Positions 1 to 64,000 of a DNA stretch of 64,000 nucleotides are shown piece by piece. Every line of letters starts with the position of its first letter. Positions within the stretch are counted from its first letter, which is position 1. The notes under the pieces are model-generated. The model was given only the letters and a program-made list of their open reading frames with translations. It made no database searches and had not been told where the DNA came from. Source of the DNA: Symbiotaphrina buchneri (Eukaryota; Ascomycota; Symbiotaphrinales; Symbiotaphrinaceae). The stretch covers positions 601,974 through 665,973 of the forward strand of contig BCIG01000018.1 of NCBI GenBank assembly GCA_001599915.1, in the 5' to 3' direction. The position numbers and the translations under genes are program-made.

Positions 1-1050
1 GGGGACGAAGGCCAACAGACTGGTCGGCATAGCGTGAAGAACCTTGTATGAAGACAGGAGATGTACAAAACGAGGATCGAAGTAAGACTCGATGTTCCGG
101 ATTTGATCCTCTTATTCGTCTTCTCTACTGCCAGTTCCCAGTTAAAGCCCCCATGCTTTGGGTTAGGTAAATCCCCGTTACATCTCTCGCATAGCTTTCG
201 CCAATTCCTTCAGATTGCAACAAGAAGTCGCGTATGCCGATGACTACGATAGCTGCATATGTCATCGTAATGGCATGCCCGGTTGTGCGAAGAGAAGACC
301 AAAGACGGATGATGAGCAAACTTCCATCATGGCCACCATCGCTAAGAACGAGCGTTACGAGCCCGCCAGTTGAGTAGGAAGCGGGAATAACCCCCTTCAT
401 CATCAGAAGCCTTTTCATCACGAACAGCGAGTTGACGAAGAGATCTGAGCGGCCCGGATGCAATATGGCATGAAGTACTCATACCGCAGCTGTGAGCTTC
501 TGGGCCTTTGCTGAGTACCTAGTTAGCTTGCTATTAGCAAGTTCTTCTCTGCTGCCAGTCCATAGTAATTGATAATTGCTGCAGGGTCGCTGAATCCAGT
601 TTCGCGGGCAAGGGAGACGTGCTGCGACGGCTCCATCACCCAAGTCAGGGTACCGATTATAGCATCAATCTGCGTTGCACATTATAATCACCATTCTCAT
701 GTGTTGCAGTTTGCACGTCTTAAGCAGTTCGAATGCTTGGTACTTTGCTTATCTGAAGATGATGTCCCTGCTCGTTCCAATGGACTGCCCAGTAACAACC
801 GGGATAAAGCCGCCGATTCGGAAATATGAATGGCAGATTTTCGACATGAAGGCTTCTCCAAGGGCGACCAGGTGTTATGGGTAATCTATGCTATAAATGA
901 CGTTCCACAACGAAAGCACATGTCATTGCTTTGCCAGCGCCTCTGGCAGCATAGGGCCATAACTTCCACTTTTTAGAAGTGACTCCAAGAGCTGGGTCCG
1001 AGGTGGACCTTTTTGTAATCGAATTAGTTTCCCTGGAAGACATTTATGGT
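1..1050. other. Stretch with no supported gene
   Basis: I can support no gene here. A 112-residue open frame on the minus strand (125-463) contains hydrophobic runs such as TYAAIVVIGIRDFLL and could be the remains of a membrane protein. It has no recognisable motif, no clear start context and no partner exon, so I do not call it a gene. Confidence 0.4.
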
Positions 1051-1285
1051 CTAAAGCCTTTGTGTCTTCCTCATATGAGACCTCGCGACCCAACTGTGTT
1101 GAAATGGTGAACTCACGTTCACCCCAAACGCTTCTGGTCGAAAGTGCCTCGGCACCACTAAAGACCAGGATAGCGACGAAAGCCAGCAGCAGAGGCTCGC
1201 AAAAAGCTCAGCGGCAGGCACCAAGGGGTAAAGTGGTACGCAGTCGAAGGGACAAGCTCGGTCGTGATGTTCATCTGCATGATGG

Positions 1286-1910
1286 TCACCAATCTTTTGC
1301 AGAGGCGCTGAAGCGCCCTGCGTCACTAATAGAAAATTTCGGAGCGCTGTCCAGCAAGCTCATGATCAGCGTCTTCGCCGGTCCAAAGATAATCAGGTGT
1401 CTGAAATCGGGTGTAAAATATAGCGAAATCCAAGTCGCTTGGCACCATGGGATACTCCATGTTTTCTTTCCCATGTTCGAAACCCAGGTTTGTCACATAC
1501 AATCGACACCAGCAGTAGAGAGGTTGTAGTCTGCTCGAAACTTCTCGCTGGGTAGATCCAGGGCCATGAAGACCCAGGGGAAACCGTCGAAGGCGGAAGG
1601 ATCTGTTATGAGATATAGCATCTTGATGATGATGTTGATCATCGTTGGGTGAGTAGGAAGGTATGTTATGGAGATTTGTAGATCTGCAGATGAGTCTCGC
1701 CAGGTCCGACGACGGCGTGCAGCAAGGATGCCCTCGCCGGTGTTGTTCGATGTAGTGGAGAAGGCAGTTCCAGGCAGGGAAGGTAAATTGCTGTCCATAA
1801 TGATCTTCTTGCTCGCATATGCGACCTCTGGAGGCCCGGCGGCAATTGCTGCGGCAGGGGATGATATTGAATCGATCTCTCGGCGGTGACTGTGGCAGCG
1901 TGATAGTCAT
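1286..1910 (-). pseudogene. Decayed gene of unknown function
   Basis: Three overlapping minus-strand frames (1493-1798, 1326-1910 and 1286-1474) each carry stretches with natural-looking composition, for example DPSAFDGFPWVFMALDLPSE near 1580-1540. The protein-like signal moves from frame to frame. Intron boundaries are possible, for example an acceptor after CTCATAACAG, but no single model stays open. I recognise no family. A broken gene is the simplest reading; an unspliced multi-exon gene is the alternative. Confidence 0.3.
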
Positions 1911-1995
1911 CTAGTGATTTTGGCGGCTGTGAGAATGTGGCGACAACACAGGCGGCGATAAAGGGACTGGTTTGTTCGGCGACGCGGACACAGAA

Positions 1996-2034
1996 CTGCT
2001 GCTGCTGCTGCTGCTGCTGCTGCTAATGCTGCTG
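1996..2034. repeat. CTG trinucleotide microsatellite
   Basis: Nine perfect CTG units are followed by a slightly interrupted tail (CTAATGCTGCTG). The repeat lies between two decayed minus-strand gene pieces, not inside a convincing reading frame. Confidence 0.9.
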
Positions 2035-2035
2035 A

Positions 2036-3199
2036 TTAACAACCCACGGCATGAGCCTTTGACAAGGCCTTGTTCCCGATCAAGTTAAGAACTAGCAGGA
2101 GCCAGGCATCTGTATCCTTATGACGTGTTTTTAGCCGTATGTAAGCATCCCGCAGTAGGATGGCTGTGTAGACAGAATACAAGACATGAGAGGCCTTCTG
2201 GTAGACCTGCTTCTTGATGAGCAGGAGATTCGGCCAGACGCGGCGGTTGGCATACTCGTTCCAGTTGATGGGTTGTTGCATCGTAAAGATATTAACCGCC
2301 CATTTAACCAGCTACGGAGTATTGTATCCGTTTCCCTTCCAGGACTAGAGAATGCTTGCTTTCTAAATGGCTCCCAGGCAGTCGGAACTTTTATATCAAG
2401 CCGCTGTCGAATGGGTGAATAGACTAGCATCGAAGGCAGTGTGTTATGAGTTGTTGCATCGGGGTTATACCATGTAGCAGCCCCAGCAGCCCCAGCCAGC
2501 GGCATGGTGTTGCTACCATATCGTCGGTGAGCCGTTTGTCGAGGGCCTCTTGGATCCGCGATCAATGGCGAGCTTGGCCTAGGTAGTTCGCTGAAAGGTG
2601 GAGTAGCACCCCAGGCATTGCTGGTGCCAGACGTCAAGTGCAAACATATGTTCTCAGGCAGTAGCAGTGCCTGCGGCGCCTGCAGCTGAAGTAGGTTGGC
2701 AACAGTAGAGATTGCACCTGTTGGCTGGCTTGCCTCGACCATTATTTGGTGGTTGTCTGTGTCATGCTAGCCATCAGTGGCCTAGCCAATCATTTTGGCC
2801 TCTTTCTGCACGCGCACTAGACACTTGCTCAGGCTCCTTATGTCGCTCATACGGTCAGGCGAAGCCTTTCGAGACTCGGGCAGTAGGCGGTTATGACTCT
2901 AAGGATCAATGGGCAGTGGTGGGACGAGCAGCTGGTAGGGGCGGGAGCTTGTCTAGCTCTGCCAATTTTCTTCCCTTAGACCAGTCGCCGTCGCTTTCGG
3001 GTGTTGCACTACGCTGCGGAGAATCGGGCCACGGCAGCGTGAGGGTGAAGGTGGTTATGCGGCCTGTTGGGCAAGAGGACTGGTCAGTAGCTTCGTAGGA
3101 GGAGGGTAAGGGATGTAGGATGTTACCTTTTCGAGACCGGAGCCATGCTATTGACGTGAAACCACTCCGGTCATGTCGGGGTACGCATCCCGTCCACAC
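2036..3199 (-). pseudogene. Unrecognised, probably broken gene
   Basis: Three consecutive minus-strand open segments appear to belong together. A Pro/Ser-rich piece (2906-3199) is followed by a 203-codon frame (2131-2742) that reads well until about 2290. The signal then moves to another frame (2036-2281, 81 residues ending in a stop) containing NWNEYANRRVWPNLLLIKK. An intron or a frameshift must separate the last two. No domain is recognised, no signal peptide is seen, and both flanks are similarly decayed. Confidence 0.35.
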
Positions 3200-4620
3200 T
3201 CAACCCGGGAGTACCGGTGTCGGACGACAACACGACTACCACCTATTCCCTATGTGTCCGGGCCTTGATGACCGTCTTCGCGTCTGACGCTGGTGCAGTA
3301 GCAATGAACCAGGGTAAGGATGCCGTAGAGGCTGTGGGATGTTGTCTGCACCGGTAAAGAACCGGTCTGTGGGTGCTGGGCTTCCGCCTCGCACAAGTAT
3401 AAGTGCTGACCTAGGAAGGTGCTGGAACTTTGGATTGCCGCTGTGCGATGGCCAATGATGCCATTTGGAGCTTTCCGGGGCTGCTCGCTGCTATCAGGTC
3501 TGCGATCGGCGGCGTTTCCGGTGGCATGTGGGAGCGTGGTGAACGACGCAGTGGAGTTGCCTGTTCGGGAAGGAGATCGTAGCTGGTGATTTAGTACGGT
3601 GTACGCCCAAGGAACTTCTGTCCGAGAGCTTTCATCGGGGTTGGCGATCCCATACGGGGTTTAGCTCTCGATCGAAGGCGTTGTGAAGCTCGTCAGTGCC
3701 CTGGGCCTGCGTAGAGCTCGATGGAAGCTTATTCGAGGATGTGAGCCACCGACAATAGGCCACCTTGTGTAAGAGAGTATGCGTGCGGTCCCGGACAACA
3801 AACCCAACCCGTTGTGCCAATTCAAGAATGGTGGAAAGAGTTATCAATCGCTGGTTCAGGAACACGAGTCCTAGGTCTTTGAGAAGGCGAGTGGACGGGG
3901 GTGGACGACTGTGTCTATGAGCCAAAGTAATCATTTGCCGAAGCTAGAAGACCAGAAGGAAAGCAGCCACTGAGCCGCCATCCGGTATATGGAACAAGAT
4001 AAATGAATATAGTTTCGTACAATAACGGGAATATAATGCCTAAGAATATTTACTAGCCGGTAGGTACTGAAGTCCTCCGTGAGAATGTGGCACAGGTGGA
4101 TACATTAAATATTACAAGGGGCGTGTTTGCTACAAAGTGAGTCAGAGGGATTTACTTGAACTCTCGCTGTTTGCTCTGCCGAAAATGTTCAAGCCTGCGG
4201 GGTAGTTTGGCACGTTTTCTTTCCTTCTGCTGTGATGTCGGATACCTAGTGATGAGCCTCGTCGGCCGGTCGCCATGGCAAACAGCACCGAAGTCAGTTT
4301 TCGCGACTTCACAGTAATCACGGTAATATTGTTAACGTGTCTATATGACTCAACGGCAATAGTGAAAACCTCGTCATGCTAGATAAATGTTATATTTCAT
4401 TTTTCAACGAGTGATAATATAGTTCGCAAGTCATTCACTGCAACCCCTGAACTACCCCTATTCTGTCCGCAACCTACCCTCGTCTTGGCGGCGATGACTC
4501 AGCGACGACCACCGCGCGAGACTGGAGACCATATCATTGCATGTCCGCTGCACCTCCGCCAACACCATGCTCGAATCCACTGCAAATTCCCTTGATATCA
4601 TTGATGTTTATCCGACACAT
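3200..4620. other. Gene-poor stretch, mostly unassigned
   Basis: The only notable item is a 100-residue minus-strand frame (3632-3934) containing GLVFLNQRLITLSTILELAQ and RDRTHTLLHKVAYCRW, which looks protein-like but matches no family I know. From about 3935 to 4620 the sequence is AT-richer, with many stops on both strands, and I see nothing in it. Confidence 0.35.
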
Positions 4621-5620
4621 GATCTAATCTCTACACGCTCTAACTCCACCACTCATGGGGGATCCTCTCATCACTCCGGTCCGGGCCAGAATCAGTGAGT
4701 CAGTTGAAAAGTAAGGATAAGTACACAATTCCAGCAAATTGGGATGCCGACAATGCATTATCGACCGCGAGCCGCCGAGTCGAGAGGCCAGGGAGGAGAC
4801 CACCGGATTGAGTCTTTGCTGAACGTGGAGCTCCCCTCTTCCATCCGGCCACTCTGCGCCCAGAAGTGATTGATCCACTACTTGTCGCGGTCCGACACTC
4901 ATGCCTTCGGCATCCCATGAAGTCTGATGATCGTACGACGGGTAATGACCGCTGCATCCTTATCCGTCATGCTTTGACTCAATCCTCGTCTTTATTGGCC
5001 ACCTTACGAGACGGCCGAGGGTGTGGTTGGCAGTTTCACGATGATATCCATCCCTGCTCTTGACCAATAGCCGTCCGGTGGATGTAACGGCTCCAATAAA
5101 CCAAAGCGATGGTGGCGATCTGCTTTATCAAGGCCCTTTCGACATCCCAGCAAATGGGATAATGATGTTAGTCTTTTAAGAGCTCCCATGCAAGCGGAAA
5201 GCCGTCAGCAAGGCACCTAAACGGTCACTTTTCTTATACATACAGTCAAATCAGCCATCCACAAACAGGATAAGTCATTCCTGTGCAACTTACATAGCGT
5301 GCGCGACGACCGCATCGAGCCCCTGCGCGCCCTGGGGCGCCCTTCTTCAACTGCCCCGGCCGCTCCCCCACCTCCGGCTCCCACTGCGGCCCTGGCAACC
5401 CCCTGCACCTGCATTTCTTCATCTGCTTATTCCATTATAAGTATTGGTCGATGGTTCGCAGATCAGGGGTACTCACCGCCGTTGTTGTTTTGAACGCGGC
5501 GCTCCCATAAGCTTGGAAGGATTCCATACGTGAGTTGGCTATTGTGATCGTCAGTATTCAATCTACCCCTGGTTTGTATGATCTATGTTACTAATGAGTT
5601 AGACTCTGGATAAAAGCTCA
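4621..5620. other. No recognisable gene
   Basis: Short overlapping frames occur on both strands (minus 4624-4957, plus 5299-5493). The plus frame holds a short Pro/Ala-rich run (APAAPPPPAPTAALATPC) encoded by GC-rich DNA. None has a recognisable motif or consistent splice sites. Confidence 0.35.
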
Positions 5621-5623
5621 TCG

Positions 5624-5878
5624 TCATATCCTTTGAACTGACAGATTTCTCGAGGAACAGAATACTCCCGAATACAGCTGGACGAGAGATATTCCCTCAC
5701 AAAGCACACAGGTGTCACGCAAGCTCTGAAAAGCGTTCCTTTTTTCTGCTCCATTCTTCAGATCTGGCATACTGATTGGGCGAAATACGTCACTCAGCCG
5801 ACCTGCCTTCTCTTCATAGGCGACTGTGTTTTTCAACAGTGCCTCTGTAAGCTCCTCGTCAATCGATACGAGCATCAT
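5624..5878 (-). pseudogene. Short protein-like fragment of unknown function
   Basis: An 84-residue minus-strand frame reads like a real acidic protein (IDEELTEALLKNTVAYEEKA, then LSDVFRPISMPDL). It ends without a recognisable domain and has no visible flanking exon. Probably a remnant; function unknown. Confidence 0.3.
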
Positions 5879-6169
5879 TTTGTTGATCGTTGTTCGCTTC
5901 TCGCATCCGATACAAGCTGGGTATACGCCGTTATATATGTCCCTCTCTGGACTCGTTCGTCTGCGTACTGGTACAGCCAGTCTGCAAGTACGTATGATCC
6001 AAGTCCGAACGCTTCGAGCATTTCCTGCCCCTCAGTAGTCATTGTGCTGGTTTCTGACGTCCCGACGATAGATAAAGGGTGTTCTGACGGTAGTTAAAGG
6101 GCCCTTAAAAGGCTTAGATCTTGAAACTTATATCCAGGACGTGTCAAGGCTCGAGCAGACCTTCAAGAT

Positions 6170-6605
6170 CTACTCCGCCAGATGGCATTCGTGACAGCCC
6201 TTACGGTCAATCATGACCTGCTGCTCGTCGGGAGTGAGCTCCGAGGAGCCGAACGAAGGGAGGAGCGGAGCATAGGCGGTGGCGGCGACAGCTGGCGCAG
6301 GAACCGGGATAGGAGGAGAGAGAGGACCAAGAGCCAGGGCCTGAGGACCCATCGTGGGGAAGAGGGAGGCCAAGACAGCCGTGGTCATTGGACCACCAGC
6401 GCATAATATCGAGCTCCAAAGCTCTATTGACCTCCTTCTTATCGCCTGGGTATTCCTCGCCTCCTTTCTCGCTTGAGCATTTATTCCGCATTTGCGCAGA
6501 AACTGCGACCAGATGATGTGTTGGAGGGAAGGATCGCATAATGGTGGGGTCGACAATGATGAGCAAATTTTCGATCCTCTCCGCCAACCGATTTGAAGGG
6601 ATCAT
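6170..6605 (-). mobile_element. Possible retrotransposon gag relic
   Basis: Two overlapping minus-strand frames cover this span. One ends with a Pro/Ala-rich segment, then ELTPDEQQVMIDRKGCHECH, then a stop. A charged helix followed by a CxxC pair after a Pro-rich region resembles the end of fungal Ty3-type Gag proteins just before the zinc knuckle. The upstream half is in another frame, so at least one frameshift is present. No LTRs, protease or polymerase are visible next to it. The assignment rests on pattern resemblance alone. Confidence 0.3.
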
Positions 6606-6920
6606 CGTGCTGCTGCATTTGATCTCTGCGTCGTTTCCCGAAGTTAGGCACGACTGGCTTTATTCGACCAAGCCGGCAGCCAGTATAGCTAATGCTGCAG
6701 GGTCTTGACAGGCATCAAATGTTGCAATGGATTGTGAGTTGTCCTATTGCTTTTTGTGTCGCTTGAGGCACATGGTTAACCATAATAATATTCAAAAATG
6801 CTCAATCTGGATCGAAATCCCCATTTCCATGTGCTGTTCCATCATAGCCGTTTTCCGGAACCTTGATATGTTGCGCTCACAATAGGTGCGGGGCGGGCAT
6901 GTCTGCGCCCGGGTCGCTGG

Positions 6921-7165
6921 GTGGGGTTTGAGGTAACTATCCCAGTGAGCGAGTTGCGATTCGTACGGGTGGGGAGATATACCTTCACGGGCATTTCATC
7001 TGCACTGGGAGGTTCTCAATGCAGGAAGAAGTGTCGATATCTGAAAGAGCTTGGGTATCTGCAGAGCATCAGGACCCCAGCCACATTCATCATTGGCCAC
7101 GCTCTCGACAATGACATGAACGCCTTGCGGCTCATACATCCGCGGGTCAATGATACAGCGGAGCA
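6921..7165 (+). pseudogene. Rex-type DEDD 3'-5' exonuclease fragment, copy 1
   Basis: The frame contains GHALDNDMNALRLIHPRVND (roughly residues 61-80 of the open frame). This is the signature of the RNase T/Rex exonuclease family around its second catalytic Asp. An upstream piece, RVGRYTFTGISSAL, matches the segment that normally follows the first motif. The first catalytic DxE motif and the C-terminal half are missing, and the frame stops at 7241. Such enzymes trim structured RNAs, but this piece cannot be active. A related fragment lies at 20.3 kb. Confidence 0.65.
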
Positions 7166-7241
7166 CGAGACCGTCATAAATACAGAGATAGGGGGCTGGA
7201 CCTTTCACGATGTGTTGAATATTCGCTCAACCCCCTTCTAA

Positions 7242-7771
7242 CAGCTCGATGAAATCCTCAGCAATAGTATGGACGGGGAGGAATTATTCGATTGCTGTCT
7301 TTTGGAAACACACTCTTTGAAATCAATTGACTGACTCTTTCTTCTGCTTCCCAAATCGAACATCGTAAGGAAGAGAAACTTCACAACAGACACAAGTTCC
7401 TTCAGCCAAGACATCCTCCTTTACATTCTTACCAAAATCGATGTCCTCATTGACGTCTCCTCGCCCGTCGTAGGGGAACATTCTCCTTTTCTTGCTTATG
7501 AATTAATTCTTCCCAATCGGTGTCGTCTTTTTTCTCTGTGCAGACTACCAGCCGCAAATTTCATTGTCCGAGAAACAAATTCCCGGCTTGAATCTGGCAA
7601 CCTTGACACTTATAATAAATTTATTCCAATCTTGAAAGGGATTCAAACCTCTTGAAAGGCTGGTTCAAAGGGCGGATGTCAGACAGTCAGCTCTTTGGAA
7701 CTCAATCCGTGGCGTAGCCTGCGCGGCTTTAGGGCTTTGTCCATTTTGCTGACAATTTCTACCATGTCCTT
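7242..7771. other. No gene seen
   Basis: A moderately AT-rich interval between the exonuclease fragment and the SNF2 pieces. Stops are frequent in all frames and no motif or repeat was found. Confidence 0.4.
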
Positions 7772-8189
7772 CTAGGTGACGTCGCCCATATGGGGCACAA
7801 TGATTCCCGTGCGCTTGGGATTTAGTCCGCCCAGCCAAAAATAGGATTGCGTAATCCGGCTAAAAGTTGCTTCACCAAACGGGGCCAGCACAGGGTGAGA
7901 GATCTGTGCCAGCACTTTGTACAGATGGATCGCAGTTGCTAAAGACGCTTCTAACACGTTCGCGCTCATATCGGTTCATGGCCCCGTTGTATTCGAGGGC
8001 GTCGATGCCCTCGTACTTCTGGAGAGCCACCTTGATAGTGTCCAGAAATTTCAGATACCTCGAGAAAATGACCAGGTTATGATTCCAGCAGAGCTCCAGT
8101 TGTACTACCACAGAGGCAGCTTGCAAGTTAAGGCCAATCCCGCCGGCATCCCCAGTAACCAGTAGAGGAATACGCCGTGGAGCTTCCAT
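7772..8189 (-). pseudogene. SNF2-family helicase C-domain fragment with swapped motif order
   Basis: A 105-codon minus-strand frame (7872-8189) starts with PLLVTGDAGGIGLNLQAASV, the motif V region of SNF2 ATPases. It continues in frame into IFSRYLKFLDTIKVALQKY and then EYNGAMNRYERERVRSVFSN, the motif IV region. In intact SNF2 proteins these lie in the opposite order. An overlapping frame (7772-7969) adds a further tail. No ATPase half is next to it. The swap could come from a tandem partial duplication followed by deletion. The piece cannot encode a working helicase. Confidence 0.7.
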
Positions 8190-8210
8190 CCATATTTGCT
8201 TGCAACTGCC

Positions 8211-8585
8211 TCAAGTTGCATCATTCGAGAGGTGCTGGCGGTCTGGCTCCGATGGTAAGGGGATATGGATGCTTCGACAATGCATACATAACGTCGAATC
8301 TTTACCACCGCCAGCTTCCAGCCTGGCCTTAACTACCTTGGCGGAATTCGAGAAGCCGTCAATCGCACGGCGGAGAGCCATCCACTTCTCCAGGTCCCTA
8401 ACGGACTCGATATACTCATCAGCGAATTTTCGCATATGCTTGACTGTGCGCATGAGCGCGCCCTCGTTCTCCTCGTTCTGGATGCGGATTTCTGCATCGA
8501 TCCGCTCTGTTTCCGCATTGGCTTTCTCAATCTCCGCCGTGAGCTTAGCCACCTCTGCATTGATGTTGTGGCCAAGTCCGTACAT
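8211..8585 (-). pseudogene. SNF2-helicase linker fragment with coiled coil
   Basis: This 124-residue minus-strand frame begins with a charged coiled coil (AEVAKLTAEIEKANAETERI, then DAEIRIQNEENEG). It continues to VKHMRKFADEYIESVRDLEK and ends near a CMHC pair that may be the start of a RING-like finger. Its position between neighbouring SNF2 C-domain pieces on the same strand suggests the region between the two helicase lobes of a Rad5/Rad16-like protein. That assignment is inference; the frame itself has no ATPase motif. Confidence 0.5.
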
Positions 8586-8728
8586 CGTCTATCAGTAACA
8601 TTTGACCTTAGTTATCTGATGTCGTCAGTGATCATCTCGGATGTTGGGATCCTGCACCTTTAGGGACAACCGGAGCATAGTACAAGGACCCATGATATTC
8701 GGGGATGAATTGAGAGGACTCTTGCGAG

Positions 8729-9159
8729 CTACCGCTCATTATTCTTTGGCATTTTGAAGTGTGGTCGTGGTGGACGCGAAGCTGGTGAGGAGTCGACAGC
8801 TGCTTGTCTGCGTATCAGAATAGGTATAAGCTCCTCGTTAATGTCCGCTTTCTTGTTTTGCAGGCTGAGGATCATATTGCAGATTCCTGAATTATCTGCC
8901 CTGGTCCGAAAGATGCCGGCCCGCTGGAGTTGTCTTAGATGTTGTGGCGTCTGCCCTTCTCCAACTCTGCACCACCAAACCCATTCTTTCCAGAGAATTT
9001 GATCTCTTTCAGCGCACATTGTCGGTAAATCTTGGAGACCGTTTGTCGTTCCTGGTTACGATTCCACCAAGCTTTGGTCTGGATAACAATCGACGCATGC
9101 TGGAGGTTCAATCCAATGGACGACCCGTAGTACCGAGAAGAGTTGTGTGCAGGATACAA
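8729..9159 (-). pseudogene. SNF2-helicase motif V-VI and tail fragment
   Basis: Reading down the minus strand, frame 8935-9159 holds GLNLQHASIVIQTKAWWNRN followed by QERQTVSKIYRQ, a typical SNF2 motif V to VI segment. The normal RAHRxGQ-like arginine box appears as KIYRQ. The overlapping frame 8729-9019 supplies a C-terminal tail (NMILSLQNKKADINEELIPI). The two frames differ, so an intron or frameshift separates them. This is a second SNF2 copy, distinct in sequence from the piece at 7.9-8.2 kb. Confidence 0.65.
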
Positions 9160-9231
9160 CGACCAAGGAAGTCAAGGACTGTATACGGAGATATGGTAAT
9201 AATGAATCCGGACAGTAAGAATCATGCATGA

Positions 9232-10024
9232 CTATGGTTGCTGATAGATCGAGCTGTCATCTATCAGCACGGTTGGCCTGAAGAGCTGATTCATGATGAT
9301 GGAGTGCCATGGACTTAATTTGGAGATAGCGGGTTCAAGAAGCCAAAGCCTTCAGGTGTGCGATATCCTTGATGTCCCGATATGCGGCCGACAATCCTCC
9401 TGCCAGAAGATCATCTCCTGTCCCCTCTCCTGCTGCCTATCCATAAGCCACGGTCCATCAACCACACACGGGGTCACATACCTTGCGTCCCAACAGCCAG
9501 GAGCACTGAAAGGAACGTGTCGAAGGAACGCAGTAACGTGCTCTTCTCCTCGTTAGCAGGATAATATAAGCCATGACGTGGGCTTCTAACGAGGAGGGTT
9601 CCTTCTAACCCCGTCGATGAAGCAGGATACCCCGCCAGCCAGCAACAGGACTTGCTGCCGTACGCAAGTTGCACAGCTACATGACAGGCATCATCTTTTC
9701 CTTCCGACGCAATCCCTTTCGGCAGGGTTCACACTTGTGCCGTGGGTAAGGGGTGAAGTATCGTGCTGAAACATCAAATCCACGTATGACCCAGATGGGC
9801 TTTACGGTCTCGAGGAATTGTCCGTCATGGCTTCGTCTTGATGTTCTAAGGCAGCGGGCGGGAGAAGATATATAAAGATATAATAATTATATAAGATCTG
9901 GATAGTGTATGGGAGAAATAAGAGCAAAAGCATTGCAATATTCTGGGCATGAAGGCCGCTATTTATCTTCATTGGGGAGCCCTAAGAGCGATATGTTTGC
10001 CCGGTGCGGGGTAAGAAATTGCAT
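9232..10024. other. Intergenic stretch, no gene
   Basis: Only short unsupported frames are present. Contents worth noting are a perfect 11-bp inverted repeat (9546-9556 with 9586-9596) and an AT-rich run around 9868-9892 (TATATAAAGATATAATAATT). Confidence 0.4.
9546..9596. repeat. Perfect 11-bp inverted repeat
   Basis: CTCCTCGTTAG at 9546-9556 is exactly complementary to CTAACGAGGAG at 9586-9596, leaving a 29-base loop. It could form a hairpin or mark the ends of a small element. No gene depends on it here. Confidence 0.7.
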
Positions 10025-10102
10025 TTTGTAGCAAACATGGTTATTCCGATGAATTTAAACCATATACAACCATCACGGAAATGGAGATACAATAACTTCG
10101 CA
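10025..10102. repeat. ~80-bp direct repeat, left copy
   Basis: This segment (TTTGTAGCAAACATGG, then ATGAATTTAAACCATATACA) matches 13319-13397 with moderate divergence and in the same orientation. It lies downstream of the stop of the membrane-protein gene, so it may be part of its 3' untranslated region. The pair brackets the gene and its tandem repeats. Confidence 0.75.
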
Positions 10103-10262
10103 CACAGAGGACCCCGCCGGGACTAGACATCCGATGGTCATCCGAGGGTAGAAGAAAATCCGTACATATTTTCCACTTAAACTCATTACCGCAGTGCCAC
10201 GTTTCCAAATCTCATGGGTTTGCTCAGCATAGGGGATACTGCCTGTCCAACTCCAACGGTAC

Positions 10263-11708
10263 TCAAGTCATCTTCGGAAAGAACCCACTCTGTTGCTGTA
10301 CACCCGGCATCAAAGGTGTCGCCGGCGACCCCACAGGATGCGGCCTGATGACTCCCAACCCCGACCATGTCCCCGTCGCCGGCCCGAACTTCCACTTCCG
10401 CAACTCCTTCGCCTTCACCCTACTGATATCCTCACCCTCGAAGCCTACCCCACCGCCCTCTCGGACAGCCTGCGTCATCCAACCCACCAGATCTCCCGGT
10501 GTATGCTGCTTGACACGCTTGATATAGTCCCTGCCTCGACTATGGTGCTTCCAGAAGGTAACCCGGACGAACAGCACCAGCACCGACACGACCATGACGG
10601 CAAAGATAGCCGTGACTAGGACGAACAACACGATGATGGACATGGGAACGAGCGTCTGCTCCGTCACGCAGCCGTACGTCGTGTCGGTGCCGTCCTCGGG
10701 CGTGCTGAGGAGGTAGTTCTTCGAGCCGGCAATCATGACCATGTCGTTCAGGAGCTGCTCCAAGATAACAGCCGACATGTTCGACGCCGGCGTGTTGCTG
10801 CCGTCGTACATCAGCCCCTGCAGCGGCACGACCCATTGCTCCATCGCGATGGTGCTGTTGATCGTGGAGAGGATCCATTCTGCTTGTTGCGCTTCTAAGA
10901 TACACTCATATGTCTTCATCAGGTGTTGCTCTTGGGCTGTCGCTGCCTGATTGACCGATGCCCGGACCTTAAATGTCGTGTCCACGTCGCTGCCCACGTC
11001 GGTGTCCCACACGACGAGGTGCGCGAAACCTTCTTGGTTTCCCGTGTAGGTGTAGTACGCCTGCGCAGGGATATTGGTGGAGAAGAGTGCGCCCTCTGTC
11101 ACTTGGTTATCGATGACCTGCTTTACCTCGGAGTCAACAGTATACGTGATATCCCTGTCGATATCACTGCACAACCAGCCCCCAAGGACGTCGCTCTCCT
11201 GCGCCGTGAAATCGGGATTGTTGTTGGTCTTCCAGTAGATCCCCTGCAGTCCGCCGTTCGCGACGCTGTTTAGCTGCGCGTTTCCAGCCACGATATAAGG
11301 TGCTCCATTAACAGGTGGACCGGAAATGCCCTGGAAGGGTGTGCGGGGGATGACAAGTCCCCTTTCAAACAAGCACCGAGATGGTAGTAATTGGTTCGGG
11401 ATCAGCGCGCTGACCATCAGGTCGCTAGCAAACGACAGCGCGCCCACGAAGACCATCAAGAACCAGAGGCCGCCGCCGGGAAGGGCACGGATGGAGACGA
11501 GGGTGCTTAGGATGGGGAAGCCTTGGAGCCAGCCGGTCATGAGCGGGAGAGGAACGGCGTGGCCTTTGAGAAGGCGGCGCTTGACGGCATAGCGGCTGAT
11601 GTAGTCGCCGATGAAGGGAATGGCCAGGAAGATGGCGGTGAAGTAGAGACGGAGAGCGAGGCGGACGGCGCCGGCGTAGATGTTGATGGTGAGGTGGACG
11701 TGTGGCAT
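10263..11708 (-). CDS. Fungal multi-pass membrane protein of unknown function
   Basis: A continuous 481-codon frame with strong coding character. The N-terminal quarter has two or three hydrophobic segments (LYFTAIFLAIPFIGDY near residue 20, then GLWFLMVFVGALSFASDLMV). A long, probably extracellular middle region contains potential N-glycosylation sites (STINSTIAMEQW, NMSAV). A final strong helix, MSIIVLFVLVTAIFAVMVVS, is followed by a basic cytoplasmic tail. I chose the ATG at 11708 because the hydrophobic N-terminus starts there; the frame stays open to 12008, but that extension lies partly in tandem repeats. I do not recognise the family. It could be a sensor or cell-wall-associated membrane protein, but nothing in the sequence decides this. 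Confidence 0.8.
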   Translation of the reverse strand: MPHVHLTINIYAGAVRLALRLYFTAIFLAIPFIGDYISRYAVKRRLLKGHAVPLPLMTGWLQGFPILSTLVSIRALPGGGLWFLMVFVGALSFASDLMVSALIPNQLLPSRCLFERGLVIPRTPFQGISGPPVNGAPYIVAGNAQLNSVANGGLQGIYWKTNNNPDFTAQESDVLGGWLCSDIDRDITYTVDSEVKQVIDNQVTEGALFSTNIPAQAYYTYTGNQEGFAHLVVWDTDVGSDVDTTFKVRASVNQAATAQEQHLMKTYECILEAQQAEWILSTINSTIAMEQWVVPLQGLMYDGSNTPASNMSAVILEQLLNDMVMIAGSKNYLLSTPEDGTDTTYGCVTEQTLVPMSIIVLFVLVTAIFAVMVVSVLVLFVRVTFWKHHSRGRDYIKRVKQHTPGDLVGWMTQAVREGGGVGFEGEDISRVKAKELRKWKFGPATGTWSGLGVIRPHPVGSPATPLMPGVQQQSGFFPKMT

Positions 11709-11913
11709 CTTGTCGCTTATGTGGTCTTTGCAGTGTACAATGTCGACAAGGAAGTTTTCTGAATCTGTAACCTTTCGATCTCGTGTGGAACCCCTGTGTG
11801 CAGCACAAGGTGGGAAGGGGTTCTTTATGCAGCTTCGGCAAGGCTGTCGCCCCGTGTAGCAGCACATCAGAGCATCCTTGCAGGATGCGAACCTCCATAC
11901 ACAGACGAGCTGT

Positions 11914-12990
11914 CCCGCCCACCAGGTGGATGGGCACCCGCGGCTGAGATCGTGTCTGCCTGTCTGCCTTGTGTGGAAGGACTTCCCTGGGGTCCACACT
12001 TCGCTCACTCTCTCACAGTCCTGACTATCTAGCTTGTAGGACCCTCGGCTTCAGTCCAATCACCATGAGCCACAGCTGCAGATCAAAGCGAGTCTCGGCC
12101 TGGGGAACCTTGGAAAAAAAAGAGAAAAAAGAAAGGAAAAAAGGTTAATTCGAGAGATGGCGTGGCAGGTGTGACAGCCTTCCGGCTCAGCAGGACAGGA
12201 ACAGGAACATCCTTTGCACCGGTGGGTGGGCGGAGCTTCAGCCTGATTTGCTGGAGCGCCATATCTGTATCTGCGTGATGTAATGTGGAGCTAGCCCGCC
12301 CACCAGGAGGATGGGCACACACGGCTGAGATCGTGTCCGCCTGCCTGCCTGTGTGGATTGACTTCCCTGGCAGGCGTAGCTCACTGGCTCACTGGCTCAC
12401 AATCTAACAATCGAGACGGCCATTCACTTCAGACCAATCAGCATGAGCCTCAGCGGAAATCAGGGGACAACGAGCGAGTCTGGCCCGGAAAAACCTTGAA
12501 TGGACTCCAGAGATGGTGTGGCAGGCGTGGTAGCCTTGCAGCTCAGCTGAACAGGAACAGTTAAAGATTTCGCATCGGTGGGTGGGCAGGGGCTTCAGCC
12601 TGATTTGCTGGAGTGTCATATCTGTATCTGCATGATGTGATATGGAGCTAGCCCGTCCACCAGGTGGATGGGCGCACACGGCTGAGATCGCATCTGTCTG
12701 TCCGTCTTGCGTGCAAGGACTGCCCTGGCAGGCAAGGTCACTGGCTCAGAGTCCAGATGACGATCCACTTCAGCCCAATCACCATGAGCCTCAGCTGCAG
12801 ATGAGGGGACAAAGAGCGAGTCTCGGCCTGCGGCACCTTGAAACGGACTCGAGAAGGGCGTGGCAGGTGTGACAGCCTTGCAGCTCAGCAGGACAGGAAC
12901 AGGAACATCTTCTGCACCGGTGGGTGGGCGGCGCTTCAGTCTGATTTGCTGGAGTGCCATATCTGTATCTTGTGGAGCTGGCCCGACGGG
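11914..12990. repeat. Tandem array of three ~0.36-kb units
   Basis: The marker CCACCAGGTGGATGGGC and its variants recur at about 11914, 12295 and 12652, giving unit lengths near 381 and 357 bases. Each unit also repeats TTCCCTGGCAGG-like, CACCATGAGCC-like, CAGCTCAGCAGGACAGGAAC-like and GATTTGCTGGAG-like blocks in the same order. Unit 1 carries an extra A-rich tract at about 12113-12144. A truncated fourth start (GTGGAGCTGGCCCG) closes the array near 12990. It lies just upstream of the membrane-protein gene. Confidence 0.9.
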
Positions 12991-12999
12991 GCCTTTTCT

Positions 13000-13318
13000 T
13001 GCCGTAGACAGCTCTTTCCTTCATCGGTTGGATGTCCGTATCTTCGGCAGAGATTTCGTTCGACTTTTGTGGCTTTTTGAGGAAATCAGGCTGCATATGC
13101 CAAGAAGCGGAATGGGTGGAGCGACCCGCCTAGAACAGGAGGGAAGGCGCGATTTATTGATGCTCAGCCTTGCGAAGGAAGAGATTCAGTCGCCATGCTT
13201 CTGGTCTAGAGATAAGTTCGAATGCTGAACGGACAGAGCAGTGTGACTAACTCGCATTCTCTGAAACAACGGCGACGTTCTGGCAAGACGGTATCAGGGG
13301 GTTTAGGCTAGGTAGTGG
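13000..13318. other. No gene seen
   Basis: A short interval between the tandem array and the right direct-repeat copy. It contains no supported reading frame or motif. Confidence 0.4.
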
Positions 13319-13397
13319 GTTTGTAGCAAATACGGTTAATCCAATGAATAAATCATGTACAACCGTTACGGAGATGGAGACAAAATAATTTCGCCAT
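13319..13397. repeat. ~80-bp direct repeat, right copy
   Basis: This segment matches 10025-10102 (TTTGTAGCAAATACGGTTAA, then GGAGATGGAGACAAAATAAT). It is not next to any gene end that I can see. The 420 bases to its right, up to the aldolase gene, contain only unsupported frames. Confidence 0.75.
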
Positions 13398-13817
13398 TGT
13401 GGCCTTATATGAGTGGTATACGTCAAGAAAAAAAAATCATCAAAATCTGACTATACATATAATTTCTGTTACAATGTGCTTTTCCTCACAGGAGCCTTTA
13501 TGTGGACAATTGAGAAAGAGGAGTCGTTGGAATAGCAGCAGGTGGTTATCGTTCCGGCCGAGAAGATAAGATAAGGACCAGACTGTCTGATTGGCTGGCG
13601 GGCGGAATTCAAGCGTCGGCGGAGGATCACCCGATCCCGATCGCTTGGAAAGTGTGGGGAGCCGATCGGCATGCAACTGTCCGCATGTTTTTGTTGGGGA
13701 CGGGAGCTGGCTTGTGACAGCAACCTCCTTCTCATCTTCACAAATAATAAATTCTAATTCCCCCCTTTGCTTCATATCCTCCCGCAAGACAATTGACCCC
13801 ATCATCCATCCACAAGC

Positions 13818-14834
13818 ATGAGCAAAGCACGCCGAGGTTCGCTAACCATAGCGCCCCTCATCAGCACGCCCACCGGCAAAACGCAGAACGGCAACCCCAT
13901 CGTGCCCCCCGCAGGCGTATGGTGTCCCGCCGTGACCTTCTTCGACCACGCAACCGACACCATCGACCTCGCCGCGCAGAAGACCTACATCACCTACCTC
14001 GCCTCCACTGGACTCACAGGGCTCGTCATCCTAGGCACCAACGCCGAAGCCTTCCTTCTCACACGCGAGGAGCGGTCGACGCTGATCAAGCTGGCCCGGG
14101 AGGCAGTGGGGCCCACGTACCCGCTGATGGCCGGGTGCGGCGCACACAGCACGAAGCAAACACTCCAACTCCTACGCGACGCTTACGACGCGGGCGCCGA
14201 CTACGCCCTCGTGCTGCCGCCGGCGTATTTCGGCAAAGCAACCACGACGGCCGTGATCCACGCCTTCTACGACTCGCTGGCCGAGCAGAGCCCGCTGCCG
14301 ATCGTGCTGTACAATTTCCCCGCCGTGTGCAACGGCGTGGACCTCGACAGCGAGATCATCTCGTCCCTGGCGACGCGGCACCCGGGTAAGATCGTCGGCG
14401 TCAAGTTGACGTGCGCCTCTGTCGGGAAAATCACGCGCCTCAGCGCCCTCTTCTCCGCAGAGCAGTTCGCCGTCTTTGGCGGGCAGTCGGACTTCCTGAT
14501 TGGGGGCTTGAGCGTGGGCTCTGCGGGGTGCATTGCGGCGTTTGCGAATGTCTTTCCGAAGACGATTGTGCGTGTTTATAAGCTGTGGAAGGAGGGCAAG
14601 ACGGAGGAGGCGCTCAAGCTGCATCGCAAGGCGGCCCTGGCGGAGAGTCCGTGCAAGTCGGGCATTGCGGCGACGAAGTATGCGGTGGCGTGCTTCTCGG
14701 CGAGGGAGGCGGGCATTGAGGATGCGATGGAGAAGTTGAGGCCTAGGGCGCCGTATGAGCCCCCCAGCGAGGCGGTGAAGAAGTTGGTGAGGCAGGTCAT
14801 GGCGCATTTGGATGAGGTTGAGAAGGAGCTGTAG
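13818..14834 (+). CDS. Dihydrodipicolinate synthase-family aldolase/lyase
   Basis: An intact, intronless 338-residue frame of the DapA/N-acetylneuraminate lyase superfamily. These TIM-barrel enzymes form a Schiff base with an alpha-keto acid. The Schiff-base lysine is Lys196 in VGVKLTC and the proton-relay tyrosine is Tyr165 in VLYNFP. The GTTGE substrate loop is GTNAE (residues 73-77), so the substrate is probably not aspartate semialdehyde. About 30 extra residues precede the barrel. Fungi make lysine by the aminoadipate route, so a role in catabolism (for example 4-hydroxy-2-oxoglutarate or deoxy-keto-sugar cleavage) is more likely than lysine synthesis. The GC-rich codons contrast with the AT-richer flanks. 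Confidence 0.92.
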   Translation: MSKARRGSLTIAPLISTPTGKTQNGNPIVPPAGVWCPAVTFFDHATDTIDLAAQKTYITYLASTGLTGLVILGTNAEAFLLTREERSTLIKLAREAVGPTYPLMAGCGAHSTKQTLQLLRDAYDAGADYALVLPPAYFGKATTTAVIHAFYDSLAEQSPLPIVLYNFPAVCNGVDLDSEIISSLATRHPGKIVGVKLTCASVGKITRLSALFSAEQFAVFGGQSDFLIGGLSVGSAGCIAAFANVFPKTIVRVYKLWKEGKTEEALKLHRKAALAESPCKSGIAATKYAVACFSAREAGIEDAMEKLRPRAPYEPPSEAVKKLVRQVMAHLDEVEKEL

Positions 14835-16049
14835 GTTTGGTTCATGAGGGGTTGGTGAGGGGTTGGGTAACGGCCTGATGATCTTTGGACGGCTATGTAA
14901 TCTTACATTGCATGCATTTTTTTGGGCCACAGAGGATCTTGGTATGGATCAGGAATGTTTCATTGAATCTAGCCTTTCTCAAGCATATCCCTTCTATACT
15001 CCCTTTGATAACCGCACAGTATGTCCATGGTCTCCATTAATCGCACACTGACTCATTGACAAACATAAAGGCCCCGCACCTCTTGCTGTAAGTCACTGTG
15101 AGTTAGCTCACTGCTCATACTCCAATATGCAAACAAAAAACCCCGCACTTGCAATCACAATTTCTGACCTCCATTAGTAACCTACCTTACCACTGGCTAC
15201 CCCTTTAATTGCTGTATTACCATTCCAAAAACACAAGCAAACACTCTACCCCGCTCGGAATATTCTTCACGGAGGTTGTTTGCGTCCTGAGGCAAACAAT
15301 TCCCCCCATATTTTGTCGTTGGTAAGTCGGTAGGGCGGGGGTATATAATAAGGGCCTCCTGGCCCCTGAAGCTTGGAATTTTTTATTTGTCTCGTTCCGT
15401 GCAGCTTTGTTCTGATAATGACAGGCATATATAAATATTTATATTCTGATTGCGATATTGATTGGCACATTTTGGGACATTACCCAGACATATATGCATA
15501 TATCAAAGAGCGCCTATAAACGTCAGCCATACAAAGCATACCTCTTTCTTCCCCTTTGATGGCCCCCTCCGGCCTCCTTACCTGCTCCTGACACGGTGCC
15601 GGTGTCCTCTCAAGTGTCTGAGCGAGTGCTTGTGCTTGTGTCTGTGCCCGCATCAGTCTCCAGCGAGAAGCAGAAATCTGTCCAGACTGGTCAACTACAC
15701 TGTAGTGCGCCAGCAGCTGTTCTAGACGGAATCAACTATTCCATTCAATTGGAGCTAGCACCATCTTGTCAATCATATGGTTCTTAAGTCCGATATCTGA
15801 CAGTATTGTCAAACAGTGTTAACTAACCCAATAAAGTCGTCCACTGATCCAAGCCTGAGGCTGGAGAAGCAAGTCCATGTTCTAGAGACGGAGGGATACC
15901 TGCAGACAGAATCAGCAGAATCAGCAATACGCAGCTGATAGCTGTTGTCTCCTATCGTCGTTCTCGCCGCATGGCTAAGTTCTTCCCTGTCGTCGCTGTG
16001 GTGGTGGACGACGACTAAGCAATCCCGACGACTCAGCGGTCCCCGGCGA
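14835..16049. other. Intergenic stretch, no gene
   Basis: The AT-rich sequence downstream of the aldolase has frequent stops in every frame. Runs such as CATATATAAATATTTATATT (about 15427-15446) and a C/T-rich stretch near 15540-15640 are the only features noted. Confidence 0.45.
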
Positions 16050-16379
16050 CTAAGCGGCCCACAATCGCCCAATTTCCATCTCCTCTACTGTCAGAGAGTC
16101 GTCCTGCAACACCACCTCATCACCTTCCTCATCATCCTCCACTGCATGACGGCCAAGCTCATCATGGACGACCTTCAAGCTATCTCTAGCATGGTTGCAT
16201 GGGATGATGCATCCCTTCCAGAGCCTCCTGAGCGATGGCCGGACACTTAACCAGTTGGCTTCCTCCGCTGGATGGCTTTCTGGGTCTCCGCCCAGCTGCG
16301 GAGATGAGGTGAACGTGTCGACTGATGATATGTACTCACCATCGGTAGTCCTCCAGCCTCTCAAATCTTCCCCTATCAT
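16050..16379 (-). pseudogene. Acidic-tailed fragment of unknown function
   Basis: A 109-residue minus-strand frame with protein-like content: basic and hydrophobic at first, then acidic (HAVEDDEEGDEVVLQDD). No domain is recognised. A 91-residue plus-strand frame just to the right (16510-16785) also ends with an acidic run (TDDSDDSDEPAHSD). The two might be separate relics. Neither has clear splice or start support. Confidence 0.25.
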
Positions 16380-16892
16380 GGTTCAGTAGTAAAGCTAACC
16401 TCCTCCTGCTATATCCTAGTGATAGTGCGGACGTTAGCAACAATGCGTTGGCTGCGGCATAGCCTCTGGCCCGTTCGAATTCCACACGGCAAGCGGGTGT
16501 GGCAGATCTTTGTGGCCACACGCTGGCCTGGATAACCAAGAGCCCACGACGCATGTCTTCAAGAGGCTGTCTCTGGTTCTGCGTCCACCTCACGGTCTCA
16601 CGGACGAAGACACGTCTCCCGGTTGCCTCGTCCCTCTATCGAGGTTTCCGAAGACCGATGACTCCGATGATTCCGATGAACCCGCACACTCCGACAGAAT
16701 TGGAGAATCTCTGGGTGGAATTCAGCACCCACCCTGGAAGAAAATATCACTTCTGAAGCCTCCGAGAGACTCGTTTCTGCGATAGGCGATTGAGATATTT
16801 CCCTGGAAGATGAGAACTGAGATGCAGATTAGATGTCGGAATGAGAAACACTCATGAAGCGTATACAGGCAGAAAGACTGCAGGAGATGTCG

Positions 16893-17470
16893 CGTCAAGC
16901 GACCATTGCCAAGGGGCTTGGTCATCGATCTCACCGTGGGTCCGCTCCTGTCCTGGTTCAACTGGTCCGCGGGGGTTCCACCTGAGCCAGAAGGTGCTGC
17001 CACGTTCTGGTGTTGTGGTACCGGGTGTCAGGCGACGACGATCAAAGAGCTTGGTCGTCGATCTCACCCTGGTCCGGCTCCTGTCCTGTCTCGACAGGCC
17101 CAATGCAATGCAGATGCAATATCGGAATGAAAGACATACAGCTGATGCCGGTAAAAGAGAGCAGAAGTTGTCGTGTCAAGTGACCATTGCCAAGGGGCTT
17201 GGTCGTCGATCTCACCGTGGGCTCCTGTGCTGTGTCAACAGGCCGCCGGATCGGTAGCAACGCGCCGCGCAGCCGTTCGTGGTGTTTAACCATGGCGTGC
17301 CCGATTCATGGACTGGGAGAATCCGATAATGCGACCAGATTCCACCTGAGCCAGAAAGTCCTGCCGCGTCCTGGTGTTGTGGTAGCGGGTGTCAAGCGAC
17401 GATGATCAAAGAGCTTGGTCGTTGATCTCACCCTGGTTCGGCTTCTGTACTGTCTCAACAGGCCCTCCAG
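16893..17470. repeat. Nested tandem repeats
   Basis: The block CTTGGTCGTCGATCTCACC and close variants occurs four times (about 16918, 17051, 17199 and 17416). The block TTCCACCTGAGCCAGAA occurs at about 16977 and 17340. Two block types alternate, so the array is a higher-order repeat with subunits of roughly 130-220 bases. The units are diverged by point changes and small gaps. They overlap no convincing gene. Confidence 0.85.
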
Positions 17471-17499
17471 GGCTCCATCTGAGCCACAAGGCCCTTCCA

Positions 17500-18830
17500 C
17501 CAGGTGCGTGTGGTGCAAGTAAATCACAACCGGAAAAGACATAAGTGTGTCTCGGAGAGCTTTGGGGGTTCTCAAGCCTGGTTGGTTGTCGGAAGTTTTC
17601 TCAAGAATGCAACAGCCTCTCGACTCCTGTATCATTTGTCCGTGAAGTATCCGGTCAGCTGTGGAAGCCTCGCAATGTCGTCACCACACTCCTCATAAGT
17701 ACGCTTTCCAGCCTCTGCTATGATGGTTACCTGATGTACTGATTTGTTGCAGCAAGAGGCTTCGAATACCCTTCTTCACCACATTGCGCTTTGATCGGGA
17801 ACATTCCGACTGGCACCCCTGCCCATGATCAGGTCAGAAAGATTCACCCACTCGCAACACACATAACCAGGCGGATCAGCCGGTCGAAGTGTGGAAAGCG
17901 GCGTTGCACATTGTATCCAAGCGGTCTATATTGGTTTTCAACACTTGCCTGCGGTCAGGACGAAAGTAAGCTGGCCGCCGGAGCTCCATCACATTCTGTG
18001 TGTGCATTGGATTTCTTCCAGACTTGATGTCTAAGCGGATGCACTCGATCATCCCTCAAAAGTTACCGATCCTTCATCAGTTACCGAACGAGGCCCCCTT
18101 GTGCATGAAGCACCCATCTCGAAGGAGAAACGGCAAATATCCATGAAAGTGTCTCGACCACAAGGAGCACAGGCGGCCCCAGGGGAGCACCTCATGACAA
18201 CTCGTCCAATAATATCGGTCAATTTCTGTTGGAGTGGTCGCTCCCAGCCTCAAGCTCTCCAGTGTAACAAACTTTCCGACTTCGATGTTTAGGAGCATTC
18301 GGCATCTGATGACGCCCAACAAGGGTCCATCACGACTGATGTTGCGAAAATTTACAATGTTCGAGCAGAGCAGCACCAGAAAGCTGGGGAGTTGAATCTG
18401 CCGCTAAGGCAGTGCCCACATACACCCATGAGGTACTTTGATTCAGCTGCGGATCTCAGTCCTCCATGCCCGAGGCCGGGGAACAGGAAGAGGGTTCTCT
18501 CTCTAGACAAGCCTTTATGGTCGCCCTCCTTCTGCAATGCTCCCCAGTAAGCGCATTCATCCCTTTGCCTGTGGTAAAGCGACTGAGGATATTTAGGTCC
18601 AAAAGTCATGGTCCCAGTTAATACCGGGACACCGTCTGCCAGATGGCCCGCTGTTCTATGCCCTAGGAGGTGAATAGATCCCTATTCCTCTCCCTTGAAC
18701 GTCATTAATCCCTTTCAGGCATAAGCACCCTCATGGATCTCGTCAGCATAGTGCTGCCAACTCGTATTGCCCGGGGCTTCAGTATGCCGGCACGGAGAAA
18801 GATGGCAAGACTCGAACGTCAAGGAGCTCT
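17500..18830. other. No recognisable gene
   Basis: Several 60-100-codon frames exist on both strands (for example plus 17504-17698 and minus 18077-18376), but none shows a motif, a signal peptide or consistent intron sites. Probably decayed non-genic DNA. Confidence 0.35.
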
Positions 18831-19957
18831 CTAAAGAAGATGCCATCTCAGTCTGACCCGGGTCAGTTCAGGCAGCCCACGACGCTTGCAAGGCATGTCG
18901 GAAGCTACCCAAGGGAGCAGGGCCTTTTCAGCTCTGTACAACGTTGCCCAAAGGCACCGAGCCCAACGATTATCAAAGCCGGGCTGCTGAGCAAAAGTCT
19001 CGTGGCCTTTCTCCTTATCTATGGGAAGCACAAAGTTGCAAATCGTCAAGAACTCGTTGAGATTACTGGCAGCTCCAATGTAGCCGCCAAATGGGAGCTG
19101 GCACAGGTGAGACAAGGAGTACCGATATTGCTACAGCGGAGTAATGCAGGCAAAGGTGCCTCCTGTGTCTTATCTGGGAAGAGGTCAAATGATACCGACG
19201 GACTGCGGAGTTCATAATTGCACCAAGTAAGGTCAACTGGACAATGCGGCTGCGGGCCCGACTGGACCTACACCGTTGATTTCTCTTCAATAACCGGATT
19301 CTCGGCCTCACATACTGCGTACTTGAGATGATATTTCCGGGTTGAATGGCGTTGTACCAGTACCCGATCGTCGGCGTACACAGCGCGGACGCTGCAATAC
19401 CCAGAGGGCCTTGAAACTGCAAGATGGTCAGTCCATTCATCAATATCCGAGGATATTGCCAGCCTCCGCCAGAGGGAGTTGCAATTGAGGTTAGAGCGCC
19501 AGAGCGTAATGTTGCATGGAAAATCCCAAGCGCTGTTGATGTAAAAACGGCGACTACGTCAAGACGCCGTGACGTCTTCGGACCCTCGCTGTCTTTTGCC
19601 CTACCTGAATTGGGCCGTTCCGAGTTCAAGCCTCGGAGCGGGGCATTGGCCTCGTCCTATTCACTCTGGAGAGTCTGCCGTCAGACTACAGTGCCGTGGA
19701 CCCTTTCACCTCCGTGGAGCTTGCAATGCTTGCTCACACTCTGCGCTTGAGAGCAAAACTCTGGGAGGCGATCCAGCGATACTTCCGATCGAACAGGTTC
19801 CATCTTCAAGCGCAGACATATATTGCACAGGCAAGAGACCAAAGCCCGCCAACAAGGTCAAATTTCCCATGAAGGACGACTGCTGGTGCATTGAATGAGA
19901 TGCGGAGGTCAGCGAGGTGTGCTTGAAGTGACTACCCAAGATGGGAATCCAAATCAT
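18831..19957 (-). pseudogene. Decayed multi-membrane-span protein gene
   Basis: Minus-strand pieces occur in order: a hydrophobic piece at 19706-19957 (GNLTLLAGFGLLPVQYMSAL), a longer piece at 19063-19629 (AVFTSTALGIFHATLRSGAL, then SGGGWQYPRILMNGLTILQF) and 18831-19115 (FGGYIGAASNLNEFLTICNF). They read like one membrane protein broken by stops and frame changes, or one with unresolved introns. No transporter signature is clear. I infer a dead gene. Confidence 0.4.
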
Positions 19958-20261
19958 GGGATGCAGAAGTTCGCAACATGGTCTATCGGCATTTTCTGCT
20001 GTCTTCTGGCCCCTGGGCCAGGCCCCTATTGCTATCCATAATTCTTTATGAGAACGACGCGAAATGGATAAACAAATATGGCGGCGTCCGGTTCTCCGAG
20101 AGCGTCAATGGAGTGCTTGGCAATTCAGCAGAGGAGATCCGCTAGAGGCGATGGGCAACAACTCTGCTGAGAGAGATGTCACAGTCTGCAGACAGACGAG
20201 TTCCGATTTTTCAGCCGGGAAGATATGTCTGCGCGGTCATTGCATCCGCACCTGGAGCTTC

Positions 20262-20480
20262 TTAAAGATCGGAAGAAGTTTCTAGTGTCTGAAAAGGTGT
20301 GGGTATCTGTAGAAGCATTTGCATCGGGCACGCCCTGGACAACGACATGAACGCATTGCGGCTCATACATCCGCGATTCATTGAACACATCAGGTCCCTG
20401 TACATCGATCCGTTGGCCGCCGATGAGGTTGGAGCTCAGTTGATGATCCTGCCCCTCCTGAGGGCGAAGAAGATTGGAGT
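20262..20480 (+). pseudogene. Rex-type DEDD exonuclease fragment, copy 2
   Basis: The frame contains IGHALDNDMNALRLIHPRFI, almost identical to the copy at 7.1 kb, and the upstream DNA also matches (GAAGAAGT...CTGAAA...GTGGGTATCTG). It extends further downstream, with DPLAADEVGAQLMILPLL. The DT dipeptide that normally follows PRV is replaced by EH, and the N-terminal catalytic motif is absent. A dead copy. Confidence 0.65.
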
Positions 20481-20763
20481 ATCTGAACCAATCGCTAGAA
20501 ACTTGCATTTACTGTTCCAAGAGCGGAACAAAAGCAGTATGTTTCTTTCTGGAAGATTTTGCCGGATACAGAGGAGAGGTCTCTACTTGCCAACCTCACG
20601 CCGGAGCATCGGATGGAGAGGTTGAGGAGCAGAATGGTGGATACCGGAGGGCTTTCAAGTCATTCGCCGAGGTTGAAACATTCTCGAATATCGCGCCCGC
20701 CAGACAGTATCATGGGGTTTGAGGTGGATGACCTCGACGTCTAGGCCGATTTTGTGGCTTATG

Positions 20764-22364
20764 TTAGACTTTGTTGGACGGTATGCTTTCCCAGACCTGG
20801 TCTTCCATCAACGAACCCTGCAAGGATTGCAGAGAGATACGCTTTATCTGGAGCCATAGCAGACTTACCGACCATGATCTGTGGACAGATACTGGAAGGC
20901 ATTGACCTTCTGGCTGGTAACAACCAAAGCAAAGGAGCCGGGCTCGCGAAAAAGCCAACAACGAGAAACAGAAGAATGGCCCAAAATCCGACAGAAGCAA
21001 GCAGTGTCCAACAAGCAGTATTATCTCAAGATGACGTGTGGTGACATCCAATCGTGATGCGAAGCTGGCATCATAAGCAATCCGGCAAAGCATGGTCGAT
21101 TGCTTGTATGAAGACTCTGCAAAAGATCATAAATGAGATCGCTCACATCCGTCGAGAAGAAGACGACGAGAACGACAACGAGTAGGACGAACACAGCGGA
21201 AATGCTGCCCTGCCGAAGAGAAGGAGGTGAGATGCCGCCATTCGTAGCGCTCAGGGAATATGAAGAATCGGACATCGACGAGGGAGAACTGCCATTCCCG
21301 AGCGACTGTCTCCTGGCTCGATTTGATGCGACGTAGCAATATCAGCGGTTGATTGCCTACACTCGAGATTGTATTGCGCAAGGCGCTTCTTCCGTTCTGC
21401 TGACTTTCAAGGACGCTCGGTTTCAGGGCTGCTATTGCGATTGACCACCGGAACTCTCGGCGAAGTGAACGGATCTTCAAGACCAAGAGCAGCTGTTGCT
21501 CTATTCCGGCGCGCAGGGCTGATATTGGGATTGACGACCGGAGTCCTCGGCGAGTTGATAGGATCTTCAAATTGCTTAGCAAGTACATCACAAGGCTCGC
21601 GTACTTGAAGAAACGTCTGAGAGATCCTGAGCTCCGCGGAATTCTCTCAAAAGGCGGAGTCGGTCTCCCCAAGGAGCGCACTTGCAAGACCAGGTCTACC
21701 CAGACGCCCGGAACGACACGTTCACCGGGCCGATCTCGAAGATATCTGACAACCCATTGTCCATGATGAAGTGCCTGCTCTTGATCGCAATTCCTTCGTC
21801 TCCGTTCTTCACCAGCATTTTCCATTCGTCGGTACTGTACAGTTCTTCCGCCCAGTTCAGAACGTCACTTCACGAAGAGTCAGGAACCGATAGGCAGCAG
21901 CAGTGCTTGGTCAGGACGAAGATGGCGAGCCATACATCTGAGCGTTGTTGTCGGCTAGCACCGCGGGAACAGCGAATCGGCGAAGCAGCTCTCCTCGACG
22001 AGCATTTGGAGTAGTTTACTCAGTTTTCATGGTGCTCGCAACTTCCGCGGGATATGTCAACTACCCCTTCTTGCTGTAGCAGGTGAAGACGGAGTACTGT
22101 TGTTCAGCCGACTGTATCGACACTCGGCGAGGCAATGCTCTGGGACCATCGAACGGGATGGTTGTGAATAGCACAGTCGAACGTGTTCCGACAGGGTGGA
22201 TTTGTGTGATCATCCCAGTGGAGAGCGACTCCTAAGCCCACAAAGGTCATGCCGGATTCTCCTGAATCAGAAATTGCGAACTGACCACCCGGTGGAAAGA
22301 GGGCCGAAATGGTCCGACATAGATGGGACGGAGCCCAAGGTCCGCTCCGATCATCGCCCAGCAT
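20764..22364 (-). pseudogene. Decayed gene with membrane helix and internal repeats
   Basis: Minus-strand coding signal runs through changing frames. It includes FPPGGQFAISDSGESGMTFV at the upstream end (22.3 kb). A frame at about 21.4-21.6 kb has two repeated segments (SPRTPVVNPN and SPRVPVVNRN). A single strong hydrophobic helix lies near 21.2 kb (ISAVFVLLVVVLVVFFSTDV), followed by another hydrophobic stretch at 20764-21093. At least three frame changes occur. It could be a multi-exon membrane protein gene that I cannot splice, but a relic is more likely. No family recognised. Confidence 0.35.
21427..21580. repeat. Two diverged ~90-bp tandem repeats
   Basis: The sequence around GATTGACCACCGGAACTCTC at 21439 recurs as GATTGACGACCGGAGTCCTC at 21530, and both continue into GGCGA-G and GGATCTTCAA. 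Read on the minus strand, the units encode similar peptides (DPFTSPRVPVVNRNSSP and DPINSPRTPVVNPNISP), so they were probably once coding. Confidence 0.75.
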
Positions 22365-22446
22365 TCTATTTATACTGGCACTTTGTCACGAGCCTGCTCC
22401 GTCGCGCTGCTTCTGTGCCGCGGCTGAAGAGAGACCAGCTGGGGCC

Positions 22447-23147
22447 TCAACAAATTAGACTTTCTTTCTTTGGAGAATACGTGAACTGACCCGTGTATCT
22501 GCGGTGGTTGGTAACATGGACAAGCCATCGTTGAGTAACGAACCCTGCCAATGCATATAATTGCATGCACTCTCCGTCTGGTTCCGCACGAAAGTGCAAT
22601 CGAAAAACCAGGCCAACGACAACGCCCAGTGCGACACGTGCACTGGGCGGATCCCTCCTCGCGGACAAGCAAACGTTGAAGAACGAATATCATGAACTCT
22701 GTACATTGGTTGTTGCCAGCTGGCTGACCAAGCGTAAGACCGACGGCGTAACTGGAGTAGCAAAGCTTCAAGTGCAGAGCATCGTGGCGGTGGGGATGGA
22801 GGATATCTAGCAGATAATTGGTCCCATCCTGGATACCTCAGACGGAGAGAAGGCCCTGCGCTTGTTTGATGTGCAAGGCAACTCCTCATACCGCTGCCGC
22901 GGAGTCTGGAGAAATCGCGCAGACTCTGCGTCGGTGGGCTGCCGAAAGACCAGCTCATCCAAGAGGTAGCCCTCCGCATCCATTTTGACATGGCAATCCG
23001 AACGTGCAAACGGTGTTTGACATTGCATGCTGTAATTATTCTCAAGGCACTCTTTTGATGTTGATTGTACAGCAAGTGCCTGAACTCGAACTGTACAAGC
23101 TGGACTCGGGCGGTTGTTTCATTGAACACACTAGGATGCTCGAACAC
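22447..23147 (-). pseudogene. Unrecognised minus-strand gene or relic
   Basis: A 230-codon open frame covers the span, but better protein-like content lies in other frames. These include MDAEGYLLDELVFRQPTDAE (22807-23028) and LGVVVGLVFRLHFRAE with YALAGFVTQRWLVHVTNHRR (22447-22668). This suggests several exons or frameshifts. No domain is recognised. The upstream end faces the dipeptidase gene, which is transcribed the other way, so the two could share a promoter region at 23.15-23.6 kb. Confidence 0.35.
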
Positions 23148-23608
23148 GACGAAGAGATTACTTCGTCAATGTTGTCGTCCTGCGGCCGTCACCTCGCGGA
23201 CAACCTACTCGATAAGCTTATTTGATTCAAGCTTAAAGCTTATTTGCACCACCTCCTGGTCTGACCGGACGGTCGGCACCGTCTTGGCGGACCCTTTCGT
23301 CGGCCAACTCGTTCCTCGGCGTGCCTTATCTCGGCGGTATCGCTTACCGCGCCCCTGACCGCCCGGTTTAGCCCGTCGCTCACGCTTCCCCCGTCGCAGC
23401 GGGGCGCGCGGGGCACAACCGCAGCATTGATAAGGCAAAGCAAGAAGACCGTTTGATTCGGAAGCCCCGAAGAAGGCTGATACCTTAGACAGCACTTTGA
23501 CCACATCCTCTCCTGCTCCCTATCTGCATCATCCATTCAATCGTACAACGCAGTCTTGAGCGAAGTGCACAAACCGGCGGAGCGCTCATCTTCGTCTCGA
23601 ACCCTCCA

Positions 23609-25236
23609 ATGGCCGACTCGACGGTGCGCCAGCGCCGCTCGCTCGCGGCCGACATCAGCGACGCGCAGACGTACAGCGAGAACCGCGAAATCGTGCTCGC
23701 GCACCCCCCAGCCTCTCGCGGCGTGCTGAAGAAGTCAATGCTGTTGCTGTCTTCCTTGAGCATTGGCATGTTCTTGTGGCTAGGGTACCAGCCGGAGAAA
23801 GCGATCCATCCGCTGGATTACAAGAGCCGTACCGATCGCGTGCTGAAGACGACGCCGCTGATTGATGGACATAATGATCTGCCGTACTTGTTGCGCATTG
23901 AGTTGAAGAATAGGATCTATGATGAGAGGTTCACGTTCAGGGAGGGTGAGTTGGAAGTATCATGAGTCTTTGGTGAGCGATGACTGAGGCTGATTCTCTC
24001 CCATACAGGACTCACCAGTCACACGGATTTGGAAAGGATCAAGCAAGGAAAGTTGGGTGGTCAGTTCTGGTCCGTTTACGTTGAGGTGAGTCGAAGATGG
24101 GGTGTCCCTCTGAGACAATGAGACTGACCGGATATAGTGCCCTGAGACGAAACATCTCGATGATCCTAACGTAAGTCTGGGATCATCCTCTTCCATATTT
24201 CATCTTGGTCTTGCTCAGCACAGTACGCTGACCTCTCTAGCACAATGTCCGCGATACCCTCGAGCAAATCGACGTCGCCAAGCGTTTCATCGCGGAAGTC
24301 CCTGAGCTGCACTACTGCGACACCTCCTCCTGCGCCATCTCCGCTTTCAAAGCCGGCTACATCCCATCCATGCTGGGCGCCGAGGGACTGCACCAGGCCG
24401 GCAGCGCCATCGGCGTGATCCGGCAATTCTTCTCTCTGGGCGTCCGGTACATTACCATCACGCACAACTGCGACAACGCCTTTGCCACAGCCGCCAGCAC
24501 GGTGACCGAGACAGGCAAAGATGGAGGACTGACGGAGTTTGGCCGCGCGGGTATAGTGGAGATGAACCGTTTGGGTATGATGGTCGATCTAGCCCATGTT
24601 TCGCATCGCTCGATGCGCGAGGTGCTGGATTTGACGAAGTCCCCGGTCATCTTTAGTCATAGCGGTTGTTATGCGCTGGGGAAGGTCTATCGCAATGCGC
24701 CGGATGATGTGATTGCGCGCTTGAAGGAGAATGGCGGCGTCTTGATGGTGTATTTCGTACCAAGGTTCTTGAACACGGAGAATCCAGACGGAGTCACGGC
24801 AGAGACGGTGGTGGATCATATCTACCACATTGTAAACCTCGCCGGATGGGATCACGTCGGAATTGGTATGTTGCCTTCTCTGTTCTTCACCTCTGTAGCT
24901 TCCCCAACTGATTTCAATCACCCAACTTTAGGCGGAGACTTCGATGGCACCCCCAACATCCCACCGGACATCAAAGACGTGTCCGGCTACCCCAAGCTCA
25001 TCGAGGCTGTCATGGCACGCGGAGCTACAGACGAGCAAGTGCGCAAGTTGGTGGGCGAGAACATCCTGCGCGTCTGGCGGGAGAATGAGAGCGTCGCGTC
25101 GCAGCTACAGGCCAAGATGAAGCCTGTGGAGGAAGTCTGGGAAGGTCGCAGCTGGTATCGGTGGGCGCAGGCGTTGCCTTCTTTGTTCCCAAACAACCCA
25201 GACCGCATTCCGAGCCCGCAGGAGAAGACCTTCTAG
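23609..25236 (+). CDS. Membrane dipeptidase, peptidase family M19
   Basis: A five-exon gene: 23609-23945, 24009-24085, 24138-24170, 24241-24865 and 24932-25236. All introns have GT...AG ends and are 52-70 bases long. The joined product has 458 residues. Metal ligands expected for the renal-dipeptidase fold are visible: His88 and Asp90 in IDGHND, bridging Glu197 in GAEGLHQ, His268 in LAHVSH and His289 in FSHSG. The 21-residue spacing of the last two is as in the human enzyme. A hydrophobic stretch at residues 44-60 suggests a type II signal anchor, placing the zinc-dependent dipeptide hydrolase in the secretory route or at a membrane. The GC-rich 5' region and intact exons mark it as a living gene. 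Confidence 0.93.
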
Positions 25237-26169
25237 GGATGTCGAGGACGTTGAAGGTTGGGAGATTCGCAGGGGCTGCGAGAGGCTCTTGGGTCGCAGA
25301 TCTGAGGATGGTCGAAGGGGATCTTAGGGAATTGGTGGACGTATCGAGATCTTATGGCAAGGATTCTGGGAAAGTTCGCCCAGGGAGAAAACGCCGCGGA
25401 GCGGGATCTAGTCCATAGTGATAAAAGATCTCATACCAGAACGGATGCTTTCCAATATTGGTTCCACTCGTGATCAGGCGATAAGAAAAGAAGTGAGGCT
25501 GTCGGCAATATTGCACCATCTGTTGGTCTTGGCCTTCGCTCCGAGGATTCAGGCAATCTGTAATGCACAGGCGACTGCCCTCTTCGAAGCTTCGGGATCG
25601 GGGAAGTTATGAATATGCTCATGAGCGCTGATGCTGGTAAGTTGATACGCGATCCATTGCCTATCGCGGACCAAGCAACCGTCGAAGATGGAAACGTCGG
25701 CTGTCTCTCACGGGAGCCCTACTCATAGCCCGCGAAGGCCGCGCCAGACACGTTGCATAAAGCCAGGATGCAGGACCCTGGTGTAGTTTGTCCTGGGTTC
25801 AGGTTGCATACCTTTGAATACCTTTGAGTGGTACAAAGAAGCTGGACGGGCATCGTGTGTAATGGCACTGGCGGTGAGTTCAGTGCGAAAGACCAAAACG
25901 AAGCGAAGCGTCAATCGCCAGAATGGAGGCATCCACAAAGCCGGGTACAAGCTAGAGTCGATCAATGTCAACATGACATGCGACGACGAGGGAGAGGATT
26001 TCGAGGGGAAGCTGGTCGTGGGCCAGGAAGGTTATCGCTTACTTGCCTGGTAATGCGAAGAGAATTTCTCTACGCTCTCAAAAGGGAGACGATTACAGTG
26101 GAATATGCTAAAACTCATCATCCTTGAGAAGAATCGAGATCGTTATAAGTTTACGGAAAATGAAGAGGG
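25237..26169. other. Downstream region, no supported gene
   Basis: After the dipeptidase stop there are short frames on both strands. Plus frames at 25814-26053 and 25828-26127 overlap in different registers and could be the upstream half of the relic at 26.2 kb. Nothing is recognisable. Confidence 0.35.
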
Positions 26170-26559
26170 ATGTGCCTTCTGCAAGCCACGTTCATAGGGG
26201 AGCTGGAGGACAAGAGCATGGTGGGCAAGTGGAGCCGCAATATTGTTTGGCCCGAGATGTGTCAATACTGGAAATATGATGCGTGGCCCGGAGGGTTGGC
26301 GTGTCAGGAATATGGCCTTGGGCTAGAACTCGTTTGGGGCTCTATTGACATGTTCGCAGGCGTGCCACAATGCCATCCGTATGCACGGAAGCCTTCCACG
26401 GGCGTATCAATTGGTGTACAGGGAATTCAGGAAGCTGGGACGCTAGGGGGCTACCTTGTCCTAAAGAATGCAGACGACGGGGAGCTGAAACCGGAGCCAG
26501 ATCGCGATGCCATGCTGGGCATATTCTCGGGGATATACTCGGCCAAAGGGTCACTCTAA
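26170..26559 (+). pseudogene. Fragment, possibly of a trypsin-fold-like protein
   Basis: A 129-residue plus frame contains KPSTGVSIGVQGIQEAGTLG followed by GYLVLKN. A block of the form SIG...AGTLGGYL occurs before the catalytic His region of some fungal trypsin-fold proteins, but the HH-V motif expected downstream is absent. The remaining sequence (MVGKWSRNIVWPEMCQYWKY) is unrecognised. Treat as a remnant; the family link is a weak inference. Confidence 0.25.
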
Positions 26560-27465
26560 CACGAAAGTCATGAAGCTGATCTCGATGGCCAGGATACCGG
26601 GCGAGGGCACCTTTTATTGAAGCGTGTTTGATTTGAGCTCACAACTAGCGTGAACGAATTTCAGGCCGTAGATATATGAGTAGCAACTTAGTGCCCGTAG
26701 CTCAATTGAGGGTTATCAGCTCAAGCAATGAACCTATTTATATTAAAATAAGGGATCTCTCTTCAACGAAGCATGAGATGGTCGAAACGGCCCAACGGTG
26801 CTCCCCATGATGCCAAATTACCCAATTGGGGATTCGGGAAAGGGAGTGATTAGTGACCCGTCAGTACACCATCAAATGTTAACACGCATGTGTTCAAGTC
26901 CTGGTAAAACCACCTTTCTTAATAGTGGGGGTTTTCATAAGGTGCCCTGGCCGCTTTACTAAAAGTGGTCACGGCCCTGAACTTTTTGCCTCCCTGATCT
27001 CTGGTTGCTTTTGGTTTTTCTTTCCCTCTGACTTGGTGCTTTCTTCTTTGTTTCCGCATTTTTACACTTCTGCCATCACGGACATCGTGGAGCTCCTACG
27101 GCACTTGGTAGTTCCCACCAACCGTAGCAGAATACCGTGATAATGTTGCAAGTTGGATGAGGAGTGGATGCAATCGCACCCCCGCGATCAGAAGCGGCTC
27201 TTCTACGGCTTTTGGTAGTTCCTGCTAACCTTAACCCAATGCTGAGTCTACTCATAGCCACCCATATCATTCATCTACTTGAAATATTACTCCACTTGTT
27301 GCGGACATTCTGCGGGAATTTTTGTGAGAAGGAATTAAGTAAAAGCCTCGTAACTAACTAGGAGGTCCATAACATCCCCGGAGCTCCTTGTGCTGAGATG
27401 GTGCCTGTGGGGCTGTTAGGGTAGGGGCTGCTAGTGTTCGAGTCCCAGGACTGATTCGCCCATTT
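26560..27465. other. AT-rich intergenic stretch with small repeats
   Basis: No gene is seen. A short repeat (CTACGGCACTTGGTAGTTCC at about 27094 and CTACGGCTTTTGGTAGTTCC at 27203) occurs twice. A tRNA-like B-box (GTTCGAGTC) at about 27437 is followed by a small hairpin, CGCCCATTTTTGGGCG, at about 27457-27472. The full tRNA fold is missing. Confidence 0.4.
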
Positions 27466-27684
27466 TTGGGCGTAATGGGAGCCGGCTCAATAGGACTCTG
27501 CAATTCCTCCGACATTCTTAACTGGCTGCTTCTAAAACATCAATGCCTGTATTGGTACGATCATAAAGTTCGCACATGTGATGATGCAGAGCGTAGAAGG
27601 AGTACCACAGGTAGAAGTAGCTCCCACCTGTACAGGTGCTGCAGGATGTGCAAAAAACTGGAGTTCTTTTCCGCGATGGGTCAC

Positions 27685-28123
27685 TCAAAACTTAGACGAC
27701 AACAGGAACACTCGAATGAAATCCACTTCCGCCACGCCCACAATGTCTGCAGCAACAGGATACCTGGTTTTCAGTGTGTCCGCTATCTCTTGTGCACTGC
27801 TTTGCTCAATTCCTTCAAGAGTATAATTGAGTCCTTCCTTGAAGTCTTTAGTATACCGTGCGCGGTGCTTCCGTACCAGAAGGCGGGAGATGGATTGCCC
27901 TTGGGCTTTGTGGATCGCCAATACATGCCCATGCCTGGAGCTGAGGAACCTGTTTGCGTTGTCCGGTCGGTTCCAATGGGCCATGCTCGATCTTCCAGAC
28001 TTTTGGCGTCACCAGCCTCTCCACTATTTCCAGAACTGGCCGAAGCGAACCACGAACCACTGGTTCAAGGAGGTGCAGCATGGCGCCGCTCTTGCCGACT
28101 GAGGTGATTGTCAACAATAACAT
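27685..28123 (-). pseudogene. Unrecognised fragment with a helicase-like phrase
   Basis: Two overlapping minus frames (27848-28123 and 27685-27984) look protein-like. One includes GHVLAIHKAQGQSISRLLV, which resembles the (A/T)xHKxQGxT motif of SF1/Pif1-type helicases. The other includes WACIGDPQ. No Walker A or other helicase motif is found nearby, so a chance match is possible. A plus-strand frame of 213 codons (27466-28107) overlaps and looks less natural. Confidence 0.25.
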
Positions 28124-28413
28124 AACTACTCACTTCAATTACAGTCGTGGTATGACGACGGCGAGCAGCCGGAGGGGTCTGAGGACACCAACGGCGGTGG
28201 TGGCCAGTCCAGCGTGGCGGCGATTGTCCCTACAGATTATAGCTGTGATTGTGCGCTGCGTCCATTTCCTCTCCAGCTCAGCGCAATTATATAGTCTGCG
28301 TAAGGAGTCTCGAAACTGTGGCCCGGACACCAGTCTGGGATCTGCTCCCGCCGCCTGGCGGCCCGATTGAAGCAATCAACGGCGCTCCTGGAACCAAGCG
28401 CACAACCGATGGG

Positions 28414-28702
28414 CTAGCATTGGACCATCCGATGCAATGTTGTGGCCCACCAGGACCACACAATGTGCCAAGTCCGGCAGAATAGTGTCCAGCTGCTTCT
28501 TTTCAAGACCACTCCCATAGGGGAGATATCTTTCTCACCAGCGACAACGTTCCCAGATGCGCCACCAAACGCCGGATATCCGGCCACCAACGCGTTTTCG
28601 CCGGGGACGACATTTCCGGATGTACCACCGAGCGCCAGAAATGATGGAGTCATCTTGCGCCATAGATATTGTACTCGTAGCGAATCGTCAACATCTGGCT
28701 AA
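28414..28702. repeat. Two short tandem coding-like repeats
   Basis: Around 28530-28640 a unit of roughly 65 bases occurs twice. The plus reading gives FSPATTFPDAPPNA and FSPGTTFPDVPPSA; the minus reading gives GGASGNVVAGE and GGTSGNVVPGE. Both strands are open over the repeat, so the coding strand is uncertain. No family recognised. Confidence 0.55.
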
Positions 28703-28799
28703 TTCCATCAATCAAGGTCAGAGCGCACGAAGTTCCAGTAGGTGTCGCCATGTTGTCTTCCGGAACAGGAGTCTATTGATGAGGTCTGCAGCGTAACAC

Positions 28800-29600
28800 A
28801 CCGTTGGCGGATGTTCCCCACCTCCGCACCATGTGGTGCACCTCCTGCACCCCCCCTTCCACCCTCTGGGCACTTTCCTCCGCCACGCGAACTTTCTACG
28901 AACTGTATGGATATTCCATGAGAATGTACGCTCCAAGCAGTGTTGCAGACTCCGTACGACAGCTCCGCAAACTATCGTATAGTTGATTTGCAGCTAATCC
29001 AGGGGCCTTCCACGCCCGAGAAAACGGTCTTTGAGAACCAGTCATACATAATGAGTGGACAAGCGACTCTTTGAGACATCTTGGTCATCTGGCACAAGTG
29101 ATTTGACCATCTCAAGCACCATATTGGTGTAGACTCTGATTCATCACCAAATCCAGCCTGAAGTAAGTAGGAATGAAGACCAAGATACTGGTCATGACAA
29201 GCCTCCTCTTCTTGGTATTTGATCATGCCCTTGTTGAATTTGAGTATCTCGAGCGCCAAGGTGGGATTCATTCTCATTCGCCTTCTCTGGTCGATATTGA
29301 TACCGCTCCTCATCGAAAAGCCACTTATGCTAGAAGGAAACGGCAGCTCTGCATAAGCCATATAAGACAATGTGCAACACGTACGTCCGGATCTTCTCGT
29401 GGTCTATCACCACGACAGCAGATGCCTCGTCAGATGCTTCCGGCTGCGGATCCATCAGGGACTTAGACGCAGACTGAGCACCTTAGGTTGTAACAGGAGA
29501 GGCCTCTCCTCTCACTGGGCGGGAGCAGCATATTCCTCCCCTTTCAGGGTGCCACAAATCTGGCATTTCATAACCCGCGGGGTTTCAAAAGTACACGCAC
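28800..29600. other. No recognisable gene
   Basis: Frames on both strands (minus 28972-29370, plus 29173-29466) lack motifs. Nothing further can be supported. Confidence 0.3.
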
Positions 29601-30060
29601 GGTACGGGCACAGGCACCGTGGTAGGAGCTACCATCGGTCCTGGCGCTGGCCCTGGCGCTACTGGCGGAGGCAGGAATGGCATAGGCGGCGCAAGGGGCG
29701 GAAACACAAAGTACTAAAACTGGTCAGTAAAGGCTTGAACAACTTTTGTTCCAGTCCACACTCACAAGGAAATCATAGATCATCTCTTCATGCGTCCAAA
29801 GACAGCTCATCAGATCCATCAAAAACCATTTCATTTGAAGCCTCTTTATTCAGCCCAGAAAAGGCCAAATGCAGACCACTTGAAGACGCACCTGACTTCG
29901 GGACTCTATGATGGAAGCTACCGAAGTGACTGACTGCCTCAGCAGCTTGGATGCACCAGATCGTATTATTTGGATCATGCGGTTGTAGATCATGACCAGC
30001 AGTGCATTCCACAGGAGGCATCAGTGGTGTGGAGTCGAATCTTTTGCCTTGGATAACCAT
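29600..30060 (-). pseudogene. Unrecognised gene pieces with a Pro-rich exon-like segment
   Basis: A 90-residue minus frame (29788-30060) starts with ATG and reads TPLMPPVECTAGHDLQPHDP. Further downstream on the same strand (about 29600-29718) a Pro-rich low-complexity segment, PPLAPPMPFLPPPVAPGPAP, is preceded by an acceptor-like TTTTAG. They may be exons of one small gene. No domain is recognised. Confidence 0.3.
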
Positions 30061-30503
30061 GGACGCGGGTGACGGACACTAATGAGTGTGCACAGTGCCT
30101 TGCATGTTTCTAGGCAGCTGTAAAGCATCTTTAACGCAATATGAAATGAAGACATCTTCGCCTATGAATAGTCGGACATATAGACTAGCAGTCTTCTTCA
30201 TTGTAATGATCTCCTAGCATTTCGTGGTGTTCCGCGCTGGAGATCTTCCCAGTATTGCTGTCACTTCGTGCATCTATCCGTATATCCTCTGAGCTGGAAA
30301 GTCAGTCAAGACGCCGTGAACAGAGAAGACTGGTCACGAGAACCGCTGTCGTGATCAGGTTGTCATTGACGCGAATTTGTGGCTTTAAGCCTTAACAAGA
30401 GGAGTTGCAAGGGTCTGCTTCTGCAGACAGCAGCAGCCCACCTGAAGGCGACGATGAGGTTTGCCTCCTTGTTTGGGCTCCACCATCACAAATCTTCCTG
30501 CTA
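30061..30503. other. No gene seen
   Basis: The interval has frequent stops on both strands and no repeat or motif. Confidence 0.4.
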
Positions 30504-30911
30504 TTAGACGTTTCCTATCTCTGGAATGCTATTGCTGGGTCTTGTCTCTAATCCAGACAGACCTGACTGTGTTATCATAGGTAGTGTCCATTGCACACCC
30601 TCCGTGCACCGATGTTTGGCTAGATGTGTACCCGAGGGATATACGGTTTTAGAGCACCAAGCTAGATTACCCAAGTCTTCCCTCGGACCCATTGTCCTCA
30701 TCGGTTGAGCCAGACGTGTGCGGAATGTGCATATGGGAGCTGCGATATTCAACGGGTGCAGTTCGGTCATCAACACATTGTGAGCTGACAGCCAGCGTCT
30801 GCGGATTCTGAGGGTGTTAGATTGCCTATAGTAACCCCGACTACAATACTCAGGTGCACTGCACCAATTTGTGGTCCTGACGTACATCTCCGGCCAGCAG
30901 TCGTTCTCCAT
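30504..30911 (-). other. Open frame of uncertain coding status
   Basis: A 135-codon minus frame contains several Cys residues and no motif (MENDCWPEMYVRTTNWCSAP at its start). Composition is only weakly protein-like. A plus-strand frame inside it (30526-30708) is a likely shadow. Confidence 0.2.
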
Positions 30912-31500
30912 GTGGTTATTGACTCAAGCGGAAACTCCCACCGTGCAGTCGTATTTATCTGCTAGCTCGTAGGTCAACCCGGGGAAATAAACCGAGATTT
31001 TCAGGGGTGCGCTCATGAATATATTCCAATGGCCGTGGGTAGTGCAACGGGACCTTGGCTCTCTCTGTCCCGTTTACTATGGGTATATCCCTCGGGCCTT
31101 CATTCAGCTCCGCCTTCCACGCGATAGCGAACTCGAAAGAGGATCATCACTTCTGTTAGAGTTGTGGAGATGTCATGATACGAGATGCTCCATGTCTGGA
31201 GCCTTAAACCGGATAGGTTGAATTGTCAGGCTGCCGCATCTATGAGAGCGTAACAAGCGACTGAGCGAAGGATGCGAAAGGCCGGATCGCAAGACGATGT
31301 AAGGCAGCAGGAATTGCGCTAGACCGGCTACATTGGCCGTCGCCTCTGCTCCAGTACTCTCCTTCTTGGATTTTGAACCGGTAGAGGACCCTAACTTATG
31401 AGGCAATCAAAAGTAACGATCAGGGAGGCGGTCCAGTTTGGCCATGGTAGCTTGCCCTGGTGGAGGCCACCAAATCATGGGGGCTTTGATGCAATCCGAG

Positions 31501-32620
31501 CTAGTGTAGGTCAGCCGAAAACGTTTCGATCGCGATCCGGGCCTGCAGTGGCTGATCGATGGTATGGTGGGTCGTCAGGATGTAGATCTCCTGCGGACCC
31601 TTAGACCCGAAGCGATGGATCCGCCCGACCCCTTGGACGATAATGCTGGCGGCCTCACCGCGTTCCGACATGATAGCGACGGTACAGTTCTTTTGAAGGT
31701 TCGTCGATTGCGCTCCACATGCATAGGTTGTGACAATACAAGTGCCCGTGGTGGCCGGATTATTGAACTCCTCGACAGTGTTGGAGCGCTGCAGCTTCGA
31801 GTTGGCCGCACGGATGGACAGCCCCGGGGTACCGATGGGGCCTGAGCAGGTTAGATCATTGCACCTTTGACAGTTCACTGACTCGTATACGGCGACAATG
31901 CCAAACTAAACCTTGTGGGTGATTTGCATCCGGGCAGTCTCTTGCCGGCTCGTCCGGACATCCTGCTCGTAGCGCTCCATCAGCCTGACTTGGGACAACA
32001 ACGTCTCATTTGAGCAGATCACGCTGGCTTTGCTGCGCTGTCTTTCCATGGCTCATAGAGATGGCGGATAAACCGATGCACGGGTCGCCGCTCGTGGTCA
32101 ATTTCGAACGCCATTCCGATGGGTGTATTGACGGCGTCGCACACGAGATCGGAGCCTATGCCAGATAAAACTCGCCGCGGCCAACTGACAAATCAAAACC
32201 CTCATGAAAGCCATGCAGGTCCGCCCAAGGTTGGTTTGCGGAAACACCCTCCACAGGAATTATATTTATATCCATCTCTTCAGGCCGAAATTTAGTTTGA
32301 TCGTCTTTCACTTGATGGGTATTCGGAAAAATTGAAACAGTCCATGCAGGATGACATGCGGACCTGAACATGGAGAGGCGCGTAGGGTTTTCGCATGACG
32401 AGTTCCGCTGGGTAGCATGAAGCTGGTGGACCATATTGTACTGTTGCCTGCGGACAGATATTGCTGTGGCATCAGTACCGCAGCTTTGCTGCATAACAAT
32501 GTCGGCGGAAGTTTGAGTCAATAGGCAACGTACTTCATCGCAGTGGGCATAGGGAAAGGGCACATTTTCTCGTGATCCAACTGTTGCTGTGACTCTGCCG
32601 GATAGGTATGAATCTGGCAC
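31501..32620 (-). pseudogene. SNF2-family helicase fragment, C-terminal lobe
   Basis: The clearest SNF2 relic here. Frame 31501-31878 includes NNPATTGTCIVTTYACGAQS followed by TNLQKNCTVAIM and VQGVGRIHRFGSKGPQEIYI, which fit the motif V and VI (QxxGRxxRxG) region of the C-terminal helicase lobe. Upstream on the same strand, frame 32156-32620 and an intervening piece (AFEIDHERRPVHRFIRHLYE near 32.1 kb) could be the linker between lobes. Stops and frame changes separate them. The ATPase lobe is absent, so no chromatin-remodelling or DNA-translocase activity is possible. Confidence 0.65.
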
Positions 32621-33160
32621 GGAGAAGCACCAGGTCCCCTATCTGAACTATTTGGGAGGTCACTTCAAGCTAGAGTACTTGAGAGATCGTTGTCGCGCTT
32701 TGGCGAGACGGACTGCAACTTCTCCAGCAGCTACGGAGGTGTGAGATACCGTGCTCCACGCCAAATACTTTGAAAGTACGCCAGCACTTCTGCTTCCCTG
32801 GAAGACTAAGACGTCTACAAGACCAAACTGAACACCGGAATGGTGACAGTGGGTACTGTAGAAGAAGATTTGACGAAGAAAAGACTAAGAAGACTCGAAG
32901 ATGTTGTAGTACTCCGGAGATTTCTTCAATTAGTATCTTCAAAACAGGCCTGTTTTTGATCTGTTTCCGTGGCTTCGTCGGCCCATCTACCGGCATCTCG
33001 TAGGTGGGGCTGTAGAGGTCTTGCAGCCTTCCGCTCAGCCCCAGTTCCCTGGAAAGGTGCCGATGGTATCATTATGGTTTGGTCTTTGATGAATTCAGGT
33101 TGATGGACAGGGGCGGATCGTCAATGTATTGTCAACCGCAAGACCAAGGGGTTGGCGCCT
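32621..33160. other. No recognisable gene
   Basis: Contains a minus frame of 108 codons (32670-32996) of unremarkable composition. No motif seen. Confidence 0.35.
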
Positions 33161-33167
33161 TTTCGGG

Positions 33168-34075
33168 TTACTTCCAGGCTTGCAGCAGTCGCTGCAACCC
33201 CCTTACTTTCTTGAGATCAGGTGCATGTGATGAAATAGATAAATGACCAAACGCAGGACTAGCAGATCGTTCACTTCCGTCGTCAGCTTCAGCGGGAATG
33301 GCGTCTTCGAGGCTTGCGCCACCGCTGTCACTGTCGCTATCCTCGCTCACGGGTGCCGCCACCAAGCGGGTCATCCATAAAAAGGTCTATGGGCAAGGAC
33401 CGGCATATTGGCATCCGTCCGCCACTCCAGGAAAGGTAATGCAGCAATCTGCATATAGCCGTCATTGCCGGGGGTATGTGGAAAAGCGTCTTGAAGGCCG
33501 AAGTGCCGACACAACATCCGTCCTCAGGATCCGTTCCGGAATGTCGCGATAGTCCACTGGCCTAACACCACTCTTCCGGTGCCGCTGAGGCTGTATTGAG
33601 TGAGAACTCCGCGTGGTGCTGGGACATTGCTGCATAAATTGAGACGTTGTAGAAATATATAAACGAGTTCTTCGATTGTAAGCCCGGCAGGCCTCCGCAT
33701 GGGCGAAGGCACATAGGCAATGGAACCCATTTCTCGCATTATAACGAGCCTTGATACTGGCCCGCACGGTAATGAAAGCTGGCAGACGGCTGGGGCAGTC
33801 CTGTGATGCAACCATGATCTTCGCCCTTTCCAGAGTTTGTATCCTTGGGCTGTCCAACCAGCGACTTGAGTCTCGTACCTCGGCCGATGTTTTGAAAGGA
33901 CTACCACTGATGGAGACTGTCTTCTTTGCCTTCTGAGATGCCTGATGTACGACAAGACATTATCAGCATAAATGTTCGGGTGGATTCTGCAAGGATGGAA
34001 GAGCCTCACCATGAGATGTTGCTCAATGGAAGCGGAGAGCATATTCGTCAACAGCATAAACAACGAGCTAATCAT
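33168..34075 (-). pseudogene. Unrecognised multi-piece gene or relic
   Basis: Minus-strand pieces read protein-like in alternating frames. At 33524-34075 there is an N-terminal piece. At 33462-33857 there is RLPAFITVRASIKARYNARN, with HCLCAFAHAEACRAYNRR. At 33168-33374 there is an acidic Ser/Asp-rich tail (SEDSDSDSGGASLEDA). The order and strand fit one gene with introns or frameshifts, but no splice model was completed. No family recognised. Confidence 0.3.
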
Positions 34076-34311
34076 TTCACGCGATTATGGCTTGGTGCAA
34101 ACTAGGCTGAACACTGGCCAGCATGACACAAGAGGAGCAGGAGGCCACGTTTATGCAGCAGGGCTATGCTGTGCATCTTGTAAGCATCTGCTAGAAAAAT
34201 CCCGCACCAAAGCTTCGGATGGCTTGCGTACCTTGCTGTAGGCTTCAACGGAACCAGGTACCCAAGGGCGAACCATTGCCAAACCTGGAGGTTCTGATGC
34301 CGGTGTAGCCC

Positions 34312-35430
34312 TTACTGACTCATCATTGGTATCTCTGGTCTCTCAAACAAGTTTGTAAGACGAGGCGAGGGCCTCAATGGCACAAGATTAATGGCAAAAC
34401 TCTCTGCTGACAACTTCGAGCAGATATGTCTGAAGAGGATAGGCTTCACGTAGGGAACCAGAGGCCAGTGGTGCCACCACGTCTTAGGGTTCGAGTTGGC
34501 AACCACGTATCCTTGTGCTTTACGTTGTGAGCCGATCTTCTTCGGTGAGATAGAGACATGATGATATATGTTCCATGCATTCTTTAGGTCGTTTTCTGCA
34601 ATACTGCCATAATCTAGTGTCAGGAAGACCACATTTCGGGCATTCATTGCTGGCTCAACATCGCAACATGTGAAATCGAGTTTCCGCTGATGGAGGCCTG
34701 AAGGATATGGGCAGCTTCCGCAGACTCAAGAATAGGGCGGTCCGTGCCATAAGTTGTAGGAAGCTCATTGACTGGCGAGCTCCACGAAGTACCCTCTTTG
34801 GGAATGACTGTCATATGGTCAGGTAGTATTCATCAGACAGGACCCAGATGGGGTCCAGCTCGGAGTCTTGCACCGTGTACTTCTGTATCAGGCCGATTAG
34901 TTGAGAAGAACCTGTGGGGAGGAGAAAGAGCCATACGGGCAGGAAAAGAAGTCCAACGTGTTACAAAGGATGGACATGACTGAATACGTCCAAGTTGTCG
35001 TTCTGCCAGTATAAGTCTGCGGCGTTCTCTGTTCTTGATCCATCAGTTGCCAGCCGTTGGTCAACTCCTTCTGTTCTATCCGGCCTCTTGCATGGGATTG
35101 AGTGTTTTTGGTATCTCAAACCAACCTCTTTGCCAACCCTGGTGCGCACCACATACGGACCACGAAGGTTATGATGTCCAAGCCGCTCGGCCTTGGAGGG
35201 TGTAATTGGATGATGAGCCAGCAGTGCCATTCGGCCGTAGGAGCATCGGAATCTTGAAGACCAATCCACCGGCCAGGTGTCAACATGGGATATATCTTTG
35301 AGGACGTGCCTTTGGGGTTGTATAACCACCGAGTTGCCTCATTGAAGATCGAGAGGGCTTTGTTCCCCTCGTAGTTGTTCCAGTTGGCCCGTTCCCAGCC
35401 CACGTCAAGGAGGAATGATGACCAAGTCAC
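34312..35430 (-). pseudogene. Unrecognised fragments
   Basis: Frames 35116-35430 (WERANWNNYEGNKALSIFNE), 34961-35329 and 34312-34647 (VVFLTLDYGSIAENDLKNAW) are protein-like and all on the minus strand. They may be successive exons. No motif is recognised and frame continuity is lost at two points. Confidence 0.3.
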
Positions 35431-35504
35431 GAGGTGCCACAGGAACTGACTGCAGTATTGATGTCAGTCCCATTCCAAATGTTCGGAGAATTGTCCGCCG
35501 TTAA

Positions 35505-36067
35505 CTAGTACTGCTTCAGCCATCCGTCATCGAGGGACGCTGGGTCGGAGGAGTCAGAGGTAAGGTGAGAGGCTGGCTGTTGACGGAGGAATCCGCCCCG
35601 GGAGGTTTTCATGGTGTCACGAAGTTGTTTCGTACTGTTCGCCATGACCGTGATCAGGCAAGTTATCCTAGGCAAGTTCCTCATCCTTGGCTCTCTGGCG
35701 AGATGTTGACGCCGGCTAGGTTTGATACCGAGCCAATGTAGGTTGAAAGGAATGTAGTCGTGGCTGTTGTCAAGTGTCCCGGCTTCTTTGGCAGTTATTG
35801 TGCAGCTGATCAGGGCAGTTGCTTCGACGAGTAGCCCGGGACATGGCTGCAAGTATGGACCTGACCAAACCAGGAATATCGGTGGAAGTACACCCTGAAA
35901 GAGCTTTCCACTGAGAGCGCATGCCGCTCCAGAGCGACTGTGGCTTCTAGAGGGCCACATAAAGACCGAAGATGAATTATGCAAGCCTCCTCTGTGCCGT
36001 GCTGGGGAGACAGCAAGGACAAGCTTAAGGAATATATAGAGAACAACTGAGCAACGTAAGCAGGCAT
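35505..36067 (-). CDS. Small unrecognised protein, possibly expressed
   Basis: Two overlapping minus frames cover the span. One (35810-36067) begins with ATG and a hydrophobic run, MPAYVAQLFSIYSLSLSLLS, that could be a signal peptide. The other (35505-35984) reads further to a stop after DDGWLKQY. A TATA-like element (TATAAATC) lies at about 36194-36201, roughly 130 bases upstream of the first ATG, the same spacing as in the gene array at 38-44 kb. An unresolved intron may join the two frames. Function unknown. Confidence 0.35.
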
Positions 36068-36339
36068 AAAGGACCGCCTGATAACCTTCTAATGAGACAG
36101 GGGCAGTGTATGAAAATTGAGAGAACTCAAAAGACCTGTGTGCGGATACAATTTGAGAGAGGAAAGCTCGGGACAGGAAGGGAGGGGCGGCTTGATTTAT
36201 ACTAGCGCCCCCTTATCACACTACGATAATTGTTTGCTATATTATGAGTATTATGCGTCACCAGATGCATTCGATATTCACGGATTTGGATTGCAGATGG
36301 ACAAGAACAAAGCACAGAAGCGGGGTAAATCAGTTTGAC

Positions 36340-38260
36340 TTCCCAGCTCTGAAATTGACTCGTCACATAGCTCAGCAAACAATGCTATGCCAGAGGAAAT
36401 TCACTGCGGGTACTGTTTGAGGAGTCTGTTTGGCGGGCGGGGAGCATGGTGTTACAAATGTATGGGACTTTCTTGGGCCTACGGCGGCGAGACTGTCTCC
36501 CACAGGGGAACCCCTTATGGACCAGGAAGTATGTACGTGCTTATATGGAGACTATGCGGTTCAGTATTTGCTGCGGCAATGGTAGAGACCGTCTTTGTAG
36601 CCGGGAACAAGGCCATAGCGCTAACTCCTCTCCTGCATATCATTGCGACTCTAACCCCAACCTCTACATTTCCTGCAGTTGAACCATCATGCATAGCAGC
36701 CTTGGCATTTCGAGAAAGCAAACACTCGCTGACCGATTCGAATTGGGCCTGTCGTGGTATTGCTTGCGGTATTTGGTAGGGTCTTGGTATGTGAGGGCTA
36801 TGATCGAATGATTAGCAAACGCGTAGGGGAAAGCGTAGTCGCAGGGTATGAGAACATACAAAAAGTGAGACCAGCTTCTCCTTGAGTGCTGCAAGTATGG
36901 ATTTCCGCCTTGACGGAAGAATTTGGGAACGCAATCCCATGAGGAATCCACCCTTCTGAGTACAGTTTTGGCTCAGAGCTCGTTCCTTAACAGTCTTCTC
37001 ACCACTCAAATCCCCGCTCTGGAGTTAATCCCTCAACAGAGCGCACCAGTATTGACTACAAGAGGACAGCAGCCTGGAGTTAATCCCTCAACAGGGCCGC
37101 CGCCACCCAGGAAAGAAGTAGTGACCAAGTCCGTCCAACTCGGTCCGACCTCTGAAAAGCTAATGGCTGCATGCCTTGCCGAACTTGACCTGGCTTCAGG
37201 CTGCGGGAATAGAGAGCCAGCTGTGGTGTGGATTATTGCGGATGCAGTGCACCGGCTTGGCTGCCGTGGCATCCGCCGCCGTAACAACCCACGCCGCAGG
37301 CTTGACCCCTGGAACTCTCGTTCTAGACGGTGAAGAGCTCGATTGATGTTGTTAGGTGCGATACCTTACGGCCCAATTGTAAGCATGGCTGGCTAGGAGG
37401 ACGGTGGAAGGACGGCTTACTCTTAAGACCATGTTTGTTACAGTCCTTCTGAGGCGGAGGATTCGGGATATGGTAACGCAGACTCTGGTGATGATACTCA
37501 AGGCTTTGAATTCCTTCGAACAAGTGATTCGTCCAATCCACGCGTTGGTTAGAAGCTGTCCAGAAGACTCGCCAAGGTTTTCCCGTGGTGGCAGACAGTC
37601 ATGAAAGGATGCCACGTCATGGACTTCTACCAAAGTGGAAAAGCTGTCAGGGGGACGTTCGTCGGACCCAACCTGAATGGAGGAGACAGCAAGGGGATTG
37701 ACTTACGACCCATTATTAGACCACTGCCCAAAGAACGTACAGCCAATCGGTAGACGAATGAGCCCATACGTCGAGCTTCACGATTGTAAAGTATGGAACC
37801 GTCGAGCTTTGAAGACCGAGGCAATGGTAGAGCCACCAGAAGCCGGAGAGATGAGATTGGTGACAGGTAGCTGCATAGATCTTTGTCATTTGGTCGTGAT
37901 GATGAGCGGTTCGAGGGAGTGTTGTGGGAAGCAGCGACGAGAGCAACGACGAAGGCAACGACGAGAAGTCAGATCGCCGATAGCACGGCTAGTGCACTGC
38001 CCCAACGGCTCCGCGTTTGTTTACTTTCTCGTCAAGTGTCGCTAGGATCATGTGAAGCGGTATGTGTCTGTTATTCATCACATTGCCCGTCTTTTATTAC
38101 ACCAAGCTATGCTAACTGTACCTGAATATCCATCTGCTGTGCAGAAGCCTTGACCTCACGCAAATTCCACTCAATCCATACCCTTCAGACTCGATCATCG
38201 TCATGGAAGAGAACAGCTCCCATTGGTCTACCCCTCCACGGCGTTACCGACCTGCCCGTC
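36340..38260. other. Gene-poor stretch with both-strand open frames
   Basis: Plus frames at 36387-36779 (with CGYC and CYKC pairs) and 36923-37333, and minus frames 37033-37287 and 37352-37633, overlap each other. The pair at 37.0-37.3 kb is open on both strands and GC-richer than its surroundings. I cannot decide a coding strand and see no recognised domain. Confidence 0.3.
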
Positions 38261-38267
38261 TCATCAC

Positions 38268-38345
38268 CTAGGCATCTGGGCGTGGGGTCCCACTACCGCC
38301 GTACAACTCATACGCCTTCGAGTACGGCACCCTCACACTGTCCAG
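38268..38345 (-). pseudogene. YGGSRTP family, 3'-end fragment (copy A)
   Basis: The minus strand reads YELYGGSGTPRPDA and then stops at 38268. This is the C-terminal signature of the tandem family described at 39.4-43.8 kb, with Arg changed to Gly in the core. No upstream exons are found, so only the end of the gene survives. It marks the left edge of the array. Confidence 0.6.
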
Positions 38346-38558
38346 GAAGCCAGCATCACCACCTGTTTCTGCATTGTTGCTGACAATAATAGGCTATTCC
38401 TTTCGCGACTAGAGCAAACCATCATGCTCCTCAAATCGGTCATCGAGTATGTTGATCTGCTGCTCGTTATCGAACCCCAGCCTCCTTTTTCTTCGACTCT
38501 CTTGTTATTCCCTCCCTTTCATTCCTCCGCTCCGCTTCCCCCTTTGGCTGTCATACCT

Positions 38559-38899
38559 TTTATTGGCTCTCCGACTCCTGACGAGGAGTACGACTGCCGC
38601 CGTACAACTTATCATCCCTCGACTATAGTCCATTCTGGTCCTGCTGTTCATCCCCAGGAAGAGAGTGGAAGTCTTTCCTGTACATGCTCAGGTAGGGTTC
38701 GGTGTTGTGCAATTGGGAGGTTTCTGGGTTCCTCAACTGACCTCGTCGAAGTATGAAGATTTATAGACCCCGCCTGTGTAGTAGGAAGCCGGGACATAAG
38801 CCACCTGGTCTGAAAAGCGGTCCGAGGCAGGGTGCAGTTGTATACTGAGGCTCTTGAGCGTAGCTTAGGCTCGTCGTTGTTTTTAGTCCTGTCAGACAT
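38559..38899 (-). pseudogene. YGGSRTP family, broken copy B
   Basis: It starts with MSDRTKNNDEPKLRS like exon 1 of its siblings. After a deletion it continues with DRFSDQVAYVPASYYTGG (matching DRFPGLVNYTANSYY of copy E), LPEHVQERLPL, and finally LYGGSRTPRQES before a stop near 38559. These pieces lie in different frames and one internal stop is visible. The second exon is missing. A dead copy, but the order of blocks is preserved. Confidence 0.65.
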
Positions 38900-39402
38900 G
38901 CTTTCAGCTTAACGATGAGGGTATGTGGCAAAGATGATATGTAGTAGGCCAGTAGGACACTGCAGAATTGCCCCTTTCAACGATATGTGATATCCTTCAC
39001 CTCATTCCTCTTGGGTCAAGAATCTCAATCTTTAGGACTCTGAGCCCTATGTTAGTGGAGAAACCTTCGAGCGCCTCTTTGACGCTGTGCCATGTCGATC
39101 TGCGCTTCAAGCGGTTATAAAAGACGAAGATGGCAAAGACTTGTCGAGGCTGCCCGTTACAAATAAAGGATATATAGGAAGCTCTGAGACTTATCCGCCA
39201 TCAGACCACGATTCAACCTTCGGCAATCCTGGTTACGGCGAAAACTTACAGTCACCAAACGCATGCGCGGAAAATCGATCGGCCAAAGCCTGCACTCAAT
39301 TTGATGTTTTATGGCTTCTACCTAAGCCGTGATAGTCGTCGAGCAACAAAACAGAATCCTTTCTCCAGGCCTTACTTTTCCTGCTGCATTCTTCGGCGGT
39401 CT

Positions 39403-40270
39403 CTAGGAGCCTCGAGTAGGAGTACGGCTGCCGCCGTACCGTTCATACTCCCTCTGGTAGAGCTCCCTCAAGTCTTCCTGGTCTTCCTCAGGATGCCTTG
39501 AGATATCCTCCTCCATGTGTGGAGGTAACGTAATCCGCCGGGAACCTTCAACCTCCTGGGTTCCACCTTCTTCCTGCTGAGAGTAAGGAGAGATATATTC
39601 CCCGTTTTGAGAGGAACTGCCGAAAGCATACGAGATGTGGCCGGGAAAGCGGTTGGAGTCAAGGCTAGGCCCTGCACGGGCCATTGGTTGCTGGTTAGGG
39701 TCTTCTTACGGAGGACTGTAAAGTGTGAGTAGGGTTTCTTGGATTAGACTGGAGTGGAGAAACCTACAGAGCCTGGCTTCCAGACCGAGCATGCCCACTA
39801 TTTGGAAAAGTTGCTTGTCCGTGAAAGAAGGTCGTTTGGTGTATAGTCCCGCTTCCTTTGCAATAGTCAGTATATCAGAGTCTTGATGAGCCAGGTGCAC
39901 TTATGACGGGCAGAGGAAGCGGAGAGAGTATAGTTGGGTTTGTGTTGATGAAGGGCAGATAGGACCGGGCCATGATGACCGACCCAAGGAAATCTCCTGG
40001 ATGCTGAGAGACATCACTGAGAAAGAGTAACTAACTTGCCTTGCTGTTGAAGCTGTACTCCTGACACGCCCCCATGCTGAACAGCGCTCTGAGTCTGGCC
40101 GCGACTCTGTCCACTCCCATCCTATGTAAAGTGGTTAGCATATTACAGGCAACACCAGACACTGATGGCTTGCTCCATTGCAAGACGCAGGGACGAGAAC
40201 TTACTTGTTGTCCAGATGCCGGCTCCTTAACGCCTCCAGCCTCTTTAATGTATCCAGTCCGGTCAGACAT
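39403..40270 (-). CDS. YGGSRTP-family small protein, copy C
   Basis: Proposed exons are 40205-40270 (22 codons, MSDRTGYIKEAGG...), 40040-40060 and 39690-39403, giving about 124 residues with all phases matching. The second intron would use a GC donor (GCAAGT), which is rare, and an alternative exon at about 39706-39900 is possible. The conserved C-terminus is complete: SPYSQQEEGG, LPPHMEEDISRHPEED, then YERYGGSRTPTRGS. The protein is hydrophilic and acidic, with no signal peptide or membrane helix, so it is probably intracellular. It follows a conserved TATA block at 40405-40500. The family is not recognised. Confidence 0.6.
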
Positions 40271-40404
40271 AGTTTTAGAGAATGAAAGACGCGGTTATGT
40301 TGAGAAGATGATGATGAGTAGTGCGTGTTTGACTCGCAGATACGTAAAGAAGATAAAGGAAAATCGCCTGAACTGGATGGGAAGAGAAAGATTGCGAAGG
40401 AACT

Positions 40405-40500
40405 GCTTTTATATAGGCCCTGCTGGGTATAGAACGATAACTCCCCAGCAAACGAGCGAAGAAGCGAATGCTGAGGAGGGGCAGAAACGGTGAAATACGC
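40405..40500 (-). promoter_or_regulatory. Conserved TATA block upstream of copy C
   Basis: On the minus strand TATATAAAAG lies about 135 bases upstream of the copy C start codon. The sequence beyond it (read on the plus strand: TATAGGCCCTGCTGGGTATA, then CGATAACTC, then GAAGCGAATGCTGAGGAGGG) is shared with copies D and E. Confidence 0.6.
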
Positions 40501-40929
40501 AGATATAATACGCCGCTGCAACGGCTGCCATGCAGTGAGGCTCGTCACACCTCTAAGGAAGCTCGCCATCCAGTTGCAATCTGATATTTCGTCTTTATCA
40601 TATAGAGACCTCTCATATGTCTGTCTTGGGTATGCTGGTCTCCCGTATCACTGAACAACTTTATATAACCTTCCGGCCCTTGTGTTTTATAGTAATCCTT
40701 CCCAAAATGCTTGTCCGATATATAGAAGCGCCCAATTCCAGAGACTCAAGACTAGCGAAGGCTGCCCATTATATAAGATATAGGATATATGACTACCTTT
40801 GAGACTTCTGTGCCATCGAACTAGATCCAGTTATCGAGGACTAGTGCAAACACTTACAAGCATTAAACGCATGCTGGGATTTGTTTCGGCTGAATCCTTT
40901 ATTGAAAATCAAGTGCGCTTATTTACCGT
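40501..40929. other. Spacer in the array, no gene
   Basis: The AT-rich stretch between copy C's promoter block and the SNF2 fragment has only short frames and no motif. Confidence 0.4.
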
Positions 40930-41220
40930 TCAATCTTCGTTTATCCAGTATCTGACTGTAAACACCGGGAATAATGTTCTATCATCCTTCCAAACGAGCG
41001 ATCCGCTTGAAGGGGCAAGCACAAGGGTTGGCTTATACGGACCGGTCATAGGCTCTACCTGCTGATTGCTGTCCAAGTTGTCTGCAGACAACCTGGGCTC
41101 GGTAAGGGCCATGACTGTGCCATATGCGGTGATTGTCTTACCGAGTCCCACGTCGTCTGATATAAGGCATGAGCGCATTGGGCCTATTAGACGGCGCCTT
41201 GCCCAATCAATCCCGGTCAC
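40930..41220 (-). pseudogene. SNF2-family helicase fragment, ATPase lobe start
   Basis: The minus-strand frame carries the Walker A region SDDVGLGKTITAYGTVMALT and then PTLVLAPSSGSLVWKDD, the motif I and Ia blocks of SNF2 ATPases. The frame opens without an ATG; codons upstream (GGFFVSHQVTGIDW) continue the SNF2 signature into the 3' end of gene copy D in a different frame. It ends at a stop after motif Ia, so DEAH and everything downstream are gone. Confidence 0.75.
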
Positions 41221-42114
41221 TTGATGTGAGACGAAGAATCCACCGTGGTCGACCCGTCGACTTTGTGCCCCATCCTCTTTGGCTTACGAGTCCCCCTCGG
41301 TGTACGGCTGCCGCCGTATAGTTCATACAACCTCCAATAATGCTCCCTCAAGTCTTCCTTCTCGTCCTCTCGAATATGGGCCGGAGGCATCTCCACACCG
41401 GGGGGTAAGGTGGATCTCCGCAGACCCGAGGGATTCGGTGTTTCTCTCTGAACTTGTTCCGAGTATGGTGAGCTATACCCACCTCCTCCATAGGAGCTGC
41501 CAGGTGAGTAGGAGACAAGACCTGGAAAGCAGTCTAGGAAAGCCTGCGCCGTTGTAGAACCCGTCTGGCTCTGGATGTCATCGCGCTGGTGTCCTCCATG
41601 CTGCTGGGCAACTCCGCGTGGAGAGCCATAGATGTCAGGAAGGTTTGTCGGTTGAGGGCTGGTAGTCGTTTGAGCTACGGCCCGGAACGTTGATTGCACT
41701 GTCTGTTGGGCTTCACCCCATCATGCAATAGTTAGTACATTTTTGGGGAACCATGTATGAGTTTGATAACACAAAAGAGCTGACAGTTGTACAGGTGGAC
41801 GTAATTCATAAAAGAGGAGGCAGGGTCGAATAAAAAGCCCTGTGGTTCGAGGACAAGTGCTTTCGAGGATGAAAGAGGTAGTGAGAAAGGATGACATACC
41901 TTGCTGTTTCAGGTATTCAGATGATAGCTCTCCATCGTTAGGGATGCTCTCATCTTGGTTATGACTCTCTGGAAGAGACTCCTAGGCAAATGTGGTCAGC
42001 ATATCAGGCTCAACATTAGATGCTGGTCGTACGAGTAGCTTGCAAACCACGGATAGCAGGACTTACTCCTAGTCCAGTTGTCTTCTTCTCGCGGATTTGA
42101 GCCTTGTCAGACAT
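41217..42114 (-). CDS. YGGSRTP-family small protein, copy D
   Basis: Three exons: 42067-42114 (48 nt), 41900-41981 (82 nt) and 41217-41698 (482 nt), with GTAAGT and GTATGT donors. They total 203 codons plus stop. Exon lengths 1 and 2 and both intron phases equal those of copy E, which strongly supports the model. Blocks in order: MSDKAQIREKK, an acidic second exon ending LKQQ, a Gln/Ser-rich middle, CFPGLVSYSPGSSY, SPYSEQ, REDEKEDLREHYWRL, then YELYGGSRTPRG. Unlike its siblings it has a 23-residue extension after YGGSRTP that reads into the SNF2 relic out of frame. Function unknown; probably soluble and partly disordered. Confidence 0.75.
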
Positions 42115-42204
42115 GCTTCGAGATTCTAACACTGCGAACAGGCTGGACAGAACCTGTCGAAATCAGATCTGAAGGTGCTTGAAAAGAGAACAATGGTGGC
42201 CGAA

Positions 42205-42315
42205 CTGCTTTCATATAGGCCCCGCCGGGCATCAGACAATAACTCACCAACGAACGAGCGAGGAGGTGAATGTTGAGGAAAGGCAGAGATAACTAGAACG
42301 ATGTTACAAGAGCCA
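42205..42315 (-). promoter_or_regulatory. Conserved TATA block upstream of copy D
   Basis: CTATATGAAAG on the minus strand lies about 95 bases before the copy D ATG. Beyond it, the plus-strand text CATATAGGCCCCGCCGGGCA, CAATAACTC, GTGAATGTTGAGGAAAGG and ATGTTACAAGAGC matches the blocks of copies C and E. Confidence 0.6.
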
Positions 42316-42962
42316 GACGTATAGGCGGACATAAATACACAGAGGATACAAGGCTAATAGCTGTGCGCCTCCTGTGCCCATGCTCGAAAACTAGCCAGAC
42401 CGTTGACTCTTTCTTCGGATCGGTGGCCTTCAGCAGCTGCCGGGTGGCTGAGTATTCCTTGAAGAGCACTCGGAGCACATGGCAGACGCGTTTGTAGTCC
42501 TTCAAGTGCCGGCCTTAGAAGGCGTCGATCAAATCGGCCTCATTCATGTCCCGAAAGGATCGTTAGTTGCCAGGGCTGTTATCGATCGTCTCTGCCATGG
42601 TCAGCACCTTACTAGCATAAGCCCCCTGTGCGTCCCCTGGCGTGGAATTGGGCGTCTGGTAATAATATCCCAAGTTCCGTGCGCGAGAGATCGGTAAGAA
42701 GGCCATTTCGATCGTCCATGGCATACAGATAAGATATAAGACCCTCTGAGACATTTCCCCAGCAAGCCGCTATCCAATCATTGGCAACCCGGTTATGGTA
42801 AAACGTTACAGTCACTAAATGCATGCACAAATATCGATTGGCTAAAGCCCCAGTTCAACGGTTCTATTCTAGCTACCCAAAGTTTGAGTGGCGTCCAGTA
42901 ACAGAGTGAAAACCTGCCCACGGTCGATAACTTATGTTTACCTCCCATTCTATTGATCGTCT
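42316..42962. other. Spacer in the array, no gene
   Basis: Short frames on the minus strand (42293-42505, 42563-42754) resemble weak protein text, but nothing is recognisable. Probably decayed DNA between array members. Confidence 0.35.
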
Positions 42963-43849
42963 CTAAGAATCCTGACGGGGAGTACGGCTCCCGCCGTAAA
43001 ACTGGTATTCCCTCAAATATAACTCCCTCAACTCGTTCTGCTCTTCCTGAGGATGGCGTAGAATATCCTCTTCAACGTGTTCGGGTAAGGTACCGTACAC
43101 CGAATCTGCACCATCTTGCTCTCCTCCTTGTTCTTCCTGTGAATATGGTGAATGATATTCCCCCTTCTGATAATAGCTATTGGCGGTGTAGTTCACTAGG
43201 CCTGGGAAACGGTCAAAGCAGGGGCCGGGGCCTGCAGAGTCCTGTCGTTGTTGGATTATCGCGCCATCGTTGCGTACATGATGGGAAGGACCTCCGTAGG
43301 AAGCCCTGGAATTATGAGCAGAATTTTCTTGATTTAGGGGAATGTTGAGAGACGAACGACTCATTCCGGGCCTCATACTCTCCCAGGTATGAATATCCTG
43401 ATCGGTGGTCGGAAGCTTGGTGGGCTTCAGCGTTGCGCGGTGACGGCGCACTGGCTCCTTTGTAGCAGTTAGTCTATAGAGTTTGAGGAGCCATGCACAG
43501 CGATGATAGGAAGAGAAAGCTGAAGGATACATAGACATGCGTATCCCAGGAAAGGGAGGCAAGTCTGGACCGCAGGGCTGATGCTTCAAGACAGATGCTT
43601 AAAAAAGCGTTACTGAGAAAGTACATTCGACATACCTTGCTCTTGCTCCCGCACAGACGATGCACCATCATGCTGAAGACCACTGTCCTCTTGAATGTGA
43701 GACTTATGAAGCAAGTCCTGAGTAGGACGGTTAGCATAACAGCCTTAACGCCTGACGGTGCTGGTTCGGCCTCGGCGCCGAACATGGAGACCAAGGCCTA
43801 CCTCTCGTCCGTACTCCGGTCCACCGACGTTTCCAGCCATGCCAGACAT
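42963..43849 (-). CDS. YGGSRTP-family small protein, copy E
   Basis: Exons are 43802-43849 (48 nt), 43636-43717 (82 nt) and 42963-43450 (488 nt). They total 618 nt, or 205 residues plus stop. Exon 3 starts at an acceptor ending CCAG with a split GTG codon, exactly as in copy D. Blocks: MSGMAGNVGG, an acidic second exon, a basic stretch (RRHRATLKPTKLP), CFDRFPGLVNYTANSYY, YHSPYSQEEQ, LPEHVEEDILRHPQEEQ, then YQFYGGSRTPRQDS. The acidic helix before YGGSRTP is the best conserved part of the family. No signal peptide, membrane helix or known domain. The promoter block at 43970-44080 lies upstream. Confidence 0.75.
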
Positions 43850-43969
43850 GGTTTTAGTTCGGGTGATGTTGATCAGTAGGTAGGATGGTGTTCAATTTGT
43901 GTCTGAAGCGGTCACGCAAGAGACAGCTTGCGGTGAGTATGCTTGTATAGAGAAGTAGAGAGAAGCGCT

Positions 43970-44080
43970 TTCATATAGGTCCTGCTGGATTTCAAACGAT
44001 AATTCTACAGTGAACGAGATCAGAAGTGAATGTTAAGGAGGGGCGGAACCAAGTAGAATAATGTTACAAGAGCTTAGAGC
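43970..44080 (-). promoter_or_regulatory. Conserved TATA block upstream of copy E
   Basis: CTATATGAAAG on the minus strand lies about 125 bases before the copy E start codon. The adjacent sequence (plus strand: CATATAGGTCCTGCTGGATT, CGATAATTC, GTGAATGTTAAGGAGGGGCG, ATGTTACAAGAGC) matches copies C and D. Confidence 0.6.
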
Positions 44081-44111
44081 CGTCTGAACTCATCTACAAG
44101 CACGAAAACAT

Positions 44112-45064
44112 TTAATGAACTGATCTAAGCAGACAGCGTGACGAGGGAGGCTTCGAAGCAATGTCCTGTCCGCTGAGGCGTGAGCGTATCCAGGGCTCGC
44201 CAGGAAGTGCATATGCCGCTGTATCAGAGACGAGCTGTTTCACAAAATTATGTACTGGTTCAACGACGACCTTCATCATGTCACGCGCCCGTTTGAACGC
44301 AACACATATGTCCATCAAGTTTTCGTCTGAGTTGGACGTTCTGTGCTCCGTGCTGAGGGCGGTCCAGGCTGTCTTCTGATTCTTGGCGGTTGTGGACCCG
44401 TCTCTGAATTCTGAAAAATAGAAAACTTCCATCTGTTTGACATTGTACAGGTGATGAAGACCGTTTTTCTCGTCAATTAAGACGTAGAGCTTTTTTTGCT
44501 CTAGCATACCGGTTTCGGCGACGGCCCTCAACGGGTTGAAACTGTCCGTCGCTACGATATAGGACGGCGCCTGAAGGCCTGCCGTGCTCTTTCGTTTGAT
44601 AGTTGTAGCCTTGTCCAGTTCTTTGAAATCAACACCTGAAAGCACGATTCCGACCCTTACTCGAAGCTCGTTACCAACCCTAATAGCTTCTATCAGATAT
44701 CGGTGTTGTTGCCAAGTATAATTCCAGGCAACGCTAATATCATCAAATCAACCCTAGCATCCACATTTCCACGTTATTCGCCGCCCAGGTGTTATAAGTG
44801 TTTAAATCGTCCTCGCACAAGAAGTACTTTCTCGCCTTCTGGTCTCTGGTAGTAACTGAATCTTTATACGGTCCATCCATTCGTTGCATTCTGCATCACC
44901 AGTAATTGCGTTGCCGACTTCTGCTTCTGCCATAATACGCAAATTCTGGTCTCGTCATTGAGACGGCAGGTCCTCAGTCCCCATGCTCCCTCTTCGATAT
45001 CACCTAGCAATATGAGAATATGATGCCCAGATCCAGTAGAGTCCAAGACAGGAGGCCAAGCCAA
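44112..45064 (-). pseudogene. Unrecognised gene, probably broken
   Basis: The best part is a 177-codon minus frame (44112-44645) that stays open upstream to about 44745 (WNYTWQQHRYLIEAIRVGNE). Before it, text continues in other frames: KARKYFLCEDDLNTYNTWAA, then NVEMWML, and further up AITGDAECNEWMDRIKIQ. Joined, this would be a protein of 250 or more residues, but at least one frameshift is needed near 44.87 kb. It sits inside the YGGSRTP array, on the same strand, upstream of copy E's promoter. No domain recognised. Confidence 0.45.
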
Positions 45065-45495
45065 ACATCATCGATATTAAGCACCGTCCTTCCATGATGT
45101 TTCAGGATCTTTGCTGCGGAAAGACATTCAGCGGATTTATATCCTGTATTTCTCCGAAACAGATCTTCTCAAGCGGGATTCCTACCGCCCTCCTCCCCAG
45201 GAAACGCGTGGTCACCCTAATCAAATGTATCACAAAGGCATGCGCCAGCCCACAATCATTTGGTCGCAGCCTTTTGTTTTCGACATGCCTTGTTTCTGCA
45301 CGTATCCAGATGGCCGAGCATCATGTTTAGGAATGCTCTGATTCTGATCGTGACTCAGTTTCCGTGGCCCCAGAGCAAGGCCGATACCATATCGGGCCTA
45401 CTATCAGACGCTGATCTTCTAGGCAATCCTTGCCGACGCATAGCGGCCGAGGATTCAATTGAAGCAGCCAGCTTCCAAATTTGACAAGGTACCTC
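45065..45495. other. No gene seen
   Basis: Plus frames at 45094-45484 overlap in different registers and look random. No motif. Confidence 0.35.
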
Positions 45496-45700
45496 CTAAT
45501 CGCAGATTGGAGGAGAGGTATCAGGGAGTATGTGTTCGTTATCGTCACTGGGCTCCTCCGCAGGGTGACGCGAGATATATTCCTGCACCGTGTGGAGGTA
45601 AGGTGGTGCGCGCTGAACTTGAAGAATTTGGGAGACGTTGACCGGAGACCTATGAGCGTAAGTAATGTGGCTTAGTCTGAAGGAGGGCGCGGAGTGGAAT
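45496..45700 (-). pseudogene. YGGSRTP family, diverged copy F
   Basis: The minus frame reads SFRLSHITYAHRSP (compare GHISYAFGSSS in copy C), then APPYLHTVQEYISRHPAEEP (compare LPPHMEEDISRHPEED). It ends with ILPDTSPPICD, where YGGSRTP would be expected. The start and first two exons are missing and the upstream sequence is the tail of another gene. A right-hand, degenerate array member. Confidence 0.5.
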
Positions 45701-45731
45701 ATACAAGAACGCACTTCGAAGACCAGCCGCA

Positions 45732-47890
45732 TCACTGCATGGGTAAACGGAGTGGCCAAACATGTTTGAAATGAAGAGGCGTGAGATTTTCCAAGTAGTT
45801 GGCAATGGAGAACAGGATGCTGACACTGTTTAAGAGGAGATCTTTTTGGGTAATCACAGAGAGGGATACCATATTGCCCAGCAAGATGCTTTTGAGGGGC
45901 TCCAACTTCTCTTCAACATCCTTCTTGTTTACCAATATCTTTGGGGTCATCTATAGGGATATCCCCATCGGCTCTAGAACTAGTTGTTAGCTTGATAGCT
46001 GCCATCAACGAGCCCTTACATTTTGCTTGGTCCTCCTCGGCTTGTTGACAGGTGTACGTAGGTATCCTTGTGGTACTTTTCGACATGCTTGCGTACTGCA
46101 GCTCCCTTCATAGAACTAGTTTTAGCAGAAGGGCCAGATAGGACCAGTCCTAGTGTACTTACCCTGTGAAGATGCTGCCATACCATTCGCAGCGGTTCAT
46201 GCACATTTGGACATCCAGAACAACGTACTGCGTGAAGGTCGGCCATTGCCTAGAACCAGTCCTAGCCAGCATCTTGATGGGTTATCAGCCTAGAACTAGT
46301 CCCAGACTCACTTGTGGATCCTATCATGGGTACAGTTGTTGCATGCATGTGGGTGGCCGTTCGGCCAGGTTAGATATCCGCGTTCATCCAACGGCTCGGC
46401 TCATTTTACTGATTGAATTTGAGAGGCATCTTTAGAACCAGTCTTGAGCAAAAGACGGCAGAGGCGTCGACTGCAATTTCTCGGGGGCCCCCGGTTTTCT
46501 GTTGTTCTCGGAATAGGCTTGGTTATGAGCCTTGCGAAGTGCGTCGCTTTCAGCATCGGTACGGGTCTCGCCAGCCCAAGGTTTGATGGTCACCCTCTCC
46601 TCGCATGGGATTCCCTAGGATTGGAGAGTGTGGATGGGCATATCATTGACGACCAGAGCCCTGACATAGTCCGTCATTTGGAAAGGTTTCTGTACCACTG
46701 CCACGCAGCCTTCGAAACCGTTGTAGGTCCGGATCTTATCCTTGGTAAATAACCCTGCCGGTATAGCGCTATGCACCTCAAGATAGGGCCACAAGGGATC
46801 CGAAGCGTCCTAACTGAGAAGTAAGTTCTGGGACCGGGAAGAACTGACCAGACCGTTGGTGAAACACCTTCGCATGCAGTAGATTCTCTGGAAGGCCCAG
46901 AGTATCAAATCCTCCACATAGTCACATTTAGCAACCCGCGTTCGGTCCCAAGCTTATGTTAGACCACTTAAACACTGAACACAGGAACCTACTGAGTGTG
47001 CACACGTGCTGCGCCCACCACTGATCATACCCTTGTTCAAACTCTTCCAGCCGTCTGTGAACTCACACGCTTACGAGAACATCTGTAAGTGGACACCTGA
47101 GCAACTGAAAACTTCCAGGTTTATTAGAACTTCCGAAGATCCCTATCTCGAGCTCGTCGTTATCATCACTAGGCCGATGAGGCTTTGCTAACTTCTTCGT
47201 AATACAACCGCCAGTTCTCGACCATCCGCGTCTTCTTCGAGTTAGGTCGATACTAAGCATCAAGTCTAGGGGTCCTATCACCATCATGAAGCTAGTAGTA
47301 TACCTCAGAATATCCTCTCGGTAGGCCTGCGTTTCCACGTTCTGTAGGGAAGAACAGTCCCGCCTCCTCTACCAGATTCATGGACAATATGAGGAAGAGC
47401 CCCCGCCGGTTGGCGCACCTGCATTGCAGTGTTGTCAAAAGTCGTCGGATGAGATTTGCGGCGGCTACACACTTTGTCAAAGACGGACCCGTCAAGTACC
47501 AGCGTGGACTTACCTTTTTGCTTCCCTGATTTCATTCTGTTTCAAAGTCCAGCCGCGTGAGAGACCTGCCCTAGGAAATTCTCATAGCCAGGGAGAGGCG
47601 AGCAAGTCGTGAGCCGAAAGTTGTAGTTGTAGCTCTGGCATTGGTGGTCGGTGTGGTGGTGGTGGCTCTAGTGCCACTGCCGGTAGTCCTGGTGGCAGCT
47701 CTCTCACGAGCTCGAACTTGCCAATACCTCTCTTTGGTGAATCAACCACGCTTCTGGCAGCGGGTGCATGCCGGAGAATTGTCCGGTGCGATAAGATCTC
47801 TGAAAGCTCAACGTGCTCCTGCTCGAGGTCTATGAACCTTTCTCTCCCATCATGTCCATCGTAGGGATGTTTGTATAGAGCGGCAGCCAT
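45732..47890 (-). CDS. Multi-exon gene of unknown function, possibly damaged
   Basis: A chain of protein-like exons runs down the minus strand. Exon 1 starts at 47890 (MAAALYKHPYDGHDGRERFI, Pro-rich end) and runs to a GTAAGT donor at 47513. Next come 47304-47418, 47193-47252 and 47097-47142, each with plausible GT and AG ends and matching phase. Later pieces include EVHSAIPAGLFTKDKIRTYN (46.75 kb), HACNNCTHDRIHK and QMCMNRCEWYGSIFTG (46.3-46.15 kb), and a last exon ending 45732. Cys pairs suggest metal binding. In-frame stops occur in exon 1 (TGA) and near 46.62 kb (TAG), so it may be dead or I may have missed introns. Family unknown. Confidence 0.45.
45970..46450. repeat. Short palindromic motif repeated in putative introns
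   Basis: Variants of the near-palindrome CTAGGACTGGTTCTAG or CTAGAACTAGTTCTAG occur about six times (near 45973, 46110, 46139, 46249, 46289 and 46432). Most lie inside the predicted minus-strand introns of the surrounding gene, close to donors or acceptors. Confidence 0.65.
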
Positions 47891-48046
47891 TATCGGGGAA
47901 CAATTTTGTCATCCGACCCCTCCGTGACTGATCCCGATAAGACATACCGACAAAACTGTATTTGTTGGCATACCAACAGACAACGCAGTTATTGCGGCAG
48001 AGCACAAGCGGTCTAGGGAGCAGGCAGCTCCGCAACCGGAGTTAGC

Positions 48047-49125
48047 TCATTGCAACTTGATCTTCGTCCTGTCCGTGTGCTGTATGTTTCTACCGCAGTA
48101 GTGCTGATGTTTCTGGACGCAGAATGAGTCTGTCTTTTTGATCGATGGACCAAATATTAGGTCACCATCGAGGTCTATGTCCCGACATTGAATATGGCCA
48201 CCATTGAGTGGTGACGGAGAACGGAAGCACGTCGGAAATATGGCCAACGTTTGTCTGATGAGTACTCTCGTTATCGCTGTCAACTGATGGACATGTTCGT
48301 GAGAGAGGAGCATCTGATGATTGAGGCGTCTTGTATAAATACAGTCCGCGGATTCATGGAGCAGCGGCGAATGCCAACAATATCTCGTGGATCCATGGTT
48401 GGGGAGGAAGGTGTACCTGTGGGCGGTGAGTTTGATGAGATACTGTTTTCTGATGTGCAAGGTAGTGTAAGAAGTGTTGGAGCTTGATCCCCTGCATTCC
48501 CATTTCCTTTGCTCCTTGCAACCGATCCTCGACAGCTTTGTGAAGCGTGTCAGTGGTGAGATAGTGTTTGATTCGGGCCATTCGTCCCCAGGTGTTGAGC
48601 CACACCCCCGAGGCGCCGATCGAGCCGGGCATTGAGGTGGAGCAACAGCATTTCTGGATGAGCTCAACGCTCAATGTTAGTCTTGTCCATAGAGTATATA
48701 TACTTATATCGTGTCATCGCTGACACCTCTGCCCATGGAGGAAATGTCATCTGGCTGGATGAAGGACCAAATAACGAACTCGACTCGCGTATAATCCCCA
48801 ATAGCTCATGTATGAGCCCGAGGATATGTTGAGGTATGAAACAACCCAGCCGACCTGGAGCAGAGCCTTGCTCAGGGTATCCACTCCGGGAGGGCACGGA
48901 ACGGATATCGAGCAACGAATAATGGGCATGAAGCCAGTATGGACAGCGCTCCGGACATGGATATATTGACAAACCACCAGTGTCACCGAAGTAAGTGTGT
49001 CGGGCTTTGCGTCTGTTGCGATAATGCATGTATTCCTGCTGCCCCTCTTGCTGCTTCAAGGTAGTCGGGTATTTAGAGGGTTCTGTCTGCATGGAGGAAA
49101 GTTCGCCTCTGCGGACAATGTCCAC
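48047..49125 (-). pseudogene. Unrecognised gene pieces
   Basis: Minus frames 48664-49125 (YKYIYSMDKTNIER at the end), 48747-48986 and 48354-48674 (CSTSMPGSIGASGVWLNTWG, HYLTTDTLHKAVEDRLQGAK) read protein-like and probably formed one gene with the coiled-coil pieces upstream. Frame changes between them have no clear splice sites. No domain recognised. Confidence 0.35.
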
Positions 49126-49813
49126 TCGTTATCTGCTATGGTGATAATCCGGCCCTTTTCCACGGCGCGATCGCCTTGCTCGACGGCATCTCGTCTTGCG
49201 TTACGGGCCTTCGAGGATGCCCGCCGTAGCTTTCGCCGCTGGGTGGACACAATGTGGTTCAGCAAGGAAAATCTTCTTCATTGAATCCGAGACCTCCCTT
49301 TCCGCCTTTTCGGCCCTTCGCTCCATTGCTTCAAGGACTGCTCTTGTTGTTCGAGTATCCGAGCGGTATCTGGGGGTTATTCAGTGAGAATTTCACGTAA
49401 CAGCTTGAAGGCAGGATGTGCAGCATCTCCTGAAGGCAGGAAGTCGGCTCTCTATCTGGATGCTGTTCTATCACAGAAGTCTAGAGACGAACTGACGAAT
49501 GCCGGGGTGTGTAGCCGTCGTTCCTCACCTTCATGGACCCATACAGGGGACAGCAGTCTTTCGCTCGTCGCTTAAATCCCTCTGTGTCAAACCCAGGATC
49601 CATATGGACATGGTTCTTTCTTTGTAGGACCGCGTCCGAGTCATAGAATTTGATCGCTCGACCGTCGTATCTGGTATACACATGGAGTTCCACCCCTTCA
49701 CGATTGATCTGCCACTTTGCGAACCTTCTGGCATATTCTTGGAAAGACAATGCTCTGTATGGGCGACATTTTAACCCTTTTCTCTCCTGGTCGATCATAC
49801 TTCTGTTCGTCAA
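49056..49813 (-). pseudogene. Coiled-coil protein gene, frameshifted
   Basis: Exon 1 at 49529-49813 (ALSFQEYARRFAKWQINREG, then KFYDSDAVLQRK) ends at a GTGAGG donor. Downstream come ERRAEKAEREVSDSMKKIFL at about 49.3 kb and, in another frame, KLRRASSKARNARRDAVEQG at about 49.2 kb. The last two match a single continuous frame at 61.8 kb on the opposite strand, showing that a frameshift happened here. Highly charged helices suggest a coiled coil. Function unknown. Confidence 0.45.
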
Positions 49814-49874
49814 CCGCTCTAGTCCATGCAGAAGTGGAAGCGTTCCAATTGATCCAAGAGGTGCTAGGCTGTGA

Positions 49875-50105
49875 TCTGTCTAGCTGAATATCCTAGAAGG
49901 AGGAGTAGACACCATGCAACTATGGAATGTACAGAAGCCCATGGACCTTGGACATCAACCCAAGAGCATCGTAAACAAGCGCAGCGAGAGGCGGCGACAA
50001 CGAACGACTGTCAACAAAAGCTCTGCTGACGAGACTCGTAAGAAGTGTCTCGACGGCCGTGATTAAGCTAGGCGAGAGAGGCGTCCCAACGGATCCGATG
50101 ACGTT
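49875..50105. other. Short spacer, nothing seen
   Basis: No frame or motif supported between the coiled-coil gene and the reverse-transcriptase remnant. Confidence 0.35.
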
Positions 50106-50281
50106 TCACTTGCCGTAGTCGGTCGTCGGGTGTGTCGGCCACTTTTTGACGGTCTCGACTTCAGCACGATCCATTCGTAAACCTTCCCCGGATACGATGA
50201 ATCCCAGAAACCTCGTATCAGTGACATGAGGCTCCGACTTCTCCACTTGCATGTAGAGATTATTCTCCGTTGCGTCTCGGG
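50106..50281 (-). mobile_element. Ty3/gypsy reverse-transcriptase remnant
   Basis: The minus strand reads LYMQVEKSEPHVTDTRFLGF, then IVSGEGLRMDRAEVETVKKW, then PTHPTTDYGK and a stop. This matches the well-known Ty3/gypsy RT segment just after the YxDD box (K-C-F-H...T-x-FLG-x-I-S...G-I-x-M-D-P...V-x-x-W-P). About 58 codons survive and the YxDD box itself is absent. No LTR, RNase H or integrase is seen next to it, so it is an old fragment. Confidence 0.75.
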
Positions 50282-50723
50282 CCAAGATTAGTCAGCGGTG
50301 GGCCTGGCGGGAGTGACCAGGCTTGGCAGGGGTTCAGGGGGTTGGTGTTCTGCGTCTTCCAGTTCTTGGCATCTCCCAAACCACACCAGGGTCATGAACA
50401 GCAGCAGCTGGTTTGTCCTTTGGCTCAACGGGAAGATTTATTCGCGCGTTAAATTGCATTGGAAGTGTTGGCGTTCGTAACGAATTAGCTCAAAGTGGTC
50501 CGAAGGTCACAAGCTAGATATATCAAGGTCAGCACGGCCAGTCTTCCAACAAAAGAATTTATCTTGCTGGGACATACGTTGTATCATCTGGTCGGCAAGG
50601 CAACACTTTGAAGGCCGTCTTTTTTGAACGTCCATAGAGCAGCTATGCTAACCACTTGGTAAGGATGCAAGGTGAACTACCGTGGCATACCCTGCAGTTG
50701 AGCCCGGTTTGAATCGGGAATAT
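50282..50723. other. No gene seen
   Basis: Minus-strand text such as FNARINLPVEPKDKPAAAVH near 50.44 kb looks protein-like and might be a retroelement or gene relic, but its frame is short and unsupported. Confidence 0.3.
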
Positions 50724-51160
50724 TCAACATCTTTGCAGATTTCTGAGGTTGATTTGTTGGAAGCGCCGATTGTCTAACCATTCTTCTTGTTCCTGGAAAC
50801 GTACAATTTCATCATCTGGAATTTTTGTAAAATTGGCTTTTAAAAAGGCCCTATTGTCCTGAATGTCTTCTGCAAGCTGTTTGGTGTACCTGCGGGGTAA
50901 GTGCGGGAGGTGGTGGCTGTGGAGTTGGGGTAGCAGTAGTCACAGGTAGACTAGACGGCGTTGCTGCCAAATGAGGTGTAGGCACTTCCACAGGAGGGTG
51001 GAAAGCCGAGGCATGCGCAGTGTCGGAGGCGGCGACAGGTTGGCGGACAGGTGGTGACTTTTGTTTCCAGCAAGTGTTCCGACTGTTCCCGTCATCGTTA
51101 GCATGTTATGGAATGTTCTGTGTTCGCTGAGACTGACCTAGTTTGTGTAGTAATCGCCAT
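50724..51160 (-). CDS. Small unrecognised protein with Pro/Thr-rich linker
   Basis: A start ATG at 51160 (MAITTQT) is followed by a GTCAGT donor at 51137 and an acceptor ending GGGAACAG, with exon 2 from 51082. Exon 2 is Pro/Thr-rich (PPVRQPVAASDTAHASAF). The rest reads in another frame, YTKQLAEDIQDNRAFLKANF, then EQEEWLDNRRFQQINLRN, ending 50724. A second intron from a GT within the Pro-rich stretch to the acceptor CCCCGCAG at 50890 would restore frame and give a protein of about 100 residues. The C-terminal part is helical and charged. Possibly a gag-like N-terminus, given the RT remnant downstream on the same strand, but this is inference. Confidence 0.45.
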
Positions 51161-51316
51161 GGTACCCAGAGGAAAATTCCAGAGCCACGGCGGCCATGAG
51201 CTGTAATCTAGAGATATATTGGGGAGAATGTCCCATTGTATCCCGCCGTGCAGAAAAATAATGGACGAAGTTCGATTCTTTAACTGATGTATGTCTTGAT
51301 TCTCTCATGTTTGCAG

Positions 51317-51766
51317 CTACCTGAAACTCCGTCCTTGGACAGCTGACACGGTATGCATCGACGAGTTGACTGGTCGCTGGAGCGGCCCACCTTCAAGAGA
51401 GCAAGTCCGAGATGCTCGAGATTTCAGCATCGAAATCGCCTGGTCGTAAGCTGTCGCAAATTTGAGCCACTCAAGATTGGTCTCCTGACGGCGGAGAGCA
51501 GATGGACGGGTAAGAATGACCCAAGCATGGCTAGAGTATTGCTGTAAAGCTAGCACTGGCCGCAAAAGATATTCAGAAGTTCAGCCTGGAAGAACTTGAA
51601 AGCGTGCTAGAAGGGATATCAGGGATGACTTTTGAGTGGGTGTTGTTTTTCTGACGCGAAGCAGATCAAAATATTGCAGTTTACCTGTACACATGGTGTC
51701 CCACATCATGAATCTCGGGTGTAGATATGCTCGGCGTTTGCCGACAGTCCGCTGTCCCAATGTCAA
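51317..51766 (-). pseudogene. Unrecognised gene with one in-frame stop
   Basis: Two minus frames (51581-51766 and 51317-51565) are in the same register, separated by a single stop. Combined they would encode about 149 residues (RFMMWDTMCTGKLQYFDLLR, then LALQQYSSHAWVILTRPSAL). The coherent composition on both sides of the stop suggests a recently killed gene or a short missed intron. No domain recognised. Confidence 0.4.
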
Positions 51767-51769
51767 AGC

Positions 51770-52345
51770 AGTTCATTGCTGCATATTGCCTTCAGACTTG
51801 CTCTCTTACTTCTACTGCCTTTCTCAACAACCTCTTTGTCCTCCAAATTCTTTTACCAGCGTGGCCTGCCAAAAGGCGCAGCCTTCTTGGTTCTCAGAGG
51901 AAATCGTATCGATCTCTCTTCTTCTGTATAGTCACGTTCAGGATATCAGACACCCACACGTCCAGATTTCCCTGTCTGTCAAGGACGAGTTCGCTAGCCA
52001 TTTATTAACTTCCAAGATCATATAGGCGGCCGCGAAGTATCCTTCCGATCCTCCGACCCATTGTCCAGCATCTTGGTGATGCTTGGTATCCGAAGGTCGT
52101 CCCATTTGTTCAGAGATGGAGGTTCCCTTGTGGAGATCGTGGAGATCCTGTTGATGTAGTCGCGATCATGGCTTCACTCCTGCTTTCCCATTCAGTGGAA
52201 TAGAGACGATCCTCCAGTGGACATCCGGTTTTGTCTCTGTCCTTCGACTGGACAGTTAAGCTACTGGTCCGATCACGATAGTCAGTTCCCTTATCCCATT
52301 CTCCTTGAGCTGGTACTCACACCGGACGCGTAGCTAACCCGCTGC
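51770..52345. other. No recognisable gene
   Basis: Plus frames at 51636-52025 and 51727-52008 overlap and look like shadows. Minus-strand text is broken. Nothing is recognised. Confidence 0.3.
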
Positions 52346-52798
52346 TTATTGTCTGTGGCAAGGCGGTAGTGCCTGGCTTGCCATTCCATAATCACTACAG
52401 CCAACTGAACGGATAATGGTGGAACTCGTTACCTTTGTACTCCAGAATAGCCTGGAAACGATCACCTCTTCCAACTCCTCGAGGGTAGGGCACTGCAGAT
52501 TTCTCAGATGTCCCGTCAACTCACGGAGTATAATAGGAGGGACCTTCGCCCAACGGGCAGCAGCTTGAAGACAAAATGTGCAAGGCACCTCTATACTGAG
52601 GGGTGTGCTGCCCTGAGGAGCAGACTGGAGGGAAAGTCGTGCTTTACCATGAGCCTTCAGTCGAAGTGTACATTGGGCAATTAAAAAGGATGGGCTCATA
52701 CCAGCTCTGGTGTGGTGGGCCCAGGAGCTTTGGTGGGTACGGCATTCTTTATAGTAGGCGTACAGTATATTCCTAGGACTACCCCGCTTTGCTAACAT
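52346..52798 (-). CDS. Hypothetical protein, possibly first exon of a gene
   Basis: A 150-codon minus frame starts with ATG at 52798. It has good protein-like text (PIILRELTGHLRNLQCPTLE, then ELEEVIVSRLFWSTK). A donor-like AAGGTAACG after FWSTK near 52.43 kb suggests an intron, and what follows in this frame looks less natural. No domain recognised. It diverges from the plus-strand frame that starts 25 bases to the right. Confidence 0.4.
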   Translation of the reverse strand: MLAKRGSPRNILYAYYKECRTHQSSWAHHTRAGMSPSFLIAQCTLRLKAHGKARLSLQSAPQGSTPLSIEVPCTFCLQAAARWAKVPPIILRELTGHLRNLQCPTLEELEEVIVSRLFWSTKVTSSTIIRSVGCSDYGMASQALPPCHRQ

Positions 52799-52822
52799 TC
52801 ATCCTAGTCAGAAACGAGGGCT

Positions 52823-53716
52823 GTGACTCAATCGCCGTTCAATCTTCATCGGGAGTTTGACCGCTGCTATGACCCAAGACAGCAAGCCGCAAAAGTTTTG
52901 TTTGTCAAACATGAAGATGCGGGGTCGACGAGCATATTCACACTCGACAATTGTTTGCTCCTGAGTCATACCCNTTCTGCGTCATTCTTTGGAGTTAGGC
53001 CAGCTGGCTATATAATCGACGGATATCCTGCAGGATCCCAGGAGATCATGAGTCCGGCCAGTCAGTCAGCTACGTCCACTCCCTGTATGCACGCTACATC
53101 GGCCTCAATAGCAGTATATACGGCGTTCAACTCGGCTCACGTCATAGACAAGCCTGCGTTTGGCANCCAGCTGTTAGCCTTGACGACACCTTTCGAGGAA
53201 GCTTTGCGGCGACCGAGGGACGCCGTTCAATAGAGGTACTTCGGCCGCCTTGTATAGCAGTCCTGGAAACAGCTTTATGCTTTGAAGGTGCATATGCCTA
53301 AGCGGTATCCATCTTCTGAGGTTAGACATACATATTCTCTACAATTATTTTACCGCTTCGAGTCAGTCAAGTTTGATACTCTTGGCCTTGAATCCACCGC
53401 CACTATCATGTTCTTCATCCAGGAAGTACTCGTGACTTTCGGCACATTTGGGCTGTCCTTTCGCACATCCTTAGAGCCGATGACGATGCTCTTCGTTCTG
53501 TTTATACACCGTACGGAATTCCTGTTTTTACAAGATCCTACTGACTATTCGATATTGAAAGTCTTGTATCCTGTGCTCTATACGCCAGGATGCGTAGTTG
53601 AGATCAAGAAGAAGCATATGGTCGCGGTACCGAAGATGAGCAAGCTTGGGAAAGCTAATTGTCTTGCCTGGGTTGTCTACGACTGGGTTGTTCCTTCAGA
53701 CGAGGAAGGAAATTGA
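52823..53716 (+). pseudogene. Unrecognised plus-strand gene pieces
   Basis: Frame 52823-53233 (FNLHREFDRCYDPRQQAAKV) holds two ambiguous bases (52974 and 53166). Frame 53282-53716 (DSILKV-like text, ending WVVYDWVVPSDEEGN) follows. They may be exons of one gene. This is where protein-like text switches from the minus to the plus strand. No motif recognised. Confidence 0.3.
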
Positions 53717-54655
53717 GAGCCTGCATTTAGGAGTCCCCCAGGGACTTTTGCTCCATCTTTGCCCCTGGCTTCGGTCACCTAGGTCCGAAGAAATGAGCAG
53801 CAACCCAGGTCGCAGTGCTCGCAATGCTCCATAAGCTCAGCGCTCCTACCTCGGTCTCGAGGGGAGATGTCCTGACGACGGACTACCTCAAGTGTCTACG
53901 TTCAGGAAATCTATGGAATTACGGATCTCGAGGCAGTTTTCTCGAAGAATGCTTGTGCTAGACACATGACCCGGTCTTTTTGCCGGTCCAAGTACTGTCC
54001 TGTTCTCGCTGACTTCACCGCATGGAAGAACTTCGGCAAGCGTGTCGTGTAAGCAGACGCCAATTACTCGGGGAGTTCATTGATAACAGCTCTATCTGGT
54101 GGTGTAATCCACCAAGGTATGGCCTTGTGGATTACCTAGGAATGGCTCCTTGGATGGTCACGTTGTAGATAAATCTCTGTGGAAGAACTGGGTTTGATAT
54201 GGATGCTGATCCTTCAAGAACGAACAAAAATTATTCACGAGGACCACCCTGCTTTGCGGTAGAATTTGGGTTCCGAGCTCCACGCTTCGTACTCCAATCC
54301 ATCGGAACATGGAATCTGCTCTCTCTTGTCGAAAGTCTTCATCCTCTCTTGACACGGTCTTCTTCATGAGGGCAGGCGTTGTTCGTTGAGATGAGGCTAT
54401 GCAAAGGGAAACCCACCTCCCACAAAAAACACCACTCGTCTTCGGGCTAAAGAGCTTCGCGGCAAGTGGTCTTGTCGAAAGAATTGTAATACCTTGGTTC
54501 CAGAACTGGAACTGAACACTATACTACAGCGCTTGCTCTCTCCGCCTTCTGCTTCCTCGGAGCCTCACCAATCCTCGTATGCGGCGGCCATCCCTGTCAT
54601 ACTCCGGGCAAGTAACTTAAATAGGTCTCCGCACTACTGGACGCCTTGACACTGA
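53717..54655. other. No gene seen
   Basis: Frequent stops in all frames; one 69-codon minus frame (54158-54367) has no motif. Confidence 0.4.
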
Positions 54656-55302
54656 ATGATTGCGTCACCCAGAATAATTACACCGCTCGCCTCGAAACGA
54701 GGCACATTCCTATACAGGAATACATTTATCCAATGCCTGGTGCTCCGAGCTGGCCGACGGCACTGTCGTCATTCCGCACCCACGCCTGAACAACCTCAGG
54801 CGTTCTCTGTTAGGCTCAAGCGTGCAACGCACTATAATTTGCAGTCTGCGAGTTTGTGGTATGCAGTTGTCCTGGACCAACCCACAAGGATGCCCCGAAG
54901 ACAAAAGACAAAGCAAGGAGGATGGCCTCCATGCTAGAGGAAGAAACAAGGGAAGGAGAAGTGGATGGTAGCAGGACTGAAGTCATCGAAGAGGCTGTGC
55001 ACGACAGCTTAGTCGCCTGCGCAGAGGAGTTTAGGCAGGACGAAGACATAGGAGGTTCAGGGATGGAGGCCGCACCACAAACATCACAGCCGGAGCAGGA
55101 CCCAGGACGCTGGGATAGGTTCCCTACGCTGAACGATCGTCCTTTCAAGGACTATACTCATCTTTGTTNGATGTTGGAGGCAGGAGGACGCCTGTATTTC
55201 ATTTCAGATACTGCAGTGTCAAAGGCATCGGAGTTACCAGGCCCAACAGACAATCGACACTGTCAAGAAATGGGTGCAACCTTGCCTCTAGCAACATAAC
55301 CC
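54656..55302 (+). pseudogene. Unrecognised acidic protein pieces
   Basis: Frame 54656-54937 (SKRGTFLYRNTFIQCLVLRA) passes into frame 54856-55299 (MASMLEEETREGEVDGSRTE, then QDPGRWDRFPTLND). The second part is acidic and helical. An N at 55169 sits inside it. The change of frame at about 54.9 kb has no obvious splice site. Family unknown. Confidence 0.3.
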
Positions 55303-55696
55303 CCGGGCATCCTTCACTTTTCGGTCCATCTTTTTCCATAGTGCCAAGATATTACAAGGTTTTTGACGACCCACTTGACTGTAGCAGGCATGTACAGCAC
55401 AAAAAGACTATCAATTACGTCTCGGTGGTAATACTTCAGGTCTGACGTCTTTTGCTCACCTGGGTCTTGGAAACTTCAGCTTGGAGAAGGATCGCAGCCC
55501 AGATTTTCTCTTTCCCTTTGACCATTTGTCCCTGGGGAATGGGATATCTGAGGCTCTTGCTGTTTGCTCCGACCGCAACGACTGCAAGCCTGACGGACAA
55601 GACGTGCTTGTACATCTGCAGATTGGATGCGGTCCAATGACTGATACGCCTCCCTACCTAGGCACATGCCCGGCTGCAGATTGCCGCTGTTAGTCA
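55303..55696. other. No clear gene
   Basis: Short frames on both strands between neighbouring relics; nothing recognisable. Confidence 0.3.
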
Positions 55697-56062
55697 TTGA
55701 GCATCGACAGAAAGAGATCTACTACGAGGAGTCATTCCTGTTTCATGTACCACAGTCTACCGGTGAGTCATCCAGCCCTTGCATTGTGTCTTCCCCGCAA
55801 GGAGGCCTCAGTGCTTATAAAGTCAGTCTACCACATGGGTCTAGGGGTCATTCTTTTCTTATATACAGTATTGCAGTCAGAGCAATTCAACATCAGCACA
55901 ATCACGCAACCGGAGATAACAGGGGTAGAACAAGCAGTAAAGCGGCTAGTGACAGCCCTGGATAATACAACCGTTGCCCTCGATAGTGTGGGCATACAGA
56001 TGGAGAGTAGGGATGTTCAGACCGTTGTTGTTAAGTCGGTCGGAGTGCCGAGGCGGCTATAA
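55697..56062 (+). pseudogene. Short membrane-anchored-like fragment
   Basis: A plus frame of 121 codons. The convincing part begins near 55.83 kb: a hydrophobic helix (IKSVYHMGLGVILFLYTVLQ), then a polar helix, TGVEQAVKRLVTALDNTTVA. It ends after MESRDVQTVVVKSVGVPRRL. Could be an exon of a small membrane protein. Unrecognised. Confidence 0.35.
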
Positions 56063-56269
56063 ATGTGATGAAATCCGCGAAAAAGGCGGAGGAGGATGCC
56101 CACAGCATTCGATTTTGCTAGCTTTTCTACGGTTGGTTCGTAGCAGTATCAACCTGAAAGCGATATCGACTATATGTCGACTTAACATGCACGGTTCTAC
56201 AAGCACTCAACATGTGGATTGTAGTCGAGGTCGAGGCGGGATCAATCTCGGCCTCGGCCCAGCTGTGAC

Positions 56270-56848
56270 GTGCTCGCAGAAAGGGTTGCACGGCCAAGGT
56301 CCGCAAGTGGGGTTGTAGGGACCCTCATTTACCTTCCTATACCACAAGGCAGGACCAGGCGGCAAACAGATGCGCCACCGGCAAACCGTAACGTCAATAC
56401 ATGCCCGGGTCACACGGTCCTTCTTGGTTGGTGGATCGGTGACTTACCTACTGCACGACGTCACGTTGTCCGAGCTGGGTTTACCCGTGCCGGCAATGGC
56501 AACATTACTTTCTTCCGTCGCCTGCAAGCAGTTGACCAGCATGGAAACCATTTCCCGCTCCAGCCACCGTCGACCCTTAATGCCAGGCAGGTGATATATG
56601 GAGAGACCGTGTCCAGTATGTCGACTGGTTNCTAACCGACTTCATGGGGAATGCGTGCTTTTGTGTTCATCGTCGACACGTCGGACGACCGGCCCTGGAC
56701 TCCGATGGATCGGCAATATCACTACCAAAGAACAATCGATGAACAAAAAGACGGAAAACCGCATGATGGCGGAGTGTCTACGGTACCGCGTTCCAAGGCG
56801 CCGCTTGGTTGTCAGATATCACCCCGTATGACGGCGAAGCTTCGATGA
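56270..56848 (+). pseudogene. Unrecognised gene with one stop at an ambiguous base
   Basis: Frames 56270-56635 and 56651-56848 are in the same register, separated by a stop that lies beside an N (56631). The text is natural on both sides (RAGFTRAGNGNITFFRRLQA, then DTSDDRPWTPMDRQYHYQRT). The N marks uncertain sequence, so the stop or frame may be an assembly error. No domain recognised. Confidence 0.4.
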
Positions 56849-56891
56849 TAGCACACTACTGTCCCGGACCGGCATTCCAAAGAGGTTCTGA

Positions 56892-57131
56892 GTGTGTGTT
56901 GTGCAGCTAGGAGCGATGCCCCATTGTCCTCGATCCAATCCCTTGGATCACACCGATTGGTTGAAAGAGTTACTCCACCTCTGTCTTTACCGCGATCAGT
57001 ACCACCTACACCTAGGAGCATCATATGCTTTCATATATATGGATGTCTACATTCGATCTGCCGATCCAGAGCATCCTATCGCTCCGGTTCCTGTCTGGTC
57101 TAAGAAACTTCTAACGTCTACGTACTGGTAG
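56892..57131 (+). pseudogene. Short protein-like fragment
   Basis: A plus frame with DHTDWLKELLHLCLYRDQYH followed by LGASYAFIYMDVYIRSADPE. It may be the next exon of the gene at 56.3-56.85 kb. No family recognised. Confidence 0.3.
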
Positions 57132-57197
57132 CGACGCATCCTGGGATCACTGTCCTGCGGCTAACACGAATGGAGGGCCGCGGGACCGACGGAGAAG

Positions 57198-57641
57198 TTG
57201 GCTATGGTGAACGGGATGACGAGCTACTTCGACGAGGGATCAGTCTATCTGCCAATCGAGCTACTTGTCTGTCGCAAAGCTGGTCAGAGCGTTGTGTGGA
57301 GGAGGGGTAATAATGCAATGATTGCGTTTTCCTGGGTCGAAGGCTCGATCGAGATTCAAACACGGCTTGATAGTGCAGCAACAGTGTTAACCGGGGAAGC
57401 CGAAAGGCCGATAGCATTGACGACAGAAAGGGGATGGCATGCCATAGCCAAGACAGTCATCTCTCAGGCAGCAGTAGTTCATCAAACTGCTGTATACGTT
57501 ATCAGCAAATGGAAGTCTGTCCAGGCCGCAATCACAGAGAAAGAAGAGCGTCTTAGAACGCAGAAGGAGCTTTTAGAGGCTAGAGATAAGTCCCTTGAAA
57601 GGAGGGAGAGGGAGTTGGAAGAGAAGCAGCGTAGCAGCTAA
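57198..57641 (+). CDS. Coiled-coil protein of unknown function
   Basis: A clean 147-codon plus frame. The first two thirds form a mixed domain (SYFDEGSVYLPIELLVCRKA, FSWVEGSIEIQTRLDS). The last 40 residues are a strongly charged coiled coil (EKEERLRTQKELLEARDKSL, then ERRERELEEKQ). It could be a complete small gene or the final exon of a longer one, as upstream frame 56892-57131 is on the same strand. No signal peptide. Family not recognised. Confidence 0.5.
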   Translation: MAMVNGMTSYFDEGSVYLPIELLVCRKAGQSVVWRRGNNAMIAFSWVEGSIEIQTRLDSAATVLTGEAERPIALTTERGWHAIAKTVISQAAVVHQTAVYVISKWKSVQAAITEKEERLRTQKELLEARDKSLERRERELEEKQRSS

Positions 57642-58389
57642 CGTGATCCCACGTAGCTCTACGTGTGAGCTCATCTCACTTCTCGTCAACTCCATCTCTC
57701 TACTTCTCATCACCACCGTACGCAAGCTCTTCGGTGACTTCGTCCTGCCGGCGAAGAACAAATACTTTCAGCCTCGCATGCGCCTGCTGCCCGTGTCCTG
57801 CTAGACGCATGACTGCTGTTTCGTCAGGAGCATCGCGTGCTGGTCACATGTGCGAGCTCTGGCTGCCCGGCGTCGAGCTCTGCTGCCCGGCGTCTTCATG
57901 GCTTGTGCCTTGCTGGTGTGGGCAGTTGGATCGGAAAGGGAGGTGGATTTGGTAGGGAAAGTTGGTGTGGTGGTTGCGGTTGTGGAGAAAGGAAAGCAGG
58001 GTTTTGAAGGCACGGGGAAGGAGGGAAGGGAGCAAAGATGGGAGGTTTATGAGAGTGTGTAACTCTTGAGGGGCGTAAGTTACCTTTTTTGCTATTTCTG
58101 TTTTGAACGTCCTTGATCTTCTGACGTAATGGTGTAGCATAGTCTGGATTGCCAAGGTGCCTCTCCGGATCTTTCTTGGTTAACTGGCTGTGAAACAGTT
58201 GGAGGATGACTCCAATCTGGATGAGTGCAACNACATGATGCCCTTATAAAGAACACGGAACAAGGGGAGAAGGATTGTCAGTCATACCGGTACATGGAGA
58301 AGAAACTGGTCTTGAAAGCACAGTTTTCCCTCTTCTTGCAGCCACCACCAAAAGCTTCTTCCTTTTCAGTCTGTCGAAAAGACAGTAAG
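57642..58389. other. No clear gene
   Basis: Frames on both strands overlap (plus 57665-57955, minus 57844-58155). A plus frame from 58225 runs into the serine-coding TCC repeat. Nothing is supported by motif or splice sites. Confidence 0.3.
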
Positions 58390-58428
58390 TCCTCCTCCTC
58401 CTCCTCCTCCTCCTCCTCCTCCTCCTCC
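58390..58428. repeat. TCC trinucleotide microsatellite
   Basis: Thirteen TCC units in a row. In the plus frame from 58225 they would encode a run of 13 serines. It lies about 80 bases upstream of the zinc-knuckle frame. Confidence 0.9.
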
Positions 58429-58508
58429 CTCACAGCACTTCCCAACCGCCTTCTCCACGGGCGTATTCACAGGAAAAAACCCCATCTAACGGTTCCTCCA
58501 CTCCCTAG

Positions 58509-58832
58509 ATGTCCGACCCCAACAACCCTTCTTTCCTCCCTTCTTCTTCGGGCGCAGCTGACCCGGTCCCTCTCAACGCTCCTCCCACGCTCCACCAACT
58601 CTCGCCCTCCGGGGTAGGGCAGCAGCAAGGAGCCCCGGCAGGGAATCCCGTGTGTGTTGAATGCGGGAAAAGGCACCCCGGNAAATGTGCGGGGAAGTGT
58701 AAGATCTGCGGAAAGTACCACCCCGGTGGTCCGAAGGCCTGCCGTTACCGCGGGCATCAACAGCACCAGCAAAGGCAGCAAAGGCAGCAACAGCAGCAAC
58801 AGCAAGGGGCGGCTGCTCCGGGCTCAGCGTAG
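58509..58832 (+). CDS. Zinc-knuckle protein (tandem CCHC-like)
   Basis: A plus frame of 107 codons opening MSDPNNPSFLPSSS just after CCCTAG. Residues 49-75 form two Cys/His knuckles: CVECGKRHPxKC (C-x2-C-x3-H-x3-C) and CKICGKYHPGGPKAC (C-x2-C-x3-H). The x is an ambiguous base. A Gln-rich tail follows (QRQQRQQQQQQQGAAAP). Such knuckles bind single-stranded nucleic acid in Gag and RNA-binding proteins. A second, related doublet occurs at 59.8 kb on the same strand, so this may be exon 1 of one larger gene. Spacing differs from the classic C-x2-C-x4-H-x4-C. Confidence 0.55.
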   Translation: MSDPNNPSFLPSSSGAADPVPLNAPPTLHQLSPSGVGQQQGAPAGNPVCVECGKRHPXKCAGKCKICGKYHPGGPKACRYRGHQQHQQRQQRQQQQQQQGAAAPGSA

Positions 58833-58859
58833 GACGTAGCCCTTGTCTATGCGGCGTTT

Positions 58860-59123
58860 TTGCAGGCGAATACCGGCACAGGCGTTGGTAAGAATCGCTT
58901 CTCTGGCGGCGGCAGCAGCGGCCGNGGTGGTGCTCGTGTTGGCGATGGGCACGGTGGGCGTGGTGGCTTCGGTGGTAGTGCTGGGCCCGGCTGCACCGGC
59001 CCTGGTGGTTTTGTCGGTGGTGTGCCTGGTGCTGGCGGTGCTGTTGGTGGTTTCGGTGGTGGTCCTGTCGTTGGCAGCGGTGCATATGAAATGGAGTTAG
59101 ACGGAGGGCCTCTTCAATTATGA
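58860..59123 (+). CDS. Glycine-rich segment, probably an exon
   Basis: The plus frame reads NRFSGGGSSG, GGRGGFGGSAGPG and GGVPGAGGAVGG, ending EMELDGGPLQL. An acceptor-like TTTTTGCAG precedes it at about 58864. Gly-rich tails often accompany zinc knuckles in RNA-binding proteins, so it may belong with the frame at 58.5 kb, but the phase of that join does not work with the nearest GT donor. Other frames here are also open (Ala/Val-rich and His-rich), which is expected from GC-rich repeats and calls for caution. Confidence 0.35.
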   Translation: MQANTGTGVGKNRFSGGGSSGXGGARVGDGHGGRGGFGGSAGPGCTGPGGFVGGVPGAGGAVGGFGGGPVVGSGAYEMELDGGPLQL

Positions 59124-59291
59124 CCTGAAACTCTGCACCACGCACCTGTGAGGTTGTCTTGCTCCTTTCTGTCCCGGGGCACACGGTTTCTTTGCTACAA
59201 GTTACTAAACTATCTCTGCACTTGCTTCCAGCTCTGAGAACAAGAACAGGTTTCCAGCGTTCTACCCGCCCTCTGAGAGAGATTCGGAACC

Positions 59292-60059
59292 ATGAATTTG
59301 TACGAGAACACGGCGCGCTCTTACGTCAAGTGCGACCACGCGAAGGAGTTCCGAACAAATGGGAACACAACGGTCGAACAGATGCGCCGTATGTTCCAAT
59401 TGGCTGTGGCCCGGCGATTCAATGCCATGGACACTAACAGCCCTCAGGAGATTGCTATAGTGCCTTTGGCCATGAGTTCGTACCGACAATTCTACCATAT
59501 CGATGGTACCTCAATTTGGCCGCCGTGGGGAACATTAAGCCAATTTGTCCGTTCCATCTTGAACAACGGAAGTGTATATTCGGCTCCGGTTGTTCCGTTA
59601 CCAATCTGTGCAAAGAGTTCCAACAAGGGGTAAGGAACTGCATCTTGTCACGCGAGTATGCTAATTACATTAGAAATGCAAGCAAGAAGGATGAAGCCCC
59701 TGAGAGCCCTCCCCCACCCACCCCCCCCACAACTATCAATCTCCGGACAAGACGTGACCAAACCCGTGTGCGGCACATGCAAGAAGCGGCATTTCGGCCC
59801 GTGCAACGGGCGCTGCAGCATCTGCCGCAAGGCCCACTTCGGCGGCGCGGCCCGGGAGGAAAATGTTCACATGAATGGAACATGTAAAGCGATCCTCAAT
59901 GGGCAGCTCTGTGAGAGGGAACATTGTGTTATGGGACACGAACACCACGTGATTCGGTTTTCGAAGTCGATGGATCGGATGGAGTGGCCGGAGGTGAACC
60001 TAGTAGGGCAAATTCGCATGAAATCTACCACATTGCAGCAGCATGCACAAAAAATATGA
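59292..60059 (+). pseudogene. CCCH finger and zinc-knuckle protein, frameshifted
   Basis: Frames change along the plus strand. At 59516-59887 there is ICPFHLEQRKCIFGSGCSVT, which resembles a CCCH finger whose His is replaced. At 59658-60059 there is CGTCKKRHFGPC and CSICRKAHFG, a knuckle doublet like that at 58.6 kb. CKAILNGQLCEREHCVMGH follows, a good C-x8-C-x4-C-x3-H finger. The two frames overlap at a C-rich tract (59708-59729) containing a run of eight C, so a slipped base, in the assembly or the genome, is likely. CCCH fingers normally bind RNA. Confidence 0.5.
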
Positions 60060-61514
60060 GATCGGTGGATGGAATCCACGACATTGCGGCGGCATGTATG
60101 AAATACGGTGTCGACATGTTGCCGAAAAGGCTGATCGTTCAATGGCTCAATGGACTTGACCGAAGGGCTGAATGTGACCAGGCCTCGACCTTAGAGAAGC
60201 GTTGTCGTATAGCACAGATGCTCCACTGTTGGAGGTCGTTAGACCTGCGGTGGGGCATCTGCAAGAATCTGTTTNATCAGGAACTGTAGCGAAAGAGACG
60301 GCGCTATCTGGACAACTGCAGCGCGACGGTGCAGATGACGGGGGCAGATGACATGGACCACGATTTCCACGTCTGTCGATGGTCTAGTGGTCCAAAGAAC
60401 GCGGGTATAACATCTGAGAGTCATCGTGAGGCTTGGATGGTCCATGAAGCAGCAGGAAAATATCATCGCATACAATAACTGGTCAATCACCCAATGGAAC
60501 GTTGAGCTCTTCTTGACAATACTGGGGGTACTGGTCTATAGCATCCGTGCGGCGCATATAGTCGCATTGAGCGCACCAATACGGTCCGTGATTTCAACAA
60601 TGCCCACACGAGGGGCACGGTCCTGGTTACCAACTTCAAGACCGGGTGGACATCACTTAATCTCCAAGAGAACTGTCGGAACGTAGTCTTCCTCGATCTC
60701 CCTGAAGGGGCCAATTCGTGGGGACAGGGTATCCGCCGGGTGCATCGCATGCGGGCTAAACGCTTCCAACGGATCTGGATCATCACTGCAAGAATTGCAA
60801 ACAGGCAACCGTCAGTATCTCGACCTCGATCGATCATTGTCGCATCTCTTGACGTCACGACCTCGTCCTACCAAATTTGCAACTTAGAAGCATGACTCGG
60901 GTTAGTTCAGCTCCCGACTAAACGGATGTTGCAATAGTTAGTGTCGAGGCTGAACGGGTGTAGACGGGGGTGGAGAACACAGCAGCTGGAAAGTCCCATT
61001 ATGTGACCCCTGAACCCCTTTTTCTATCGATGTATGCTTGACGCCTGTCTTGCCGTTCTATCTCAATGAGACTTTGAGTGGATTGCGCGACTAACATCAG
61101 GGTACCAACGGTCACTAGCCGCCGCGTTTTAACAGGCATGGTCCTGCCGGTTTAAGTCAGGAGTGCTATCACAGCGGTCACCTCCTTTTTTTAACCAGGG
61201 ACTTTCAGAATACCTTGATATTCCTGTCCTTGGCCAGCTTTCTACTGAAGGGGGAGCAGATTCGGNGTGTACCTGATGTATGTGGTTCCAAGGCTCTTCN
61301 TTTATGTTGGAATGAGCGCATGGGGAGCTGGTCCACGCCACTTCAAGTGTTTGGATACACGGTACGCACAGTACCGTTTGTGGTCAGCCGAAAGACCACG
61401 AGGAGATATGTCTTCTCCTCTGGGAAGAGAAGATGAAACGGCTGTTGTCCGTACCAAAACTACACAATACAGCACAACTATCAACCTCCGGGTGCTTCTG
61501 AAAATACGTCGTCC
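60060..61514. other. No recognisable gene
   Basis: Scattered short frames (plus 60426-60686, minus 60487-60858, plus 61215-61436) without motifs. Three ambiguous bases fall here (60275, 61266, 61300). Confidence 0.35.
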
Positions 61515-61619
61515 TTGAAGATTTTTCTGTCATTGTGCCTAGAAAGCCTTGCCCCTCTGGCAATAGAGTTTGGCATTGCACACCTAGTTGTGTGGGCTTG
61601 CTCGTATAGCAGAAAAGGC

Positions 61620-62042
61620 ATGGAGAATATGCCAGATTGGCCAAAGAAGAGACAACAGGTTGGAGAACTCAACAACAGCGTACGCACTCGAGTTCGACAT
61701 CCTCCCTAATGGAATATTCAAATGTCGAACCTGCCATAAGGAGTTCCGGTCACAGTAAACCTTCCCGGGAACATAAGACGCGGCCACNGGAGTCAAATGG
61801 TGGGACTGGGAGTGTATGTGAAAGATAAGCGAAGAGACAGGAGCAATCCAAGAGTAGACTGGAGACGAAGGGCTGAAAAGGCCGAGAAGGAGGTGCATGA
61901 AGCAATGATGAAGGACTCTTCACTAAAGCGAGTCAAGACCACATATATCCGAAAGCTGCGACGAATGTTGTCGAACACCACTGTTCAAGACACGCCGCAA
62001 AGGAAGTCCGTCCACAGAGGGCTGTGGTTGAGTCGGCAGTAA
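61620..62042 (+). pseudogene. Zinc-finger/coiled-coil gene remnant, relative of 49.3 kb
   Basis: One plus frame reads AYALEFDILPNGIFKCRTCH followed by KEFRSQ, a C2H2-type finger start (F-x-C-x2-C-x3-F), at about 61.68-61.75 kb. After an N (61788), frame 61797-62042 gives RVDWRRRAEKAEKEVHEAMM and later IRKLRRMLSNTTVQ. The second part matches ERRAEKAEREVSDSMKK...KLRRASS at 49.2-49.3 kb on the opposite strand. A broken or poorly assembled copy. Possible DNA-binding role for the intact ancestor. Confidence 0.45.
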
Positions 62043-63497
62043 GGCAGGAGAACCTTCTAACTCCCTCGTCAGCAGATCAGGACTTTGTACGATGATTCGG
62101 GCAGCCCGGCGATCTACTGCCGCATCAGAGTTACACACCCACATTTCTACAGCCTACACTACAATAGACAATCTCTACCATATTCGCGCATTTGTCACAT
62201 GTTATAATGTGAAGATCCTCTCAGAAACCAAGTTCAGGACTACGCCGTGTGATGGAACAGAACAGCGGCTTGACTACCAAGGAGCTGCTTACTAGAAAAG
62301 CTATCTTCGTAGAATAAAGATTGAGGCAAAAGCCGTGGGCTACTGATCCAGCAATAATGCGTTGCAGATTGCTCTATCAGATTAGAGCATTGACGGAATT
62401 ATACTAGTCACAACTGGGGAAATTTCCAGGCCAATTTACTTACGGATATGCCAAAGCACTATCAAGGTCAGTAACCCGCAACGGACTTTCCCCTAGGTGT
62501 AAAGGGTACATACTGATCTATCCAGACCCAATCAAGGAGAACCGTTCCATGCTTCTTGCTTTACCGAGGAGATACAATATATTATTGAGCATTGGTGTTC
62601 GATAGCCAAAAATAAATTACACCAGGCACGGGTTGGAGAACCCCTTAAGTACCCCTGAGTCTCCAAATAGCGATTACGTAAGCAACCCCTTACTCCGCAT
62701 CCATCTCCGCGACAATGATAGCCACGAGAATAGAAAGGCATGAAGTCGCCAAAATTTTTTATCCGTTCAATGAAGTCTTCTGGTATTTTATTCAGCGCCC
62801 AAGGTTCTATTTGTACGTCTTGAGGGCTTCTAGAATTTTTTTTCGCGGCCTCTCCGGCNTGTGGTTGTAATTAGAAAAATCATTACTCGGCAGTAGCTCC
62901 CAATTGTTATTAAATTTCCANAATGCAGCAAAAGAAACGGAATGCAACGCCGGAGATGTAAGTTGATGATTTTGCGCCCATAATTATTTACACATAGTAC
63001 TACCAGCTGTATGGCGTAATAAACCTCCGTCATTGGGGTCATTTTGTCCCAATCGTGGTCGCGGGAATATTCCCGGGGATCTCGTTGTTTCGGAACCCGC
63101 TGAGGTGCTGTCACCATATCCCTGTTATCCACATTGATGTGATATGTAGTGTACCTTACATAATGGAAGGAATCCAATCGTCATTGCATTCACTGAGTAA
63201 CTTTGCTCCACTGGTGATCGACCCGAGCATGTTTATTTATATTCACGTCGGCGCAGTATGGTGGCTACATTGCCCGGCAACCCAGCTGCAATTCACTCGC
63301 ACCGCCGACCACTTGGGGATCTACTTCGCAAACAGCATCGACGACAGCAACGCGACACCACTGCTGGCAACCCAAGCGGCAGGTAAGCTGCAGGGCTGAG
63401 CCTACAATACGGACGGTCACCTCATGCAAGAGCGAAGGAACGCGAGTATCCCGGTGAACCGACTCCATTCAAAAGCAATCTAATCTGATCTTCAACA
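62043..63497. other. No clear gene next to the P450
   Basis: Frames at minus 62532-62741 (FYSRGYHCRGDGCGVRGC) and minus 62830-63177 are protein-like in places but unrecognised. The latter contains two ambiguous bases. The last 100 bases hold the presumed 3' flank of the P450 gene. Confidence 0.3.
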
Positions 63498-64000
63498 TCA
63501 AACAACAGGAGCGCGGCGCTCAATCTTCATCCAGACATCCGACCAGAACCCGACTCCTCCCTTGACATGGAACACTCCGGGCCTCGACTCATCGACCAAC
63601 GTCGGTTTGAACGTGCGGAAGAACTATCACAAACGCAATCAGCAACCCCTCTCCCACTCCCGAATCTACAAACGCGACTCACCTGCAATGGTCCCTTGTA
63701 CAACTCCATCAACGCAATATCTCTGCCAAGGCAGACCCGCGCGCCATACCCAAACGCCATATTATACTTGGTGAACTCCTTGGCCTTGTCCTCGTCCAGC
63801 CAGCGCTCGGGGCGGAACTCGCACGCGTCCGGGCCGTATAACTTCTCGTCGCGGTGGACCAGCCACGGGTTACACGTCACCTCGGCGCCCTCGGGCACGA
63901 ANTTGCCCTCCAGCTCCATGCCGCCCTTGCTGACGAGCCGTGGGAAGATGTTGGGCGCGCTCGGGCATAGCCGCATGGTTTCTTTCACGCAGGCGACGTA
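63498..64000 (-). CDS. Cytochrome P450, C-terminal part (continues beyond window)
   Basis: Two exons: 63683 to the window edge, and 63498-63623. They are separated by a 59-base intron with GTGAGT and an acceptor ending GATAG. The visible 147 residues include the K-helix ExxR ([12 protein letters not shown]), the PERW meander motif ([12 protein letters not shown]) and the haem-binding loop [20 protein letters not shown], whose Cys is the haem ligand. The second exon ends [16 protein letters not shown]. The N-terminal membrane anchor and I-helix lie outside the window. The enzyme would be an ER-bound monooxygenase; its substrate cannot be told from this part. One N (63902) lies in exon 1. Confidence 0.93.

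Follow-up and report, generated by a model that had tools for sequence, protein, structure and literature searches.

Three well-formed copies of a small gene family, here called E, D and C, share a gene structure, a promoter, a 3' element (displaced in D) and a C-terminal block under purifying selection, and their N-terminal halves drift. We consider it somewhat probable that they represent a lineage-restricted fungal family, maintained as a single tandem array by birth-and-death, in which three members probably work and act through the constant C-terminus. Fungal genomes commonly contain genes for which no relatives or domains are known, most of them of unknown function. The array offers a compact test case, in which three diverged copies within one genome reveal the part of the protein, the splice signals and the promoter that have been kept by selection; because the copies show what selection kept, the functional part can be confined to some 79 residues ahead of any experiment.

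The window, by which we mean the whole stretch of 64,000 nt of DNA analysed (C18:601974-665973, reaching the contig end), belongs to a genome of 23.38 Mb in 82 contigs, which was searched in full. From its introns and gene content the source would be a filamentous fungus, and a neighbouring gene has fungal relatives. Copies are lettered as in a preliminary description of this DNA, with a correspondence that we infer from exon lengths.

Array layout and gene structure

The motif [YF]GG[ST][RGKQ]TP occurs at five places in the window, all on the minus strand, at about 43.0, 41.3, 39.4, 38.6 and 38.3 kb. A span of 7.4 kb takes in all copies and remnants detected, namely three well-formed copies and three or four remnants. 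The preliminary description had counted at least six minus-strand copies; that number stands if the weak remnants are included, and the well-formed copies are E, D and C only.

Copy E (minus strand, 43849-43802, 43717-43636 and 43450-42963) has exons of 48, 82 and 488 nt and encodes 205 aa with the end YGGSRTPRQDS; the evidence for it is the gene model and the coding constraint on its C-terminus. Copy D (minus strand, 42114-42067, 41981-41900 and 41698-41217), identified on the same grounds of gene model and coding constraint, has exons of 48, 82 and 482 nt and encodes 203 aa, its reading frame continuing beyond YGGSRTP. In both gene models a GTG codon is split at exon 3, and the first and second exon lengths and the split codon reported earlier agree with these models. 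For copy C we propose a tentative four-exon model (minus strand, 40270-40205, 40121-40040, 39851-39768 and 39671-39403) of 166 aa, which fits its earlier description as shorter. Its exon 1 measures 66 nt, its exon 2 has 82 nt and a GC donor, its phases are those of E and D, and its last part is open until the stop after YGGSRTPTRGS. This stop is reached only if a 96-nt stop-bearing stretch, GTAGGT...CTAAC...GCAG, is an intron; this putative intron 3 is placed by splice-like signals only, a point against the main reading.

The 82-nt length of exon 2 in all three copies and the conserved phases favour the main reading. Intron 1 is 84 nt long in E, 85 in D and 83 in C, and in each of the three it carries a branch-point-like TATGCTRACC ahead of the acceptor: TATGCTAACC in E, TATGCTGACC in D and TATGCTAACC in C. 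In whole-genome searches the copy E protein found C at an E-value of 3.3e-25 and D at 5.0e-13 (4 candidates scored), with no match beyond the array at E-values up to 10, and the C-terminal part of C found E at 3.0e-26, D at 2.4e-17 and otherwise itself only. E, D and C are very probably real genes.

Selection on the protein and age of the array

The C-terminal block, DRFPG..RTP, aligns without gaps across 79 codons, and E and D are identical there at 35 of 79 residues. Before the block they share 28 of 95 aligned residues, with large gaps, which bears out the statement that the N-terminal half is nearly unrecognisable between copies. For the pairs ED, EC and DC, the block holds 106, 83 and 93 nucleotide differences and 44, 31 and 38 residue differences; neutral simulations that placed the same changes randomly gave mean residue differences of 57.5, 48.6 and 52.0. 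The observed conservation was matched in none of 5000 simulations for any of the three pairs, which share sequences and hence are not independent. Nei-Gojobori dN/dS in the block is 0.15, 0.14 and 0.22 in the same order, compared with 0.56 for the region before it (ED only, 95 aligned codons with gaps). Both the simulations and the block's dN/dS support the main reading and the earlier claim of a conserved end, and dN/dS along the alignment was the analysis that the preliminary description had proposed.

Two results weigh on the other side. The last 30 codons alone give dN/dS of 0.32, 0.15 and 0.51 (ED, EC, DC), and by these values other parts of the block are under stronger constraint than the tail. 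In exon 2, 1805, 30 and 731 of 5000 simulations (ED, EC, DC) were as conserved as the real sequences or more so; since this protein constraint is small, the N-terminal part may hardly matter.

Synonymous sites in the block are saturated (pS 0.74, 0.71 and 0.68 for ED, EC and DC). The C-terminal constraint, the nearly free N-terminal half and this saturation together indicate that the end of the protein was selected long after duplication and the start hardly, and that the array is old. Because synonymous sites are saturated and three or four further copies have decayed, we read the locus as an old birth-and-death array and not as a recent expansion, and the earlier view of a locally expanding family is not upheld.

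Promoter, 3' element and an insert behind copy D

Upstream of each of E, D and C lies a 112-nt TATA promoter block with CCTATATRAAAGC, located on the minus strand at 44073-43962 for E, where it contains CCTATATGAAAGC, at 42313-42202 for D and at 40511-40400 for C. Identity between copies is 69-73% in the promoter versus 43-50% in the 5' UTR, which favours the main reading. So does the 21-base core pattern of the promoter, which has exactly three sites in the genome, all in the array. With up to three mismatches allowed, the search returned the three exact sites here and four sites with three mismatches elsewhere (backward control, 4+4). A 131-base promoter query returned itself only; it missed its own sibling promoters and is therefore uninformative about relatives.

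A 3' element follows each gene on the minus strand. After E it lies at 42834-42720 and is 71% identical to that of C over 115 nt; after C it lies at 39270-39160 (repeat families D5 and D6); that of D (40879-40748, 66% over 139 columns, repeat families D5 and D6) has been displaced downstream by an insert. Between the RTP repeat block and the element lie 153 nt in both E and C, compared with 425 nt in D. These additional 272 nt are taken up by a 264-nt match to an SNF2-like helicase fragment (minus strand, 41196-40933) that lies between D and its element and matches a site on contig C31 with 57% identity (E 3.5e-23), a point in favour of the main reading; the SNF2 name is our reading of motifs, not a library match. 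This spacing suggests that the 3' end of D was shifted by the insertion of about 270 nt of SNF2-like sequence. Neither the normal end nor the normal 3' region is left in copy D, and this counts against the main reading.

Decayed copies and the surrounding region

All remnants lie on the minus strand. Copy B (38966-38563) comprises a 5' end piece at 38966-38867 together with C-terminal pieces that lie in different frames, recovered by tblastn (38658-38572 and 38831-38724) and relaxed blastn; tblastn pieces inside 38849-38572 reach E-values down to 2e-7. Copy A is a C-terminal remnant with YGGSGTP at 38342-38271, detected by its motif and weak tblastn matches (E 0.005-0.05). Copy F, a C-terminal-like remnant at 45618-45554 (repeat families D7 and D8), was seen by relaxed blastn only (E 4e-5, 72% over 65 columns), as was an exon-2-like remnant at 45416-45282 (E 3e-8, 63% over 136 columns); these two possibly derive from two different lost copies. 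In a tblastn control with the window reversed, nothing matched at E<=0.05. A, B and F were thus recovered as remnants only, as befits their earlier description as broken.

Other gene fragments lie around the array. A Helicase_C-like piece at 31504-31905 falls below the curated Pfam cut-off and a DUF4470-like piece at 34315-34725 falls at it, in a survey that covered 28 of 86 ORFs of at least 120 aa and two frames of L018, so that other known domains may be missed. Weak sub-threshold Pfam matches in the window include a ribosomal L15e-like one, an RNase Y-like coiled coil and others. Immediately upstream of E lies the ORF 44115-44747, a relative of which, interrupted by stops, is present on contig C5. 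That contig also matches three other window stretches; the genome protein search did not find the YGGSRTP family on it. Repeat-induced point mutation (RIP) was considered as the cause of decay and set aside, as 2-kb bins gave no clear sign of it (TpA/ApT 0.46-0.91, substrate index 1.13-1.53). TpA/ApT stands at 0.89-0.91 in a few of these bins. The portrayal of the region as decayed holds in part, given the SNF2-like, Helicase_C-like and DUF4470-like pieces.

These observations bear on the alternative that the array is dying, that is, that it was functional when the copies diverged and that E, D and C have since become pseudogenes, relaxed or silent, within a region undergoing decay. The three or four decayed copies, the damage at the 3' end of D and the gene fragments all around are in keeping with it, as is the GC3 of the family, which is 0.50-0.54 compared with 0.72-0.83 in three other genes of the window; this low GC3 suggests weak codon bias and tells against the main reading. 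However, the reading frames of E and D are open throughout their three exons, whose splice sites are usable, and selection-like preservation is seen in the promoter (in three copies) and the 3' element despite saturated synonymous sites. We therefore give a dying array a small but real chance.

Searches for relatives

Pfam returned a single match for the three copies (MOV-10_N, E 0.13, in one of the three), NCBIfam returned nothing up to E 1, and the sole match of a PDB profile search, heparanase at E 0.92, was taken as chance. These chance-level results agree with the earlier statement that the family has no known domain. Among 5.8 billion proteins no relative was found of E alone (E<=1) or, in the kind of profile-type search for a known family that had been proposed earlier, of the family alignment (E<=10). 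As a control, a search of the same collection with the fungal neighbour gene at 10266-11708 returned 11 relatives (7994 candidates scored), the named ones from Imshaugia and Scytalidium; their identity was 31-40%, with 39% for the best match. The control indicates that few nearby fungi are covered, and the missing relatives are for this reason weak evidence.

A 20-base degenerate YGGSRTP pattern matched four places in the array and one elsewhere in the genome (control, one). The outside match, on contig C29, lies by our reading by eye in an amino-acid permease-like frame and was rejected as chance. Because the genome protein searches failed to report the window's own remnants, decayed copies elsewhere in the genome could be missed. 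Two peptide patterns run on each of the IMG/VR and GTDB contig sets matched 139 and 34 stretches respectively, none a confirmed relative, and the string YGGSRTP was not found in a text search of 5.39 million papers.

An origin from a mobile element or captured foreign gene that was multiplied locally would accord with the missing relatives and with a region that takes up gene fragments. However, introns and promoter are conserved, and no second genome locus was found, with the limit that copies decayed like the window's remnants could be missed; we regard such an origin as very improbable.

Protein features and a possible mechanism

The three proteins are strongly hydrophilic (GRAVY -1.05 to -1.21). 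No membrane segment was seen in any of them (top 19-residue mean hydropathy -0.03 to 0.79), nor was a signal-peptide-like N-terminus in any of the three (top 10-residue mean there -0.40 to 0.39), and each has at most one cysteine. The lack of a hydrophobic segment at the N-terminus or within the proteins favours the main reading. A family of secreted effectors would likewise be small, fast-evolving, tandem and without known relatives, but the missing hydrophobic N-terminus in all three copies and the scarcity of cysteines make this explanation scarcely credible.

Residues invariant across E, D and C include FPG, SPYS, TLP, LRE and YGGSRTP. AlphaFold2 models built from three-sequence alignments are of low confidence overall (mean pLDDT 55 and 61), which detracts from the main reading. 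Both contain two predicted C-terminal helices, at 123-130 and 134-151 of exon 3 in E and at 55-62 and 66-82 of the end of C, with pLDDT of about 75-87 there, which favours the main reading; in the remainder neither helix nor strand is predicted. The long helix shows no clear amphipathicity (in 1042-1768 of 5000 shuffles the score was as high), a further point against.

On the reading of a family kept by birth-and-death, E, D and C would be expressed together from their shared TATA promoter, and their products would be soluble, intracellular and mostly disordered. The constant C-terminus, made up of an aromatic stretch with SPYS, the predicted helix pair and the YGGSRTP tail, may bind one common partner, and the N-terminal half would be a spacer or would carry copy-specific contacts. 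The invariant S/T-P sites in SPYS and SRTP are candidate sites of proline-directed phosphorylation, and phosphorylation there could switch partner binding. It is the invariant residues only that point to docking and phosphorylation, and we hold this docking-tail mechanism tentatively, as a proposal worth entertaining.

It is unlikely that the array represents a fungal family of adaptors, as yet undescribed, in which the constant helix and YGGSRTP tail dock on a shared partner, perhaps under proline-directed phosphorylation, the drifting N-terminal halves confer copy specificity and a private promoter co-switches all members. The preliminary description had put the array forward as a candidate for an undescribed system, which is too strong: window and genome searches found neither a partner gene nor a second locus.

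Comparison with known systems

The wtf meiotic drivers of fission yeast are small, multi-exon, fast-evolving genes with birth-and-death turnover, and wtf proteins are multi-pass membrane proteins. The genes of the array are likewise small, multi-exon and fast-evolving under birth-and-death, but by hydropathy their proteins are without a membrane segment. The array also resembles Theileria Tpr, as presented in the available text of PMC10730637, in that the members of a multigene family vary but keep a conserved C-terminus; no homology is claimed, and the Tpr constant domain is membrane-associated, whereas the constant block here is hydrophilic.

The nearest published kind appears to be the clustered lineage-specific genes of Neurospora. 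As far as the available text of PMC10684091 goes, NCU00529 and its homologues NCU00530 and NCU00531 form a subtelomeric cluster, and deletion of NCU00529 arrests sexual development at the protoperithecial stage. An array of this type would be a lineage-specific self-recognition or sexual-development cluster whose variable half diversifies for recognition. The Neurospora example itself, the fast N-terminal half, the tandem paralogues and a distance to the contig end of about 18-26 kb are compatible with this. However, at least 14 HET-domain matches were found in the genome, none of them on contig C18 among the matches listed; the N-terminal dN/dS given above does not exceed 1; and no telomere repeat was seen by eye in the last 4 kb of the contig, which hold a P450-like reading frame. 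In addition, most knockouts of such Neurospora genes are without a sexual-development phenotype, which appears in only 3 of the knockouts available for 367 of these genes (PMC10684091). We judge this alternative decidedly unlikely. 

Read as a lineage-restricted family kept by birth-and-death, the array remains similar to the Neurospora clusters, as described in that text (PMC10684091), in that few or no known domains are present, that paralogues derived from duplicates are often grouped with large non-coding spaces, and that those clusters lie near chromosome ends and the array near a contig end. It departs from them in that none of the HET-domain matches listed lies on contig C18. The likeness is one of description, not of sequence comparison, and to it the array adds the conservation of the C-terminal block demonstrated here.

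Near-palindromic motifs upstream of copy E

Six near-palindromic 14-mers resembling TAGRACYAGTYCTA lie within 472 bases at 45975-46446, about 2 kb away on the upstream side of copy E, a minus-strand gene of the YGGSRTP tandem family. Within the window, the ten-base core of this 14-mer is confined to that cluster, and no second cluster of the motif occurs among the genome matches with at most one mismatch. When three mismatches are allowed, the window contains 24 matches against 18.8 expected; the genome search, with at most one mismatch, yields 14+16 matches compared with 64+67 for the backward control. The motif is thus without overall excess, and its oddity lies only in its clustering. The cluster could represent a binding-site array.

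Open frame, gene fragments and repeats

An open frame of 211 amino acids at 44115-44747, without known family, has a relative containing stops on another contig of the assembly (C5:84836-85796), and further stretches of the window (5802-5943, 18666-18756, and 20703-20740) match the same C5 neighbourhood. Self-comparison of the window also revealed diverged direct repeats at 11907-12970 (identity of about 73-74%) and diverged short repeats at 16822-17500 (76-90%).

Helicase-type fragments on the minus strand include an SNF2-like one at 40933-41196, named from a motif reading, with a 57% relative on contig C31, and a Helicase_C-like one at 31504-31905, which scores below the curated cut-off. The fragment at 34315-34725 matches DUF4470 with a score at the cut-off for that family. 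Finally, the minus strand at 63700-64000, truncated by the contig end, resembles by eye a cytochrome P450 at its heme-binding end, as suggested by a motif there.
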